This document shows, in pieces, positions 1 to 64,000 of a stretch of 64,000 bases of DNA. How positions within the stretch are numbered: position 1 is the stretch's first letter; every line of letters begins with the position of its first letter. The translations under genes and the position numbers were made by a program. A model generated the notes under the pieces. The model was not told the origin of the DNA, did no database searches, and saw only the letters and a list, made by a program, of their open reading frames with translations. The stretch is from Agromyces atrinae (lineage in GTDB: Bacteria > Actinomycetota > Actinomycetes > Actinomycetales > Microbacteriaceae), in NCBI RefSeq assembly GCF_013407835.1, contig NZ_JACCBI010000001.1:1054001-1118000 (forward strand), read 5' to 3'.

Positions 1-636
1 TCACCGGGTGCGCTCGTCTCGCGCGCGGCGCATCTCGTCGGCGAGACGCGGGTCGGCGTAGGGACTGCCGGCATCGAGTTCGGTGATGATGCGTTCGACG
101 GTCTCGGCGGGTCGGTTCTGACTCATCTTGTCTTTTCCGACGAAACGGTCGACACGCAGACGAAAACCGACCGTTCCCGCCGAGATGCGGGCGGCGTAGG
201 CCGCGTTCTCGGGCGTGCCGTTCATGAGTCGGGGCTCCGGCACCTTCTGCTCGAAGTGGGCGACGAGGTCGTCGAGCACACGGAGGTTCTCCTCGTCGCT
301 CAGGATCTCGGGCGTTCCCCAGAGGTGCACCGACACGAAGTTCCAGGTCGGTACGGCGGGCTTCGCGTCGTACCACGACGGCGAGATGTAGCCGTGCGGA
401 CCCTGGATGATGACGAGCACCTCGTGCTGTCCGAGCTCGTGCAGCTGCTCGTCGGGGCGACCGACGTGACTGACGAGGGAGATGCCCTCGGCCGTCTCTT
501 CGAGGAGCACCGGGTAGTGCGAGGCGACGAGCTCGCCGGCATCCGTGCGGCTGACGATCGTCGCCCACGGGTTCTCCCGGATAACGCGCTTCACGGCATC
601 CTCGCTCGCGAGGGTGAAGCTCGGGTTCTGTCTCAT
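1..636 (-). CDS. PaiB-like FMN-binding protein
   Basis: A 211-residue protein of the PaiB family, a split-barrel FMN-binding fold named after a Bacillus negative regulator of protease and sporulation genes. The family hallmarks GPHGYISPSWY (residues 79-89) and VPTWNFV (95-101) are present, and the length is normal. The ATG at 636 is chosen because GGAGG lies just upstream; the reading frame stays open further upstream but has no such site and would overlap the next gene. It is the third gene of a minus-strand run rpiB - glycosylase - paiB, 13 nt after the glycosylase stop. The family assignment is secure. Whether it acts as a regulator or as a flavin-dependent reductase cannot be told from sequence. 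Confidence 0.85.
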   Translation of the reverse strand: MRQNPSFTLASEDAVKRVIRENPWATIVSRTDAGELVASHYPVLLEETAEGISLVSHVGRPDEQLHELGQHEVLVIIQGPHGYISPSWYDAKPAVPTWNFVSVHLWGTPEILSDEENLRVLDDLVAHFEQKVPEPRLMNGTPENAAYAARISAGTVGFRLRVDRFVGKDKMSQNRPAETVERIITELDAGSPYADPRLADEMRRARDERTR

Positions 637-649
637 CGTTCCTCCGATG

Positions 650-1654
650 TCAGCGCTGGCACGAGGGGCACCAGTAGAGCTTCCGGGCGCCCATCTCCTC
701 GAGCACGATGTTCGTGCCGCACACCCGGCACGGCAGCCCCTCGCGCTTGTAGACCCAGTGACGATCGGCACGGTTCGCCATCGCCTGGCGCCACTCCTCG
801 CCCTCGAGTCCGTCCATCGTCATCATCTGGCCTGTCTCGACACCGATGCGCAAGAGGTGCGCCCAGTCGTGCCAGAGCGCGCGCACCGTCTCCTCCGGCA
901 CGAGCTTGCCGGGCGTGTGCGGGTCGAGGTTCGCGCGGAAGAGCATCTCGGCACGGTAGACGTTGCCGATGCCCGAGACGACCGACTGGTCCATGAGCAG
1001 CAGACCAATGGGGGTCGGCTTCTTCCGGATGACGGTCGTGAAGCGTTCCTCCGCCTCGGGCGAGTCGTCGAGCAGAGGGTCGGGCCCGAGCTTCGCGACG
1101 ATCGCCTCGACCTCGGCGGAATCGCGCACCTCGCACGCCGTCGGGCCGCGCAGGTCGGCGCACACGTTCTCGGTGAGCAGCCGCACGCGCACCTGACCGA
1201 TGGGAGGCGGCGGGAACTCCGCGAGCGCGTCGTTCTCCTTCTCGCTCTCGGCCATCCGCACCCGGGTGCGGCGAGGCGCACCGATCGAGCTCAGCGAGTT
1301 CTCGCCGTCGGCGTCGAACACGACGGCATCCGGATTCGGCGCGTCGAGGATCGTGCCGCGTTGGTTGGTCTGCCCCATGCGCCCGTTCGCGCTCGCGATC
1401 GTGGCGTCGAGACGGATGTCGCCGGCGAAGTCCCACGCCCCGTACATGCCGAGGTGCACACGAAGCCACACGTCATCGTCGAACTCGAGGAACATCTGCT
1501 TGCCGACCGCCCGCGCGTCGATCATCGTGCGGCCGCTGATCTCGGCCGCGCCCGCGGCGAATCGGCCTTGCGGCGACGACGCCTCGACGCGGTGTCCGAC
1601 GAAGTTGCGTGCGAACTGCCGCGTGATGCGATGGACGGAATGGCCTTCGGGCAT
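650..1654 (-). CDS. Fpg/Nei family DNA glycosylase
   Basis: A 334-residue bifunctional DNA glycosylase/AP lyase for base-excision repair of oxidised bases. The mature N-terminus after Met removal is PEGHSVHR, giving the catalytic Pro and Glu, and the C-terminus carries a CxxC...CxxC zinc finger in the last 30 residues that ends exactly at the protein end. PEGHS rather than PELPE at the N-terminus favours an actinobacterial Nei-type enzyme over classical Fpg/MutM. The ATG at 1654 lies 1 nt after the rpiB stop (TGACATG), so translation is probably coupled. An in-frame extension upstream of this ATG is only the shadow of rpiB. Substrate preference (endonuclease VIII-like) is inferred from the family. 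Confidence 0.9.
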   Translation of the reverse strand: MPEGHSVHRITRQFARNFVGHRVEASSPQGRFAAGAAEISGRTMIDARAVGKQMFLEFDDDVWLRVHLGMYGAWDFAGDIRLDATIASANGRMGQTNQRGTILDAPNPDAVVFDADGENSLSSIGAPRRTRVRMAESEKENDALAEFPPPPIGQVRVRLLTENVCADLRGPTACEVRDSAEVEAIVAKLGPDPLLDDSPEAEERFTTVIRKKPTPIGLLLMDQSVVSGIGNVYRAEMLFRANLDPHTPGKLVPEETVRALWHDWAHLLRIGVETGQMMTMDGLEGEEWRQAMANRADRHWVYKREGLPCRVCGTNIVLEEMGARKLYWCPSCQR

Positions 1655-1655
1655 G

Positions 1656-2156
1656 TCAGCCGCGCGCGGGGTGGTCGACGTTCTTGCCGGCGATGTCGCC
1701 CGTGGCTTCGTACTCGGCCAGCTGAGCGATGCGCCTCGCGTGGCGCTCGTCACCGGAGAACGGCTCGGCGATGAACGCGTCGATGAAGCTCGTCGCCTCC
1801 TCGACCGTGTGCTGACGTGCACCGATCGAGATGACGTTCGCGTCGTTGTGCTGGCGGGCGAGCACGGCCGTGCTCTGGTTCCAGACGAGTGCGGCGCGGA
1901 TGCCCGTCACCTTGTTCGCCGCGATCTGCTCACCGTTGCCTGAACCGCCGAAAACGACCCCGAGGGCCTCGATTCCGGCGGCCTGGTCGACGGCGACCGC
2001 TTGCGCGGCGTTGATGCAGAAGGCGGGGTAGTCATCGAGCGCGTCGTACTCGACGGGCCCGTGGTCGACGACGTCGTGACCGGCGGCACCGAGGTGCGAG
2101 ATGAGGTGTGTGCTGAAGTCGAGGCCGGCGTGATCGGTCGCGATGTGGATGCGCAT
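1656..2156 (-). CDS. rpiB: ribose-5-phosphate isomerase B
   Basis: A 166-residue RpiB/LacA-family sugar isomerase that interconverts ribulose-5-phosphate and ribose-5-phosphate in the pentose phosphate pathway. It has the phosphate-binding ATDHAG motif (residues 6-11) and the active-site loop FGGSGNGEQIAANK (69-82). The loop has Gly/Ser where E. coli RpiB has a catalytic Cys, and keeps the Glu (E76) that actinobacterial enzymes such as M. tuberculosis RpiB use as base. First gene of the rpiB - glycosylase - paiB run. A TAGACT -10 box ends 6 nt before the ATG, so the message is probably leaderless. Confidence 0.95.
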   Translation of the reverse strand: MRIHIATDHAGLDFSTHLISHLGAAGHDVVDHGPVEYDALDDYPAFCINAAQAVAVDQAAGIEALGVVFGGSGNGEQIAANKVTGIRAALVWNQSTAVLARQHNDANVISIGARQHTVEEATSFIDAFIAEPFSGDERHARRIAQLAEYEATGDIAGKNVDHPARG

Positions 2157-2162
2157 GCGCCC

Positions 2163-2168
2163 AGTCTA
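2163..2168 (-). promoter_or_regulatory. leaderless -10 box of rpiB
   Basis: TAGACT on the minus strand, followed by 6 nt and then the rpiB ATG at 2156. It overlaps the TAG stop of the upstream DUF2332 gene. No convincing -35 hexamer is seen. Confidence 0.6.
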
Positions 2169-2966
2169 AGGAGTCGCCGACCACCGGATCGCGCGCCCGT
2201 GTGGCTGCACGAAGGCAAGCGGCCGGGCGTCGAGCGCAAGCAAGAAGTCACCGGCTTCGCCTCCGTCAGGCTCGGGGATGCCGGGCACGATACCCCGCGC
2301 CTCCGCGCTGATCCATCGAGCACGGCTCTCCCGGACGAGCTCGACGAACCGCGCGCGTCGATCACGAGGCAGATAGGCGAGCACCGCGGCGTGGAAGACG
2401 ACGAGCGTGGCATCCTCGGGCGCCTCCGCGATGGTCTGCTCGATGCGGTAGACGAGATCACCCGTGTCGATCTGCGGCGGCTCGGCCTGCACGATGCCCA
2501 CGGCGTCGTGGAGACGGCGTCGGCGGTCGTCGTGTTCGGGCCAGATGAGGGCGTCGAGCCAGTCGACGTCATCCGCGTCGGCGATGTCGAGCGGGTGCAG
2601 GTCGATGCCGCGGCGCCAGACGACCTCGGGAAGCCGGTCGGGCAGCGGCACGTCGCCCGCGACCTCGCACTCGATGACGACGGAGCTCGGTCCGATCGGC
2701 GGATCGAGCTCCGTGCCGTCGCTGTAGCGGTAGCTGTATCGATCGGGGAAGAGACAGAGGCCGGCCGAGGCGCCCACTTCGAGGAGCGCGAGCGGGCCGG
2801 GGATCGAGGTGAGGACGGGAAGGAGGGTGGCGCAGCGGGCGGGTTCGTTCGTCTGGGTCGCGTGGTCGAGGGCGACGGCCGACACCTCCGGCCAGTGCTC
2901 CGTGAGCCATCCGGCGATGTCATCGGTCAAGCGGATGCCTGCCAGAGATGCGTTCTCGGCAAACAC
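2166..2966 (-). CDS. DUF2332 family protein, N-terminally short
   Basis: A 266-residue member of DUF2332, recognised by QTNEPARCATLLPVL (about residues 38-52) followed by LALLEVGASAGL. Function is unknown; the GASAGL-type loop recalls nucleotide- or SAM-binding folds, but that is only a resemblance. Members I know are about 330 residues, with roughly 70 residues before the QTNE segment. Here only about 37 residues precede it. The frame opens with GTG at 2966 and closes at a TAG at 2994-2996, so no longer start is available. It may be a 5'-truncated copy or a short subfamily. The divergent aminopeptidase gene begins at 3047. Confidence 0.7.
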   Translation of the reverse strand: MFAENASLAGIRLTDDIAGWLTEHWPEVSAVALDHATQTNEPARCATLLPVLTSIPGPLALLEVGASAGLCLFPDRYSYRYSDGTELDPPIGPSSVVIECEVAGDVPLPDRLPEVVWRRGIDLHPLDIADADDVDWLDALIWPEHDDRRRRLHDAVGIVQAEPPQIDTGDLVYRIEQTIAEAPEDATLVVFHAAVLAYLPRDRRARFVELVRESRARWISAEARGIVPGIPEPDGGEAGDFLLALDARPLAFVQPHGRAIRWSATP

Positions 2967-2994
2967 GACGGGCGGCGCCGTCAGACGCCGCGCC

Positions 2995-3000
2995 TAAGCT
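2995..3000 (+). promoter_or_regulatory. -10 box of first aminopeptidase gene
   Basis: TAAGCT matches TANNNT and lies 46 nt upstream of the GTG at 3047. A transcript starting about 7 nt downstream would carry the GAAGGAG ribosome site at 3034-3040. Confidence 0.4.
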
Positions 3001-3046
3001 TGATCGGGTGCGGCCACGAGCCGCCGATGACACCGAAGGAGTGACC

Positions 3047-5587
3047 GTGCCCGGAGAGAATCTCACCCGCGTCGAAGCCCAGGAACGCGCCGGCATCATC
3101 GCCGTCGAGAGCTACGACGTCGACCTCGACCTCACCCGCGGAGACGAGGTGTTCGGCTCGACGACGACCGTGCGCTTCAGTGCGACGCCGGGTTCGTCGA
3201 CCTTCATCGATGCGATCACCCGCACCGTGCACTCGGTGACCCTCAACGGCGTCGTGCTCGACCCGTCCGTCTCCGACGGCGTGCGCATCGCGCTCGACGA
3301 CCTCGCCGCCTCGAACGAGCTCACCGTCGTCGCCGACGCGCTCTACACGAACACGGGTGAAGGCCTCCACCGCTTCGTCGACCCCGTCGACGGCGAGGTC
3401 TACCTCTACTCGCAGTTCGAGGTGCCCGATTCGCGGCGCATGTTCGCCGTGTTCGAGCAGCCCGACCTCAAGGCGACCTTCCGCTTCACCGTGACGGCGC
3501 CCGAGCACTGGGAGGTCGTCTCGAACCAGACGACTCCCCCGCCGACGGAGGCCGCGCCCGGTGCGAAGACGTGGGCGTTCGAGCCGACGCCCCGCATCTC
3601 GAGCTACATCACCGCGCTCATCGCCGGCCCCTACGCCGTCGTGCGTTGCGAGCTCACGTCGAGCGACGGCCGTGTCATCCCTCTCGGCGTCTTCGCTCGG
3701 AAGAGCCTCGTCGAGTACCTCGACGCCGACTACGTCTTCGAGAAGACGCGCCAGGGCTTCGCCTACTTCGAAGAGAAGTTCCGTCGTGCGTACCCGTTCG
3801 AGAAGTACGACCAGCTCTTCGTGCCCGAGTTCAACGCGGGCGCCATGGAGAACGCCGGAGCCGTCACCTTCACCGAGTCGTACGTGTTCCGCTCGAAGGT
3901 CACCGACGCCATCCGCGAACGTCGCGTCGTCACGATCCTGCACGAGCTCGCGCACATGTGGTTCGGCGATCTCGTGACGATGAAGTGGTGGAACGACCTC
4001 TGGCTCAACGAGTCGTTCGCCGAGTGGGCGTCGACGATCGCGACGGCCGAGGCGACCGAGTGGACCGAGGCGTGGACGACCTTCGCCGCGATGGAGAAGA
4101 GCTGGGCGTACCGCCAGGACCAGCTGCCCTCGACGCACCCCATCGTCGCGACGATCAACGATCTCGAGGACGTGCAGGTCAACTTCGACGGCATCACCTA
4201 TGCCAAGGGCGGATCAGTGCTCAAGCAGCTCGTCGCGTGGGTCGGCATCGACGCGTTCTTCGCGGGCGTCGCCGCGTACTTCGAGAAGCACGCGTGGGGC
4301 AACACCGAGCTCTCCGACCTCCTCGTCGAACTCGAGACCGCGAGCGGCCGCGACCTCTCGGCATGGGCGACGCTCTGGCTCGAGACCGCGGGCGTCAACA
4401 CCCTCCGCCCGGTCATCGAGACGGATGCCGCGGGAGTGATCACACGCTTCGACATCGAGCAGACCGCGATCGACGCGTACCCGACCCTCCGTCCGCACCG
4501 CCTCGCGGTTGGCTTCTACACGCTCACCGACGGACGCCTCGCACGGACGCACCGCGTCGAGCTCGACGTCGACGGTGCGGTCACGAGCGTCGACGAGCTC
4601 GTCGGCCTCGCCCGGCCCGACCTCGTGCTGCTGAACGACGACGATCTCGCCTACGCGAAGATCCGTCTCGACGAGGCATCCCTCGCGGTCGCGATCGAGA
4701 ACCTCGCCGGCTTCGAGAGCCCGCTCGCCCGCTCGCTCGTCTGGGGCTCCGTGTGGGATGCGACGCGAGACGCCGAGGTGCCCGCGCGCGACTTCGTGAA
4801 GCTCGTGCTCGGCAACATCGCGACCGAGACCGAGTCGACGACGCTCCGCACCGTGCTGTCGCAGGTCGTGCTCGCCGCGTCGGCGTACACGACGCCCGAG
4901 CGACGCGACGAGACCCTGCGCGAGGTCGCCGACACCCTGTGGACCCTCGCGCGCACCGCGGACGCCGGGAGCGACTCCCAGTTCCAGTTCGTCAAGGCGT
5001 TCGCCTCCATCGCGGAGTCGTCGTCCGACCTCGCGGTCGTCGCAGACCTCCTGAGCGGTGCCGTGAGCCTCGACGGGCTCGACGTCGACACCGATCTCGG
5101 CTGGGAGCTCCTCATCGCCCTCGTGGCCGGAGGTCTCGCGGGCGAGGCGGAAATCGATGCACGCCTCGCATCGGACAACACCGCGACGGGCCAGCAGTCG
5201 GCCGCGCACGCTCGTGCCGCACTCCCGACCGTCGAAGGCAAGCACGCGGCGTGGGCGTCCCTCGTCGAGGTCTCCACCGCACCGAACACGATCGTGCGCA
5301 CCACGGCCCTCGGTTTCCTGCGTGCAGCCGACCCCGAGTTGCTCGCACCGTTCGTGAAGCCGTACTTCGACATGCTGCTGCCGGTGTGGGAGGACCGCTC
5401 GTACGCGATCGCCGAGAAGCTCATCGTCGGGCTCTACCCCTCGCCGCTCGCGAACCGGGCCCTCGTCGACGCGACGAACGCCTGGCTCGAGGCGAACGCC
5501 GAGCCGCCCGCGCTCCGCCGCCTCATCGTCGAGAACCTCGCCGGTGTCGAACGCGCCCTCGCCGCCCAGGAGCGCGACGCGCGCTGA
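3047..5587 (+). CDS. pepN: aminopeptidase N (M1 family), copy 1
   Basis: An 846-residue cytosolic zinc aminopeptidase of family M1 that removes N-terminal residues from peptides. The exopeptidase motif GAMEN is at residue 265. The zinc site is HELAH (299-303) with the third ligand E322 in LNESFAEW, and the C-terminal ERAP1-like helical domain is complete, matching actinobacterial PepN length. The GTG at 3047 is chosen because GAAGGAG ends 6 nt before it and because the product then begins MPGENLTR, matching MPAANLTR of the paralogue at 9459. A longer in-frame start exists but has no ribosome site. A 30-bp palindrome follows the stop. Confidence 0.95.
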   Translation: MPGENLTRVEAQERAGIIAVESYDVDLDLTRGDEVFGSTTTVRFSATPGSSTFIDAITRTVHSVTLNGVVLDPSVSDGVRIALDDLAASNELTVVADALYTNTGEGLHRFVDPVDGEVYLYSQFEVPDSRRMFAVFEQPDLKATFRFTVTAPEHWEVVSNQTTPPPTEAAPGAKTWAFEPTPRISSYITALIAGPYAVVRCELTSSDGRVIPLGVFARKSLVEYLDADYVFEKTRQGFAYFEEKFRRAYPFEKYDQLFVPEFNAGAMENAGAVTFTESYVFRSKVTDAIRERRVVTILHELAHMWFGDLVTMKWWNDLWLNESFAEWASTIATAEATEWTEAWTTFAAMEKSWAYRQDQLPSTHPIVATINDLEDVQVNFDGITYAKGGSVLKQLVAWVGIDAFFAGVAAYFEKHAWGNTELSDLLVELETASGRDLSAWATLWLETAGVNTLRPVIETDAAGVITRFDIEQTAIDAYPTLRPHRLAVGFYTLTDGRLARTHRVELDVDGAVTSVDELVGLARPDLVLLNDDDLAYAKIRLDEASLAVAIENLAGFESPLARSLVWGSVWDATRDAEVPARDFVKLVLGNIATETESTTLRTVLSQVVLAASAYTTPERRDETLREVADTLWTLARTADAGSDSQFQFVKAFASIAESSSDLAVVADLLSGAVSLDGLDVDTDLGWELLIALVAGGLAGEAEIDARLASDNTATGQQSAAHARAALPTVEGKHAAWASLVEVSTAPNTIVRTTALGFLRAADPELLAPFVKPYFDMLLPVWEDRSYAIAEKLIVGLYPSPLANRALVDATNAWLEANAEPPALRRLIVENLAGVERALAAQERDAR

Positions 5588-5594
5588 CGGCACC

Positions 5595-5624
5595 CCCGGG
5601 GTGGTACCGCGGTACCACCCCGGG
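5595..5624. repeat. perfect 30-bp palindrome after pepN copy 1
   Basis: Dyad symmetric about 5609/5610 with no mismatch and no spacer; each half reads CCCGGGGTGGTACCG from the outside in. It starts 8 nt after the pepN stop and ends 61 nt before the ABC ATPase start. As RNA it would form a very stable stem and could end transcription without a U-tract, as many actinobacterial terminators appear to. As DNA it could be an operator for the downstream exporter operon. Confidence 0.75.
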
Positions 5625-5672
5625 CACCCGAGACCCGACTTCCGACCGATGTGCCGACAGCGGTGTCGTCCG

Positions 5673-5678
5673 TAACGT
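5673..5678 (+). promoter_or_regulatory. leaderless -10 box of exporter operon
   Basis: TAACGT, then 7 nt, then the ATG at 5686, which would be at or next to +1. There is no ribosome-binding site before this ATG. Confidence 0.55.
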
Positions 5679-5685
5679 CGAGTGC

Positions 5686-6597
5686 ATGATCACCGCACAA
5701 CAACTCACGAAGCGCTACGGCGACAAGGTCGCCGTCGATGGAATCACGTTCTCCGCGCGGCCGGGCCAGGTCACAGGCTTCCTCGGCCCGAACGGCGCCG
5801 GCAAGTCGACGACGATGCGGATGATCGTCGGACTCGACCGCCCGAACGCGGGAAGCGTCACGGTCAACGGCAAGCCGTTCGCCGAACACCGCGCTCCCCT
5901 CCGCGAGGTCGGCTCGCTGCTCGATGCGAAGGCCGTGCACACCGGTCGCACCGCGTTCGATCACCTGCGCGCCATGGCCGCGACGCACAACATCCCCGTC
6001 GCACGAGTGCACCAGGTCATCGAGATGACCGGTCTCGAGTCGGTCGCGAAGAAGCGCGTGGGCGGCTTCTCACTCGGAATGGGACAGCGGCTCGGAATCG
6101 CTTCGGCACTCCTCGGAGACCCCGCGACCGTCATCCTCGACGAACCCGTCAACGGTCTCGACCCCGAGGGCGTGCTGTGGGTGCGACGCCTCATGCGCTC
6201 GCTCGCCGCGGAAGGACGCACGGTCTTCCTCTCGTCCCACCTCATGAGCGAGATGGCGCAGACCGCCGACCACATCGTCGTGCTGGGGCGCGGCCGCATC
6301 ATCGCCGACGCACCCGTCTCCGAGGTCCTCGCGGGAGGAGCCGCGACGCGCGTTCGCGTCCGCACGCCCCAGACCGGTGAACTGATCGGGCTGCTCGCCG
6401 GTTCGACGGTGCAGATCTCGCAGGTCGAGGCCGATGTGCTCGAGTTCACGGGCATCGACTCCCCCACCATCGCGGAGGCCGCACTCGCCAACCGCATCCT
6501 GCTGCACGAACTGACCCCGCTGACCGCGTCGCTCGAAGAGGCCTACATGGCCCTGACGAACGACTCGGTCGAATACCGCACGGAGGCCGCCCGATGA
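5686..6597 (+). CDS. ABC-2 exporter, ATP-binding protein
   Basis: A 303-residue single-domain ATPase of the DrrA/CcmA-like class, powering the permease encoded next. Walker A is GPNGAGKST (residues 34-42). A signature region, FSLGMGQRLGIA, replaces the usual LSGG, followed by Walker B VILDEPVNGLDPEG and the switch His in SSHLMSEM. The C-terminal 80 residues form the accessory domain typical of multidrug ABC-2 ATPases. The open frame reaches back through the pepN gene, but the first residues with family similarity are MITAQQLTKRYG, placing the start at 5686 behind a leaderless -10 box. It overlaps the permease gene by ATGA. Confidence 0.9.
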   Translation: MITAQQLTKRYGDKVAVDGITFSARPGQVTGFLGPNGAGKSTTMRMIVGLDRPNAGSVTVNGKPFAEHRAPLREVGSLLDAKAVHTGRTAFDHLRAMAATHNIPVARVHQVIEMTGLESVAKKRVGGFSLGMGQRLGIASALLGDPATVILDEPVNGLDPEGVLWVRRLMRSLAAEGRTVFLSSHLMSEMAQTADHIVVLGRGRIIADAPVSEVLAGGAATRVRVRTPQTGELIGLLAGSTVQISQVEADVLEFTGIDSPTIAEAALANRILLHELTPLTASLEEAYMALTNDSVEYRTEAAR

Positions 6598-7421
6598 GTA
6601 CCGCAACCGTCACCGAACCCCGCACGAGCCTGCCCGCCTCGGCCACGCTCTCGTTCGGCGGAGTGCTCCGCGCCGAACGCATCAAGTTCTTCAGCCTGCG
6701 CTCGACCTGGTGGTCGTTCGGCGTCTACGTGGCGATCTCGATCGGGCTCGCCGCGCTCATGGGTGCGACGTTCTGGGGCGAGGGTGAGAGCATCCCCGCC
6801 GAGCAGCAGACGTCGCTCGTGCTCCAGGTCGCCACGTTCGGAGTCTTCTTCGGCCAGCTCGTGATGGCGACGCTCGGTGTGCTCGTCATCGGCGGCGAGT
6901 TCTCGACGGGCATGATCCGCTCGAGCTTCACGGCCGTACCGAAGCGCCTCCCCGTGCTCGTCGCGAAGGCCATCGTCCTCGGTGTCTCGGCGTTCGTCCT
7001 CGGCGTCGTCGCGTCGCTCGCGTCGTACGCCGTCGGCGGTGCGTTCCTCTCGAGCTTCGGCGTGTCGGCCTCGCTCACCGATCCCGACCTCTGGGTGCCC
7101 CTCCTCGGCAGCGCTCTGTACCTCGCTGTGGTCTCGGTGTTCGCACTCGGCATCGGCACGATCGTGCGGAGCTCGGCCGGCGGGATCACGGCGGCCATCG
7201 GCGCGATCATCCTGCTGCCGATCATCCTGATGATGCTCCCCGTCGAGTGGCTGCAGGACCTGCAGCCCTACCTCCTCATGAACGCCGGTCTCGCGTCGTT
7301 CGGACTCAACGGGTTCACGGCGAGCGACCTCAGCACGGCGGCGAACCTCGTCATCATCGGCATCTGGGCCGCGGTTCCGCTCATCGTCGGCGGCGTGCTC
7401 CTGAAACGCCGCGACGCGTAG
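6594..7421 (+). CDS. ABC-2 exporter, permease
   Basis: A 275-residue membrane protein with about six hydrophobic segments. A cytosolic N-terminus (residues 1-40) is followed by helices near 43-60, 75-100, 125-150, 165-190, 200-222 and 245-270. It is the membrane partner of the ATPase upstream, with which it overlaps by 4 nt. An ATPase and permease followed immediately by a sensor kinase and a LuxR-type regulator is common for actinobacterial antibiotic-efflux or envelope-stress exporters. The substrate is unknown. Its TAG stop overlaps the putative -10 box of the kinase gene. Confidence 0.85.
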   Translation: MSTATVTEPRTSLPASATLSFGGVLRAERIKFFSLRSTWWSFGVYVAISIGLAALMGATFWGEGESIPAEQQTSLVLQVATFGVFFGQLVMATLGVLVIGGEFSTGMIRSSFTAVPKRLPVLVAKAIVLGVSAFVLGVVASLASYAVGGAFLSSFGVSASLTDPDLWVPLLGSALYLAVVSVFALGIGTIVRSSAGGITAAIGAIILLPIILMMLPVEWLQDLQPYLLMNAGLASFGLNGFTASDLSTAANLVIIGIWAAVPLIVGGVLLKRRDA

Positions 7422-7424
7422 GCT
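7419..7424 (+). promoter_or_regulatory. leaderless -10 box of sensor kinase gene
   Basis: TAGGCT overlaps the permease stop codon; 7 nt later comes the ATG at 7432. The spacing fits the leaderless pattern seen throughout the window, so the kinase pair may be transcribed separately from the exporter. Confidence 0.5.
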
Positions 7425-7431
7425 TCGAGCC

Positions 7432-8733
7432 ATGCGTTCCGGCTCACTCACCCCCGACGGTCGCCCGACCGTCGGGGGTGAGTTGCGGCTGCCGAAACCC
7501 CCGGGCGTCATCCGCCAGTTCTGGGCACGACACCCGCGTTTCACCGATGGACTCATCGCCGGTCTCTACGGCGTGCCGAGTCTCATCGGCATCATCGCGA
7601 ACGCCTCGACGGCGGAGTCGGCCTCGACGCCGGGCTCGGGCTACGCCGTCGCCCTCGCGGTCATCGCGACACTCGCCGTGACCGCAGTGCTCGCCCTTGC
7701 GCGCCGGTCGCGCCCCTGGCTCCTGATGTCGGCGGCGTGGGTCGTCTGCCTCGCCGTGGCGCCGTCGGCCCCCGTCGACCTCGTCGCCGTCGTCATCGCG
7801 CTCTATGGACTCGGCGTGTACCGATCGACCCGATCGGCCTGGATCGGCTTCGGCGCCTCGGTCGTCGTCGGCTGGGTCGCGACGGCGCTCACCGTCGGTC
7901 TCTACCGGGTCGACGACGTCGAACCCTTCGGTGCCACGGCGCCCGCCTCGGCGAGTCAGTTCGCCATCTTCATGCTCATCGCCACCCTCATCGGCATCAC
8001 GGTCGGCAATCGTCGGCGGTATCTTGACGCTCTTATCGGCCGCGCTCACGATCTCGCGCACGAGCGCGATCAGCAGGCGAAGCTCGCGACGGCCGCCGAG
8101 CGATCGCGCATCGCCCGCGAGATGCACGACATCGTGTCGCACAACCTCACGGTCATGGTGACCCTCGCCGAGGGCGCCGCCTCGACGACCGAGCGCGACG
8201 CCGAGCGAGCGGCGTCGGCCATGCGGCACGTCGCCGAGACGGGGCGCGATGCTCTCGGCGAGATGCGACGCATGCTCGGGGTGCTCTCGTCGGCCGACGA
8301 GGACTCGAGTGCGCGATCGCCGCAGCCGGGCGCGGGCGATGTGCTCGAACTCGTCGACGACGCCCGCCGTGCCGGCCTACCGATCGAGTTGAACTGGTCG
8401 GGTGCGGCGCCGACCGATACGACGCTCTCCCTCACGGTGTACCGCATCGTGCAGGAGGCTCTCACGAACATCATGCGGCACGCTCGCGGCGTCGCCCACG
8501 TGAGCGTCATCGTCCGCGCCACGGCCGAGAGCATCGAGCTCACCGTCGACGACGACGGCCCCGCACAGCCCGACCGCACGAGCGACGGCCACGAGCGCGG
8601 CATCCTGGGTATGCGGGAACGTGTCGCGCTCTACGGCGGGACGCTCGTCGCCGGGGCGCTCACTCCGCGCGGGTGGCGCGTGCACGCCGTCATCCCCGTT
8701 CCCCCGACCACGACGACACCGGAGGCCCCGTGA
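7432..8733 (+). CDS. sensor histidine kinase (HisKA_3 family)
   Basis: A 433-residue NarL-class sensor kinase. About five membrane helices lie between residues 42 and 195 with very short loops, so there is no real extracellular sensor domain. A dimerisation domain contains REMHDIVSHNL (phospho-acceptor H232), followed by an HATPase domain with NIMRHA and GILGMRER. The start at 7432 rests on a leaderless -10 box. It places codons 6-17 inside a perfect 17-bp inverted repeat, so a later start such as TTG at 7483 is possible. It overlaps its response regulator by GTGA. The intramembrane-sensing layout and exporter neighbour suggest sensing of a membrane-acting drug or the exporter itself. Confidence 0.9.
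   Translation: MRSGSLTPDGRPTVGGELRLPKPPGVIRQFWARHPRFTDGLIAGLYGVPSLIGIIANASTAESASTPGSGYAVALAVIATLAVTAVLALARRSRPWLLMSAAWVVCLAVAPSAPVDLVAVVIALYGLGVYRSTRSAWIGFGASVVVGWVATALTVGLYRVDDVEPFGATAPASASQFAIFMLIATLIGITVGNRRRYLDALIGRAHDLAHERDQQAKLATAAERSRIAREMHDIVSHNLTVMVTLAEGAASTTERDAERAASAMRHVAETGRDALGEMRRMLGVLSSADEDSSARSPQPGAGDVLELVDDARRAGLPIELNWSGAAPTDTTLSLTVYRIVQEALTNIMRHARGVAHVSVIVRATAESIELTVDDDGPAQPDRTSDGHERGILGMRERVALYGGTLVAGALTPRGWRVHAVIPVPPTTTTPEAP
7447..7482 (+). terminator. perfect 17-bp inverted repeat in kinase 5' end
   Basis: Two 17-nt arms (7447-7463 and 7466-7482) are exact complements separated only by CC; the arm reads CTCACCCCCGACGGTCG. It begins 25 nt after the exporter stop, where a terminator is expected, yet lies inside the first 17 codons of the annotated kinase. 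It has no U-tract. It may be a terminator overlapping a leaderless gene start, or an attenuator. Confidence 0.6.
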
Positions 8734-9428
8734 ACACCGCGCCGATCCGCATCGCGATCGTCGACGACCAGTCCCTCGTCCGCATCGGCTTCCGCATGCT
8801 GCTCGACGCCGTCGACGACATCGACGTCGTCGGAGAGGCGGCCGACGGCGCGAGCGCCATCGCTCTCGTGCGGACGACACCGATCGACGTCGTGCTCATG
8901 GACGTCCGGATGCCCGGCGTCGACGGAATCGCCGCGACGGCGGAGATCACCTCACGACCCGACGGTCCGCGCGTCATCGTGCTCACGACCTTCGACCTCG
9001 ACGACTACGCGTTCGCCGCGCTCCGCGCGGGAGCGAGCGGTTTCCTCGTGAAGGATGCCCGCCCCGCCGAACTGCTCGCGGCGATCCGTTCGGTGCACTC
9101 GGGCGACGCCGCACTCGCGCCGCGCGTCACGCGTCGCCTCGTCGAGCTCTTCGCCGAATCGACCGTGGCGAGCGCACCCTCCACGAACACGGATGTGACG
9201 CACCTGCTCACTCCGCGCGAGCGTGAGGTCCTCGCCGCCATCGCGCTCGGGCGATCGAACACCGAGATCGCGAGCGACCTCTTCCTCTCGGAGTCGACCG
9301 TGAAGACCCACGTCGGACGCCTGCTGCAGAAGCTGTCCGCACGCGATCGGGTGCACCTCGTCATCATCGCGTACGAGGCCGGGATCGTCTCGATCGGGAA
9401 GGGCCGCCAGGCCGACTCAGTAGGCTGA
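8730..9428 (+). CDS. LuxR/NarL-family response regulator
   Basis: A 232-residue two-domain regulator. The receiver domain starts IRIAIVDDQ and carries the phospho-acceptor D58 in LMDVRMPG and K106 in FLVKDA. It is followed by a LuxR-type helix-turn-helix (LTPREREVLAAIALGRSNTEIA). The GTG at 8730 overlaps the kinase stop (GTGA) and follows GGAGG by 4 nt, which decides the start over an upstream in-frame ATG. It forms a co-translated pair with the kinase and probably controls the exporter genes just upstream, though no binding site can be assigned from sequence alone. Confidence 0.93.
   Translation: MNTAPIRIAIVDDQSLVRIGFRMLLDAVDDIDVVGEAADGASAIALVRTTPIDVVLMDVRMPGVDGIAATAEITSRPDGPRVIVLTTFDLDDYAFAALRAGASGFLVKDARPAELLAAIRSVHSGDAALAPRVTRRLVELFAESTVASAPSTNTDVTHLLTPREREVLAAIALGRSNTEIASDLFLSESTVKTHVGRLLQKLSARDRVHLVIIAYEAGIVSIGKGRQADSVG
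9421..9426 (+). promoter_or_regulatory. -10 box of second aminopeptidase gene
   Basis: TAGGCT overlaps the regulator stop codon and lies 32 nt before the ATG at 9459; a GGGAGG ribosome site (9446-9451) would sit in the short leader. Confidence 0.4.
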
Positions 9429-9458
9429 ACCTCTACGCCGATCCCGGGAGGCCGCTCC

Positions 9459-12023
9459 ATGCCCGCAGCCAATCTGACCCGCCTCGAAGCCGAGGAACGC
9501 TCGTCGAACGTCCGAGTCGACCGCTACGAGATCGCCCTGGATCTCACGCGCGGAGCCGAACGATTCGGCTCCGAGACGCACGTGTGGTTCGAGGCCCGGC
9601 CGGGCTCCTCGACGTTCATCGAGGCGACGACGACGAGCATCCACGAGATCCGTCTCAACGGCGTCGGCCTGGACCCCACCGTCGTGAGCGACGGCACGCG
9701 CATCCGGCTCGACGGTCTGGCTGCGGAGAACGAGCTCGTCGTCGTGAGCGATGCGTTCTACACGAACTCGGGCGAGGGTCTGCACCGCTTCGTCGACCCC
9801 GTCGACGACAGCGTCTACCTCTACACGGAGTTCGCCGTCGCCGAGGCGAACCGTGTCTTCGCGGTGTTCGACCAGCCCGACCTCAAGGCGAGCTTCCAGT
9901 TCACGATCACCGCCCCCTCCGAGTGGCAGGTGCTGAGCAATGCGCCGACCCCTCTTCCCGTCGACGGTCTCGAAGACGGCACCGCGGTGTGGGAGTTCGA
10001 TGCCGGCCCCGTCATCTCGAGCTACATCGCGGCGATCATCGCCGGTCCCTACGCCGTGTGGCGGAGCGCCGCCGAGACGCGGAGCGGCCGCGTCGTGCCG
10101 CTCGGGGTGTTCACGCGCGCGTCCCTCGCCGCGCACGCCGAGCCCGACGTGCTCTTCGACACCGTGCGCGCCGGCATCGAGTTCTACGAGACGTCGTACG
10201 GCGTCGACTTCCCGTACGACAAGTACGACCAGATCTTCGTGCCCGAGTACAACTGGGGTGCGATGGAGAACGTCGGGGCGGTGACCTTCAACGAGGCGTA
10301 CCTGTTCCGCTCCAAGGTCTCCGACGCGCGGAAGGAACAGCGCACGATCGTCATCCTGCACGAGCTCTCGCACATGTGGTTCGGCAATCTCGTCACGATG
10401 AAATGGTGGAACGACCTGTGGCTGAACGAGTCGTTCGCCACGTGGACGTCGACGGATGCTACCGCACAGGCGACACCGTTCACCGATGCCTGGGCGACGT
10501 TCGCGTCGATCGAGAAGACCGACGCCGCCCGGCAGGACCAGCTGCCGTCGACGCACCCGATCGTCGCCGAGATCCGCGATCTCGAAGACGTCGAGGTCAA
10601 CTTCGACGGCATCACCTACGACAAGGGCGCCTCGGTCATCAAGCAGCTCGTCGCCTGGGTCGGCAGCGAGGCCTTCTACTCGGGGGTCGGCGCCTACCTC
10701 CGCACGCACCGCGAGGGCAACGCGACGCTTCGCGACCTCCTCGACGAACTCGAGACGGCGAGTGGTCGTACTCTCGGCGAGTGGTCGGCTCTCTGGCTCG
10801 AGACCGCGGGCGTCAACACTCTGCGTCCGCAGATCGAGACGGATGACGCGGGAGCGATCATCCGGTTCGACATCGAACAGACGGCGTCCGAGGACCACCC
10901 GACGCTCCGTCCGCACCGGCTCGCCGTGGGCTTCTACGACCTCGACGGCGACGCGGTCGTCCGCACCGCGCGGTTCGAACTGGATGTCGCGGGCTCCTCG
11001 ACCGCAGTGGCCGACGCGATCGGGCGTGCACGTCCCGACCTCGTGCTGCTGAACGACGACGACCTCACGTACGCGAAGATCCGTCTCGACGAGGCATCCC
11101 TCGCGTTCGCCCTCGACAACCTCGATCGCATCGACGACCCCGTCGCGCGGATCCTGGTCTGGGGCTCGGTGTGGGACGCCGTGCGCGACGCCGAGATGCC
11201 CGCGAGCGACTTCGTGCGCCTCGTCGTCGGCAACATCGGCCACGAATCGCAGTCGACGACGCGGAATACCGCCCTCGGACAGCTCGAGACCGCTCTCGAC
11301 CGCTACGTCGATCCCGACACCCGGCACTCGCTCGCCGTGCACGCGGCCGACTCCGTGTGGGCGTTGGTGCAGCTCGCCGAGACCGGCTCCGACGCGCAGT
11401 TCCAGTTCCTCCGCGCCTTCATCCGCATCGCCGAGACGCCCGGGCACCACGAGATCCTCTCCGGTCTCCTCGACGGCCGGACGAGCGTGGACGGCATCGA
11501 GATCGACACCGACCTCCGTTGGGAACTCGTCATCGCCCTCGCGGCCGCGGGCGTCGCTCGCGATGCCGACATCGACGCGGCCCTCGCACTCGACCCCACC
11601 GCGAAGGGCGGACAGCTGGCTGCGACGGCTCGAGCGGCCCGCCCGGATGCCGCGGTGAAGCGCGACGCCTGGACGGCCGTCGCGACCGACGAGAGCCTCT
11701 CCAACGACCTCGTCCGTGCGCTGTCGGCCGGCTGGCGCCGCGCTCGGCCGGCGTCGCTGCTCGAGGAGAGCACCGAGCCCTACTTCGCGATGCTCGAGTC
11801 GGTGTGGGCGGCGCGGAGCTTCACGATGGCCGAACTCATCGTCGACGGCCTCTTCCCGACTCCCCTCGTGTCGCACGACGTCGCGCGCGCCGCCCGCGAA
11901 TGGCTCGATCGAGAGGGACAGGCTCCCGCCCTTCGACGCATCATCGCCGAGCACCTCTCCGAACTCGAACGCGCCCTCGCCGCGCGGGCCGCCGACGCGC
12001 TCCGCTCAGGCGACACGCAGTAG
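9459..12023 (+). CDS. pepN: aminopeptidase N (M1 family), copy 2
   Basis: An 854-residue M1 zinc aminopeptidase, clearly paralogous to the protein encoded at 3047 along its whole length. GAMEN is at residue 267, the zinc motif HELSH at 301-305, and the third ligand at E324 in LNESFATW. The first-shell motifs are intact, so both copies should be active. The copies differ near the active site (NWGAMEN against NAGAMEN, HELSH against HELAH) and in the C-terminal domain, which suggests different substrate range. GGGAGG precedes the ATG by 7 nt. The two copies are separated only by the exporter and two-component genes. Confidence 0.95.
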   Translation: MPAANLTRLEAEERSSNVRVDRYEIALDLTRGAERFGSETHVWFEARPGSSTFIEATTTSIHEIRLNGVGLDPTVVSDGTRIRLDGLAAENELVVVSDAFYTNSGEGLHRFVDPVDDSVYLYTEFAVAEANRVFAVFDQPDLKASFQFTITAPSEWQVLSNAPTPLPVDGLEDGTAVWEFDAGPVISSYIAAIIAGPYAVWRSAAETRSGRVVPLGVFTRASLAAHAEPDVLFDTVRAGIEFYETSYGVDFPYDKYDQIFVPEYNWGAMENVGAVTFNEAYLFRSKVSDARKEQRTIVILHELSHMWFGNLVTMKWWNDLWLNESFATWTSTDATAQATPFTDAWATFASIEKTDAARQDQLPSTHPIVAEIRDLEDVEVNFDGITYDKGASVIKQLVAWVGSEAFYSGVGAYLRTHREGNATLRDLLDELETASGRTLGEWSALWLETAGVNTLRPQIETDDAGAIIRFDIEQTASEDHPTLRPHRLAVGFYDLDGDAVVRTARFELDVAGSSTAVADAIGRARPDLVLLNDDDLTYAKIRLDEASLAFALDNLDRIDDPVARILVWGSVWDAVRDAEMPASDFVRLVVGNIGHESQSTTRNTALGQLETALDRYVDPDTRHSLAVHAADSVWALVQLAETGSDAQFQFLRAFIRIAETPGHHEILSGLLDGRTSVDGIEIDTDLRWELVIALAAAGVARDADIDAALALDPTAKGGQLAATARAARPDAAVKRDAWTAVATDESLSNDLVRALSAGWRRARPASLLEESTEPYFAMLESVWAARSFTMAELIVDGLFPTPLVSHDVARAAREWLDREGQAPALRRIIAEHLSELERALAARAADALRSGDTQ

Positions 12024-12045
12024 GGGTTCAGTAGGCTCTCTGCAC

Positions 12046-13086
12046 ATGAACAGACTGGCGACCGGCGACTTCTGGGCCGACCTCGGCACGTGGTGGGGCG
12101 AGCAGGGCGGAGTCATTCTCGGCAAGGCGATCAACGTCATCGTCATCGTCGCGGTGGCCCTGCTGATCCGTTGGATCCTGCATCTCGTCATCCGTCGCGT
12201 CGTCGACAACATCGTGAACGGTGTCAAGCGCAAGCAGGATGTCACCGACACGCAAGCGCTTCAAGCGTCGCCCCTCGCCGCGGTACGACTCGTGCAGCGC
12301 ACGCGCACGCTCGGCTCCGTGCTGACGAACGTCGTCAACGTCACGCTGTTCATCGTCGTCGTGCTCATGATCGTCGGGGTCATCGACTCGACGATCCTCG
12401 GATCGTTCGCGCTGCTGTCGGCGGCGATCGGCGCCGGCCTCGGTTTCGGCGCCCAGAACATCGTCAAGGACGCGCTCAACGGCCTGTTCATGGTCGTCGA
12501 AGACCAGCTCGGCGTGGGCGACATCGTCGACCTCGGCCCGGTCACGGGCGTCGTCGAGGATGTCCGGATCCGCGTGACGCAAGTGCGCGACGTGAACGGA
12601 ACACTCTGGTTCGTGCGGAACGGCGAGATCCTCCGCGTCGGCAACATGTCGCAGGGCTGGGCGCGCGTCATCCTCGACATCACGGTGCCGTACGAGACCG
12701 ACGTCGACGGGGTCGAGTCCGAGATCCTCGCGACCGCGGTCGACATGGCGCAGAACAGCAAGTGGCGTTCGCGCATCCTCGAGCGGCCCGAGGTCTGGGG
12801 CCTCGAATCGATCGTCGAGGGCGCACTCGTCATCCGCCTCGTCGTCAAGGTGCGCACATCCTCGAAGGACGACATCGCCCGCGAACTGCGCATGCGACTG
12901 AAGCGTGCTCTCGACGACATGGGCGTGAAGGTTCCGAGCCTCGCCGCGGTCGTCCTCACCGGTTTCGACGAGGCGACGCGCGTCAAGGGCGCCCGTCCGC
13001 CGAAGACGAAGCCCAACTCCGTCGTCCCGCACGTGACGACCACGAAGCCGAAGAGATTCGGAAAGAAGCCACCGGAGGGCTCATGA
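12046..13086 (+). CDS. MscS-family mechanosensitive channel
   Basis: A 346-residue small-conductance mechanosensitive channel that releases solutes on hypo-osmotic shock. Membrane helices lie near residues 23-48, 95-118 and 122-150; the last is the Ala/Gly-rich pore helix ([20 protein letters not shown]). The MscS beta domain follows ([20 protein letters not shown]), with a basic C-terminal tail. The ATG at 12046 follows TAGGCT (12032-12037) by 8 nt, close to the leaderless pattern, and no Shine-Dalgarno sequence is seen. The long open frame upstream is the shadow of pepN. It overlaps the globin gene by ATGA. Confidence 0.93.
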
Positions 13087-13508
13087 CCGCCGACATCCCG
13101 CTGCGCTCGGGCGAGCACGGTGCATCCGTCATCGAGTCGTTCTACGACCAGGTCGGCGGGCGCCCGACGTTCCAGAAGCTCGTCTCGGTGTTCTACCGCG
13201 AGGTCGCGGCCGACCCGGTGCTGAAGCCCATGTACCCCGAGGAGGACCTCGGCCCCGCCGAGGAGCGCCTGCTGCTCTTCCTCGAGCAGTACTGGGGCGG
13301 TCCGGGAACGTACAGCGCCGAGCGCGGGCACCCGCGCCTCCGCATGCGCCACGCGCCGTACCGCATCAACCCCGACGCCCGCGACCGGTGGCTCGCGTGC
13401 ATGCGCACCGCCGTCGACGAGCTGCAGCTCGCCCCCGTGTACGAGGCGACGCTGTGGGACTACCTGGAGCGCGCAGCACAGGCGATGGTGAACACGTTCG
13501 AAAAGTGA
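13083..13508 (+). CDS. glbO: group II truncated hemoglobin
   Basis: A 141-residue trHbO-type globin that binds haem and oxygen and is linked in actinobacteria to respiration and redox stress. Visible signatures are Y38 (B10) in VFYREV, Y51 (CD1) in MYPEED, proximal H90 (F8) in MRHAPYRI and W103 (G8). The start overlaps the MscS stop by ATGA, implying coupled translation, although a functional link between channel and globin is not obvious. Length and motifs are typical for GlbO. Confidence 0.95.
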
Positions 13509-13551
13509 GACAGTTGACCCACTAGTGGTCCGCACACGACGAAGGAGTCTC

Positions 13552-15213
13552 GTGCCCGTCTCAAATCAGCCCTCCGCCGACGCCATCATCGTGGGGGCCG
13601 GCCTCGCCGGTCTCGTCACCGCCGCCGAACTGCTCGACGCGGGTAAACGGGTCGTCATCGTCGATCAGGAGCCCGAGGCATCCTTCGGCGGACAGGCGTG
13701 GTGGTCGTTCGGCGGTCTCTTCCTCATCGACTCCCCCGAGCAGCGCCGACTCGGCGTAAAGGACTCGATCGAGCTCGCCCGGCAGGACTGGTTCGGTTCG
13801 GCGGCGTTCGACCGCGAGGAGGACGCCTGGCCGAAGCGCTGGGCCGAGGCGTACCTCGACTTCGCCGCGGGCGAGAAGCGGGCCTGGCTCCACGCGAAGG
13901 GTGTGCGTTTCTTCCCCATCGTCGGATGGGCCGAGCGCGGCGGCTACTCGGCCACGGGGCACGGCAACTCGGTGCCGCGTTTCCACGTCACGTGGGGCAC
14001 CGGACCGGGCGTGCTCGACCCGTTCGTCGCGCGCGTGCGCGAGGGGATGGAGAGCGGCCACGTCACCGTTCGCCATCGTCACCGCGTCGATGAGCTCATC
14101 ACTCGAGACGGCGCCGTCGTCGGAGTCCGCGGAGCCGTCCTCGCCCCGAGCCCGGCGGCGCGCGGTGAGGCGAGCTCACGCGACGAGGTCGGCGAGTTCG
14201 AACTCGAGGCCGCGGCCGTCGTCATCGCGACCGGCGGCATCGGAGGCAACCACGACCTCGTGCGCGCTCAGTGGCCCGCACGACTCGGCACGGCGCCGAC
14301 GCACATGCTCTCGGGCGTTCCCGCCCACGTCGACGGCCGCGGTCTCGGCATCGCCGAGCGGGCCGGCGCGCGACTCATCAACGGCGACCGCATGTGGCAC
14401 TACGTGGAGGGCATCGAGAACTGGGACCCGGTGTGGGCCCGGCACGGGATCCGCATCCTGCCCGGTCCGTCATCGCTGTGGTTCGACGCGACGGGCACGC
14501 GGCTGCCCGCGCCTCTCTTCCCCGGATTCGACACCCTCGGCACCCTCGAGCGCCTGCGCACGACGGGCTACGACCACAGCTGGTTCGTCCTGACGCAGAA
14601 GATCATCGAGAAGGAGTTCGCGCTCTCGGGCAGCGAGCAGAACCCCGACCTCACGGGCAAGAACGTGCGTCTGCTCGCGAAGCGCCTCGGCCCCGGTGCC
14701 CCCGGGCCCGTCGAGGCGTTCAAGGAGCGCGGAGCCGACTTCGTCGTCGCCGACACGCTCGAGGAACTGTTCGTCGGCATGCGCGAACGCTCGGGCGACG
14801 CCCCGCTCGACACCGAAGAGATCGAGCGAGAGATCGTCGCCCGTGACCGCGAGGTCGAGAACGAGTTCACCAAGGACCTCCAGCTCACGGCCGTGCGCGG
14901 AGCCCGCCGGTATCGCGGCGACAAGATCCTCCGCGTCGCCACCCCGCACCGCATCCTCGACCCGAAGGCCGGACCGCTCATCGCCGTCAAGCTGCACGTC
15001 GTGACGCGGAAGAGCCTCGGCGGCATCGAGACCGACCTGGACGCCCGGGCTCTCGGAGCCGACGGCTCCCCCGTTCCCGGCCTCTACGCGGTCGGCGAGG
15101 CGAGCGGCTTCGGGGGCGGCGGCATCCACGGCTACCGCGCGCTCGAGGGCACCTTCCTCGGCGGATGTCTGTTCACCGGTCGCCAGGCGGGCCGAGCGAT
15201 CGGGCGCGCGTGA
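13552..15213 (+). CDS. FAD-dependent dehydrogenase (KstD-like)
   Basis: A 553-residue flavoprotein of the fumarate reductase/3-ketosteroid dehydrogenase superfamily. The FAD-binding Rossmann motif is IIVGAGLAGLVTAAEL at the N-terminus, VVIATGGIGGNHDLV is central, and GLYAVGEASGFGGGGIHG binds FAD near the C-terminus. Actinobacterial proteins of this length are usually called 'FAD-binding dehydrogenase'. The substrate is unknown, and the similarity to ketosteroid dehydrogenases does not prove steroid chemistry. The GTG at 13552 is chosen because GAAGGAG (13541-13547) lies 4 nt upstream. It follows the globin gene by 43 nt on the same strand. Confidence 0.85.
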   Translation: MPVSNQPSADAIIVGAGLAGLVTAAELLDAGKRVVIVDQEPEASFGGQAWWSFGGLFLIDSPEQRRLGVKDSIELARQDWFGSAAFDREEDAWPKRWAEAYLDFAAGEKRAWLHAKGVRFFPIVGWAERGGYSATGHGNSVPRFHVTWGTGPGVLDPFVARVREGMESGHVTVRHRHRVDELITRDGAVVGVRGAVLAPSPAARGEASSRDEVGEFELEAAAVVIATGGIGGNHDLVRAQWPARLGTAPTHMLSGVPAHVDGRGLGIAERAGARLINGDRMWHYVEGIENWDPVWARHGIRILPGPSSLWFDATGTRLPAPLFPGFDTLGTLERLRTTGYDHSWFVLTQKIIEKEFALSGSEQNPDLTGKNVRLLAKRLGPGAPGPVEAFKERGADFVVADTLEELFVGMRERSGDAPLDTEEIEREIVARDREVENEFTKDLQLTAVRGARRYRGDKILRVATPHRILDPKAGPLIAVKLHVVTRKSLGGIETDLDARALGADGSPVPGLYAVGEASGFGGGGIHGYRALEGTFLGGCLFTGRQAGRAIGRA

Positions 15214-15219
15214 AGCGCG

Positions 15220-15891
15220 TCAGGCCTTGAGAGTCCAGGGCTTCCGGCGCACGAGCACGTGACCGCGCTGCGTCGTGAGGCGCGTCCACGGGCCGGTCTC
15301 GAAGATCTGCACGGCGTCGTCCGAGAGGAATCCGAGGCTGAACGCCGCGAAGGCGGCACCGGCGGGCACGTGCTCGACGCCCTCGACCGGCTGACCCCAC
15401 ACCTCTCCACGCACACGCTGGACGAGCTGCTCGCCCGTGCCGGCGGGGATGCTCGCGGCGACCTCGTCGATGCCCGCGCGTGCCGCGGCCTCGAGAAGCG
15501 CCGGTGCAGCCTGGCCGTGCGCCGCCCACCCGCCGCGGGGCGGCGAGATGCCCGCCCACGTGACGGTGCTGACCTCGTGGGGTCGGCCGATGGCGACGGG
15601 GCCGTCGGCGCCGGACGAGTCGCGCACGTACGCGATGCGCTCGAGGAGCGAACGAAGCGGAACGACTGAGTCGAACGCCTCGCGGTCGGCGAGCGCGTAG
15701 GTGCGGAGCCCGAGGACCGTGGGGCTGTCATCGAGCAGGCCGCGCGGGTAGATGATCGCCGTGTAGACGGCGAGCACACCCTTGCCGGCGATGAGCCGGA
15801 CGGAGCCGTCCTCGACGCGCGCGGCTCGCGACAGGTAGGTGTGAAGGTCGTCGAGCGACGGGCGGTCTGCAAGCGTGATCGGCTGATTCAT
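15220..15891 (-). CDS. conserved protein of unknown function
   Basis: A 223-residue protein I cannot assign to a named family. It has no signal peptide or membrane segment and is Ala/Gly-rich with mixed alpha/beta character. It carries a Trp/Gly/Pro-rich patch (WAGISPPRGGWAAHGQ) near residue 115 and a basic C-terminus (RRKPWTLKA). The ATG at 15891 is 10 nt downstream of TAGTTT on the minus strand. It is divergent from the thioesterase gene, and their -10 boxes overlap. Confidence 0.6.
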   Translation of the reverse strand: MNQPITLADRPSLDDLHTYLSRAARVEDGSVRLIAGKGVLAVYTAIIYPRGLLDDSPTVLGLRTYALADREAFDSVVPLRSLLERIAYVRDSSGADGPVAIGRPHEVSTVTWAGISPPRGGWAAHGQAAPALLEAAARAGIDEVAASIPAGTGEQLVQRVRGEVWGQPVEGVEHVPAGAAFAAFSLGFLSDDAVQIFETGPWTRLTTQRGHVLVRRKPWTLKA

Positions 15892-15899
15892 CTGCTGTC

Positions 15900-15906
15900 T
15901 AAACTA
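15900..15906. promoter_or_regulatory. overlapping divergent -10 boxes
   Basis: The heptamer TAAACTA reads TAAACT on the plus strand (toward the thioesterase at 15954) and TAGTTT on the minus strand (toward the gene starting at 15891). Both match TANNNT, so one near-symmetric element could serve two promoters. Confidence 0.45.
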
Positions 15907-15953
15907 CCAAGGACGGACGCGCCCCGGCGCCCGGCTGCCACGACGGAGGACGC

Positions 15954-16835
15954 ATGAACGGACCCATCGACGGACTGCTCAGCACATTGGATCTCACCGA
16001 CACGGGGGCGCGCACCAACGAAGACATCTTCACGGGCCCCTCGCAGTGGGCGCCGATGGGCCGGGTCTTCGGCGGGCAGGTCCTCGCGCAGTCCCTCGTG
16101 GCCGCTCAACGCACGGTGCCGAGCGACCGCCCGGTGCACTCCATGCACGGCTACTTCCTGCGCCCCGGAGACGCCTCCGAGAACATCACCTTCTCGGTCG
16201 ATCGTATCCACGACGGCCGCTCGTTCTCGACCCGGCGCACGCAGGCGTACCAGGCGGGCAAGCCGATCCTGTCGATGATCGCGTCGTTCCAGGAACCGGA
16301 TGACGGCGTCGCGCATCAGATCGAGATGCCGAGCGATCTGCCCGACCCCGAATCGCTCCCGAGCACCGCCGACGTGCTGGCGGGCGTCGACCACCCCGCA
16401 GCGCGGCACTGGGCGAGCCAGCGCCCCTTCGACGTACGCCACTCTCCGTCGCCGATCTACCTGGATGTCACGGGCGATCGATCACCCCATCAGGCCGTGT
16501 GGATGCGCGCCTTCGGCCGCCTCTCGGACGACCTGAACCAGCACCGCGCCGCTCTCGCGTACGCGAGCGACTACTCGATCCTCGAACCCATCCTCCGCGC
16601 ACACGGCATCGCCTGGGCGACGCCGGGCCTCAAGATCGCGAGCCTCGACCACGCGATGTGGTGGCACCGCGACACCCGCGTCGACGAGTGGCTGCTCTAC
16701 GTGCAGGAGTCGCCGACGGCCGGCGGGGGTCGCGGACTGTCGACGGGCAGGATCTTCACGCGCGACGGCGTGCTCGTCGCGAGCGTCGCTCAAGAGGGCA
16801 TGGTGCGTGTGCCCGATCCGTCGTCGTTCGACTGA
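15954..16835 (+). CDS. tesB: acyl-CoA thioesterase II
   Basis: A 293-residue double-hotdog thioesterase that hydrolyses acyl-CoA to free fatty acid and CoA. TesB features are visible: GRVFGGQVLAQSL near residue 36, SMHGYFLRPGD near 63, RSFSTRRTQAYQ near 90 and the second hotdog with LASLDH-like KIASLDHAMWWH near 222. The residues that serve as Asp/Gln/Thr in E. coli TesB appear kept around DHAMWWH and the GRG region. GGAGG (15945-15949) precedes the ATG. It is convergent with the smaller thioesterase gene, only 7 nt away. Confidence 0.93.
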   Translation: MNGPIDGLLSTLDLTDTGARTNEDIFTGPSQWAPMGRVFGGQVLAQSLVAAQRTVPSDRPVHSMHGYFLRPGDASENITFSVDRIHDGRSFSTRRTQAYQAGKPILSMIASFQEPDDGVAHQIEMPSDLPDPESLPSTADVLAGVDHPAARHWASQRPFDVRHSPSPIYLDVTGDRSPHQAVWMRAFGRLSDDLNQHRAALAYASDYSILEPILRAHGIAWATPGLKIASLDHAMWWHRDTRVDEWLLYVQESPTAGGGRGLSTGRIFTRDGVLVASVAQEGMVRVPDPSSFD

Positions 16836-16842
16836 ACGGCCT

Positions 16843-17319
16843 TCAGCGGCGACGGAAGACGATGGGGTCGCCGAGGTACGGCTGCCACGCCTCACGTTCG
16901 CGGTCGTCGATGCGGCGCGGCCTCTCGGTCGCGGAGTCGACGAGCACGATCGTCGTGACGGCTCGGGTGTACAGCACGCGCGGTTCGACGCCGAGCGGCG
17001 AGAAGACCTCGTAGCAGACCTCGAGACTCGCGCCTCCCATGTGACCGATCCACAGCTCGATGTCGAGCGGCTGACGCTGATACGGGATCGGAGCCAGGTA
17101 CTCGACTTCCTGACGCGCGATGAGCGTCACGGTGTCGGCTCCGGGTGTCGCGTCGAGCACCGCCGTCGATGCGCCGGCCGCGTTCTCGTCGGCCTCCGCC
17201 GACACCCAGAACGCTTGGATGCGAGCCTCCTCGAGGAGGCTCAGCATCCGGGCGTTGTTGACGTGACCGTACGCATCGAGATCCGACCAGCGGAGCGGAG
17301 TCGGAACGTGGAGTCGCAT
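16843..17319 (-). CDS. 4HBT-type acyl-CoA thioesterase
   Basis: A 158-residue single-hotdog thioesterase of the YbgC/4-hydroxybenzoyl-CoA thioesterase type. The active-site stretch RWSDLDAYGHVNNARML (residues 10-26) has the conserved Asp and the HVNN turn. The ATG at 17319 lies 1 nt after the ettA stop (TGACATG), so the gene is coupled to ettA; upstream in-frame sequence is the shadow of ettA. The substrate is unknown. Confidence 0.88.
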   Translation of the reverse strand: MRLHVPTPLRWSDLDAYGHVNNARMLSLLEEARIQAFWVSAEADENAAGASTAVLDATPGADTVTLIARQEVEYLAPIPYQRQPLDIELWIGHMGGASLEVCYEVFSPLGVEPRVLYTRAVTTIVLVDSATERPRRIDDREREAWQPYLGDPIVFRRR

Positions 17320-17320
17320 G

Positions 17321-19003
17321 TCAGTCGCGCGTGAGCTTGCGGTATGCCGAGCGGTGCGGCTTGGCCGCGTCGGGGCCGAGGCGCTCGATCTTGTTCGCCT
17401 CGTACGACTCGAAGTTGCCCTCGAACCAGTGCCAGTTCGACGGGTTCTCCTCGGTGCCCTCGTACGCCAGGATGTGCGTCGCGATGCGGTCGAGGAACCA
17501 CCGGTCGTGGGTGATGACCACGGCGCAACCGGGGAACTCGAGGAGCGCGTTCTCGAGGCTCGAGAGCGTCTCGACGTCGAGGTCGTTGGTCGGTTCGTCG
17601 AGGAGGAGGAGGTTGCCACCCTGCTTGAGCGTGAGCGCGAGGTTCAGACGGTTGCGCTCACCGCCCGACAGCACGCCCGCGGGCTTCTGCTGATCGGGGC
17701 CCTTGAAGCCGAACGTCGAGACGTAGGCACGTGACGGGACCTCGACCTTGCCGACCTGGATGTAGTCGAGTCCGTCGGACACGACCTCCCACAGGGTCTT
17801 CTTCGGGTCGATGCCGCCGCGCGACTGGTCGACGTACGAGATCTCGACGGTCTCACCGACCTTGACGTCGCCGCCGTCGATCGGCTCGAGGCCGACGATC
17901 GTCTTGAAGAGCGTCGACTTACCGACACCGTTCGGACCGATGATGCCGACGATGCCGTTACGCGGAAGGCTGAAGCTCAGTCCCTCGATGAGCGTGCGGT
18001 CGCCGAACCCCTTCTTCAGGTTCTTGACCTCGAGCACGAGGCTTCCGAGGCGCGGTCCCGGCGGGATCTGGATCTCTTCGAAGTCGAGCTTCCGTGTGCG
18101 CTCCGCCTCGGCCGCCATCTCTTCGTATCGAGCGAGACGGGCCTTCGACTTCGCCTGACGGCCCTTGGCGTTCGAGCGCACCCACTCGAGTTCTTCGGAG
18201 AGACGCTTGGCGAGCTTCTGGTCCTTCTTGCCCTGGACCTGCAGTCGCTCCTGCTTCTTCTCGAGGTAGGTCGAGTAGTTGCCCTCGTAGGGGTAGAGGC
18301 GACCGCGGTCGACCTCGCAGATCCACTCGGCGACGTGATCGAGGAAGTACCGGTCGTGGGTGACGGCGAGGACCGCACCGGGGTACTTGGCGAGGTGCTG
18401 CTCGAGCCACAGCACGCTCTCGGCATCGAGGTGGTTCGTGGGCTCGTCGAGGAGGAGCAGGTCGGGCTTCTGCAGGAGGAGCTTGCAGAGTGCGACGCGG
18501 CGTCGCTCACCACCGGAGAGCACGGAGACCTCGGCGTCGCTCGGCGGGCAGCGCAGGGCGTCCATCGCCTGCTCGAGCTGCGAGTCGAGGTCCCACGCGT
18601 CGGCGGCGTCGATCTCTTCCTGGAGGGTGCCCATCTCGGCGAGGAGTGCGTCGAAGTCAGCATCGGGCTCGGCCATCGCCGCCGAGATCTCGTTGAAGCG
18701 ATCGAGCTTCTCCTTGATCGGCCCGACACCCTGCTGGACGTTCTCGAGCACGGTCTTCGACTCGTCGAGTTCGGGCTCCTGCATGAGGATGCCGACCGAG
18801 AAGCCGGGCGTGAGGCGCGCCTCACCGTTCGAGGGCGTGTCGAGGCCGGCCATGATCTTCAGGATTGTGGACTTACCGGCACCGTTCGGGCCGACCACAC
18901 CGATCTTCGCGCCGGGGAGGAACGCCATCGTGACGTCATCGAGAATGAGCTTGTCGCCGACCGCCTTGCGGGCGCGGACCATGGAATAGATGTATTCGGC
19001 CAT
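17321..19003 (-). CDS. ettA: ABC-F translation factor EttA
   Basis: A 560-residue ABC-F protein with two nucleotide-binding domains and no membrane part. Walker A motifs are GPNGAGKST near residue 39 and GPNGVGKST near 356; signatures are LSGGERRRVAL and LSGGERNRLNL; Walker B is LLLDEPTNHLD and LLLDEPTNDLD. The inter-domain arm and charged linker (about 240-320) match EttA, the energy-dependent translational throttle that gates the first elongation cycle on the ribosome according to ATP/ADP. The start at MAEYIYSM is by family similarity. A TAGACT box lies 10 nt upstream. Orthology to EttA rather than an antibiotic-resistance ABC-F is supported by the length and motif set. Confidence 0.93.
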   Translation of the reverse strand: MAEYIYSMVRARKAVGDKLILDDVTMAFLPGAKIGVVGPNGAGKSTILKIMAGLDTPSNGEARLTPGFSVGILMQEPELDESKTVLENVQQGVGPIKEKLDRFNEISAAMAEPDADFDALLAEMGTLQEEIDAADAWDLDSQLEQAMDALRCPPSDAEVSVLSGGERRRVALCKLLLQKPDLLLLDEPTNHLDAESVLWLEQHLAKYPGAVLAVTHDRYFLDHVAEWICEVDRGRLYPYEGNYSTYLEKKQERLQVQGKKDQKLAKRLSEELEWVRSNAKGRQAKSKARLARYEEMAAEAERTRKLDFEEIQIPPGPRLGSLVLEVKNLKKGFGDRTLIEGLSFSLPRNGIVGIIGPNGVGKSTLFKTIVGLEPIDGGDVKVGETVEISYVDQSRGGIDPKKTLWEVVSDGLDYIQVGKVEVPSRAYVSTFGFKGPDQQKPAGVLSGGERNRLNLALTLKQGGNLLLLDEPTNDLDVETLSSLENALLEFPGCAVVITHDRWFLDRIATHILAYEGTEENPSNWHWFEGNFESYEANKIERLGPDAAKPHRSAYRKLTRD

Positions 19004-19008
19004 ATCGC

Positions 19009-19494
19009 TTACCAGTCTATGGGCCGGGTGGCTCCGACGAGGCAGCCGCCCGTGCCGAGCGCCGGTCGGACGGCGCTGTGGTAGCCGCCGCTCTTGGGGC
19101 CGAACTGGCCCACGAGGCACTCCTCGCCCCACAGCACCGAGAACTGCACCGAGTCGGCCTCGAGGTCGACCGAGGTGCGGTCGGCCGTGACCTGCATGTT
19201 CGCGCGGTCGAAGCCGGCCGCCGTCAGACCGTCGATGAAGTCACGGCCCCACGGCGCCCCGAGCGCGGTCACGATGCCGTTGTTCACCGAGTCGAAGTAG
19301 GCGAGGTTCTCCTCCGCCGTGCCGTCGGGCAGCAGCACCGAACCCGCGGGCGGCTCAGGCGCGGCCGAGGTGCTCGGCGGTGGCGTCGACGGCGCGACGG
19401 GCTCTGAACCCGTGCAGGCCGCGAGCCCCCATGTCAGAGCGGCTCCCACTGCGAGAGCCATCGACACCTGAGCCACACGTCGACCGCGCACCAT
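19009..19494 (-). CDS. secreted lipoprotein, unknown function
   Basis: A 161-residue predicted lipoprotein. The basic N-terminus MVRGRR is followed by a hydrophobic stretch ending in lipobox LAAC (Cys27), then a Ser/Thr/Pro/Ala-rich tether (about 28-55) and a compact C-terminal domain with two Cys (EECLVG and GGCLVG) that could form a disulfide. An ATG 27 nt further upstream is in frame, but GGTGGAG sits directly before the ATG at 19494, so that start is preferred. The domain resembles an actinobacterial DUF found in small lipoproteins. It lies between ssb and ettA on the same strand. Confidence 0.75.
   Translation of the reverse strand: MVRGRRVAQVSMALAVGAALTWGLAACTGSEPVAPSTPPPSTSAAPEPPAGSVLLPDGTAEENLAYFDSVNNGIVTALGAPWGRDFIDGLTAAGFDRANMQVTADRTSVDLEADSVQFSVLWGEECLVGQFGPKSGGYHSAVRPALGTGGCLVGATRPIDW
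19014..19019 (-). promoter_or_regulatory. -10 box of ettA
   Basis: TAGACT on the minus strand ends 10 nt before the ettA ATG, giving at most a leader of a few nucleotides. Confidence 0.45.
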
Positions 19495-19532
19495 GCTTCT
19501 CCACCTGTCCGGCCGCGCCACGCGGCCACCCC

Positions 19533-20075
19533 CTACGAGTCTACGGACGATGATGCTCGAAACGACGCCTCGAGACCCTCGACCTCCTCGGTCGATGTGA
19601 TGCTCCCCCAGGGAACGTCGGCGCCGTCATCCGCGAGGCGACCCCGACCACCGGGACCGCTCGGCTCGACCGGGTCGGTCGCATCACCGGGCCCGCCCGA
19701 TTCGCCCGTCGCCGAGGCCGGCGCATCGACCTTCGTGAAGCGAGTGACGCCGCGCGTCAGGTCGTGCCCGATCGACTGGGCGTCGATATCGATGTTCGTG
19801 CCGCTCTTCTCCCCCGTGTTCCACGGACGCACCTTGAGCTTGCCGCGCACGATCACCCGCTGGCCCTTCTCGAGCGACTGGACGGTGTTCTTCGCGAGCT
19901 GTCGGAAGGCCGTGACCGTGAACCAGTTGGCATCGGCCTCGACCCACTCGCGCTTCTCCCGGTCGTAGTACCCCTGATTCGTGGCGAGGCGGAAGGTCGT
20001 GACGTCGACGCCGTTCGTGACGCTGTGCCGTGGCGGCGTCGAGACGTTGCCGATGAGGGTGATGGTGTCGCTCAT
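19533..20075 (-). CDS. ssb: single-stranded DNA-binding protein, accessory type
   Basis: A 180-residue SSB with one OB fold (residues 1-110: MSDTITLIGNVS, WFTVTAFRQLAKN, GQRVIVRGKLKVRPW) and an acidic, Gly/Pro-rich tail. The tail ends ASSSVDS and lacks the acidic DDDIPF-like tip through which housekeeping SSBs recruit repair and replication proteins. This suggests an SsbB-like accessory protein rather than the replication SSB, which in actinobacteria normally sits with rpsF and rpsR. AAGGAG lies 5 nt before the ATG. Confidence 0.85.
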   Translation of the reverse strand: MSDTITLIGNVSTPPRHSVTNGVDVTTFRLATNQGYYDREKREWVEADANWFTVTAFRQLAKNTVQSLEKGQRVIVRGKLKVRPWNTGEKSGTNIDIDAQSIGHDLTRGVTRFTKVDAPASATGESGGPGDATDPVEPSGPGGRGRLADDGADVPWGSITSTEEVEGLEASFRASSSVDS

Positions 20076-20280
20076 GATTTCTCCTTGGTTCCGGGTGCTG
20101 ACGAGTGATGACGGGCGAATGCCCGTCCGCGGTTCCGAGAGTCGCCTCGTGCCTGAATCCGACCCCCGGAACCGCGCTCTTCGATCGTCGGCGTAGTCGC
20201 GTCATCGTGCTCGAGAGAGGGCGCCGATTGTGAAGACTTCTCCCGCGTCATCCGCTTGTGGAGGAGGGAGCGAGCGGCTC

Positions 20281-20286
20281 TAGGCT
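20281..20286 (+). promoter_or_regulatory. leaderless promoter of aldo/keto reductase gene
   Basis: TAGGCT followed by 6 nt and the ATG at 20293. A possible -35 TTGTGG sits at 20256-20261 with a 19-bp spacer. This lies in the 217-bp divergent gap (20076-20292), which holds no other recognisable feature. Confidence 0.55.
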
Positions 20287-20292
20287 GATCCC

Positions 20293-21300
20293 ATGACCTA
20301 TGCCGCTTCCCCCTCCCGCTACGACTCGATGAATTACCGACGCGTGGGACGGAGCGGCCTGAAGCTCCCCGGTCTCTCGCTCGGCCTGTGGCACAACTTC
20401 GGAGACGAGCGCTCGATCGACACGCAGCGCGCGATCGTGCGACGCGCGTTCGACCTCGGAGTGACGCACTTCGACCTCGCCAACAACTACGGCCCGCCTC
20501 CCGGAAGCGCCGAGTCGAACTTCGGCCGGCTCTACGCGAGCGATCTCGCACCGTACCGCGACGAGATCATCGTCTCGACGAAGGCCGGCTACCACATGTG
20601 GGACGGCCCCTACGGCGAGTGGGGCTCGCGCAAGAACATGCTCTCGAGCCTCGACCGCTCGCTCGGCCGACTCGGCCTCGACTACGTCGACATCTTCTAC
20701 TCGCACCGCCCCGACCCCGAGACTCCGATCGAAGAGACCATGGGCGCGCTCGCGACGGCCGTACAGCAGGGCAAGGCGCTCTACGTCGGTGTGTCGAACT
20801 ACTCCCCCGAGCAGACGCGTGCAGCGGCCGAGGCCCTCGCGGTCTGGAACATCCCGCTGACGATCCACCAGCCGCGCTACTCGATGTTCGACCGTCACAT
20901 CGAAGAGGGCCTCTTCCCCGTCCTCGATGAGATCGGTGCGGGCTCGATCGTCTTCTCGCCGCTCGCGCAGGGCCTCCTCACCGACCGCTACCTCGACGGA
21001 ACCGTGCCCGCCGGCTCCCGCGCCGCCACGAGCCACTTCCTGCCGGCCGAGCGCATCAGCGAGGAGTACCTCGGTCGCGTGCGCGCCCTCAACGACATCG
21101 CGGCGTCGCGCGGCCAGTCGCTCGCGCAGCTCGCGCTCTCGTGGGTGCTGCGTCAGCCGACGGTCACGAGTGCGCTCATCGGTGCGTCGTCGGTCGCCCA
21201 GCTCGAACAGAACATCGCCGCGCTCGACGCCCCGGCGCTCGACGCCGACGAGATCGCCGCGATCGAACCCTTCGCGGCTCACGGCACCGTCCTCGGCTGA
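20293..21300 (+). CDS. aldo/keto reductase (YghZ/MgrA type)
   Basis: A 335-residue NADPH-dependent reductase of the AKR14-like class that includes E. coli L-glyceraldehyde-3-phosphate reductase. The TIM-barrel catalytic tetrad is visible as D62 and Y66 in THFDLANNYG, K97 in IVSTKAGY and H128 in FYSHRPDP. The cofactor-binding C-terminus has SALIGASSVAQLEQN. YYSHRxDP and the PPPGSAE loop are typical of the YghZ group. Detoxification of aldehydes such as methylglyoxal is a family-level inference. The start follows a leaderless -10 box. Confidence 0.9.
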   Translation: MTYAASPSRYDSMNYRRVGRSGLKLPGLSLGLWHNFGDERSIDTQRAIVRRAFDLGVTHFDLANNYGPPPGSAESNFGRLYASDLAPYRDEIIVSTKAGYHMWDGPYGEWGSRKNMLSSLDRSLGRLGLDYVDIFYSHRPDPETPIEETMGALATAVQQGKALYVGVSNYSPEQTRAAAEALAVWNIPLTIHQPRYSMFDRHIEEGLFPVLDEIGAGSIVFSPLAQGLLTDRYLDGTVPAGSRAATSHFLPAERISEEYLGRVRALNDIAASRGQSLAQLALSWVLRQPTVTSALIGASSVAQLEQNIAALDAPALDADEIAAIEPFAAHGTVLG

Positions 21301-21350
21301 TCGGGGGCGGATGACGCGGTGAACGCCGCGGTCCTCCACCGTGTCGGTGG

Positions 21351-21366
21351 TCGAATGTATGTTCGA
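21351..21366 (+). promoter_or_regulatory. LexA-type SOS box
   Basis: TCGAATGTATGTTCGA matches the actinobacterial/Bacillus-type LexA operator TCGAAC-N4-GTTCGA at 11 of 12 defined positions. It lies 40 nt upstream of the GTG of the next small gene, on the correct side for repression. Confidence 0.75.
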
Positions 21367-21406
21367 CGCACGAGCCGAGACCGGCTCCCCGACCGAGGAG
21401 GACACC

Positions 21407-21703
21407 GTGACGACCGCACCACTCCGCACCCCGCTCACCGCCGCCGTAGCGAGCGTCGACCCGTCCTACCCGCCGGGTCGACGCCCCCTGGGCATCACCG
21501 TGCCGGGTCTCGCGTTCGTGCCGGTGAGCGAGTCGCTCTGGCGAGTGTCGTCGACGAACGGCGACGTGCTCGGCCACATCGAGCGCCGCGTCGCCGCGAG
21601 CGGCGAGCGCTTCGCGGCACGACTCCTCATCGGCGGCGGAACGCGCTCGATGCCGCTCGGCGAGTTCTGGAGCGCGCACGACGCCGCCGAGTGCTTCCAC
21701 TGA
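21407..21703 (+). CDS. small protein, probably SOS-inducible
   Basis: A 98-residue protein of unknown function. The C-terminal two-thirds (SLWRVSSTNGDVLGHIERR, RFAARLLIGGG, PLGEFWSAHDAAECF) resembles small proteins that, as I recall, accompany dnaE2/imuB mutagenesis cassettes in related actinobacteria; no such cassette lies nearby here. The GTG at 21407 is chosen because GAGGAGGA (21395-21402) sits 4 nt upstream; a longer in-frame start would place the LexA-type box inside the coding region. Small size, SD strength and operator make a DNA-damage role likely but unproven. Confidence 0.7.
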   Translation: MTTAPLRTPLTAAVASVDPSYPPGRRPLGITVPGLAFVPVSESLWRVSSTNGDVLGHIERRVAASGERFAARLLIGGGTRSMPLGEFWSAHDAAECFH

Positions 21704-21756
21704 AGCCGCCGCGAGGCGCGCCGCACGGCATCCCCGGCGCGACGACACCTCGGGGG

Positions 21757-21762
21757 TAGCCT
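21757..21762 (+). promoter_or_regulatory. leaderless -10 box
   Basis: TAGCCT, 6 nt, then ATG at 21769. No ribosome-binding site is present. Confidence 0.6.
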
Positions 21763-21768
21763 GCGGGC

Positions 21769-22440
21769 ATGCAGTGGTGGAATGACTTGACAGACTGGCT
21801 CTTCGCTCCCGCGAACCGTGAGCTCCTTCTCACGGCCGCGGTCCTCTTCGTGTCGATCATCGTCGCGGGGCTCGTCGCCGCGTGGATCTCGCGCGGCACC
21901 GTGAAGCGACTCATCTCTCAGCGGGATCGCGAGCTGAAGGCCTCGGCGATCGCCGCGCTCGTCGACGCCGCGACCGAGGCGTCCGTCTGGAACTCGCTCA
22001 CGCCGCAGGAGCAGATCCTCTCCGACCGCGCCGTCGGCCAGGCTGACATCCTCGTGCGCCTGCTCCCCATCCGCGGCGCCGGCGTCACGGCCAACTGGGC
22101 CGCGCACCAGCTGCACGAGCTGAAGCGCGCCTCCGCCACGTTCGGCTACCAGCTCGAGCCCGCCGTCGCCGAGTTCCGCGACAACCTCGTCGAGTGGCAG
22201 CAGAAGCCGGGCCGCATGCGCCGTGTCTTCCAGGCCGACCTGCAGCGTTGGGCCGCACAGAGCGCCGCTCCGGAGACGAGCCTCGTCGCCGAGCAGGACG
22301 ACTGGGTCGCGCAGCAGCATCACGACAAGTACAACGGCATCATCCCCGCCGACGACGCCGATCGCTCCGAAGCCGTCACCGTCGTGACCCCGACGGCCGA
22401 ATCGCTTCCCGCGACGAGCATCATCGACGCGCGCCGCTGA
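21769..22440 (+). CDS. membrane-anchored protein of unknown function
   Basis: A 223-residue protein with one N-terminal transmembrane helix (about residues 19-41) and a mostly helical cytosolic body. It is rich in Gln, Trp and Arg (EWQQKPGRMRRVFQADLQRW) and has a low-complexity tail. There are no catalytic motifs and no named family known to me. The short leaderless start at 21769 places the helix immediately after 18 residues. It is convergent with nadE, with a 36-nt gap containing a weak 5-bp hairpin. Confidence 0.65.
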   Translation: MQWWNDLTDWLFAPANRELLLTAAVLFVSIIVAGLVAAWISRGTVKRLISQRDRELKASAIAALVDAATEASVWNSLTPQEQILSDRAVGQADILVRLLPIRGAGVTANWAAHQLHELKRASATFGYQLEPAVAEFRDNLVEWQQKPGRMRRVFQADLQRWAAQSAAPETSLVAEQDDWVAQQHHDKYNGIIPADDADRSEAVTVVTPTAESLPATSIIDARR

Positions 22441-22476
22441 CCCTCACCGTCGAGCCTGACGGCCCGACGATCCGCT

Positions 22477-23307
22477 TCAGTCGTTCGACATCCACCACTC
22501 GTCGAGCGGACCCACGGGAGAGAAGCGCTTGTGGCGCGTCGCGAGGTAGCGCTGCTCGATCTTCTCGGCGACCTCGTCGTCGATGTCGCGGCCTTCGAGG
22601 AACGCGTCGATGTCGGTGTAGCTGAGTCCGAGGTTCGCCTCGTCGGTCTGGCCCGGTGAGCCATCGAGCAGGTCGGCCGTCGGAACCTTCAGGCAGATGC
22701 GCTCGGGGGCCCCGAGTTCGGCGAGCAGCGCACGGCCCTGCCCCTTCGTCAAGCCGCTGAGCGGCAGGATGTCGGCGCCGCCGTCACCGAACTTCGTGAA
22801 GAATCCGGTCACCGCCTCGGCCGCGTGGTCGGTGCCGACGACGAGAAGGCCGTTCTGGCCACCGACCGCATACTGCGCGATCATGCGGGCGCGCGCCTTG
22901 ACGTTGCCCTTGGTGAAGTCGCTCATGGGCTCATCGAGAGACTCGCCGTACTCCGCCGCGAACCCGTCGACGCCGCGCTGGATGTTGAAGACGACCGACT
23001 CGCTCGGTGCGATGAACTGCAGGGCGAACTGCGCGTCGTCCTCGTCGCGCTGCACGGCGTAGGGCAACCGCATGGCGACGAAACGAGCGCTGCCTCCCTC
23101 GGCGACGACGCGCTCGACGGCGAGCTGGCAGAGGCGCCCGGCGAGGCTCGAGTCCTGACCGCCGCTGATGCCGAGCACGAAGCCCGAGGCACCGGAGGCC
23201 CGGAGGTACCGCACGAGGAAGTCGACGCGACGCTTGATCTCGGTCGCCGGGTCGATGACGGGCTGCACGCCGAGATCGGCGATGATTCTCGATTGACGTT
23301 CACGCAT
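22477..23307 (-). CDS. nadE: NH3-dependent NAD+ synthetase
   Basis: A 276-residue NAD synthetase catalysing the last step of NAD formation from deamido-NAD, ATP and ammonia. The PP-loop SGGQDSSL lies near residue 49. The NAD-binding [25 protein letters not shown] and the final LPKAPTADL-like [17 protein letters not shown] are all present. It lacks the N-terminal glutaminase domain of mycobacterial NadE, so it is the ammonia-dependent form. ATG at 23307 follows TAGGGT by 6 nt, i.e. probably leaderless. Confidence 0.95.
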
Positions 23308-23313
23308 AGTGCG

Positions 23314-23319
23314 ACCCTA
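23314..23319 (-). promoter_or_regulatory. leaderless -10 box of nadE
   Basis: TAGGGT on the minus strand, 6 nt before the nadE ATG. Confidence 0.6.
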
Positions 23320-23453
23320 CCCGCGCCGTGTTTCGACGACGCAACGCGAAGCGGGAGGCTCCCCTCTGTTGCGGGGTCCGACCTTCTCCCTGCGGCGGCC
23401 CGCGGGCCGATAGCATCACGGCAGCGGGCCCGATTCAGCAGACAGGTGGCGCC

Positions 23454-24671
23454 ATGGAACTCACGGTCGGATCTCTCGTCGTCGTCGCCCTCGTCGCCGT
23501 CACGGCGCCGCTGCTCGCACGCGGCATCGGTCGATGGATCGCGATCCCCCTCGTCGTCTTCGAGATCCTCCTCGGTCTCGCGCTCGGCCCGTCAGGCCTC
23601 GGCTGGATCACGGAGGGGCCGCTCCTCGACGCGCTCAGCGAATTCGGACTCGCGATGCTGTTCTTCCTCGCGGGCAACGAGGTCGACTTCCGCGCGATCC
23701 GCGGCCGCCCCATCAAGCGATCCGTCCTCGGCTGGCTGATATCGCTCGCCCTCGGCATCGCCCTTGCGACCCTTCTCTCGCCGTCGTTCTCGACCGCCGT
23801 CTTCATCGGCATCGCCCTCACGTCGACCGCACTCGGCACGATCATGCCCGTCCTCCGCGATGCCGGCGAGCTGCGCTCGGCCTTCGGCGTCGGTGTCGTC
23901 GCGGTCGGCGCCGTCGGCGAGTTCGGACCTCTGCTCGCGATCTCACTCTTCCTCGGCGGACGCGAGCCCGGATTGGCACTCGTCGTCATCATCGTCTTCG
24001 CCGTCGTGGCAGGAGCCGCCATCTGGCTCGCGGCGATCGGCGTCGGCCGACGCTTCCACGCGATCATCGCGGCGACGCTTCACTCGAGCAGTCAGTTCGC
24101 GGTGCGGCTCGTGCTCTTCATCCTCATCGCGCTCGTCGCACTGAGCGTCATGCTCGGCCTCGACATGCTGCTCGGCGCTTTCACCGCGGGCGTGCTCGGG
24201 CGGCTGCTCCTGCAGGGCGCACCGGAGAAGGATGCGGAGTTCGTCGAGTCGAAGCTCGAGGCCGTCGGCTTCGGGTTCCTCGTGCCGATCTTCTTCATCA
24301 GCACGGGTGTGACGTTCGACCTCGACGCACTCGTCTCCGACGCGCGGACACTCGCGCTCGTACCGATCTTCCTCGTGCTCCTCCTCGTCGTGCGAGGACT
24401 TCCGAGCATGCTGTCGGCACCACCCGGAGCGACCGGTCGCGACCGCACCTCACTCGCCCTGTTCGGCGCGACGGGTCTGCCCATCATCGTCGCCGTCACC
24501 GCCATCGGCGTCGACGCCGGCGAGGTGGCGGCAGGAACAGCGGCCGCTCTCGTCGGGGCGGGCATGCTGTCGGTGCTGATCTTCCCGCTCGTCGCCTTGC
24601 TCATCCGCCGACCGACGGCGACCGCGAAGCCGAGCCCCGACGACGATGTCTTCGTGCCGGTGGAGGGCTGA
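23454..24671 (+). CDS. CPA2-family cation/proton antiporter
   Basis: A 405-residue integral membrane protein with about 12 hydrophobic segments from residue 6 to 388. It belongs to the Na+/H+ exchanger (Kef/NapA-like) family. Segments typical of CPA2 include LGLALGPSGLGWI near residue 38 and FFLAGNEVDFRAIRG near 66. It has no C-terminal RCK/TrkA domain. The ATG at 23454 follows AGGTGG closely. A TAGCAT -10 box at 23411-23416 would give a leader of about 30 nt. The ion transported is not predictable. Confidence 0.85.
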   Translation: MELTVGSLVVVALVAVTAPLLARGIGRWIAIPLVVFEILLGLALGPSGLGWITEGPLLDALSEFGLAMLFFLAGNEVDFRAIRGRPIKRSVLGWLISLALGIALATLLSPSFSTAVFIGIALTSTALGTIMPVLRDAGELRSAFGVGVVAVGAVGEFGPLLAISLFLGGREPGLALVVIIVFAVVAGAAIWLAAIGVGRRFHAIIAATLHSSSQFAVRLVLFILIALVALSVMLGLDMLLGAFTAGVLGRLLLQGAPEKDAEFVESKLEAVGFGFLVPIFFISTGVTFDLDALVSDARTLALVPIFLVLLLVVRGLPSMLSAPPGATGRDRTSLALFGATGLPIIVAVTAIGVDAGEVAAGTAAALVGAGMLSVLIFPLVALLIRRPTATAKPSPDDDVFVPVEG

Positions 24672-24692
24672 CCGGTCGCCTCGCGACCACGG

Positions 24693-24765
24693 TGCCCCCG
24701 GCAGGAATCGAACCTGCGACCAAAGGATTAGAAGGCCTCTGCTCTATCCGCTGAGCTACGGGGGC
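24693..24765 (-). tRNA. tRNA-Arg (anticodon TCT)
   Basis: A 73-nt cloverleaf on the minus strand. The 7-bp acceptor GCCCCCG pairs with CGGGGGC; D-arm GCTC/GAGC; anticodon loop CTTCTAA with anticodon TCT, reading AGA; T-arm GCAGG-TTCGATT-CCTGC; discriminator A. CCA is not encoded. The last pair of the anticodon stem is a C-U mismatch, which leaves the rest of the fold sound. No integrase or att duplication is seen nearby. Confidence 0.95.
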
Positions 24766-24818
24766 CAGCGCATCCACGATAGCGCAGGGCACGAGCGAGG
24801 CCGTGTCGGAGCCGCCGA

Positions 24819-24824
24819 TAGACT
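24819..24824 (+). promoter_or_regulatory. leaderless -10 box of orn
   Basis: TAGACT, 6 nt, then the orn ATG at 24831. Confidence 0.6.
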
Positions 24825-24830
24825 CCCAGC

Positions 24831-25451
24831 ATGGGAACTGCTGGCGACCGCCTCGTCTGGATCGATTGCGAAATGACGGGACTCGACCTCGACGTCGACG
24901 AACTCGTCGAGATCGCGGTCGTCATCACCGATTACGACCTGAACCCCGTCGACGAGGGAATCAGCATCGTCATCAAGCCCGACGACTCGGCGTTCGCCGC
25001 GATGGGCGACTTCGTGCGCGCGATGCACACCGAGTCCGGCCTCATCGATGAGATCCCGAACGGTGTGAGCCTCGCGCAGGCCGAGTTCGACGTTCTCGAG
25101 TACGTGCTGAAGCACATCCCCGAAGAGCAGAAGGCTCCGCTCGCCGGCAACACGATCGGCACCGACCGCGCGTTCCTCGCCAAGTTCATGCCGCGCCTCG
25201 ACAAGCACCTGCACTACCGCAACGTCGATGTCTCGACGATCAAGGAATTGTCGCGTCGCTGGTTCCCCCGCGTGTACTTCAACGCCCCCGCCAAGCACGG
25301 CGGCCACCGCGCCCTCGCCGACATTCTCGAGTCGATCCGTGAGCTCGCGTACTACCGTCAGGCAGTCTTCATCGGCGAGCCCGGACCGACTTCTGCCGAA
25401 CTTCAGACGGTCTCAGCGGCCATCGTGGACGAGTACGCCCGAAAGGTGTAG
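24831..25451 (+). CDS. orn: oligoribonuclease
   Basis: A 206-residue DEDDh 3'-5' exoribonuclease that degrades RNA dinucleotides and small oligos left by mRNA decay. The motifs [10 protein letters not shown] (Exo I, residues 9-18), [12 protein letters not shown] (Exo II) and [11 protein letters not shown] (Exo III with the catalytic His) are all present. The size is typical for actinobacterial Orn. The message is probably leaderless. It lies between two tRNA genes; tRNA-His follows 49 nt after the stop, a neighbourhood common in Microbacteriaceae. Confidence 0.96.
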
Positions 25452-25500
25452 TAATCTCGTTGAGTTGCCTCGATTACCGCAAGCGGGAATCGAAGCCATG

Positions 25501-25576
25501 GTGGGTATAGCTCAGTTGGTAGAGCGCCTGGTTGTGGTCCAGGAGGTCGCGGGTTCAAGCCCCGTTACTCACCCCA
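25501..25576 (+). tRNA. tRNA-His (anticodon GTG)
   Basis: A 76-nt cloverleaf with encoded CCA (25574-25576). Acceptor GTGGGTA pairs with TACTCAC; anticodon GTG is at 25534-25536 in loop TTGTGGT between CCTGG and CCAGG. Base 25500 is G and would be the extra G-1 characteristic of tRNA-His, opposite the C73 discriminator. Confidence 0.97.
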
Positions 25577-25606
25577 AGTAGCTTTTCTCCCGGGAAGGCA
25601 GAACCG

Positions 25607-25960
25607 ATGGCCCTCGAGATGTCTCCCGAGGACTTCGAACGCCTCGTCGTCGATGAACTCGACGAACTCCCCGACGACATGTTCGACGGCCTCGACAATG
25701 TCGTGTTCGTGGTCGAGGACCGACCCGAGGACGGCTCGCTCGATCTCCTCGGACTCTATGACGGCGTCGCCCTCACCGAACGTGATCGGTACGGCTTCGG
25801 AGAGATGCCCGACCGCGTCATCCTCTACCGCGAATCGCTGCTCGCGATCTGTGCCGACGAAGACGAGCTCCGCGACGAGATCCACATCACTCTCGTGCAC
25901 GAGATCGCGCACTTCTACGGAATCGACGACGACAGGCTGCACGAGCTCGGCTGGGCGTAA
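25607..25960 (+). CDS. minimal zincin-like metallopeptidase family protein
   Basis: A 117-residue protein of the DUF1025/MpaA-like small zincin family. The C-terminal half has the zinc motif HEIAHFYGIDDDRLHELG, i.e. HExxH with a further His, and the N-terminal half is strongly acidic (DELDELPDDMFDGLD). Substrates are unknown. The ATG at 25607 is preferred over an in-frame start inside the tRNA-His gene; GAAGGCAGAA lies just upstream. It starts 30 nt after the tRNA. Confidence 0.85.
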   Translation: MALEMSPEDFERLVVDELDELPDDMFDGLDNVVFVVEDRPEDGSLDLLGLYDGVALTERDRYGFGEMPDRVILYRESLLAICADEDELRDEIHITLVHEIAHFYGIDDDRLHELGWA

Positions 25961-25972
25961 GCCCGCTCGGGT

Positions 25973-25978
25973 TAGCCT
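25973..25978 (+). promoter_or_regulatory. leaderless -10 box
   Basis: TAGCCT, 6 nt, then GTG at 25985, supporting GTG as the start of the DD-carboxypeptidase-like gene. Confidence 0.6.
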
Positions 25979-25984
25979 GAGGCA

Positions 25985-27235
25985 GTGAGTTCCGTCAGTC
26001 CCGGCCGTGTCGTCGGCATCATCGTCGGCGCGGTCGCGATCCTCGCGATCGGCCTCTACGGCCCTGTCACCCTGCTCGGCCCGCTGCCCCCGGCCACCGT
26101 CACGGCCATGGCGCCCTCGACGGGTGCCGCGGAGGCGACGGTCGCCGCCATGCCCGCCGACGGTGCCAACGCCGTCGTGATCTCCCCCGCCGGAGCCGAA
26201 CCCGACGCCGCGGTGCTCTCGACGAGCGGTATCGCCGAGGCCGTGCCCATCGGAGGTTCGGCGAAGATCATCACGCTCCTCGTCGCACTCGATGCGAAGC
26301 CGCTCACGGCGGGCGAGGCCGGCGATGCCGTGCCGATCCTCGCCGCAGACTTCGCCGCCTACGCCGAGTACGGCCGTCAGGACGTCCGCGTGCTGCAGGT
26401 CTCCCCCGGTGACACCTGGTCATACTCCGACGTCGTGCGCGCCGTCGCCCTCGCGTCGAGCAACAACCACGCCGACACGCTCGCCCGCTTCGCGTTCGGC
26501 TCGGTCGACGCATACGTCGCTGCGGCCAACGCGTGGCTCGCCGAGGAAGGCTACGACTCGGTCACCGTCGCGGATGCGACAGGGCTCTCGGGCGACAACG
26601 TCGGCACGGCGACCGACATGGCCCGCCTCGCGGCACGAGCCGTCGCCGATCCGGCTCTCGCGTCGGTCTACGCCGGCGAAACGTCGGGCAGCTCTGCACG
26701 GAGCATCCCCGACTCGAGCGCTCACCTGGCCGACGCCGGCGTGCGCGGGCTCTCCCGCTCGTTCACCGATGAGGCCGGGCTCTGCCTGCTCTTCACGACG
26801 ACGGTCGGAGAAGGCGACGATACCGCGACGGTCACCGGCGCGTTCCTCCGCATGCCCGACTACGAGACCCTCGACCCGGCCGTCGTGGGTCTTCGCGACA
26901 GCCTCGCGGGCGGGATCGGGCCGGTCGAGGTCATCGCCGCCGGTCAGCCCTACGCGACCATCTCTACGCCGTGGGGTGCGACGGCGCGAGCCGTCGCCGC
27001 GGTGTCGAAGTCGCAGAGCGGTCTCGATGGCGCGGGAGGCGACGTCAGCCTCGACATCCCGCCTGTCACGACGGCGACCGAAGGGGCGACGATCGGTCGC
27101 GTGACCGTCGCCACCCCCGGCGGTGACGTCTCGGCGCCGCTGCAGATCGATCGCACGATCCGCGACCCCGGTGTGTTCTGGCGCCTGATGAATCCGGTTC
27201 CGGTCATCGAAGCGCTCATCGAGTCAGCGGACTAG
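25985..27235 (+). CDS. D-Ala-D-Ala carboxypeptidase-fold protein, apparently inactive
   Basis: A 416-residue membrane-anchored protein (helix about 8-32, outside afterwards) of peptidase family S11 (PBP5/DacA-like). The fold is recognisable from the context of each motif. The nucleophile motif SxxK reads GGSAK (residues 90-94) with Gly91 where the serine should be. The SxN motif survives as SSNN (158-161). The KTG motif, expected before TTDEAG, reads SRS (257-259) before FTDEAG. With both the acylating Ser and the KTG missing, it should not act as a carboxypeptidase and is more likely a peptidoglycan-binding or regulatory pseudoenzyme. It ends in a CTAG shared with the convergent gene. Confidence 0.8.
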   Translation: MSSVSPGRVVGIIVGAVAILAIGLYGPVTLLGPLPPATVTAMAPSTGAAEATVAAMPADGANAVVISPAGAEPDAAVLSTSGIAEAVPIGGSAKIITLLVALDAKPLTAGEAGDAVPILAADFAAYAEYGRQDVRVLQVSPGDTWSYSDVVRAVALASSNNHADTLARFAFGSVDAYVAAANAWLAEEGYDSVTVADATGLSGDNVGTATDMARLAARAVADPALASVYAGETSGSSARSIPDSSAHLADAGVRGLSRSFTDEAGLCLLFTTTVGEGDDTATVTGAFLRMPDYETLDPAVVGLRDSLAGGIGPVEVIAAGQPYATISTPWGATARAVAAVSKSQSGLDGAGGDVSLDIPPVTTATEGATIGRVTVATPGGDVSAPLQIDRTIRDPGVFWRLMNPVPVIEALIESAD

Positions 27236-27507
27236 ACGGTCGCGGTCCACTCGTTGTTCTCGTCGTCGGAGGCGACGGGGTCGGAGTCAGGAGCGTCGAA
27301 GCGGTACGCGACGCGCAGCTGACCGGCGACATCGCGCTCGTCGACGGCGTCGTACCAGAACGTCGACTCGAGCCCGTCGACCGCGGCCACCATGGCGATG
27401 CGCTTCTCGGCCGCGCCTCCGATGAGGCTACGGGTGTCGAACTCGCCCTCGAGGGGGCCGTCGACGAACTCGGCGAGGTACTGGGCGGGGGTGGATTCTT
27501 CAGTCAT
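27232..27507 (-). CDS. small acidic protein, unknown function
   Basis: A 91-residue acidic protein (about 20 Asp/Glu) with no membrane segment or known motif. ATG at 27507 overlaps the kinase stop (ATGA), so it is the last gene of the thiamine-type transport operon by position. Its TAG stop lies in CTAG, shared in opposite orientation with the stop of the gene at 25985. The family is unrecognised. Confidence 0.6.
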   Translation of the reverse strand: MTEESTPAQYLAEFVDGPLEGEFDTRSLIGGAAEKRIAMVAAVDGLESTFWYDAVDERDVAGQLRVAYRFDAPDSDPVASDDENNEWTATV

Positions 27508-28094
27508 GATCCCACCGTAGACCCGGCGTCTCCGCGGATCGTGTGAGTCTCCGCCGCTGGCGCATCCGTGTCGACGACGATGTCGGCGCGACGTTCGGGG
27601 TCGGCTCGGTCGACGTACGCACGCCACTGCTCGTCCCACATCGTCCAGTGCTCGTCGAAGCCTCCGGCATCGCGCTCGAGGGCCCGGGTCTTCCTCACCG
27701 CGTCCGGTGCCGAGACCCAGACATGGAACAGCACGCGGGATCTTGTGACGTCGTCGCCGAAGGCGCCGCACCCCTCGACGACGAGGAGCCCCGGCGCGAC
27801 ATCCGCCCACTCGCCGGGTTCGTTCCGCGCCCAGTCCCAGCGCCGCCAGCCACCACGCTCACCGCGCCTCCACGGACCGAGGATGCCGGTCTGCACCGTC
27901 TCGATGGCGGCATCGAGCCCCGACCAGCCGGGATAGATGTCGTCGAGCCTCACGAGCGCCGTCGGCCGCGCTCCACGTGCCGCGACGAGGGAATCGGCGA
28001 ACGTGGACTTGCCCGACCCGCTCGGACCGTCGATGAGGATGGCCGACACGTCGTCTCGGTGAAGGATGGCGCGGAGGGCCTCGTCGGGCGTCAC
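27504..28094 (-). CDS. P-loop kinase-like ATP-binding protein
   Basis: A 196-residue protein with Walker A IDGPSGSGKST near residue 20, LVRLDDIYPGW near 48 (a uridine-kinase-like Asp switch), Walker B-like LLVVEGCGAFG near 108 and a lid rich in Arg/Trp. It resembles small-molecule kinases of the uridine/pantothenate/AAA type. GTG at 28094 overlaps the stop of the transporter T gene (GTGA), and its own stop overlaps the next small gene. Co-transcription behind a TPP riboswitch makes a role in thiamine-precursor phosphorylation possible, but nothing in the sequence fixes the substrate. Confidence 0.7.
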   Translation of the reverse strand: MTPDEALRAILHRDDVSAILIDGPSGSGKSTFADSLVAARGARPTALVRLDDIYPGWSGLDAAIETVQTGILGPWRRGERGGWRRWDWARNEPGEWADVAPGLLVVEGCGAFGDDVTRSRVLFHVWVSAPDAVRKTRALERDAGGFDEHWTMWDEQWRAYVDRADPERRADIVVDTDAPAAETHTIRGDAGSTVGS

Positions 28095-28894
28095 GATCCG
28101 ATGAACCGGAAGGTGCCGGCGGCGACGGCGGCGCCGAGCGCGATCGCCATGATGCCGAGGGCCGCGATGACGACGACGGGGTCGCGCCAGCCGAGCTGCG
28201 AGGGACGCGCCCACGTGCGGGTGATGCTCGATCCGAACCCGCGGGCCTCCATCGCGACGGCGAGCTTCGTGCCGCGACGCACAGCGAAGACGAGCAGGAC
28301 GAACGACATCGAGAGGAAGCGCCGGATCGTTCCCGAATCGCCCACACCCCGCGCCCGGCGAGCGAGTTCCATGCTGCGCCAGTCCTCGAGGAAGAGGCCG
28401 ATCATGCGCGTTCCCGCGAGCACTCCGAGCACGAAACGACTCGGCAGCTTCGCCACCTGCGAGAGCGCGTCGGCGAGCTCGGTCGGGTCGACGCGTGCGA
28501 ACAGGAGGATGGTCGGCAGGCCGAGCGCGAGAACACGCAGGGTGATCGCGATCGCGAGTTGGATCGAGTTGTCGCTGATCGTCGCGAACCAGAAACTCGC
28601 GTACACCGTGCCGCCCGGCTCGCCGTACAGGAGCATGCTGATGCCCGCGATGGGCGCGAAGAGCAGCACGGGCGCGATGCGGCGGACGAGCTCGGTGAAC
28701 CGCAGCCCCGCGAGGGCGAAGAGCGAGAGTTCGATGACCACCGCGACGAGTGCGCTCACCCAGTCGATCGAGGCGAAGAGCGGCACCGAGAGGATGACGG
28801 CCGCGACGATCTTCGTCACGGGGTTGACGCGGTCGAGGAAGACGACGGGGCGGCGCACCGGAGCGATGGTGGTCTGCTGCAGGGCGACGCTCAT
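28091..28894 (-). CDS. ykoC: ECF transporter T component (CbiQ/YkoC family)
   Basis: A 267-residue energy-coupling membrane protein with about five to six helices (roughly residues 28-60, 66-95, 108-130, 225-262). It has the EcfT coupling signatures ending in A-R-G in the cytosolic region (ARRARGVGDSG and MEARGFGSS). It transmits ATP hydrolysis from the fused ATPase to the S component. It overlaps the ATPase gene by 4 nt and the kinase gene by 4 nt. Confidence 0.88.
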   Translation of the reverse strand: MSVALQQTTIAPVRRPVVFLDRVNPVTKIVAAVILSVPLFASIDWVSALVAVVIELSLFALAGLRFTELVRRIAPVLLFAPIAGISMLLYGEPGGTVYASFWFATISDNSIQLAIAITLRVLALGLPTILLFARVDPTELADALSQVAKLPSRFVLGVLAGTRMIGLFLEDWRSMELARRARGVGDSGTIRRFLSMSFVLLVFAVRRGTKLAVAMEARGFGSSITRTWARPSQLGWRDPVVVIAALGIMAIALGAAVAAGTFRFIGS

Positions 28895-30399
28895 GCGGCC
28901 GCCCTCTCGTCGGTCTGCACGTCGAGGGTGATCGTGTTCGTCCCGAGGTGCTCGACGACACCCGCGTCGTGCGTGACGGAGATGAGCGTCGTGCCCCGTG
29001 CGGTCTCGGCCTGGAGCAGTTCGACGAGCGAGATCCAGCTCACGCGGTCCTGACCGAACGTCGGCTCGTCAAGCACCATCACGCGCGGTCGGGAGGCGAG
29101 CACGGTCGCGACCGAGAGGCGCCGTTTCTGACCGCCCGAGAGCGTGAACGGGTTCGCGCCCGCGAGGGCCGCGAGATCGAGTCGATCGAGCAGCTCGCCG
29201 ACTCGGCGATCGACATCGGATGCCGCCCAGCCGAGACGACGCGGACCGACGGCGAGTTCATCGTGCACGGTCGTCGCGAGGAACTGGTGTTCGGGGTCTT
29301 GGAAGACCGAGCCGATGCGCGTCAGCAGGTCGCGCGACGTCCAGTCGTGGGGACTTCGCCCCGACTTCGCGCCGAGATCCGACTCCGACACCACGCGGCC
29401 GGCGAGCGGGGCGAGGAGGCCGGCGAGCGTCAGCGCGAGTGTCGACTTGCCCGCGCCGTTCGGTCCGAGGACGACGGTCGACGCAGCATGCGGTATCGCG
29501 AGGTCGAGCGGCCACTGCACGGCCCCCGCCGGACGCGTCGACGCCACCGCCGGGCGCGAGCGTCTGCCTCGGGGCGCCCGGCCGACGGCGAGTCCCTCCG
29601 TCGCGAGGACCGCAGCGGCATCGGTGAGCGTCGGGGCAGGAGGAAGCCCGGTCAAGGCACCGGGTACCCACACCCCCGCGGCGGCGAGAGCCGCTGCGGT
29701 GCGCCCGAACACGTCCGCCGGCGCGCCGTCGGCGAGCACTCCGCCGTCGGCATCGAGCACGATGACCCGCGTCATGAGGTCGACCCACACGGGCGTGCGG
29801 TGCTCGACGACGATGAGCGTCGCCTCCGTCTGGGCGACGACGCGCGCGACGGCATCCCGTACCTCCTCGACGCCGACGGGGTCGAGGTTGGCAGTGGGCT
29901 CGTCGAGGAGCAGGAGCGACGGCTGCATCGCGAGCACGCCCGCGAGGGCCAGCCGCTGCTTCTGCCCTCCCGACAGACGACGCGTCTCGTGGTCGAGCGG
30001 GAGATCGAGGCCGACGGAATCGAGAGCGTGCGACACGCGGCGCCAGATCTCGTCGCGCGCGACGCCGAGGTTCTCGCACCCGAACGCGACGTCGTCGCCG
30101 ACCCGCGCGAGCACGACCTGCGAGTCGGGGTCCTGGAGGACCAGTCCGATCCGCCCCCTCTGCTCTTCGGGTCGGCGACCGTCGACGACGAGCTCGCCGG
30201 CGGTCTCGCCCTCGTCGGCACCGCCGAGGAGCCCGGCGAGACCACTCAGCAGAGTGGACTTGCCGGACCCCGACGCCCCGAGGAGGAGCACCCGCTCCCC
30301 CGGCTCGATCGTGACGCTGACGTCACGCACGGCCCAGCGTTTCCGCCCGGCGTGCCGCCAGCCCCACCCGGAGGCCGTGATGCGTGCCCCGCCCGACAT
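28891..30399 (-). CDS. ykoD: ECF transporter, two fused ATPase domains (YkoD type)
   Basis: A 502-residue protein with two complete ABC ATPase domains in one chain. Domain 1 has GASGSGKST near residue 41, LSGGQKQRLAL and LLLLDEPTANLD. Domain 2 has GPNGAGKSTL near 314, LSGGQKRRLSV and MVLDEPTFGQD. Fused A-A subunits are typical of YkoEDC-type thiamine/HMP transporters. The gene starts 5 nt after the S-component gene stop and overlaps the T gene by 4 nt. Confidence 0.9.
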   Translation of the reverse strand: MSGGARITASGWGWRHAGRKRWAVRDVSVTIEPGERVLLLGASGSGKSTLLSGLAGLLGGADEGETAGELVVDGRRPEEQRGRIGLVLQDPDSQVVLARVGDDVAFGCENLGVARDEIWRRVSHALDSVGLDLPLDHETRRLSGGQKQRLALAGVLAMQPSLLLLDEPTANLDPVGVEEVRDAVARVVAQTEATLIVVEHRTPVWVDLMTRVIVLDADGGVLADGAPADVFGRTAAALAAAGVWVPGALTGLPPAPTLTDAAAVLATEGLAVGRAPRGRRSRPAVASTRPAGAVQWPLDLAIPHAASTVVLGPNGAGKSTLALTLAGLLAPLAGRVVSESDLGAKSGRSPHDWTSRDLLTRIGSVFQDPEHQFLATTVHDELAVGPRRLGWAASDVDRRVGELLDRLDLAALAGANPFTLSGGQKRRLSVATVLASRPRVMVLDEPTFGQDRVSWISLVELLQAETARGTTLISVTHDAGVVEHLGTNTITLDVQTDERAAA

Positions 30400-30403
30400 G
30401 CGC

Positions 30404-31051
30404 TCAGACCTCCCGGCGCGATTCCCTGCCGACGGCGAACCGGCTGAGAGCGCCCGTCGCGGCGAGGGCCTTCACGAGGAACCAGCCGAGCACACCGGCG
30501 AGTACGACGCCCGAGACGATGAGCGAGACGAAGTAGATGATGTTGAACTCGACGCTCTTCTCGATGTTGCCGAAGAGGAAGAACTCGAGGATCCACGCAC
30601 CGGCGGCCGCACCGGCACCCGCGAGCGCCGCGGTGACGATCCCGAATCGACGGTAGGCGAACGCCGCGAAGACGAGTTCGGCACCGAGACCCTGGGCGAG
30701 ACCCGAGTAGACCGTCGAGATACCCCAGACGTTGCCGATGAGCGCGGAGACGATCGCCGCGAGCAGTTCGACGAGGAGAGCCGCGCCGGGCTTGCGGATG
30801 ACGAGACCGCCGACGACACCGGCGAGAAGCCAGATGCCGACTGCCGTGCCGCCGAAACCGGGCGTGACGGCGTCAGCGGCCTGGAACCAGAGATAGCCGA
30901 TGGAGTTCCAGGCCCAGAAGACGAGACCCAGTGCGACGCCGAGCACGGCGGCGATGACGATGTCGATGACGCGCCAGCCGAACAGGTCGGAAGCCGACCG
31001 CTTCGGCGCCGGAGCGCTCGTACCTGGAGTGGTGATGGCAGAACTGTGCAC
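30404..31051 (-). CDS. ykoE: ECF transporter S component (YkoE family)
   Basis: A 215-residue membrane protein with about six hydrophobic segments (about 28-48, 56-75, 78-98, 110-130, 136-160, 172-195) and the YkoE-like WNSIGYLWF and GNVWGIS regions. This subunit binds the vitamin, presumably thiamine or hydroxymethylpyrimidine, because a TPP riboswitch precedes it. The GTG start at 31051 is preceded by GAGAGGGG with 8-nt spacing. No ATG is available upstream in frame. Confidence 0.85.
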   Translation of the reverse strand: MHSSAITTPGTSAPAPKRSASDLFGWRVIDIVIAAVLGVALGLVFWAWNSIGYLWFQAADAVTPGFGGTAVGIWLLAGVVGGLVIRKPGAALLVELLAAIVSALIGNVWGISTVYSGLAQGLGAELVFAAFAYRRFGIVTAALAGAGAAAGAWILEFFLFGNIEKSVEFNIIYFVSLIVSGVVLAGVLGWFLVKALAATGALSRFAVGRESRREV

Positions 31052-31083
31052 GTGACGTGCCCCTCTCGAAAGGATGGATAGGG

Positions 31084-31196
31084 CACGGGTGTGAGATTGT
31101 CAGACTCCCTGCGCTGGCATGATCCAGATCAGGTTCGACGGTCGAAGGTTGAGAACCTTCCTCTCAGCCCGGCTCACCGGACTCCCGTGTTCGAGA
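31084..31196 (-). ncRNA. TPP riboswitch (THI element)
   Basis: On the minus strand the conserved THI-box parts appear in order: CTGAGA (31167-31162), a variable arm ending GAACCTGAT, then ATCTGGATCATGCCAGCGCA and GGGA (to about 31106). The P3 hairpin CCGG-TGAG-CCGG precedes CTGAGA. It lies 33 nt upstream of the ykoE start and is on the same strand, so it should control the transport operon in response to thiamine pyrophosphate. Boundaries are approximate. Confidence 0.95.
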
Positions 31197-31213
31197 CGAG
31201 TATAGACCCGCCG

Positions 31214-31543
31214 CTACTTCTTGGCGGCGCGGATGACGCGCGCGAGGGCCCGACCGGCGACGCAGACGAACGGGATTCCGACGACGAGCACCGTGATGAT
31301 GTTCGGTTCGAAGCGCAGGTCTCCTCCGCGCGACACGTACGCGCCGATGGGAACGGAGGCTCCGCCGCCACCGCCGCCCTCGCTGCGGTCGTCGGTCTCG
31401 TCGCTCGTACCGACGCCGAAGCCGTAGTGCGTGTACGCCACGGGGATGATCGTCGTGCCGTCGACCTCGACGGGGTCGCCGTAGACGGCCTTCACGCCGA
31501 ATCCGCTGAATCTGTCTGCAAGGGTCTCAATGATGGAGGGCAT
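31214..31543 (-). CDS. GerW/YtfJ-family protein
   Basis: A 109-residue protein of the GerW (YtfJ) family: MPSIIETLADRFS, KAVYGDPVEVDGTTIIPVAYTHYGFG, a Gly-rich loop of six Gly, and a hydrophobic C-terminal segment (about 84-100) with a basic end. In Bacillus the protein is spore-associated. Here the organism type is non-sporulating, so the role is unknown and the annotation 'sporulation protein' should not be taken literally. It is probably leaderless (TAGCGT 6 nt before ATG). Confidence 0.85.
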   Translation of the reverse strand: MPSIIETLADRFSGFGVKAVYGDPVEVDGTTIIPVAYTHYGFGVGTSDETDDRSEGGGGGGASVPIGAYVSRGGDLRFEPNIITVLVVGIPFVCVAGRALARVIRAAKK

Positions 31544-31549
31544 CCTTCC

Positions 31550-31555
31550 ACGCTA
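31550..31555 (-). promoter_or_regulatory. leaderless -10 box of GerW-like gene
   Basis: TAGCGT, then GGAAGG, then ATG at 31543. GGAAGG directly abuts the ATG and is too close to be a ribosome site, so a leaderless start is favoured. Confidence 0.55.
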
Positions 31556-31589
31556 GCCGCGCCAGAGCCCCGCCGATAGCCCGCCCGGT

Positions 31590-32849
31590 TCATTCCAGGA
31601 AAGGATCACGCCGCTTCGAGCTCTCGACGCGCCCGCCGCGGTCGCGACCGAGCAGGGCCGCGGGGGTGACGCTGCCCTTTCCGTATCGGCTCACGACGTC
31701 GTCGATCGTGCGTTCGGCGTCGCGCCAGTCGTCGTCCGGGTCCCACAGTGCCGCACTGAAGCCGGGTTCGGCGAGGTTCTCGGCCCGCACGCCGATGAGT
31801 CTCACGCGCTCGCCCGCGGCGCCGAGCGCCTCGTACGCGGCGACGGCCTCCTCGTAGATGCGTCGCCCGACGTCGGTCGGCTCACCGAGGGTGCGGGAAC
31901 GCGTGACGGTGCGGAAGTCGGTGTAGCGGAGCTTCAGCACGACCGTGCGACCGAGCAGTCCCGCTCGCCGCAGTCGCACGGCGACATCCTCCGACTGGCG
32001 GAGAAGTGCGCGACGGATGTCGACGGGATCGGTGACGTCGTGGGTGAACGTGACCTCGTGGCCGATGCTCTTCTCCTCGCGCGTCGTCGATACGTCGCGC
32101 GGATCGATGCCGCGCGAGAGCCGAGCGAGCTTCTGCGCGAGCGCGGGCCCGAGCGAGCGTTCGAGCGCATCGACAGGCATGGCCGCGACGTCGCCGACGG
32201 TGCGGAGACCCAGTCGGGTGAGGGATTCTTCGGTGACCTTGCCGACGCCCCACAGGGCCGACACGGGAAGCGGGTGCAGGAAGTCGAGGACGCCGTCAGC
32301 GGGGATGACGAGGAGCCCGTCGGGCTTCGCCCGGCCCGACGCCACCTTGGCGATGAACTTCGACGGCGCGATGCCGACGGAGCACGCGAGGCCTGTCTGT
32401 TCTCGCACCTTCTCGCGCAGCATCCAGCCGATCTCGGCGGGCGAGCCGAGCAGACGACGGGCGCCCGAGACGTCGAGGAAGGCCTCATCGATGCTGAGCT
32501 TCTCGACGAGAGGTGTGATCGACTCGAAGATCGTCATGACCTCGCGGGAGATCGCGGCGTAGCGCGCCATGTCGACGGGGACGACGATCGCGTGCGGGCA
32601 CCGCTGCAGCGCGAGACCCATCGACATCGCCGAGTTGACGCCGTACTTGCGTGCCTCGTAGCTCGCCGCCGAGACGACGCCGCGAGGGCCCTTGCCGCCG
32701 ACGATGACGGGCTTGCCGCGGAGTTCGGGGTTCTTCAGCACCTCGACGGACGCGAAGAAGGCGTCCATGTCGACGTGCATGATGCTCGAACCGGAGTCAT
32801 CGACCGGACCGGTCGTGACTTGCCTGCCGCTGCCGTCCTGCTTGCTCAC
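31590..32849 (-). CDS. dinB: DNA polymerase IV (DinB, Y family)
   Basis: A 419-residue translesion polymerase. The catalytic residues are visible in MHVDMDAFFASVE (near residue 24) and SIDEAFLDVSG (near 122), followed by the little-finger domain. The usual beta-clamp tag (QLxL[FW]) expected near the C-terminus before DDDW reads FSAALW here, so clamp binding may be weak. The GTG start at 32849 follows TAAGGT by 6 nt (leaderless). No LexA-type box is seen upstream, so SOS control is not indicated. Confidence 0.93.
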   Translation of the reverse strand: MSKQDGSGRQVTTGPVDDSGSSIMHVDMDAFFASVEVLKNPELRGKPVIVGGKGPRGVVSAASYEARKYGVNSAMSMGLALQRCPHAIVVPVDMARYAAISREVMTIFESITPLVEKLSIDEAFLDVSGARRLLGSPAEIGWMLREKVREQTGLACSVGIAPSKFIAKVASGRAKPDGLLVIPADGVLDFLHPLPVSALWGVGKVTEESLTRLGLRTVGDVAAMPVDALERSLGPALAQKLARLSRGIDPRDVSTTREEKSIGHEVTFTHDVTDPVDIRRALLRQSEDVAVRLRRAGLLGRTVVLKLRYTDFRTVTRSRTLGEPTDVGRRIYEEAVAAYEALGAAGERVRLIGVRAENLAEPGFSAALWDPDDDWRDAERTIDDVVSRYGKGSVTPAALLGRDRGGRVESSKRRDPFLE

Positions 32850-32855
32850 GGGGAG

Positions 32856-32861
32856 ACCTTA
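32856..32861 (-). promoter_or_regulatory. leaderless -10 box of dinB
   Basis: TAAGGT on the minus strand, 6 nt before the GTG at 32849. Confidence 0.6.
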
Positions 32862-32909
32862 GCGCCCTCCACCGACAACCGGCCGGGTCGAGACGCGGGG
32901 GTGCGAGGG

Positions 32910-33497
32910 TCAGAAGCCGAAGTCGCCACCGAAATCGCCGCCGAAGTCTCCGAAGCCGCCATCGGCGGCACCGGCATCGGCCGACGCATCGCCGGCGGAG
33001 GTGTCGCCCGCAGCGGCATCCGTCTCTCCTGCGCCCATCGCCTCGTCACTCATCGAGTGCGGGAAGAAGGCGTCGGCGATCGCCGTTCCGACGACGAAGC
33101 CGGCGATCGTACCGAGCATCGACGCACCGAACATCTGACCGAACGACGGGCCGTTGCCGCCCGCCTGGGGCGTGAACGCGCGCTCGACGGAACCCGGGGC
33201 ACGGAGCTCCGACCGCGTCGCCGCACGCGCGAGGGCGTTCGGCGCATCGGAGATGGGTCGTTCGCCCGCAGGCGCCTCCTCGGCCAACTGGCGGTAGACG
33301 AGGGCACGCTGTTCGGGTGTCAGGGTCGCGAAGGCCTCACGGTGCGCCTGCTCGATCGTCGCCGCCGGAGCGGTGCGGAGCAGATACCGGTAGCGCTCGA
33401 CGGCGACCTCATCGGCACTCGGCCGTGCGGTACGCGTCGGGGCTGCCGAAGCGGTCTGCGTCTCGTCTCGGCCCAGCAGCCGATCCAGGAATCCCAT
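32910..33497 (-). CDS. protein with one membrane helix and GDFGG tail
   Basis: A 195-residue protein of unknown function. A charged helical N-terminal region (MGFLDRLLGRDE; later REAFATLTPEQRALVYRQL) is followed by a Gly/Phe hydrophobic segment (about 118-140). After it comes an Asp/Ala/Gly-rich tail ending in a short repeat (GGFGDFGGDFGGDFGF). Similar tails occur in small actinobacterial membrane proteins without assigned function. The ATG at 33497 is preceded by GAGAGGG. It is a single gene between gatB and dinB. Confidence 0.65.
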   Translation of the reverse strand: MGFLDRLLGRDETQTASAAPTRTARPSADEVAVERYRYLLRTAPAATIEQAHREAFATLTPEQRALVYRQLAEEAPAGERPISDAPNALARAATRSELRAPGSVERAFTPQAGGNGPSFGQMFGASMLGTIAGFVVGTAIADAFFPHSMSDEAMGAGETDAAAGDTSAGDASADAGAADGGFGDFGGDFGGDFGF

Positions 33498-33586
33498 GTC
33501 ACCCTCTCGTTCCCTCGGAATGATCCGACGGTACGGGAGAAGACGGCGAGAGACCTGTGAGCAGCCCGGACGAGAGCCGAGAGCGA

Positions 33587-35086
33587 TCAGGCGTTGGCGC
33601 GCTCGAGCACGAGTTCGCGCACACGCGCGGCGTCGGCCTGACCCTTCATCGCCTTCATGACGGCACCGATGACGGCGCCGGCGGCCTGCACCTTGCCGTC
33701 GCGGATCTTCGCGAGAACGTCGGGCTGAGCCGCGAGAGCGTCGTCGATCGCTGCGATGAGCGCACCGTCGTCGGAGACGACCGCGAGACCACGCGCCTCG
33801 ACGACCTCGCTCGGCGAGCCCTCGCCCGCGACGACGCCCTCGAGCACCTGGCGCGCGAGACGGTCGGTCAGCGTACCGGCCTCGACGAGTCCGGCGAGCT
33901 CGGCGACGTGCTGCGGAGAGACGAGGGTCGAGGCCTCCGCATCGCTCGCGTTCGCGAGGCGGGCGATCTCACCCGTCCACCACTTGCGAGCGGCGGCCGG
34001 GGTCGCACCGGCTGCGACGGTCTCGGCGAGTTCGATGAGGAGGCCCGAGTTCGCGACGTCCTGGAACTCGAGATCGGTGAAGCCCCACTCCTCCTTGAGG
34101 CGGCGACGACGCGCCGCCGGAGCCTCGGGAAGGGCAGCACGCAGCTCCTCGATGAGCTCGGGCGCCGGAACGACGGGCAGGAGGTCGGGCTCGGGGAAGT
34201 AACGGTAGTCGTCGGCATCGCTCTTCGGGCGGCCGGCGCTCGTCGCACCCGTGTCCTCGTGCCAGTGGCGCGTCTCCTGGGTGATCGAGCCGCCCTTCGC
34301 GAGGATCGCGGCCTGACGTTGGATCTCGTAGCGCACGGCGCGCTCGATCGAACGCAGCGAGTTGACGTTCTTCGTCTCGGTGCGTGTGCCGAGCTTCTCG
34401 GCTCCGCGCGGGCGGAGCGAGACGTTCGCATCGCACCGCAGGTTGCCGCGCTCCATCTTCGCGTCGGAGATACCGAGCGCGAGCACGATGTCGCGGATCG
34501 TCGCGACGTACGCCTTCGCGAGCTCGGGGGCGTCGCCCTCGGCTCCGAAGATCGGACGGGTCACGATCTCGACGAGGGGAACACCGGCGCGGTTGTAGTC
34601 GACGAGCGAGTACTCGGCGCCCTGGATGCGACCGGTCGAGCCGCCGACGTGCGTGAGCTTGCCCGCGTCCTCTTCCATGTGCGCCCGCTCGATGGGGATC
34701 TCGAAGGCGCGGCCGTCGGCGAGCTCGACCTCGACGCTGCCGTCGAAGGCGATCGGCTCGTCGTACTGCGAGATCTGGTAGTTCTTCGCGAGGTCGGGGT
34801 AGAAGTAGTTCTTCCGCGCGAAGCGGCTCGACGGGGCGATCGAGCAGCCGAGCGCGAGGCCGAGGCTGATCGAGTACCGCACGGCCTGACCGTTGACCAC
34901 GGGGAGAGAACCGGGAAGACCGAGGCACGTCGGAGTGACGTTCGTGTTCGGGTCGGAACCGAAGTCGTTCGGCGCGGCCGAGAACATCTTCGTCTTCGTG
35001 TTGAGTTCGACGTGCACCTCGAGACCGATCACCGGCTCGAAGAGCTCGAGTGCGCGGTCGAAGTCCATGAGTTCTGCGCGAGCCAT
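33587..35086 (-). CDS. gatB: Asp/Glu-tRNA amidotransferase subunit B
   Basis: A 499-residue GatB subunit that activates mis-acylated Asp-tRNA(Asn)/Glu-tRNA(Gln) and uses ammonia channelled from GatA. The N-terminal cradle begins [20 protein letters not shown], and there are kinase-like motifs ([19 protein letters not shown]) and a C-terminal YqeY tail domain. The ATG at 35086 shares a base with the gatA stop (TGATG). Start by family similarity ([10 protein letters not shown]). Confidence 0.96.
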
Positions 35087-36618
35087 CAGAGCGCACCTTC
35101 CTCGGTCGCAGCCATTTCGTGCGGGGTGAGCGACGGCGCCTTCGCGAGCAGCGGGCCGCCCCACTGGTCTTCGAGTAGTCGCTCGAGAGCGCCGCCGACA
35201 CCGTAGAGTCGAGCGTCCTCGCGAGCCGGCGCCAGGAACTGGATGCCGACGGGGAGTCCGTCTTCGTCGGCGAGGCCGGCGGGCACCGAGATGCCCGGTA
35301 CGCCCGCGAGGTTCGCGGGGATCGTCGCGATGTCGTTGAGGTACATCGCGAGCGGGTCGTCGAGCTTCTCGCCGAGACGGAACGCCGTCGTCGGGGCCGT
35401 CGGCGAGGCGAGCACGTCGACGCCGGCGAACGCGGCGTCGAAGTCGCGCTGCACGAGCGTGCGCACCTTCTGGGCGCTGCCGTAGTAGGCGTCGTAGTAG
35501 CCGGCCGACAGGGCGTAGGTGCCGAGGATGATGCGTCGCTTCGTCTCGGGGCCGAAGCCGGCCTCACGCGTCGCCGCCATGACCTGCTCGACCGTTCCGC
35601 CGCCCTCGGGGTTCACCCGGAGGCCGAAGCGCACCGAGTCGAACTTGGCGAGGTTCGACGACGCCTCGGCGGGCATGATCAGGTAGTACGCCGCGACGGC
35701 GTACTCGAAGTGCGGGGCGCTGACCTCGACGATCTCGGCACCGTTCTTCTCGAGCAGCGCGAGAGCCTCGTGGAAACGCGCGAGGACGCCGGCCTGGAAG
35801 CCTTCGCCGTCGAGTTCGCGGATCACTCCGATACGCAAGCCCGCGACATCCGCTCGCCGCACGGCGTCGGCCATGGACGGCCAGGTGCCGGGGATCGACG
35901 TCGAGTCCTTCGGGTCGTGTCCGCCGATGATGTCGTGGAGCAGAGCCGCGTCGAGCACGGTGCGCGTGACGGGGCCGATCTGGTCGAGCGACGAGGCGAG
36001 CGCGATCGAGCCGTAGCGGCTGACGGCGCCGTAGGTCGGCTTCACGCCGACCGTGCCCGTGACGTGAGCGGGCTGGCGGATCGAGCCGCCCGTGTCGCTG
36101 CCGAGGGCGAGGGGCGCCTCGAAGGCGGCGACGGCCGCGGCCGAACCGCCGCCGGAGCCGCCGGGGATGCGGTCGAGGTCCCAGGGGTTGTGCGTCGGAC
36201 CGTACGCGGAGTGCTCGGTCGACGAACCCATGGCGAATTCGTCCATGTTCGTCTTGCCGAGAGGGATGAGACCGGCTTCGCGGATGCGCGTGACGGGCGT
36301 CGCATCGTACGGCGGGAGCCAGCCCTCGAGGATGCGGGAGCCGGCCGTCGAGGGCATGCCCTTCGTGACGAGCACGTCCTTGATTGCGATGGGGACGCCG
36401 GCGAGCTCGTGGAGCGACTCGCCCGCGGCGCGGCGGCGGTCGACATCGGCAGCCGTCTCGAGGGCGTGCTCGCCCGCGACGTGCAGGAAGGCGTGGACGG
36501 CGCCGTCGACCGCGTCGATGCGGTCGAGGTGGGCGCGGGTCGCCTCGACGGACGACACGTCGCCCGCGCGGAGTGCTTCGCCGAGCGCGCTCGCGCTCAG
36601 TCGGGTGAGGTCGCTCAC
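35086..36618 (-). CDS. gatA: Asp/Glu-tRNA amidotransferase subunit A
   Basis: A 510-residue amidase-signature protein that hydrolyses glutamine to supply ammonia to GatB. The Ser-cisSer-Lys triad is visible as the Lys in [10 protein letters not shown] (near residue 80) and the serines in [14 protein letters not shown] and [11 protein letters not shown]. The GTG start overlaps the gatC stop by GTGA. Full length. Confidence 0.96.
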
Positions 36619-36917
36619 TGTTCTTCTCCCAGGATCGCGGACACGACGAACCGGCTGCCGTCACTCTCGGGGGCGCCCGAGAGCGCCTCCTCGACGGTGA
36701 GCACGTCGTCGCCGATGACATCGTCGCGGTAGACGTTCTCGAGCGGGATCGGGTGGCTCGTCGGCGGCACGTCGGGCGTCGCCACCTCGCTCACCTTCTC
36801 GACGGCGGTCATGATCTGACCGAGCTCCGTCGTGAGGGTCTCGATCTCTTCGGGGCTGAGCGCGATGCGCGCGAGGCCGGCGAGGTGCGCGACCTGCTCG
36901 GCGCTGATTTCAGACAT
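36615..36917 (-). CDS. gatC: Asp/Glu-tRNA amidotransferase subunit C
   Basis: A 100-residue GatC belt subunit that stabilises Gat[20 protein letters not shown](V)YRDD and the conserved C-terminal FVV region are present. First gene of the gatCAB operon; ATG at 36917 with GGAGA upstream and a TAGAAT -10 box at 36951-36956 on the minus strand. The presence of GatCAB means tRNA-dependent amidation is used for Gln-tRNA and/or Asn-tRNA. Confidence 0.95.
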
Positions 36918-36950
36918 GGGTCTCCATCGGCAAGTGAGGGGGTTGATCCG

Positions 36951-36956
36951 ATTCTA
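36951..36956 (-). promoter_or_regulatory. -10 box of gatCAB operon
   Basis: TAGAAT on the minus strand, 33 nt before the gatC ATG, leaving a leader that includes the GGAGA ribosome site. Confidence 0.45.
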
Positions 36957-36993
36957 TTCGGCGAGCCGCTCTCGGCGCGCCGCTCGGGTGGTG

Positions 36994-38808
36994 TCAGTCG
37001 ACCGCACGGGCTCCGAACAGCCCCACGCCGTGGGTGTGCAGGGCCTTGTACGCGTCGCCGTAGGTCTGCGGTTCTTCATCGTCGGGCACCCCCGCGCGCG
37101 CGAGCAGCAGTCCGAGCAGACCGCGCGCGGGCGGGCTCAGGGGCTTGTCCTTATGGGCGTGAGCCGGGTGCGGCGCCGTCGCCTGCGGGTTCGGCGGGAG
37201 GTACTGCGGCGTCGGGGAGGGCCACGTCGACGGATGACGGGGGCTCGAGCGGTTCACGATCGAGAACAGGTCGTTGGCGCCTTCGTCGCGCCGTGTCAGC
37301 GGCTTCAGACCGTGGCGACGATTGAGCGTCGAGATGACGGAGCCGTGATGCATCTCATCGTGGATGATCGTTCCCGATCGCGTGTACGCGGAGATCGCGA
37401 TGGCCGGCACACGGCACCCGAGGCGATCGAAGCCGAACCCCATCTCACCGGCCCCCGCGCTCGTCGGCGGTTCGGCCTCGGGCGGCGCGACATGGTCGAA
37501 GGTGCCCCCGTGCTCGTCGAAGGTGATGAGCAGCATGGTGTTGAGCGCATTCGACCCCGTCGGCGAGGCGCTCGACTTCACGGCGTTGTAGATCTGGAAG
37601 ATCAGCGCCTCTCCGGCGCGCACGTCGGAGACGGCGCTGTCGATGACGGTCGAGCCGTCGACCGCACTCTCGCGGAGCGTACCGAAGGGCGGGTGGAAGT
37701 CGTTGTGGTTGTACGTCATGCGGGGCTCGATGAACGCATAGGCCGGCAGCGTTCCCTCCCGAGCATCGCGGTAGAACTGGTCCATCGTGGCGAAGTGGTC
37801 GGTCGCCCAGTACTTCTCGAGCGTCGGCGCGTGGAGCACGCCGGTGAACGAGACGAGCTGCAGTTCGTCGAAGTAGATGCGCCAACTGAGCCCCGCGTCT
37901 TCGAGCCTGTTGAAGATCGTCGGGATGGGGTCGGCATCGAGCCACTTGTCGTATCCGCCGCCGTGCTTGTTGGTGACGAAGCCGTGCGACTGCGACGCGT
38001 GGAAGAACGACCGGTTGCAGAACGTCTGCGAGGGAACGGCGCAGAACCAGTGGTCGAACACCGCGAACTCCTTCGCGAGCGTCGAGAGCACCGGAAGCAT
38101 CTCGGGCGAGAAGCCGCCCATGATCTGCGCGGCCTCCTCGCTCGACGGTGCGACGCCCTTCTTCAGTCGTTCGTAGTTGATGACGTAGTCGGCGAGGAAG
38201 CCGTCCATCGTCGGTGCCGTGCCCGCGGCGGGGGCGTTGAAGGGGGCCGCCATCGCTTCGACGTAGAGCTTCGCGTTCGATGCCGGATCGACCGTTCCGA
38301 AGATCTGCGTGTTGACGTGGGGGAACTCTTCGCCCGGGTCGGGGTTCGGCATGCCCATCACCGTGTCGGTCGCCCCGTCGTAGACATGAGCGGCGACGCG
38401 CGAGCCGTCGGGGGCCGTGTTGGCGTAGTCGCCGAACGCGAGCCCGTCGAAGGATTCGCCCGACGGAAGCGTGTCGGGCGTGTAGAGCCACCCGAGGAGG
38501 TTGTCGAAGGACCGGTTCTCGCCCATGACGACGATGAGGTGGTCGAAACCGGCGACCTCGCGCGGGTTGAGTGCCGCGAAGTCGTCGGCACCCTCGGCGA
38601 ACCCGAGCTGGTGACCGATCGCTGCGCCCGTCGCGCCGCCGGCCGCTCCCCCGACGACCACTCCGGCCGCGGCGATGCCGCCGTACTTCAGGAAGTCGCG
38701 ACGCGACGATCCCGGCCCGGATGTCTCGTCGACGGAATCAGACCGGCTCGAAATAGACCGGCTCGAATCAGGCTGGCTCGAATCGACCCGCTTCTTCCCT
38801 CGCGCCAT
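36994..38808 (-). CDS. Tat-exported phosphoesterase (phospholipase C type)
   Basis: A 604-residue alkaline-phosphatase-superfamily phosphoesterase (PF04185: acid phosphatase / phospholipase C). The long N-terminus contains a Tat motif SSRRDFLKYGG near residue 34, followed by a Gly/Ala/Val signal segment to about 65. The catalytic domain opens FDHLIVVMGENRSFDNLLGW, where the Asn/Glu-Asn region binds metal and substrate. It continues through WFCAVPSQTFCNRSFFHA and TFDEHGGTFDHVAPP. The first 33 residues are Ser/Asp/Arg-rich with pentapeptide repeats. It sits between ligA and gatC, whose genes are housekeeping. Substrate (phospholipid or phosphate monoester) cannot be decided. Confidence 0.88.
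   Translation of the reverse strand: MARGKKRVDSSQPDSSRSISSRSDSVDETSGPGSSRRDFLKYGGIAAAGVVVGGAAGGATGAAIGHQLGFAEGADDFAALNPREVAGFDHLIVVMGENRSFDNLLGWLYTPDTLPSGESFDGLAFGDYANTAPDGSRVAAHVYDGATDTVMGMPNPDPGEEFPHVNTQIFGTVDPASNAKLYVEAMAAPFNAPAAGTAPTMDGFLADYVINYERLKKGVAPSSEEAAQIMGGFSPEMLPVLSTLAKEFAVFDHWFCAVPSQTFCNRSFFHASQSHGFVTNKHGGGYDKWLDADPIPTIFNRLEDAGLSWRIYFDELQLVSFTGVLHAPTLEKYWATDHFATMDQFYRDAREGTLPAYAFIEPRMTYNHNDFHPPFGTLRESAVDGSTVIDSAVSDVRAGEALIFQIYNAVKSSASPTGSNALNTMLLITFDEHGGTFDHVAPPEAEPPTSAGAGEMGFGFDRLGCRVPAIAISAYTRSGTIIHDEMHHGSVISTLNRRHGLKPLTRRDEGANDLFSIVNRSSPRHPSTWPSPTPQYLPPNPQATAPHPAHAHKDKPLSPPARGLLGLLLARAGVPDDEEPQTYGDAYKALHTHGVGLFGARAVD
38741..38785 (-). repeat. three 15-bp tandem repeats in signal region
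   Basis: Units at 38741-38755, 38756-38770 and 38771-38785 (type GACCGGCTCGAATCA) differ by a few bases. In frame they encode pentapeptides DSSQP, DSSRS, ISSRS ahead of the Tat signal. Because the unit is a multiple of three, copy-number change would not shift the frame. Confidence 0.7.
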
Positions 38809-38849
38809 GTCCGCCCTCCCGACCGTTTCCCACAGAGTAGTGCGCGGCC

Positions 38850-41192
<2,343 letters not shown>

Positions 41193-41317
41193 GGACTGAC
41201 CACCGACGTTCTCCGTGCGACGTCGCGAAACCCGCCGAACGGTAACGGGGCCGTCGGCGCCGGGCAGAAGCGTCGCCACTTCCTGCATGATGGGGTACGT
41301 CGAAGGAGCAGCACACG

Positions 41318-42472
41318 GTGAAGTACTTTCTTGTCGCACCCGTCGAGGGTGCGGGCACGACGCCCCCGCCCCCGCCCGTCACAGCGAGCGACGGGTCGCG
41401 CTCGCGCATCCTCGGCACGGGCGTCGCGGTCCGCAGCAGACTCGATCACCGTCAGAGCGAACTGCACCAGGAGTGGCGGGGCGTCTCGCCCGAGCGGTTG
41501 GCTCGCGCAGCACCGGCCGGTTTCCGCATCGAGGCGGCCTGGCTCGTCGCATCGCGGTCGGAGTCCGTGCTCGCCGCCCTCGTCGAGCACACCGACGCGG
41601 CGAGCGCACCGCTCGACGTCCTCACGATCGAGGCGGCGCTCAGCGATGTGGCCGCCGCGATCCTCCGATCGTCCGATGCGCCCGCCGACGCTCAGCTGCT
41701 GTGGGTCAATCGCACCGTCCTCCTGCCGAACGACACGGCCGTGCCCGCGCAGTGGAACGACGCGTCGATCGTGACCGCCGAACTCGTCGCGAGCAGCGCG
41801 GAGCCACCGATCCTCGCCGACTTCGGGTGGGGTAACAACGCGGTGCGCGGCTGGCCTCCCGGCGACGACGCGATGGCGCAGCAGATCCTCATGGGCCTCG
41901 TCGATGCGCAGACCGTGTGGCGCGAGATCGAAGCGCTCTCGGCCGAATCGGCGCGCATCGTGCACAACGTCGTCGATCGTGACTCCGTCGCTCGGCGACG
42001 CGGCTACCAGAGCACGCTCGACGACCTGCAGAAGCTCTCGGCGGGCATGGCCGCCCACCACCTCGCCTACGACGACGTGCTCCTCAGCATCCAGGGCGCA
42101 CGGCGCGCGGCGGCACGCGCGTCCCTCTCGGCCTGGAACTACGACGAGGTGGCCGAGCGCGTCGGCCGACGGATCTCCGACATCGCCGCCGTCATCCGTC
42201 AACGGAAGGACGCGCTCGACCGCACCTATCAGGGTCTCGTCGGCGCGATCGGTGTCGTGCTCTCCCTCGTGGTCTTCATCGACCTCTTACTGTCGTTCAT
42301 CTCGACGTCGTTCTCGGGGGTCGACGCGGTCCCCGGCACGGGTTCGCCGCTCGGCGTCCTGAGCTGGTTCCGATCGGTCGAGACCGACTGGCTGTTCGCC
42401 GCGACGGCCGGAATCATCCTCCTCGTCATCGGCCTGCTGGCGCTCTCGCGACGCGCACGGAGAGCCGTATGA
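41318..42472 (+). CDS. membrane protein of unknown function, partner of lyase-fold gene
   Basis: A 384-residue protein I do not recognise. A short N-terminal segment (MKYFLVAPV) is followed by a proline run, then a soluble domain to about residue 200 (RIEAAWLVASRSESVLAALVE; AQLLWVNRTVLLPND). A long helical region (about 200-300) comes next, and two membrane helices (about 305-328 and 357-377) end in a basic tail. Helical body plus C-terminal membrane pair recalls CorA-like topology, but the CorA GMN motif is absent. GTG at 41318 has GAAGGAG 9 nt upstream. It overlaps the next gene by ATGA and must be co-translated with it. Confidence 0.7.
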   Translation: MKYFLVAPVEGAGTTPPPPPVTASDGSRSRILGTGVAVRSRLDHRQSELHQEWRGVSPERLARAAPAGFRIEAAWLVASRSESVLAALVEHTDAASAPLDVLTIEAALSDVAAAILRSSDAPADAQLLWVNRTVLLPNDTAVPAQWNDASIVTAELVASSAEPPILADFGWGNNAVRGWPPGDDAMAQQILMGLVDAQTVWREIEALSAESARIVHNVVDRDSVARRRGYQSTLDDLQKLSAGMAAHHLAYDDVLLSIQGARRAAARASLSAWNYDEVAERVGRRISDIAAVIRQRKDALDRTYQGLVGAIGVVLSLVVFIDLLLSFISTSFSGVDAVPGTGSPLGVLSWFRSVETDWLFAATAGIILLVIGLLALSRRARRAV

Positions 42473-43785
42473 ACGCCCCGAACGTCTCGAGGGCCGCTCT
42501 CGGCCGCGTCGTCGCGAGCCTCGCGACGCGCTCTCCCGCGCCGGCCTGGCGGGAAGCACGCGAACGCATCGTCGCCGAGCGCGCGGCCGTCGACGGTCTC
42601 CTCTCGGCGGACCCGGTTCCGAGCATCTACGGATTCACGACCCTCCTCGGCCACCTCGACGCCGAGCTCACCGGAGTCGACGACGTGCACGCGACCCAGC
42701 GTCTGCTCCTCGAGAGCCACCTCATCGGCGACGCCTACGACATCTCGGCATCCGTCGCCCGTCTCGTGTCGGCCGCGAAGACCGAGCAGCTGCACCAGGG
42801 CGGCAGCGGCATCGATCCCGACCTCTACGACCTCGTCGTCGAGTCCACGACCCGATTCGACCGGCCGATCCGGGGCGCCTGGTCGGCCTCCTACGGCTCG
42901 GGCGACGTCGTCCCGGCGTCGTGGTGGGCCTCGGCCGTCGTCGGCGACCGCGCACTCGTCAGCGGCAGCACGATCGCCCTCATCAACGGATCGTTCTACG
43001 CCGCGGCCGTCGCGACGCTCGCGTCACTGAAGCTCATCGATGCGACGTCGCGTGTCCTCGCGCTGCTCGCCCGCCACTCGCCCGTCGCCGAGACGGCACC
43101 CGTGCGCGGTGACGGGCTCCCCGCCGAACAACTCGTCTCCGTGTTCGACCGTCATCCGTCGCCGCCTCCGGGCGACGCGCAGGCGCCCGTGAGTCTCCGC
43201 GACTCCGCACCCGTCATCGATACGGCTCTCACGACGTTCCGACACCTGGGCTCCGCCCTCGAACGACGACTCGGCCGCACATCCGCCAACCCGCTCTTCA
43301 TCGGGGAGGGCTCCTCGTTCCGCGCGACGAGCCAGTCGAGCTTCCTCGACCCCGTGCTCACCCTCGCCCTCGGGGATGCCGAGCAACTTGCGCGCCTCGT
43401 GCTCGGCATCGCTCACCGCGTCTCGGTGCACACGGCGGCTGCGGCCGCGTCGACGGGCGCCGCACGCCCCGACCTCGTGCAGCCGCCGAAGGTCATCAGC
43501 GCGCTCATCGAACGCGCCGACCGCCTCGGCGGACGCCCGACGCGCTTCAGCGGCGACGACTCGGAGGGCGTCGAAGACCTCCGCGACGGCGCGCTGCTCT
43601 CGGCGATCACGGTGCTCGAACTCGCGCGCCTCATCGAGGACGCCGTCGACCTCCTCGGCGGACCGGCATCGGATGACGCGGAGGAGATCCGGCGTGCACT
43701 CCAGAGCGAACTGCTGGGCGCCGAAGCACCCGAGGGGCTCGACGAGGCCGTGAGCACGATCGCCCCGAGCCCCTTCTGGTTCTGA
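42469..43785 (+). CDS. divergent histidase/PAL-fold protein with altered MIO motif
   Basis: A 438-residue protein that appears to be a remote member of the aromatic amino acid ammonia-lyase superfamily. PSIYGFTTLLG (residues 51-61) matches the catalytic-Tyr loop VYGVTTGFG. SYGSGDVVPA (141-150) sits where lyases have S-x-GASGDLAPL, so the tripeptide that cyclises to the MIO cofactor would be Gly-Ser-Gly instead of Ala-Ser-Gly. LINGSFYAAA (171-180) matches LLNGT, and NPLF (274-277) matches the late NP motif. It is shorter than true lyases (about 500). Activity is uncertain. It is coupled to the membrane protein gene upstream and convergent with mnmA. Confidence 0.65.
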   Translation: MNAPNVSRAALGRVVASLATRSPAPAWREARERIVAERAAVDGLLSADPVPSIYGFTTLLGHLDAELTGVDDVHATQRLLLESHLIGDAYDISASVARLVSAAKTEQLHQGGSGIDPDLYDLVVESTTRFDRPIRGAWSASYGSGDVVPASWWASAVVGDRALVSGSTIALINGSFYAAAVATLASLKLIDATSRVLALLARHSPVAETAPVRGDGLPAEQLVSVFDRHPSPPPGDAQAPVSLRDSAPVIDTALTTFRHLGSALERRLGRTSANPLFIGEGSSFRATSQSSFLDPVLTLALGDAEQLARLVLGIAHRVSVHTAAAAASTGAARPDLVQPPKVISALIERADRLGGRPTRFSGDDSEGVEDLRDGALLSAITVLELARLIEDAVDLLGGPASDDAEEIRRALQSELLGAEAPEGLDEAVSTIAPSPFWF

Positions 43786-43791
43786 CCGAGG

Positions 43792-44898
43792 TCAGGCGGG
43801 CACGGGAACCGCGCTCACCGTGCGGTCGATCGTGAACTGCCCGAGCACCCGCGTGCCGAGGTAGACGACGGCGGTCTGTCCCGGCGCGACGCCGTCGAGC
43901 GGGATGTCGGGGACGACGACGAACTCGTCGCCGTCGAGACGCGCGACGGCCGGAACGGGGTCGGCGTGCGCGCGGATCTGCACGTCGCACGCGAACGGCG
44001 TCGTCGCATCGACGGGGGCGAGACCGGCCCACGTGTACCGGACTCCCGCGATCTCGCCGATGGCGAGCGCTTCCTTCGGACCGACGATGACGGTGTTCTC
44101 CTTCGGCCGCACCTCGAGCACGAAGCGCGGCTTGCCGTCGTCGGCGGGAGTGCCGAGGCGGAGGCCCCGACGCTGACCCACGGTGAAGGCGTGCGCGCCC
44201 TCGTGCGAGCCGACGACCGCGCCGGAGCGATCGAGCACCTCGCCTGTCGCCGTGCCGACGCGCTCGGCGAGCCAGCCACGCGTGTCGCCGTCGGGGATGA
44301 AGCAGATGTCGTGCGAGTCGGGCTTCTGGGCGACCGACAGTCCGCGACGCTCGGCCTCGGCGCGCACGAGGTCCTTCGACGGGGTGTCGCCGAGGGGGAA
44401 GTACGCGTGCGCGAGCTGCTCGGCGGTGAGCACTCCGAGCACGTACGACTGGTCCTTCGCCCACGCGCTCGCGCGGTGCAGTTCGCGGTTGCCGGCCTCG
44501 TCGACGGTGATCGTCGCGTAGTGGCCCGTGCACACGGCGTCGAAACCGAGGGCGATCGCCTTCTCGAGGAGCGCGGCGAACTTGATGCGTTCGTTGCAGC
44601 GCATGCAGGGGTTGGGGGTCCGGCCGGCCGAGTACTCGGCGATGAAGTCGTCGACGACGTCGGCCTTGAACCGCTCCGAGAAGTCCCACACGTAGTACGG
44701 GATGTCGAGTTTGTTGGCCGCCCGCTGCGCGTCCATCGAGTCCTCGATCGTGCAGCAGCCGCGGCTGCCCGTGCGGAGCGTGCCCGGCATGCGGCTGAGC
44801 GCGAGGTGCACACCGACGACCTCGTGGCCCGCGTCGACGGCACGCGCGGCGGCGACGGCGGAGTCGACCCCACCACTCATCGCTGCAAGAACCTTCAC
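43792..44898 (-). CDS. mnmA: tRNA 2-thiouridylase MnmA
   Basis: A 368-residue PP-loop enzyme that thiolates U34 of Lys, Glu and Gln tRNAs using sulfur passed from a cysteine desulfurase. PP-loop SGGVDS is at residues 8-13, the nucleophilic Cys98 in NPCMRCN, and the partner Cys in HDICFI. An in-frame GTG 6 nt further upstream exists, but TAGGAT lies directly before it and 6 nt before the GTG at 44898. The leaderless pattern and the family start [10 protein letters not shown] both favour 44898. It follows the desulfurase gene by 52 nt. Confidence 0.93.
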
Positions 44899-44904
44899 CC
44901 GCAC

Positions 44905-44910
44905 ATCCTA
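44905..44910 (-). promoter_or_regulatory. leaderless -10 box of mnmA
   Basis: TAGGAT on the minus strand, 6 nt before GTG at 44898. It decides between two candidate GTG starts. Confidence 0.6.
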
Positions 44911-44950
44911 CGCGAGGCCTGCGGGGCGGCGGCTGGGAGGGCGAGCGAGC

Positions 44951-46168
44951 TCAGCGGTCGAACGAGGTGGAACGCGCCGCCATGCCCGCTCGCGAGGCCT
45001 GCGCGTGCGCGGCGGGCAGTGCGGCGAGGAACGCGTCGACGTCGTCATCCGTCGTCGTGTGCCCGAGGGTGACCCGCAGTGCTCCTCGCGCCTCGACCTC
45101 GCTGCGTCCGAGGGCGAGCAGGACGTGCGAGGGCTCGGCGACGCCGGCCTGGCACGCCGATCCCGTCGACACCGAGACGCCCGACGCGTCGAGGAGGAAG
45201 AGGAGCGAATCGCCCTCGCAACCCTCGAACGAGAAGTGCGCATTGCCCGGCAGACGGTCGTGCGCGTCGCCGTTGAGCCGCGCGCCCGGAACGCTCTCCG
45301 CGACGCCCGCGACGAGTCGATCGCGCAGTGCGCCGAGGCGCGCCGACTCGGCATCGAGATCGGCGAGGGCGACGGATGACGCGGCTGCGAACGACACCGC
45401 GGCGGCGAGGTCCTGTGTGCCGGAGCGCAGGCGTCGCTGCTGCCCTCCGCCGTGCAGGAGCGGCTCGACCTCTGCCGAACGGGCGAGCACGAGGGCGGCG
45501 ATGCCGACCGGTCCGCCGATCTTGTGCGCCGAGACGCTCACGGCGACGAGGCCCGTCGCGCCGCGGGAGCCCGACGCCGCCCGGACGGCTTTCAGATCGA
45601 TGGGCACGTGACCGTATGCGGCGATCGCGTCGACGTGCAGGGGGACGTCGTACCTCGCGGCGAGCGCCGCCACGGCCTCGACGGGTTGGATCGTGCCGAT
45701 CTCGTTGCTCGCCCAGAGCATCGACACGACGGCGACGCGCTGCCCCTCGCGCTCGAGGACCGCCTCGAGCGCGGTCACGTCGACGCGGCCGTCCGCATCG
45801 AGTGGGACGTGGACGATCTCGGCGCCTTCGTGCCGCTCGAGCCACTCGACCGTGTCGATCGTCGCGTGGTGCTCGCCGTCGGGGACGACGACGACGGGGC
45901 GCAGGGCGTCCTGCTGCCGGCGCCAGTAGAGGCCCTTGATCGCGAGGTTCACGGCTTCGGTGCCGGTGCTCGTGAAGACGACCTCGATGGGATCGGCACC
46001 GAGGCCCGACGCGATCGTCTCGCGCGCCTCTTCGAGCAGTCGCTTCGCGTGCTGCCCCATGGTGTGGATCGACGACGGATTGCCGACGACGCCGAGCGCC
46101 GCGACGAGGGCGTCACGCGCCTCGGGGCGAAGCGGCGTCGTCGCCGCGTGGTCGAGATAGACCGGCAT
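44951..46168 (-). CDS. cysteine desulfurase (IscS/NifS type)
   Basis: A 405-residue PLP enzyme that strips sulfur from cysteine. YLDHAATTPL opens the protein; the PLP Lys is in VSVSAHKIGGPVG; the persulfide Cys is in STGSACQAG near residue 330; the HGGGQQRRLRSGT loop is typical of class I enzymes. The gene is next to mnmA and probably supplies its sulfur directly, since no Tus relay genes are seen. ATG at 46168 with GGAGG upstream. It is divergent from glgX. Confidence 0.93.
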   Translation of the reverse strand: MPVYLDHAATTPLRPEARDALVAALGVVGNPSSIHTMGQHAKRLLEEARETIASGLGADPIEVVFTSTGTEAVNLAIKGLYWRRQQDALRPVVVVPDGEHHATIDTVEWLERHEGAEIVHVPLDADGRVDVTALEAVLEREGQRVAVVSMLWASNEIGTIQPVEAVAALAARYDVPLHVDAIAAYGHVPIDLKAVRAASGSRGATGLVAVSVSAHKIGGPVGIAALVLARSAEVEPLLHGGGQQRRLRSGTQDLAAAVSFAAASSVALADLDAESARLGALRDRLVAGVAESVPGARLNGDAHDRLPGNAHFSFEGCEGDSLLFLLDASGVSVSTGSACQAGVAEPSHVLLALGRSEVEARGALRVTLGHTTTDDDVDAFLAALPAAHAQASRAGMAARSTSFDR

Positions 46169-46221
46169 CCGTCGCCTCCTCGGGGGGTCGGAGATGGACG
46201 AGGGTCCCCTCGCCGCACAAC

Positions 46222-46227
46222 TACTGT
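46222..46227 (+). promoter_or_regulatory. leaderless -10 box of glgX
   Basis: TACTGT, 7 nt, then ATG at 46235. No ribosome site is present. Confidence 0.55.
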
Positions 46228-46234
46228 AGATCGC

Positions 46235-48286
<2,052 letters not shown>

Positions 48287-48302
48287 CGAGACCGATCGAC
48301 CG

Positions 48303-48794
48303 ATGGCCAAGAAGACGGATGCCGCGGGCGGAACCCCTGCGACCCTCGCACTCACTCGCGCGGGAGTCGAGTTCACCGCGCACCCCTACGAGCACGATCC
48401 GCGCGCCGCGAGCTTCGGGCTCGAGGCCGCCGAGAAGCTCGGCCTCGACCCCGAGCGCGTGTTCAAGACGCTGCTCGCGACCGTCGACGGCGATCTCGTC
48501 GTCGGCGTGGTGCCCGTGACGGCGCTCCTCGACCTCAAGGCCCTCGCCGCCGCCGTCGGAGGCAAGCGCGCCGAGATGGCCGACCCGCGCGTCGCCGAAC
48601 GGAAGACCGGCTACGTCGTGGGCGGCATCAGCCCGCTCGGGCAGAAGACGTCGCTCACGACCGTCGTCGACGAGAGCGCCATCCTCCACGAGACGATGTT
48701 CGTCTCGGGCGGCCGGCGCGGATTCGACATCGAACTCGCCCCCGACGATCTCGTTCGAGTGACGGGGGCGAGTTACGCGGCGATCGCTCGCTGA
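48303..48794 (+). CDS. ybaK: Cys-tRNA(Pro) deacylase YbaK
   Basis: A 163-residue YbaK-type trans-editing protein that hydrolyses Cys-tRNA(Pro) formed by prolyl-tRNA synthetase. The family pattern is clear: DPRAASFGLEAAEKLG, VFKTLLA (with the key Lys), GYVVGGISPLGQK and DESAILHETMFVSGGRRG. It starts 16 nt after glgX and is convergent with glgP with adjoining stops. Its place inside the glucan block is probably accidental. Confidence 0.93.
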   Translation: MAKKTDAAGGTPATLALTRAGVEFTAHPYEHDPRAASFGLEAAEKLGLDPERVFKTLLATVDGDLVVGVVPVTALLDLKALAAAVGGKRAEMADPRVAERKTGYVVGGISPLGQKTSLTTVVDESAILHETMFVSGGRRGFDIELAPDDLVRVTGASYAAIAR

Positions 48795-51350
48795 TCAGCT
48801 CGCGATGGTCTGGAGGCCGAGTTCGGCCGGGCTCACGAGCAGACGGTTGCGCGGCACGACACGAACGGTGTAGCCGAACGACCCCGCGCGATCGAGGGGG
48901 ACGGTGCCCGTGTACAGGCGCGCTCCCTCTCCCGGATCGCCGTGCGCCGTGAGCTCGCCCCGGCGCACGTCGACGAGCTCGTCGGTCGATCGCGACCGAC
49001 CGTAGACGACCTCGACGGTCACGTCGGCCGGGTCGAGCCCCGCGAGTTCGACGTGCGCGCGCAAGTGCAGCTCTTCGCCGACGTAGGGCACGGCAGCGAC
49101 GCCGCCCGACTCGACGTGCACGACCTGCACGCCCGGCCAGGCTCCGACGACGCGCTGCTTCCAGGCCGCGAGGTCGCGAGCGGCCCGGAAACCGGCATCC
49201 GCCATCTTCGCGGCGTACTCGGACGCCGGCCGGTAGAGGTGCTCGACGTAGTCGCGCACCATGCGGTCGGCGCTGAGCTCGGGCGAGAGGGTCGCGAGCG
49301 TGTGGCGGACGAGTCGCATCCAGCCGGCCGACGCGCCCGTGGGCTCGTCGCGCTCGTAGTACAGCGGCGCGATGCGGTGCTCGAGCAGGTCGTAGAGCGC
49401 GGCGGCCTCGAGCCGGTCGCGCTCGGCGTCGTCGCCCGCGGCGTCGGCCGTCGGGATGGCCCAACCGTTCTCGCCGTCGAAGTACTCGGCCCACCAGCCA
49501 TCGAGGATCGAGAGGTTGAGCGCTCCGTTGAGCGCGGCCTTCATGCCCGACGTGCCGCACGCCTCGAGCGGGCGCAGCGGGTTGTTGAGCCAGACGTCGC
49601 AGCCCGGATAGAGGAGCTGCGCCATACCGATGTCGTAGTCGGGGAGGAAGACGATGCGGCGACGCACGGCCGGGTCCTGGGTGAACTGCACAAGCCGCTG
49701 GATGAGTCGCTTCCCCTCATCGTCGGCCGGGTGGGACTTGCCGGCGATGATGATCTGGATGGGCCGCTCGGGGTGGGTCAGGAGGGCGGCGAGGCGCTCG
49801 GGGTCCTGCAGCATGAGCGTCAGTCGCTTGTACGTCGGAACGCGGCGCGCGAAGCCGATCGTCAGGACGTTCGGGTCGAGCAGCTCGTCCATCCATACGG
49901 GAGGGGTGCCTCCCTCGTGCTGGCCGATCCATGAGTCGCGCAGACGCCGACGGGCGTCGTCGACGAGCTGCTCGCGCATGCGGAGCTTGACCGACCAGAG
50001 TTCGCCGTCGCTGATCGCGTCGGAGTGCCAGTCGGCGCTCGTCGTGTCGCTCGTGCCCAGGCGGGACTCGGCGAGTTCGAGGAGAGCCGGGTCGGTCCAC
50101 GTCGGTGCGTGCACGCCGTTCGTGATCGATCCGATCGGTACCTCTTCGGAGTCGAAGCCCGGCCACAACGCGCCGAACATGCGACGGCTGACCTCGCCGT
50201 GGAGCTTCGAGACGCCGTTGGCGTGCTGACCGATGCGGAGGCCCATGTACGCCATGTTGAAGACGTTCGCGTCTCCGCCCGGTTCGACCCCGAGGGTGAG
50301 CACGTCGGCGGGCTCGACGCCGGGGAGCAGGTCGGTCGCGAAGTAGCGCTCGATGAGTGCACGGTCGAAGCGGTCGATGCCGGCGGGCACGGGAGTGTGG
50401 GTCGTGAAGACGGTTCCGGCGCGCACGATCTGCAGCGCCTCGTCGAAGGAGAGGCCCTCGCCGATGAGGCCGGAGATGCGCTCGAGGCCGAGGAAGCCCG
50501 CGTGACCCTCGTTGGTGTGGAACACGTCGGGCGACGGTGCGCCCGTGACCTCGACCCACTGGTCGACGGCACGCACGCCGCCGATGCCGAGCAGGAGCTC
50601 CTGCAGCAGTCGGTGCTCGCCGCCGCCGCCGTAGAGGCGGTCGGTGACGCTCCGCAGGTCGTCCTCGTTCTCGGGGATGTCGGTGTCGAGCAGCAGCAGC
50701 GTCACGCGGCCGACGGCGGCCTGCCAGACCCGTGCGTGCAGTTCGCGGTCGTCGGGCAGCGCGAGGGTGACGTGCACCGCCGAGCCGTCGGGGTGGCGAA
50801 GGACCGAGAGCGGGAGGCCGTCGGGGTCGAGCAGCGGGTAGCTCTCGAGCTGCCATCCGTCGGGCGAGATCGCCTGGGTGAAGTAGCCCGACCGGTAGAA
50901 CAGGCCGACACCCGTGAGCGGGACCCCGAGGTCGGATGCGCTCTTCAGGTGGTCGCCGGCGAGGATTCCGAGTCCGCCGGAGTACTGCGGCAGGGCCGCG
51001 GCGATGCCGAACTCGGGCGAGAAGTACGCGATACCGCGCGGCTTCTGCCCCTCGAGGTGCTGGAACCAGCGCGGCTCGGAGAGGTAGGCGGCGAGCGCGT
51101 CGCGCTCACGCGTCGTCCACGCGATGAACGACTCGTCGGCGGCGAGCGCCGAGAGCCGATCCTGGTGCACTTCGCCGAGGAGGGCGACGGGGTCGTGGCC
51201 GACGTCGTTCCAGAGCGTCGCGTCGATGTGCTCGAAGAGACGGCGGGTCGGTTCGTGCCACGACCACCGCAGATTCGCAGCGAGATCTTCGAGTGCAGCA
51301 AGCGGTTCCGGCACGACGGCACGGACGGTGAACTTACGGATGGCCTTCAC
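48795..51350 (-). CDS. glgP: alpha-glucan (glycogen) phosphorylase
   Basis: An 851-residue GT35 phosphorylase releasing glucose-1-phosphate from glycogen or maltodextrin. It is of the actinobacterial type that begins MKAIRKFTVRAV and has a DUF3417 domain at the N-terminus. The PLP-Lys motif is EACGTSGMKAALNGALN, preceded by DVWLNNPLRP, and the substrate loop is GWWAEYFDGENGW. GTG at 51350 is chosen by family similarity and a leaderless -10 box 7 nt upstream; GGAGG abuts the GTG and is too close for a ribosome site. The frame stays open for a further 2 kb antisense to glgE, which is not coding. Confidence 0.94.
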   Translation of the reverse strand: MKAIRKFTVRAVVPEPLAALEDLAANLRWSWHEPTRRLFEHIDATLWNDVGHDPVALLGEVHQDRLSALAADESFIAWTTRERDALAAYLSEPRWFQHLEGQKPRGIAYFSPEFGIAAALPQYSGGLGILAGDHLKSASDLGVPLTGVGLFYRSGYFTQAISPDGWQLESYPLLDPDGLPLSVLRHPDGSAVHVTLALPDDRELHARVWQAAVGRVTLLLLDTDIPENEDDLRSVTDRLYGGGGEHRLLQELLLGIGGVRAVDQWVEVTGAPSPDVFHTNEGHAGFLGLERISGLIGEGLSFDEALQIVRAGTVFTTHTPVPAGIDRFDRALIERYFATDLLPGVEPADVLTLGVEPGGDANVFNMAYMGLRIGQHANGVSKLHGEVSRRMFGALWPGFDSEEVPIGSITNGVHAPTWTDPALLELAESRLGTSDTTSADWHSDAISDGELWSVKLRMREQLVDDARRRLRDSWIGQHEGGTPPVWMDELLDPNVLTIGFARRVPTYKRLTLMLQDPERLAALLTHPERPIQIIIAGKSHPADDEGKRLIQRLVQFTQDPAVRRRIVFLPDYDIGMAQLLYPGCDVWLNNPLRPLEACGTSGMKAALNGALNLSILDGWWAEYFDGENGWAIPTADAAGDDAERDRLEAAALYDLLEHRIAPLYYERDEPTGASAGWMRLVRHTLATLSPELSADRMVRDYVEHLYRPASEYAAKMADAGFRAARDLAAWKQRVVGAWPGVQVVHVESGGVAAVPYVGEELHLRAHVELAGLDPADVTVEVVYGRSRSTDELVDVRRGELTAHGDPGEGARLYTGTVPLDRAGSFGYTVRVVPRNRLLVSPAELGLQTIAS

Positions 51351-51357
51351 CCTCCAC

Positions 51358-51363
51358 ACACTA
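51358..51363 (-). promoter_or_regulatory. leaderless -10 box of glgP
   Basis: TAGTGT on the minus strand, 7 nt before GTG at 51350, in the 84-bp divergent gap with glgE. Confidence 0.55.
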
Positions 51364-51421
51364 GATCCGTGTCGTGACGAATACGTAAACGACGCGATGC
51401 CCGATCCCGAGCATTCCGCGC

Positions 51422-51427
51422 TACGGT
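51422..51427 (+). promoter_or_regulatory. leaderless -10 box of glgE-glgB
   Basis: TACGGT, 7 nt, then GTG at 51435. Confidence 0.5.
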
Positions 51428-51434
51428 CGGACTT

Positions 51435-53471
51435 GTGAGTTCCGCCATCGAAGACCGCGCTCAGGGGCCGCTCGCCGGCCGAATCCCCGTCCTGCGGGTC
51501 ACACCCGCAGCACCCGATCCCCGATGGAGGCCGTCCGCATTCGCGGGAGAGGTCGTCCCGTTCGGTGCGACCGTGTTCCGCGAGGGTCATGACCGCGTCG
51601 GCGCGATGCTCGTGCTGACGTCGCCGACGGGCGTGACGACCGAGCACCGGCTCGTCTCGACGGCCCCCGGCCTCGACCGCTGGGAGACCCGCGTCGCCCT
51701 CCACGAGCAGGGCGTGTGGTCGTTCGTCGTCCGCGGATTCGGTGACGAGTACGCGACCTGGGTGCACGACGCGGGCATCAAGATCGCCGCGGGGATCGAC
51801 GTCGAGCTCATGTTCGAGGCGGGCGCGCGCCTCCTCGAGCGCGCTCACGGCCAGAAGGTGCGACCCGCGGCCGCCAAGCGTCGCCTCAGCCGAGCCGTCA
51901 AGCTCCTCCGCGACGAGACCGCCGGTCTCGACAAGCGTCTGACCGTGCTCGGCGACCCCGTGCTGCGCGACGAGTTCAGCGTCCGCCCCCTCGCGACCCT
52001 CGTGAGCGAGAGCGCCGTCAACGAGATCCTCGTCGAGCGCGCCCGCGCCGGAGTCGGCTCGTGGTACGAGTTCTTCCCCCGCTCGGAGGGTGCCGTGCGC
52101 CGCGACGACGGCAGCTGGCAGTCGGGCACGTTCCGCACGGCCTCGGCTCGACTCGACGCCGTCGCCGCGATGGGCTTCGACGTCGTCTACCTCCCGCCGA
52201 TCCATCCCATCGGGCGCTCGTTCCGGAAGGGTCCGAACAACACCCTGGATGCCGGCCCGGACGATCCCGGTTCGCCGTGGGCCATCGGTTCGGCCGACGG
52301 CGGCCACGACGCCGTGCACCCCGATCTCGGAACCCTCGACGACTTCCGTGCGTTCGTCGCGCGTGCCGCCGCACTCGACCTCGAGATCGCCCTCGACCTC
52401 GCGCTCCAGGCCTCGCCCGACCACCCGTGGGTGACCGAGCACCCGGAGTGGTTCACGGCCCTCCCCGACGGATCGATCGCGTACGCCGAGAACCCGCCGA
52501 AGAAGTACCAGGACATCTACCCGATCAACTTCGACAACGACCCCGAGGGCCTCTACGCCGAAGTGCTCCGCATCGTCCGGCACTGGATCGCGACGGGCGT
52601 GAAGATCTTCCGCGTCGACAACCCGCACACGAAGCCTCTCGCCTTCTGGGAGCGGCTCATCGCCGAGGTGCTCTCGGTCGACCCCGACATCGTGTTCCTC
52701 GCCGAGGCGTTCACGCGCCCCGCGATGCTGCAGGCGCTCGCGACCGTGGGCTTCCAGCAGTCGTACACCTACTTCACGTGGCGGAACACGAAGGAGGAGC
52801 TCGAGGAGTTCCTCGGCTCGCTCGCGACCGAGACGGCCGACTTCCTGCGCCCGAACCTCTTCGTGAACACCCCCGACATCCTCACCGAGTACCTCCAGTT
52901 CGGCGGGCCCGCCGCATTCACGGTGCGCGCGACGATCGCCGCGACCGCGGCGCCGACGTGGGGCGTCTACTCCGGCTTTGAGCTCTTCGAGTCGGTCGCC
53001 CGCCCGGGCGCCGAAGAGGCCATCGACAACGAGAAGTACGAGTACAAGCCCCGCGACTTCGCCGCGGCGGAGGCCTCGGGCGACTCGCTCGCCCTCTACC
53101 TCGGCATCCTCAACGAGGCTCGCCGCGCGCACCCCGCGCTCGGGCAGCTCCGCAACATCCACTTCCACCGCACCGACGACGAGGCCGTGATCGCGTACTC
53201 GAAGCACCTCGATGCCGAGTTCACCGGCACGGGCGAGGCCGACACCGTCATCGTCATCGCCAACGTCGATCCGCACTCGGTGCGCGAGACGACGGTGCAC
53301 CTCGATCTCGACGAGCTCGGCATCGAGCCCGGTGCCCGGTTCACGGTGCACGACCTCGTCACGGGCCACTCGTGGGAGTGGGGCGCCTCGAACTACGTGC
53401 GCCTCGACGCCTTCACGCACCCCGCACACGTGCTGCACGTGTCACAGAGGAAGGTCGCCACCCATGACTGA
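51435..53471 (+). CDS. glgE: maltose-1-phosphate maltosyltransferase GlgE
   Basis: A 678-residue GH13_3 enzyme that extends alpha-1,4-glucans using maltose-1-phosphate. The N-terminal beta domain carries the family opening [10 protein letters not shown]. The catalytic barrel has [11 protein letters not shown] (nucleophile Asp near residue 394), FLAEAFTRP (acid/base Glu) and the maltosyl-phosphate-binding [14 protein letters not shown] stretch. Overlap of 8 nt with glgB shows co-translation. TreS and Pep2, which make maltose-1-phosphate from trehalose, are not in this window, so the supply route is elsewhere or GlgC/GlgM-based. Confidence 0.95.
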
Positions 53472-55659
53472 CGCACCCGTCTTCCCCACCCTCGACCCGA
53501 GCATCGTCGAGGCCGTCGGCAACGGCGTGCACCACGATCCGCACTCCGTCCTCGGCAGCCACCGCGTCGCTCAGGCGACGGGTGAGCCCGCGACCGTCAT
53601 CCGTGCCCGTCGCCCCCTCGCGCGCGAGGTCGACGCCGTCCTCGACAGCGGCGACCGCATCCCCCTCGCCCACATCGGCTGGGGCGTGTGGGAGGGCGGC
53701 CGCGTCGGCGACGTCGGCGACTACCTCCTCGATGCGCGCTACGACGACGGCAGCGACTGGACGAGCGACGACCCCTACCGCTTCGCTCCGTCGATCGGCG
53801 AGCTCGACCTGCACCTCATCGGCGAGGGTCGGCACGAGGAGCTGTGGCGCGTCCTCGGCGCCCACCGCCGCTCCCACGCGGGCGCATCGGCCTCCGTCGA
53901 CGGCACGTCGTTCACGGTCTGGGCCCCCTTCGTGTCGGCTGTCCGCGTCATCGGAGACTTCAACCGCTGGGATGGCGCGGGCCACGCCATGCGCACGATG
54001 GGCGGCAGCGGCGTCTGGGAGATCTTCGTGCCGGGCCTCGAGGCGGGCTCGAACTACAAGTTCGAGATCCTGGGCGCCTCGGGCGAGTGGGTGCGGAAGT
54101 CCGACCCCATGGCGCGCTACACCGAGGTCTCCCCCGCGACGGCCTCCGTCATCGGCGAGACCGACTACGTGTGGGGCGACGACGCGTGGATGGACCGCCG
54201 GCGTTCGACCGACCCGCACCAGGGCCCCATGAGCATCTACGAGCTGCACCTCGGCTCCTGGCGCCCGGGCCTCGGCTACCGCGAGGCAGCCGACCCGCTC
54301 ATCGACTACGTGCGCGCCCTCGGCTACACGCACGTCGAGTTCCTCCCCCTCGCCGAGCACCCGTTCGGCGGTTCGTGGGGCTACCAGGTGACGGGCTACT
54401 TCGCGCCGACCTCGCGCTTCGGGCACCCCGACGACCTCCGCTACCTCATCGACCGGCTGCACGAGGCCGGCATCGGCGTCATCATGGACTGGGTTCCCGG
54501 CCACTTCCCCAAGGACGAGTGGGCGCTCGCGCGATTCACCGGTGAGCCGCTCTACGAGCACCCCGACCCGCGCCGCGGCGAGCAGAAGGACTGGGGCACC
54601 CTCGTCTTCGACTTCGGGAACCCGCGCGTGCGCAACTTCCTCGTCGCCAACGCCCTCTACTGGCTCGAGGAGTTCCACGTCGACGGACTCCGTGTCGACG
54701 CCGTCGCATCGATGCTCTACCTCGACTACTCGCGCGCCGAGGGCGAGTGGCTGCCGAACATCCACGGCGGGCGCGAGAACCTCGAGGCGATCGCGTTCCT
54801 GCAGGAGGTGACGGCGACCGCGTACAAGCGGAACCCCGGCACCGTCATGATCGCCGAGGAGTCGACGAGCTGGGGCGGCGTGACCGCACCGACGTCGGCC
54901 GGCGGACTCGGCTTCGGCATCAAGTGGAACATGGGCTGGATGCACGACACCCTGCAGTACATCGAGAAGGACCCGATGTACCGTTCGCACCACCACGGCG
55001 ACATCACGTTCTCGTTCCTCTACGCGTTCAGCGAGAACTTCCTGCTGCCGATCAGCCACGACGAGGTCGTGCACGGCAAGGGCTCGCTCCTCGCGAAGAT
55101 GCCGGGCGACCACTGGCAGAAGCGCGCGAACCTGCGCGCCTACCTCGCGTTCATGTGGGCGCATCCCGGCAAGCAGCTGCTCTTCATGGGGCAGGAGTTC
55201 GGTCAGCTCTCCGAGTGGAGCGAGGAGCGCGGTCTCGACTGGTGGATGCTCGACCAGCCGAGTCACCAGGCGATCTTCGACCTCGTGGCGCGACTCAACG
55301 CCATCTACCGCGACGAGCCCGCGCTCTGGGCGCTCGACAACGACTCGGCCGGTTTCGAGTGGGTCGACGGAGGGGCGGCGGCCCAGAACGTCATCGCGTT
55401 CCTCCGCTACGACCGCGAACGCCGCCCGCTGCTGTGCGTCATGAACTTCTCGGGTACGCCCGTGCACGACTTCCGCCTCGGGCTCCCGCACGCCGGGCGC
55501 TGGCGCGAGGTGCTCAACACCGACGCCGTCGAGTACGGCGGTTCGGGGGTCGGGAACCTCGGCGGGGTCGAAGCACTCGACGTGCCGTGGGGCGGTCGGA
55601 GTGCGTCGGTGTCACTCACGCTGCCGCCGCTCGGCGGACTCTGGCTCGTCCCCGAGTGA
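53464..55659 (+). CDS. glgB: 1,4-alpha-glucan branching enzyme
   Basis: A 731-residue GH13_9 branching enzyme with two N-terminal beta modules (about 1-105 and 106-220, the second a CBM48: [18 protein letters not shown]). The catalytic barrel has [24 protein letters not shown] (nucleophile Asp near 414), MIAEEST (Glu near 463) and [13 protein letters not shown]. It acts after GlgE to introduce alpha-1,6 branches. ATG at 53464 overlaps the end of glgE by 8 nt; AGAGGAAGG precedes it. Confidence 0.95.
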
Positions 55660-55677
55660 TCTCGGGACGATCGGGTG

Positions 55678-55699
55678 CGGCGCGGCTCACGCCGCGCCG
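55678..55699. terminator. hairpin between convergent glgB and ybbN-like gene
   Basis: Perfect 9-bp arms (CGGCGCGGC / GCCGCGCCG) around a TCAC loop, 18 nt after the glgB stop and 6 nt from the opposing stop. There is no U-tract on either side; a bidirectional terminator is likely by position. Confidence 0.55.
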
Positions 55700-55705
55700 G
55701 CCCGG

Positions 55706-56641
55706 TCAGTAGAGCAGGTTCGTGAGCCGTCGGCGCGCAGCGACGACGCGGGGGTCGTCGGCTCCGACGATCTCGAAGTACTCGACGATGCGTTCGCGCA
55801 CGACCGTGCGACCGGCGGGGTCGAGCTTCACGAAGAAGGTCAGCAGACGGTCGAACGCGTCGTCGATGTGTCCGCCCGACAGATCGAGATCGGCGACGTC
55901 GAGCTGCGCATCGAGTTCGTCGGGCGACGCCGCTGCCCGGCTGCGGATCTCGTCGAGGGTCTTGCCCTGCAGCCGGTGCAGCAGGCTCACCTGAGCGAGG
56001 CCTGCGACGGCGTCACGGTCGGCGGGGTTCTGCGCGATCGCCGTCTTGTAGGCGGTGACGGCGCGGGCGTAGTCGCCCGCCTCGATGGCGTCGTACGCCT
56101 CCTGGTGGAGGGGCGGCAGCGGCTCGGGTTCGGGCGCTGCAGCGGGCTCGGCGCCGTCGACGGGAAGTCGACCGGTCACGCCGTTCTGAGCGGCGAGCTG
56201 CAGCAGCTGGTCGAAGACCGCGCGCACGTCCTCCTCGGGCACGTTGCCCTGGAAGAGCTGCACCGGCTGACCCGCGACGACCGCGGCGACCGTCGGCACG
56301 GCCTGCACCTGGAACGCCTGAGCGAGCTGCGGGTTCGTCTCGGCCTCGACCCGGGCGAGCACGAGCGCACCCGCGTACTCGCGGAGCACGCGCTCGAGCA
56401 GTTCGCTCAAAACCGTGCTGGCCTCGGACCGCGCCGACCACAGGTCGACGACGACGGGCACGGTGCGGGACAGCTCGAGGATGTCGCCGAAGCTCGAGTC
56501 ATCCACGGCGACCACGACGTCGATCGGCGCTCCGCCAGCCGCCGCCGCGGGGGCGGCACCGGGCGCGGGTGCCGCGGGCCGGTTCACGAGCGAAGAGAGG
56601 TCGACTGCACCGCGGAGGCCGGTCGGGGGGACGTTGGTCAT
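55706..56641 (-). CDS. thioredoxin-TPR protein (YbbN/CnoX-like)
   Basis: A 311-residue protein with a Pro/Ala-rich N-terminus, a thioredoxin fold (about 40-150) and TPR-like helices to the end (YDAIEAGDYARAVTAYKTAIAQNPADRDA). The redox site CxxC is replaced by WSARS, and the cis-Pro loop VQAVPTVAAV is kept, so it cannot act as an oxidoreductase. This fits the co-chaperone class YbbN/CnoX, which holds clients for DnaK/GroEL. ATG at 56641 overlaps the upstream gene stop (ATGA). Confidence 0.88.
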   Translation of the reverse strand: MTNVPPTGLRGAVDLSSLVNRPAAPAPGAAPAAAAGGAPIDVVVAVDDSSFGDILELSRTVPVVVDLWSARSEASTVLSELLERVLREYAGALVLARVEAETNPQLAQAFQVQAVPTVAAVVAGQPVQLFQGNVPEEDVRAVFDQLLQLAAQNGVTGRLPVDGAEPAAAPEPEPLPPLHQEAYDAIEAGDYARAVTAYKTAIAQNPADRDAVAGLAQVSLLHRLQGKTLDEIRSRAAASPDELDAQLDVADLDLSGGHIDDAFDRLLTFFVKLDPAGRTVVRERIVEYFEIVGADDPRVVAARRRLTNLLY

Positions 56642-58494
56642 GGAATCTCCGAGGCAGAGGTGATGGCTTCCGACCAGCCCAGGAGGACGATCTTGTCGTC
56701 GGAGCCGATCGCGGGAACAGAGAAGAGCATCTGGATGGTGCTCGAACGCGTGACGCCCTTCGAGCTCTTGGCGGTGAAGCCCGACAGCGCCGCGGCCGGG
56801 ACACCCTCGCCGAAGCCGACGGTTCCGCCGTCGTTCGGGGTGACGTTCTCGGTCATGACGAGGTCGACGGTGACGACCGCTCCCGACTCGTTCGTCGCGA
56901 GCGAGATCGGACGGCCCGTGCCCTCCGCCATCGCGAACGCGATGCTCGCGGTCGGCGGTTGGGCGGCGGCGATGGACGCCTGGCCCTCGGGGCCGAGCTG
57001 CGCCATGAGTTCGTCGTCGGTCGTATCGAAGAGGTCGTACGACGGGCTCTCGGCGCCCGTCATGAGGATGTCGCCGTATGCGGCCGCGATCTGGTCGGGC
57101 GCGAGGATGAGGAACTTCGAGTCGTCGGCGAGCGACGTCGCTCCGACCGAGGTCGGGGCCACGCGGGGGAACTGCGCACTCGCGGCGAGCGACATGATGT
57201 ACGTCACGACGTAGTTCTCGCGCGGCGACGCCTGCTCGAGCACGACAGCCGTCGGCGCGATCGTCGGGTCGTCCGACTCCGAGACCGTCAGCACGACGCG
57301 GGGCCACGAGTCGGTCTGCTCGGGGAGCGTGAGGTTCCACGGCTCGGCCGGGATGGGGATCGGCGCCGCGTAGTCGGGCAGCGTCGCACGGATCGAGTAG
57401 TTCGCGACGCGCGTCGCGAGAGCGTCACCGGCGAAGCGCTCCTCGAGCGCCGCGCCGTCGAGCGCGGCATCCGCGGTCGTCGTGAGCTCGGCGATCCTGT
57501 CCATGATCCGCTCGATCTGGGGCGTCGTGACCGCGGGCGGCCGCACGTCGTCGTCGGTCTCGGGAACGTCGGCCAGCGGGCCGTCGGTCGCTGTCGCACT
57601 CGGGGTCGGGGTGCCGCCGTCGAAGCGGGGCCACAGGTTCGGCGAGCAGGCCGTGAGCGCCACGGTCGCGAACAGGGCGACGGGCACGAGGGCGATGCGC
57701 GAGCTGCGACCGATCGCGCGCTTCGTGCCGCCCGTGAGCGCCGCCTTCTTCGGCTTGGGGGCGCTCGGCAGCTTCCCACGACGGATGCCTCCCGGCATGT
57801 TGCGCCGGGGGCCACGGCCGCGTCGGTGCTGGATGAACCCCGTCGCGAGGAGGTAGAGGCCGAGGAGGAAGAAGAGTCCGCCGCCGAGGAGGAGCGGTCC
57901 GGCCCACGGCGTCGAGTTGTCGAGCGGCCACGACACGCTCAGGTCGGCGGGCGCCGGCGCGGTGCCGTCGGAGGCCACGAGGATCGAGATGTCGTTCGGA
58001 AGGTCGAGCGTGGTCGTGAGCGAGCCCTGGGCCGTGAACTCGTCGAGCCAGAGGTCGGAGCCGGCGGGCGACGCGATCGTCGCGAGCTCATCGGCCGTGA
58101 GCGTCTCCGTCTCGGTGGCGGGGTCGACGGGTTCACCCGTGAGCGGGTCGAGCTCGCTCGGGTCGGTCACGGCGGGGATGTCCTCCATCGTGATCTCACC
58201 GGCCTCGGAGTCGTAGCCGACCTTCGTGTAGGCGTCGTCGCCGATCCACGCGATGACGTCGCTCGTCCGGCCGTAGGCGAGGTAGACCTCGTCGGAGCCG
58301 CCGACGGTGACGATCTGCGCGCCGACGTTCGCATCGAACAGGGCGGGGTCGACCACGAGGTAGCTCTCGGGCGAGTCGATCGTCGCCTCGATCGTCACCC
58401 GGTCGGGTTCCAACAGAATCGTCCGCTGCGCGATACCGACTCCGGCCAACGCGGCGGCGACGGCGAACGCCACGATGGCAAACACGAATCGCAC
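56638..58494 (-). CDS. large membrane protein with internal lipobox-like segment
   Basis: A 618-residue protein of unknown function with a composite build. Helix 1 lies at residues 4-22, an extracytoplasmic domain spans about 25-195, and helix 2 is at 198-221. A basic cytosolic linker (222-266) follows, then a hydrophobic stretch 267-282 ending LTAC (Cys283), then a Thr/Pro-rich tether and a second extracytoplasmic domain to the end. Residues 258-283 look exactly like a lipoprotein signal peptide, which suggests two formerly separate proteins (a membrane protein and a lipoprotein) joined in one frame. It overlaps the YbbN-like gene by ATGA. Confidence 0.75.
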   Translation of the reverse strand: MRFVFAIVAFAVAAALAGVGIAQRTILLEPDRVTIEATIDSPESYLVVDPALFDANVGAQIVTVGGSDEVYLAYGRTSDVIAWIGDDAYTKVGYDSEAGEITMEDIPAVTDPSELDPLTGEPVDPATETETLTADELATIASPAGSDLWLDEFTAQGSLTTTLDLPNDISILVASDGTAPAPADLSVSWPLDNSTPWAGPLLLGGGLFFLLGLYLLATGFIQHRRGRGPRRNMPGGIRRGKLPSAPKPKKAALTGGTKRAIGRSSRIALVPVALFATVALTACSPNLWPRFDGGTPTPSATATDGPLADVPETDDDVRPPAVTTPQIERIMDRIAELTTTADAALDGAALEERFAGDALATRVANYSIRATLPDYAAPIPIPAEPWNLTLPEQTDSWPRVVLTVSESDDPTIAPTAVVLEQASPRENYVVTYIMSLAASAQFPRVAPTSVGATSLADDSKFLILAPDQIAAAYGDILMTGAESPSYDLFDTTDDELMAQLGPEGQASIAAAQPPTASIAFAMAEGTGRPISLATNESGAVVTVDLVMTENVTPNDGGTVGFGEGVPAAALSGFTAKSSKGVTRSSTIQMLFSVPAIGSDDKIVLLGWSEAITSASEIP

Positions 58495-58642
58495 GAAGAC
58501 ATCCTCCAGGGTCGTCGTCGGGGAGGGAGTGCGGCACCGCGAAACGGGCGACGCCGGTGACCCGACAAAAGACAGTCCACGATACCGGTTCCTCCTGGGA
58601 GTCCGCTCATCGCAGCCGGAGTCGACCCGGTGCCCGCGCCCC

Positions 58643-58648
58643 TAGAAT
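58643..58648 (+). promoter_or_regulatory. -10 box of coiled-coil gene
   Basis: TAGAAT, 39 nt before the ATG at 58688, with GGAGGA (58679-58684) in the leader. It lies in the 193-bp divergent gap 58495-58687, which holds nothing else recognisable. Confidence 0.5.
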
Positions 58649-58687
58649 CGAAGAGGCCCGGGGGGAATCGCGCAGACCGGAGGAAGC

Positions 58688-60301
58688 ATGGCCGTCGAAG
58701 ATACCGAGTTCACCCAGGTGTTCCGGGGGTATGACAAAGAGGAAGTCGATACGGCGATCCTCGGATTCCGTCGCGAACTGATCGCGGCGAACACGCAGGG
58801 CGCCGAGTCTCAGAAGGAGCTCAAGCGCCTCCACGCACGCATCGACGAACTCACGGCAGAACTCGAAGAGGTCGGCAGCCCGACCTTCGCAGGACTCGGT
58901 ACCAAGCTCGAGAGCACGCTGCGCGTCGCGGAGGAGCAGTCCACCCGACTCATCGCCCAGGCCGACATCGACGCCGAGAAGCTGCGCCGCACGGCCGAGG
59001 CCGACGCCGAGCGTCTGCGCACCGACTCCGACGAGGTCGCCGAGCGCACCGTGCGCGAAGCCCGCGCGAGCGCGGCCCGCACCCTCGAGAACGCTCGGGC
59101 CGAGGTCGACGACATGGTCACTCGTGCTCACGAGAACTCCGACGCCCAGCGTCGCGATGCCGCACGCGATGCCGCCGCCATCCGCGGCGCCGTCGCGAAC
59201 GAAGCAGCCGAGCTCCGCACCACGGCCGCCCGTGAAGCGGCTGCGGCACTGGCCGAGGCCGAGCGCCGCGCCGCCGAGATCGTCACCGAGGCCAACCGCG
59301 AGGCGCACGAGGCCCGCGAGACGGCCGCCGGACTCACCCAGGAGACCGAGCAGACCCGCGCCGAGGTCGCCATCGAACTCGATCGCGCGCGCGCCGAGCT
59401 CGCCGAGGAGATCGAACAGGCGCGCATCGACCGCGACCGCGCGGCCGAACAGCTCCGCCTCGACATCGAGCGGGAACGCGCCGAGGAGCGCGCCTCGCTC
59501 GAGGCTGAGCTCGCTGACGCCCGCACCGCTCTCGCTCACGAGATCGAGCAGACGCGCGCCGACCTCCAGCACGAGGTCGATGCGCGGCGCGCGTCGATCG
59601 CCGACGACGAGGCGCAGGCCGTCGTCGACCGAGAGCGCGCCGCCGAGGTGGCGACCGGTCGACTCGAGCACGAACTCGCCCGTATTCGCGCGAAGCACGA
59701 CGCCGACATCGAACAGTCACGCGCCGATCTCGCCCTCGAGCACGAGCAGGCACGGGCCGACTTCCGGGCCGAGGCCGAGCAGGCCCGCATCGATCTCGAC
59801 AACCAGCTCGCCGCGATGCGCAAGAAGACCATGCACGAGGTCAAGCGCATGCAGCGCGAGATCGACGAGGCGAAGGCCGACCTCGAGGTCGAGATCACGA
59901 CGAAGCGCGACGACGCCGAGCGCGAGCTGCTCGAGGCGCACGAGGCCGCCGTGGCGAGCACGCAGGGATTCCTCGACGACGCGAACGCCGAGCTCGCCGA
60001 GGCCGTGCGGCGCACCAACGACGCCCGCGCCGAGATCGAGCGCCTCGAGACCGAGGTGCGATCCGAGATCCTCGCTTCGCGCGACGCCGCGGAGGCCGAA
60101 GCCACGGCTCGACTCGCCGAGGCGCACGACGCGGCTCGCGAGACGGTACGCGAGGCCGACGAGCGCTCTCGCCGTATCGTCGCCGATGCTGAAGACCGCC
60201 TGTCGCAGATTAGGATCGAACGCGATGCCGTCGCCGGCTACTTCGAGAGCCTGCGCGGAGCGTTGAGCCAGGCCGAGCAGGCAGCCGCAGACACGGAGTG
60301 A
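58688..60301 (+). CDS. DivIVA/FilP-like coiled-coil protein
   Basis: A 537-residue, almost entirely coiled-coil protein. The N-terminus FRGYDKEEVDTAILGFRREL (about 12-31) is DivIVA-like. The rest, from about residue 35 to 520, is an unbroken Ala/Glu/Arg-rich heptad region of the kind seen in FilP and Scy, polar-growth cytoskeletal proteins of Streptomyces. It probably forms filaments that help organise cell poles. ATG has GGAGGA 3 nt upstream. The gene is followed 19 nt later by an AI-2E-family membrane protein in the same orientation, presumably one operon. Confidence 0.8.
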   Translation: MAVEDTEFTQVFRGYDKEEVDTAILGFRRELIAANTQGAESQKELKRLHARIDELTAELEEVGSPTFAGLGTKLESTLRVAEEQSTRLIAQADIDAEKLRRTAEADAERLRTDSDEVAERTVREARASAARTLENARAEVDDMVTRAHENSDAQRRDAARDAAAIRGAVANEAAELRTTAAREAAAALAEAERRAAEIVTEANREAHEARETAAGLTQETEQTRAEVAIELDRARAELAEEIEQARIDRDRAAEQLRLDIERERAEERASLEAELADARTALAHEIEQTRADLQHEVDARRASIADDEAQAVVDRERAAEVATGRLEHELARIRAKHDADIEQSRADLALEHEQARADFRAEAEQARIDLDNQLAAMRKKTMHEVKRMQREIDEAKADLEVEITTKRDDAERELLEAHEAAVASTQGFLDDANAELAEAVRRTNDARAEIERLETEVRSEILASRDAAEAEATARLAEAHDAARETVREADERSRRIVADAEDRLSQIRIERDAVAGYFESLRGALSQAEQAAADTE

Positions 60302-60320
60302 CCGGCCACAGGGGGAATCG

Positions 60321-61385
60321 ATGAAGATCAGCAACGCCTTCCGGGCAGGACTGGTCGGAACGCTGGGTGTCGGGCTCGGCATCCTGATTCTGACGTCGAT
60401 CGCGTCGCTCTCGACGATCCTCCTGTACATCGGTGCTGCGCTCTTTCTCGCACTCGGGCTCGACCCCGCGATCTCGTGGTTCGAGCGCAAGGGTCTGCCG
60501 CGGTGGGCGGCGATCCTCATCGTGCTCGTCGTCGTGCTCGTGCTCTTCGCCGGCGTCATCCTCGCGATCATCCCGATCGTCGCCGATCAGGTGGGCCAGC
60601 TCATCGAGCAGGTGCCGAGCATCATCGCCCGGGTGACGTCTCAGGAGTGGATCGAAGCACTCCAGGACGCCTTCCCCATGCTGCAGGTCGACGAGATCAT
60701 CCAGGGCGTCATCCAGGCCGTCACCGACTTCCTGCAGGACCCGGCCAAGGTGACCGAGCTCGCGGGCGGCGTGCTCGCTGTCGCGGTCGGCATCGGCAGC
60801 GGCGTCTTCGGGGCGATCGTCGTGCTCATCCTCACCCTGTACTTCGCCGCGTCGCTCAACACCATGAAGCGTGCGACGTACCAGCTCGTCCCCGCCTCGA
60901 AGCGCGCTCGCTTCGCCGACATCACCGAGCAGATCACCCAGTCGGTCGGCCGCTACGTCGTCGGCCAGGTCTCGCTCGCCGCCGTCAACGGCATCCTGAG
61001 CTTCATCTTCCTGTCGATCATCCGCGCCCCGTTCCCCGCCGTGCTCGCACTGGTCGCGTTCTCGCTGTCGCTCATCCCGCTCGTCGGAACGCTCACGGGT
61101 TCGGTCATCATCGTGCTCGTCTGCCTGATCCCCGGCCTCGGCTCACCGCTCACAGCGCTCGTCGCCGCCATCTGGTACATCGTCTACATGCAGGTCGAGG
61201 CATACGTGCTGAGCCCGCGCATCATGAACCGCGCCGTGCAAGTGCCGGGAGCGGTCGTCGTCATCGCCGCACTCGCGGGCGGATCACTCCTCAGCGTCCT
61301 CGGCGCGCTCATCGCGATCCCGATCGCCGCATCGATCCTGCTCATCATCAAGCAGGTCGTCATACCGCGTCAGAACGAGCTCTAG
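60321..61385 (+). CDS. AI-2E (PerM/YdiK) family membrane protein
   Basis: A 354-residue protein of the AI-2E transporter family with about eight membrane helices. Pairs near 12-50 and 62-85 come first, then a cytosolic region about 88-155, then helices from 158 to the end. Typical family stretches are present: LGLDPAISWFERKGLPRWAA and SLIPLVGTLTGSVIIV followed by QVEAYVLSPRIMNRAVQVPGAVVV. Members export diverse solutes or act as ion/proton antiporters, and the AI-2 label is historical. It is convergent with a hydrolase gene; both stops share CTAG. Confidence 0.88.
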   Translation: MKISNAFRAGLVGTLGVGLGILILTSIASLSTILLYIGAALFLALGLDPAISWFERKGLPRWAAILIVLVVVLVLFAGVILAIIPIVADQVGQLIEQVPSIIARVTSQEWIEALQDAFPMLQVDEIIQGVIQAVTDFLQDPAKVTELAGGVLAVAVGIGSGVFGAIVVLILTLYFAASLNTMKRATYQLVPASKRARFADITEQITQSVGRYVVGQVSLAAVNGILSFIFLSIIRAPFPAVLALVAFSLSLIPLVGTLTGSVIIVLVCLIPGLGSPLTALVAAIWYIVYMQVEAYVLSPRIMNRAVQVPGAVVVIAALAGGSLLSVLGALIAIPIAASILLIIKQVVIPRQNEL

Positions 61386-62095
61386 CCGTTCCACTCCGTC
61401 GGCAGCGGCGAGGCCGACGGATTCACGACCCTGACGATCTCGTCGAGCACGCGTCGGGTGTGGGTCTCCCCCACCCACAAGTGCTTCGCCTCGTCGACGG
61501 CGACGAGTCGGGCCTCGGGAACGGCCGCGAAGCGCTCCTCGGCCTCGGCGGGGCGCAGGAAGTCGTCGAGCTCCGGCACGAGGGCGATGAGCGGCACACC
61601 GGATCCTGCCCATCGGGTGAGTTCGTCCGGCGTGGTGCGGCGGAGAGGCGGCGACAGCAGGATCGCACCCGCGATGTCGTGATCGAGTCCGTACTTGAGC
61701 GCGAGCTCGGTTCCGAACGACCAACCCACGAGCCACGGCGTCGGCAGGCCGCGCTCCCGCACGAAGGCCACGGCGGCCGCGACATCCGCTCGCTCGGTCA
61801 CTCCGTCGCCGAACGCGCCGTCGCTCGTGCCGCGCGGCGAGGAGGTGCCGCGGGTGTTGAAGCGCAGCACGGCGAGGTCGGCGAGAGCGGGCAGCCGTGC
61901 CGCGGCCTTGCGGAGCACGTGGGAGTCCATGAAACCGCCGTGGGTCGGCAGCGGGTGCAGCGTGAGGAGCGTCGCCACGGGCTCTCGGTCGAGGGGAAGC
62001 GCGAGCTCGCCGACGAGGGTGAGACCGTCATCCGTCACCAGCTCGATGTCTTCGCGTCGCGCGGGGAGTTCGATCCCTGCTCTGATCTCGGTCAT
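61382..62095 (-). CDS. alpha/beta hydrolase
   Basis: A 237-residue serine hydrolase of the dienelactone-hydrolase/CC0125-like type. The nucleophile elbow GWSFGTE is near residue 102, with an Asp in PELDDFLRP and the His in AKHLWVGE. HPLPTHGGFMDSHV near residue 48 is a family feature of small cytosolic hydrolases. A TTG 15 nt upstream is in frame, but GGAGG lies 6 nt before the ATG at 62095, which also overlaps the upstream stop (ATGA). The substrate is unknown. Confidence 0.85.
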   Translation of the reverse strand: MTEIRAGIELPARREDIELVTDDGLTLVGELALPLDREPVATLLTLHPLPTHGGFMDSHVLRKAAARLPALADLAVLRFNTRGTSSPRGTSDGAFGDGVTERADVAAAVAFVRERGLPTPWLVGWSFGTELALKYGLDHDIAGAILLSPPLRRTTPDELTRWAGSGVPLIALVPELDDFLRPAEAEERFAAVPEARLVAVDEAKHLWVGETHTRRVLDEIVRVVNPSASPLPTEWNG

Positions 62096-62391
62096 CCGAT
62101 CCTCCAGCAATGCGTGTGCCAGTGCCGACGAGCGGCGAGGTCTGCCTGATCGCCGAGCACGCCGTCGGCGCGCCAGACGACGAGGTGGGCGATGCCCGGT
62201 GCGATCATGACGCCGCAGCCGGGGCAGGCGTATTCCTTCTGCGCCTGGGGCGCGGAGATGGGCTGCACGTTCCAGTCGACGCCGCGACGGGTCTCGGTGC
62301 GTCGCCAGCCGGCGATGAGCGAGTCGAGGCTGCGCTCCTGCTCGTCTCGGGCGTGCTCCCGGCGACTACGAGGTCGGTTGGAGCGAGGCAT
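62092..62391 (-). CDS. small zinc-motif protein
   Basis: A 99-residue basic protein with an Arg-rich N-terminus (PRSNRPRSRREHARDEQ). A C-terminal metal-binding pattern CPGCGVMI...HLVVW...RRHWHTHCW holds CxxC plus His residues and a final HTHC. No known enzyme motif is present. Basic tail plus zinc knuckle would suit nucleic-acid binding; this is inference only. Translationally coupled to the hydrolase gene (ATGA). Confidence 0.65.
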   Translation of the reverse strand: MPRSNRPRSRREHARDEQERSLDSLIAGWRRTETRRGVDWNVQPISAPQAQKEYACPGCGVMIAPGIAHLVVWRADGVLGDQADLAARRHWHTHCWRIG

Positions 62392-62427
62392 CCACCCAGT
62401 CTATTCACCCGGCGGGTGACGAGCCGC

Positions 62428-63132
62428 TCAGTACCAGCCGCGGTCGACCGACGACGCCCACGCGCCGCAGGGCGTTCCGTAGCGGTCCTGAATGTAGCCG
62501 AGGCCCCACTCGATCTGGGTCGCCGCGTTGGTCTCCCAGTCGGCACCGGCGCTCGCCATCTTCGAGCCGGGAAGCGACTGCGGGATGCCGTACGCCCCGC
62601 TCGATGAGTTGTGCGCGTTGACGCGCCAGCCCGACTCCTTGTTCCAGAGCGAGACGAGGCAGTCGAACTCGCCCGACGGCCAGCCTCGGGCGGCGACGGC
62701 ACCGGCGGCGTAGGCCTGCGCCGATCCCGGGTCGGGCGTGACCGCGGGAGGCGCCCACGCGGCGCTCGGCTCGGGGATGACGGGAAGCGGCTCGGGCTTC
62801 TTCTCGGCGAGGTACGTCTCGCGCGTCGCGGCGAAGGAGTAGTCGCCCTCGACCGTGATCGACTGGCTCGGAACACCGTCGTAGCGCACGCCCGATTCGT
62901 CGAACTCCGGCGCGAGCTGCTCGCCGACGGATGACGCGGTCGCACCCGAGTACGGATCGACGACGTTCACGAGCAAGAAGCTCACCGACGCGAAGAACGC
63001 GACGACGACGGATGCCGCCTGCTTGACCTTCTTCGGCCGGGGCACCGGCGGGACGGGGCGCGACACGGGCTGAATCGGGCGCACCGAGACGGGTGCCGTG
63101 TGCGGCTCGATGTCTCCGGAGTGTCTTCCCAC
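62428..63132 (-). CDS. lysozyme-fold (transglycosylase-like) cell-wall protein
   Basis: A 234-residue membrane-anchored protein with a Pro-rich cytosolic N-terminus (about 1-36) and one hydrophobic segment (about 38-58). A spacer follows, then a C-terminal lysozyme-like domain (about 148-234) with WNKESGWRVNA, the catalytic Glu context of soluble transglycosylases, and AYGIPQSLPGSKM. It probably cleaves peptidoglycan. GTG start at 63132 has no ribosome site; TAGGAT (63142-63147, minus strand) lies 9 nt upstream, so the leader would be at most a few nucleotides. Confidence 0.85.
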   Translation of the reverse strand: MGRHSGDIEPHTAPVSVRPIQPVSRPVPPVPRPKKVKQAASVVVAFFASVSFLLVNVVDPYSGATASSVGEQLAPEFDESGVRYDGVPSQSITVEGDYSFAATRETYLAEKKPEPLPVIPEPSAAWAPPAVTPDPGSAQAYAAGAVAARGWPSGEFDCLVSLWNKESGWRVNAHNSSSGAYGIPQSLPGSKMASAGADWETNAATQIEWGLGYIQDRYGTPCGAWASSVDRGWY

Positions 63133-63141
63133 GATGCTTCG

Positions 63142-63147
63142 ATCCTA
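63142..63147 (-). promoter_or_regulatory. -10 box of lysozyme-fold gene
   Basis: TAGGAT on the minus strand, 9 nt before the GTG at 63132. Confidence 0.45.
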
Positions 63148-63178
63148 TCGGGGCTGCGCCACGGAACGCACGTACGAC

Positions 63179-63727
63179 TCAGCGGACGGCAAGCATGACG
63201 TCGACAACGGCGTCGAGCACGACATCGACCTGCGACTCCTGGTAGCCGCCGCGCTGGGGGCGGAAGACGACGGTCCGGACGTCGTCGGTCTCGATGGGCC
63301 AGCCGTCGCGGAAGTAGCGCAGCAGCTTCTCGGTGAAGCGATCGACGTCGCGCACGCTGTAGCCCTGCGTCAGCTTGTTGACGCGCGAGAACCGCTCGCC
63401 CTCAGGACGGCCCAGACGATTCGTGATGACCTGGGCGGTCTCGCGCGCTTCGGCGAGCCATGCGTCGTTGCCTCGAGCGGCGAAGGCCTCTTCGCGCTCG
63501 CGTGCCGCGAAGGCGTCTTCGAGACGCTCGAGCGCGGCGTCGACGTGCGCTGTCGAATAGCCGCCCTTCTGCATCGAGAAGGCCGTGTGTCGGATGATGT
63601 CGGCGGTCACCGGCTCGGAGCCCTCGGCGCGGTCGTAGGCCGCTCGTGCCTTGACGAGGAACTCCTCGACCTGCTTCACGTTGTAACCGGGCCGCTTCGA
63701 GCGCGCGTGAGGGAAGGTTGTCGTCAC
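63179..63727 (-). CDS. DivIVA-domain protein, internally duplicated
   Basis: A 182-residue protein with four DivIVA-like GYxxxxV[DE] motifs: GYNVKQVEEF (14), GYSTAHVDAAL (56), GYSVRDVDRF (122) and GYQESQVDVVL (160). The spacing shows that the unit 12-70 is repeated at 120-175 (DIIRHTAFSMQKGGY against DVRTVVFRPQRGGY). It lacks the long coiled coil of Wag31. GTG at 63727 is chosen because the family similarity begins with it. It follows cdsA by 20 nt on the same strand, linking it to envelope synthesis. Confidence 0.8.
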   Translation of the reverse strand: MTTTFPHARSKRPGYNVKQVEEFLVKARAAYDRAEGSEPVTADIIRHTAFSMQKGGYSTAHVDAALERLEDAFAAREREEAFAARGNDAWLAEARETAQVITNRLGRPEGERFSRVNKLTQGYSVRDVDRFTEKLLRYFRDGWPIETDDVRTVVFRPQRGGYQESQVDVVLDAVVDVMLAVR

Positions 63728-63747
63728 GGGACTATTCTGCCAATCGC

Positions 63748-64000
63748 TTACGTGAATACGAGGAACGCCGCGTAGGCCACGGCCGCGGACGGGAGGATCG
63801 AGTCGAGTCGGTCGAGGAATCCGCCGTGACCGGGCAGCCACGAGCTCATGTCCTTGATGCCGAGGTCGCGCTTGATGAGCGACTCGGCGAGATCGCCGAG
63901 CGTCGCCGTCAGGAAGATCGCGATGCCGAGCACGAGTCCGTGCCACCACTCCTGCTCGAGGAGGAAGATCGCGAGGAGGACACCCGCGATCATGCACGCG
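63748..64000 (-). CDS. cdsA: phosphatidate cytidylyltransferase, 3' part
   Basis: The last 83 residues or so of CdsA, which makes CDP-diacylglycerol for phospholipid synthesis. The family signature spans GDLAESLIKRDLGIKDMSSW followed by LPGHGGFLDRLDS, with metal-binding Asp residues, and a final membrane helix ends the protein. The gene enters from beyond the right edge of the window, so it is partial only because of the cut. Confidence 0.95.
   Translation of the reverse strand, partial: ACMIAGVLLAIFLLEQEWWHGLVLGIAIFLTATLGDLAESLIKRDLGIKDMSSWLPGHGGFLDRLDSILPSAAVAYAAFLVFT

Follow-up and report, generated by a model that had tools for sequence, protein, structure and literature searches.

A two-gene cassette of Agromyces atrinae pairs a protein of predicted MIO-lyase fold with a candidate CorA-like membrane protein

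Results

A two-gene unit lies between ligA and mnmA

The window, by which we mean the whole 64,000-nucleotide stretch of Agromyces atrinae DNA that was analysed, contains a pair of plus-strand genes between ligA and mnmA, both of which lie on the minus strand. Gene A (41318..42472, +) has a GTG start and encodes a 384-aa membrane protein, while gene B (42469..43785, +) encodes a 438-aa protein predicted to have the fold of MIO lyases; both reading frames are intact. The stop codon of A and the start codon of B share the ATGA at 42469..42472 (+), an overlap that probably couples their translation. A preliminary description made from the sequence had called this a two-gene operon with an ATGA overlap, and its coordinates, reading frames and overlap were exact. 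The start of ligA is divergent from gene A, and the 137-bp spacer between them (41181..41317) holds, as seen by eye, a ribosome-binding-like AAGGAG upstream of A, but yielded no match to a sigma-70-like promoter or a terminator. At the other side, the end of the mnmA frame is 6 bases from the stop codon of B. By eye, the genes flanking the pair look like housekeeping genes. Elsewhere in the window, ARAGORN predicted a tRNA-Sec gene (36007-36098), and the product of a minus-strand frame (36994-38808) has an N-terminus of twin-arginine-like type as well as a GENRSFDN motif and is probably an exported phosphoesterase.

Gene B belongs to a separate family with the MIO-lyase fold

Gene B matches the Pfam family Lyase_aromatic (PF00221) with an E-value of 1.4e-17 and 64 bits (cutoff 27.3), and the motifs YGFTT, SYGSGD, LINGS and NPLF follow one another in the ammonia-lyase order given in the preliminary description. 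The fold predicted for B, using hhalign and a structure comparison of the model, is strongly that of the MIO ammonia-lyase superfamily rather than an unrelated one. It is thus a fold in common with the MIO lyases and aminomutases (HAL, PAL, TAL, TAM; PF00221) and with ergothionase, which is in the same structural group. B had also been described as short, and it does have ~70 residues fewer than HutH. Judging from the model, most of this shortfall seems to be internal, as residues 9-414 of B are aligned with 9-509 of HAL (the first and last aligned residues only).

Against the NCBIfam hutH equivalog (TIGR01225), B scores 42.4 bits, far below the cutoff of 539, and a separate canonical HutH is encoded elsewhere in its own genome; on these grounds, B as an ordinary HutH was rejected. 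Considering all cassette-bearing genomes, 8/12 had no canonical HutH at E 1e-10, several being draft or metagenome assemblies. The nearest protein to B is 97% identical, comes from Agromyces atrinae and carries the database name aromatic amino acid ammonia-lyase. A single-sequence search yielded 60 proteins, with only the 8000 candidates sharing the most words being scored, and a profile search (again with 8000 candidates scored) added 9 further members, after which the E-values jump from 5e-81 to 4e-8. The family therefore has at least 69 proteins at 90% clustering. Most of these are without a name, and the named ones are actinobacterial (Agromyces, Actinotalea, Georgenia, Brachybacterium, Corynebacterium).

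Pocket residues are conserved while the MIO triad varies

MIO lyases are soluble enzymes, and their cofactor-forming Ser is treated as indispensable. The tripeptide of B that corresponds to the MIO triad is G143-S144-G145 (codons at 42895..42903, +), which lies in SYGSGD where canonical enzymes have G-S-x-G-A/C-S-G-D. MAFFT aligns the Gly before the MIO Ser, ungapped, to the Ala/Cys of canonical HutH, whereas HMMER and hhalign place a one-residue gap at this Gly. The claim that Gly-Ser-Gly replaces Ala-Ser-Gly thus stands as far as the Gly before Ser is concerned, but the aligners differ and the exact equivalence is uncertain. The accessible portion of a paper on MIO enzyme origins (PMC9002059) refers to neither an ASG nor a GSG triad.

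We examined the family in an alignment of 70 rows (A4), comprising the window protein, 67 of the 69 family proteins, and the proteins of loci L036 and L047; P0008 (which by eye has a long out-of-frame N-terminus), P0070 (partial) and the distant P0071-P0076 were left out. The triad is Gly-Ser-Gly in 58/70 rows and differs in the other 12 (GAG in 4, GCG in 2, GSA in 2, SSG in 3 and SSA in 1). The MIO Ser itself is kept in 64/70 rows and is replaced in 6 (4 Ala, 2 Cys; P0007, P0010, P0015, P0018, P0038 and P0039). By eye, these six rows fall at four places in the tree, split by well-supported branches, although a count by the tree tool using the labelled rows only forces fewer than four changes of the Ser. 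They are database proteins, mostly metagenomic, for which the A partner was not seen, and some of them may reflect errors in the sequence or genes in decay. Among canonical HutH controls, the MIO Ser is present in 33/33, albeit in a narrow set in which 24 of the 33 loci are from Agromyces. The control triad is Cys-Ser-Gly, not Ala-Ser-Gly, at 32 of these 33 actinobacterial loci (L003-L030, L100-L103), with ASG at the remaining one (L002).

Several other positions hardly vary in A4: Y54 (69/70, with one row lacking the region), H84 (70/70), N173 (66/70), Q238 (70/70), R244 (70/70), F292 (69/70) and E369 (70/70). We take their HAL equivalents to be Tyr53, His83, Asn195, Gln277, Arg283, Phe329 and Glu414, respectively. 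Y54, S144 and N173 had been put forward earlier as candidate active-site residues; the alignment maps them to Y53, S143 and N195 of HAL, which we presume to be their partners, and they would accordingly lie in the pocket. One position departs from the canonical enzymes throughout: at Tyr280 (Q-D-x-Y-S-L-R), which is Tyr in 33/33 HutH controls, the B family has Val (66) or Ile (4) in all 70 rows. As reported in the accessible part of a study of GkHAL, mutations of Y52, H82, N194 and E411 abolish activity and changes of Q274, R280 and F325 reduce it (PMC11432326). The first four are taken as the equivalents of B Y54, H84, N173 and E369. By these counts, the putative pocket is under strong constraint and the cofactor triad under less, which favours a ligand-handling role that would not always need MIO. 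We also considered a GFP-like chromophore formed from S141-Y142-G143, as this SYG is nearly invariant, but this is not favoured since G143 is Ser in 4/70 rows.

Gene A encodes a divergent membrane protein

The preliminary description could not assign gene A beyond two C-terminal helices. Two hydrophobic helices are indeed predicted, and for A there was no match over the cutoff in Pfam or NCBIfam and none in PADLOC or PHROG, with only weak matches otherwise (best E 0.012). A single-sequence search returned one record, 99% identical and taken to be the window's own protein, and missed the relatives described below. The predicted build is an N-terminal alpha/beta domain that opens with an FLVAP strand, a helical stalk, a long helix running into TM1, and TM2, followed by an Arg-rich C-terminus. 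Fourteen columns are invariant, including W129, R132, W146, WGN 171-173, G193, Q198, W201, W273, R352 and D357. Mean pairwise identity is 25% for A, compared with 33% for B.

This predicted build distantly resembles that of the CorA/Mrs2 magnesium channels (PF01544), with their alpha/beta domain, stalk, long helix into TM1, and TM2. In a Foldseek search with the predicted structure, CorA/Mrs2 proteins occupied rows 1-24 (16 entries), though no row reached E 1e-3 and the TMq of the CorA rows was at most 0.28. The best CorA Z was 8.7, which is not above that of unrelated helical bundles (10.4). A also differs from CorA/Mrs2 in having a longer loop between the helices and in lacking GMN at the end of TM1 (absent in 12/12 A sequences, while YGMN is present in 10/10 CorA controls). 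At E up to 1, the 12 A proteins have matches to 10 families, none of which is PF01544, and hhalign gave a probability of 1.6 against 10 CorA proteins. Identification of A as a CorA by sequence therefore failed (no PF01544 match, the hhalign value). The predicted structure gives moderate support for reading A as a divergent membrane protein of CorA-like type that lacks GMN.

A-family proteins may also occur with a different partner. Searching 164 genomes of the order with an A profile gave three matches, two of them with B and one in genome G047, where the distant A homologue P0077 (E 2.9e-9; hhalign probability 95.9) has no B at its locus; the only lyase-like match of this genome is a canonical HutH elsewhere. 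The gene of P0077 shares 8 bases with the end of a neighbour whose product matches SBP_bac_3 weakly (1.5e-5; 25.2 bits, slightly short of the 26.4 cutoff). Members of SBP_bac_3 often bind amino acids. This second architecture (L122:6588-8922), a single case, consists of the A homologue, the partner, which has an N-terminal hydrophobic stretch, and then an MFS gene.

The pair is conserved but rare

The pairing seen in the window recurs in relatives and is not due to chance: in 12/12 genomes examined, an orthologue of A immediately precedes B, at -4 to +9 bp with the chosen starts, and each genome has exactly one A match. These 12 genomes are the window, 10 loci from a pattern scan of an 84,980-species collection, and G546 from a whole-genome search; G617 and G774 were taken as the same genomes as L031 and L038 and counted once. 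Leaving out L040, whose contig ends inside B, the distances of A and B correlate over 11 pairs (r 0.77, 0/10000 permutations), to which shared host ancestry may add.

The cassette is rare and its spread patchy. At E 1e-25, B was found in 1/398 genomes of the family, 4/396 of the order, 1/394 of the class and 1/396 of the phylum, as well as in 2/111 of the family of G774; these samples are not independent of one another, as they overlap, and the Agromyces atrinae genome itself is counted in each of the first four. The 36 other Agromyces genomes contain no B and nothing stronger than E 2e-6, and the matches that we read as loci are canonical HutH. Searches of phage, plasmid and viral collections gave no copy of B, and searches of viral contigs and plasmids gave none of A.

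At 22 other Agromyces ligA loci, mnmA and ligA are <200 bp apart in 9, separated by a 0.85 to 4.6 kb spacer with other frames in 12, and unresolved in 1 (L059-L079, L084, L088-L099). The mnmA-ligA spacer of Agromyces looks like an insertion hot spot, and given its variability, the cassette was probably inserted there. In the window itself, the pair shows no compositional sign of transfer (GC3 of 0.88 for A, B and ligA and 0.92 for mnmA). The pair at L047 is foreign in composition (0.33-0.34, vs 0.52-0.70 for most other frames and 0.29 for one), and that at L031 less clearly so (0.52-0.58 vs 0.69-0.84 for most neighbours). G546, which has the most foreign cassette composition of the cassette genomes, also bears, ~3.5 kb away from the cassette, a fragment of corA that is interrupted by a stop codon (L047; G546:C1:2093274-2093426). 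tRNA genes were observed ~0.2 kb upstream of the cassette at L031 (tRNA-Val, 8534-8609) and ~0.7 kb downstream at L036 (tRNA-Gly, 11990-12061).

The preliminary description had suggested an undescribed system inserted between ligA and mnmA. Undescribed it appears to be: our searches of the open-licence PMC literature listed no account of the A-B pair, and it is absent from the 36 other Agromyces genomes; the insertion is the likely rather than the demonstrated part. We could not match the combination of A and B to any described system, although each part resembles a known fold. The PADLOC-DB 2023 defence models matched 0/12 A proteins and 0/3 B family members. Among 25 of the 31 PADLOC families for 42 neighbour proteins, with several of the loci on short contigs, there was no cas model. 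The neighbour hits were not accepted as a defence island, as they look like housekeeping cross-matches (a cysteine desulfurase as SspA/DndA, ABC ATPases).

Discussion

The closest arrangement that we found is in type III CRISPR systems, where, in the accessible parts of two papers, a CorA effector, likely a ligand-activated channel, is described beside an NrN phosphodiesterase or a SAM-AMP lyase (PMC10600005, PMC12255297). As in those systems, a divergent CorA-like gene would here adjoin a gene for an enzyme that handles small molecules. Unlike them, the cassette has no recognised cas genes, and its enzyme has the predicted MIO-lyase fold, while, per the same sources, the SAM-AMP lyase is of the PII superfamily. 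B departs from the MIO lyases, too, with its Gly-Ser-Gly (and Ala, Cys or Ser substitutions thereof) in place of Ala/Cys-Ser-Gly, Val/Ile in place of Tyr280, and a membrane-protein partner wherever a locus was seen (12/12).

Our working interpretation, which we put at somewhat below an even chance, is that the cassette is a two-gene sensor/effector module in which B controls A. The conserved pocket, the relaxed triad, the membrane partner and the possible amino-acid-binding partner of an A homologue jointly point to B as a protein that signals or sets the level of an amino-acid-like ligand and thereby controls A. B would be located in the cytosol, presumably as an oligomer, and would have retained the substrate pocket of the MIO fold; it would bind an amino-acid-like ligand and might also convert it, with at least part of the family doing so without the MIO cofactor. 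Control of A could be by direct contact, or B could make or remove a small ligand that A senses; A would then change membrane permeability when the ligand level shifts. Of the possible uses, a role in stress or immunity may be the likeliest, given the analogy to the CorA effectors of type III CRISPR systems. A bolder version, which we regard as rather improbable, is a new ligand-controlled membrane immunity or stress system in which a former MIO lyase with no need of its cofactor, now acting as the sensor or as an enzyme that makes or removes the signal, opens a GMN-less CorA-like pore, and in which relatives of A plug into other amino-acid-binding partners.

The retention of Ser in 64/70 rows, together with that of the residues matching all four essential ones of GkHAL, is just as compatible with an active MIO enzyme. 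B could be an ammonia-lyase or aminomutase that has a new range of substrates and builds its cofactor from Gly-Ser-Gly, with A either anchoring it at the membrane or transporting its substrate, its product or ammonium, the two forming a small metabolic module. We consider this unlikely on balance but a serious contender: the lyase fold predicted for B is complete, and the constant Val/Ile at the Tyr280 position would be in keeping with a remodelled pocket. However, Ala occupies the MIO-forming position in 4/70 rows (mostly metagenomic proteins that may be errors or decayed), the spread is rare and patchy, no obvious pathway genes lie beside the pair by eye, and a carrier with just two helices would be unlikely.

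Tight coupling of two genes, patchy spread, variable sites and a fast-changing membrane partner would also be expected of a toxin/antitoxin-like pair acting in addiction or abortive infection, with A as a membrane-active toxin and B as a former lyase that neutralises it in the cytosol. The large conserved soluble domain of A, in which W, R, N and Q occur at invariant positions, is unlike small membrane toxins, and a mere neutraliser would have no need of pocket residues conserved in 70/70 rows; this explanation is improbable. Least probable by far is a duplicate or decaying HutH copy beside an unrelated membrane gene. The PF00221 assignment and the name of the 97% identical relative point that way, but B belongs to a separate family with motifs conserved across 70 rows and a hutH score of a small fraction of the cutoff, a canonical HutH is encoded elsewhere in the genome, and the pairing with A holds in 12/12 genomes.

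Returning to the sensor/effector module, B keeps the pocket of an MIO lyase, varies the triad and is paired, in every genome examined, with a partner that may be CorA-like, so that the family may represent a new route to MIO or else the reuse of an enzyme fold as a sensor. If true, the module would join CRISPR CorA as another example in which a CorA-like protein is linked to an enzyme acting on small molecules, and the A-B pair offers it as a testable two-gene cassette.
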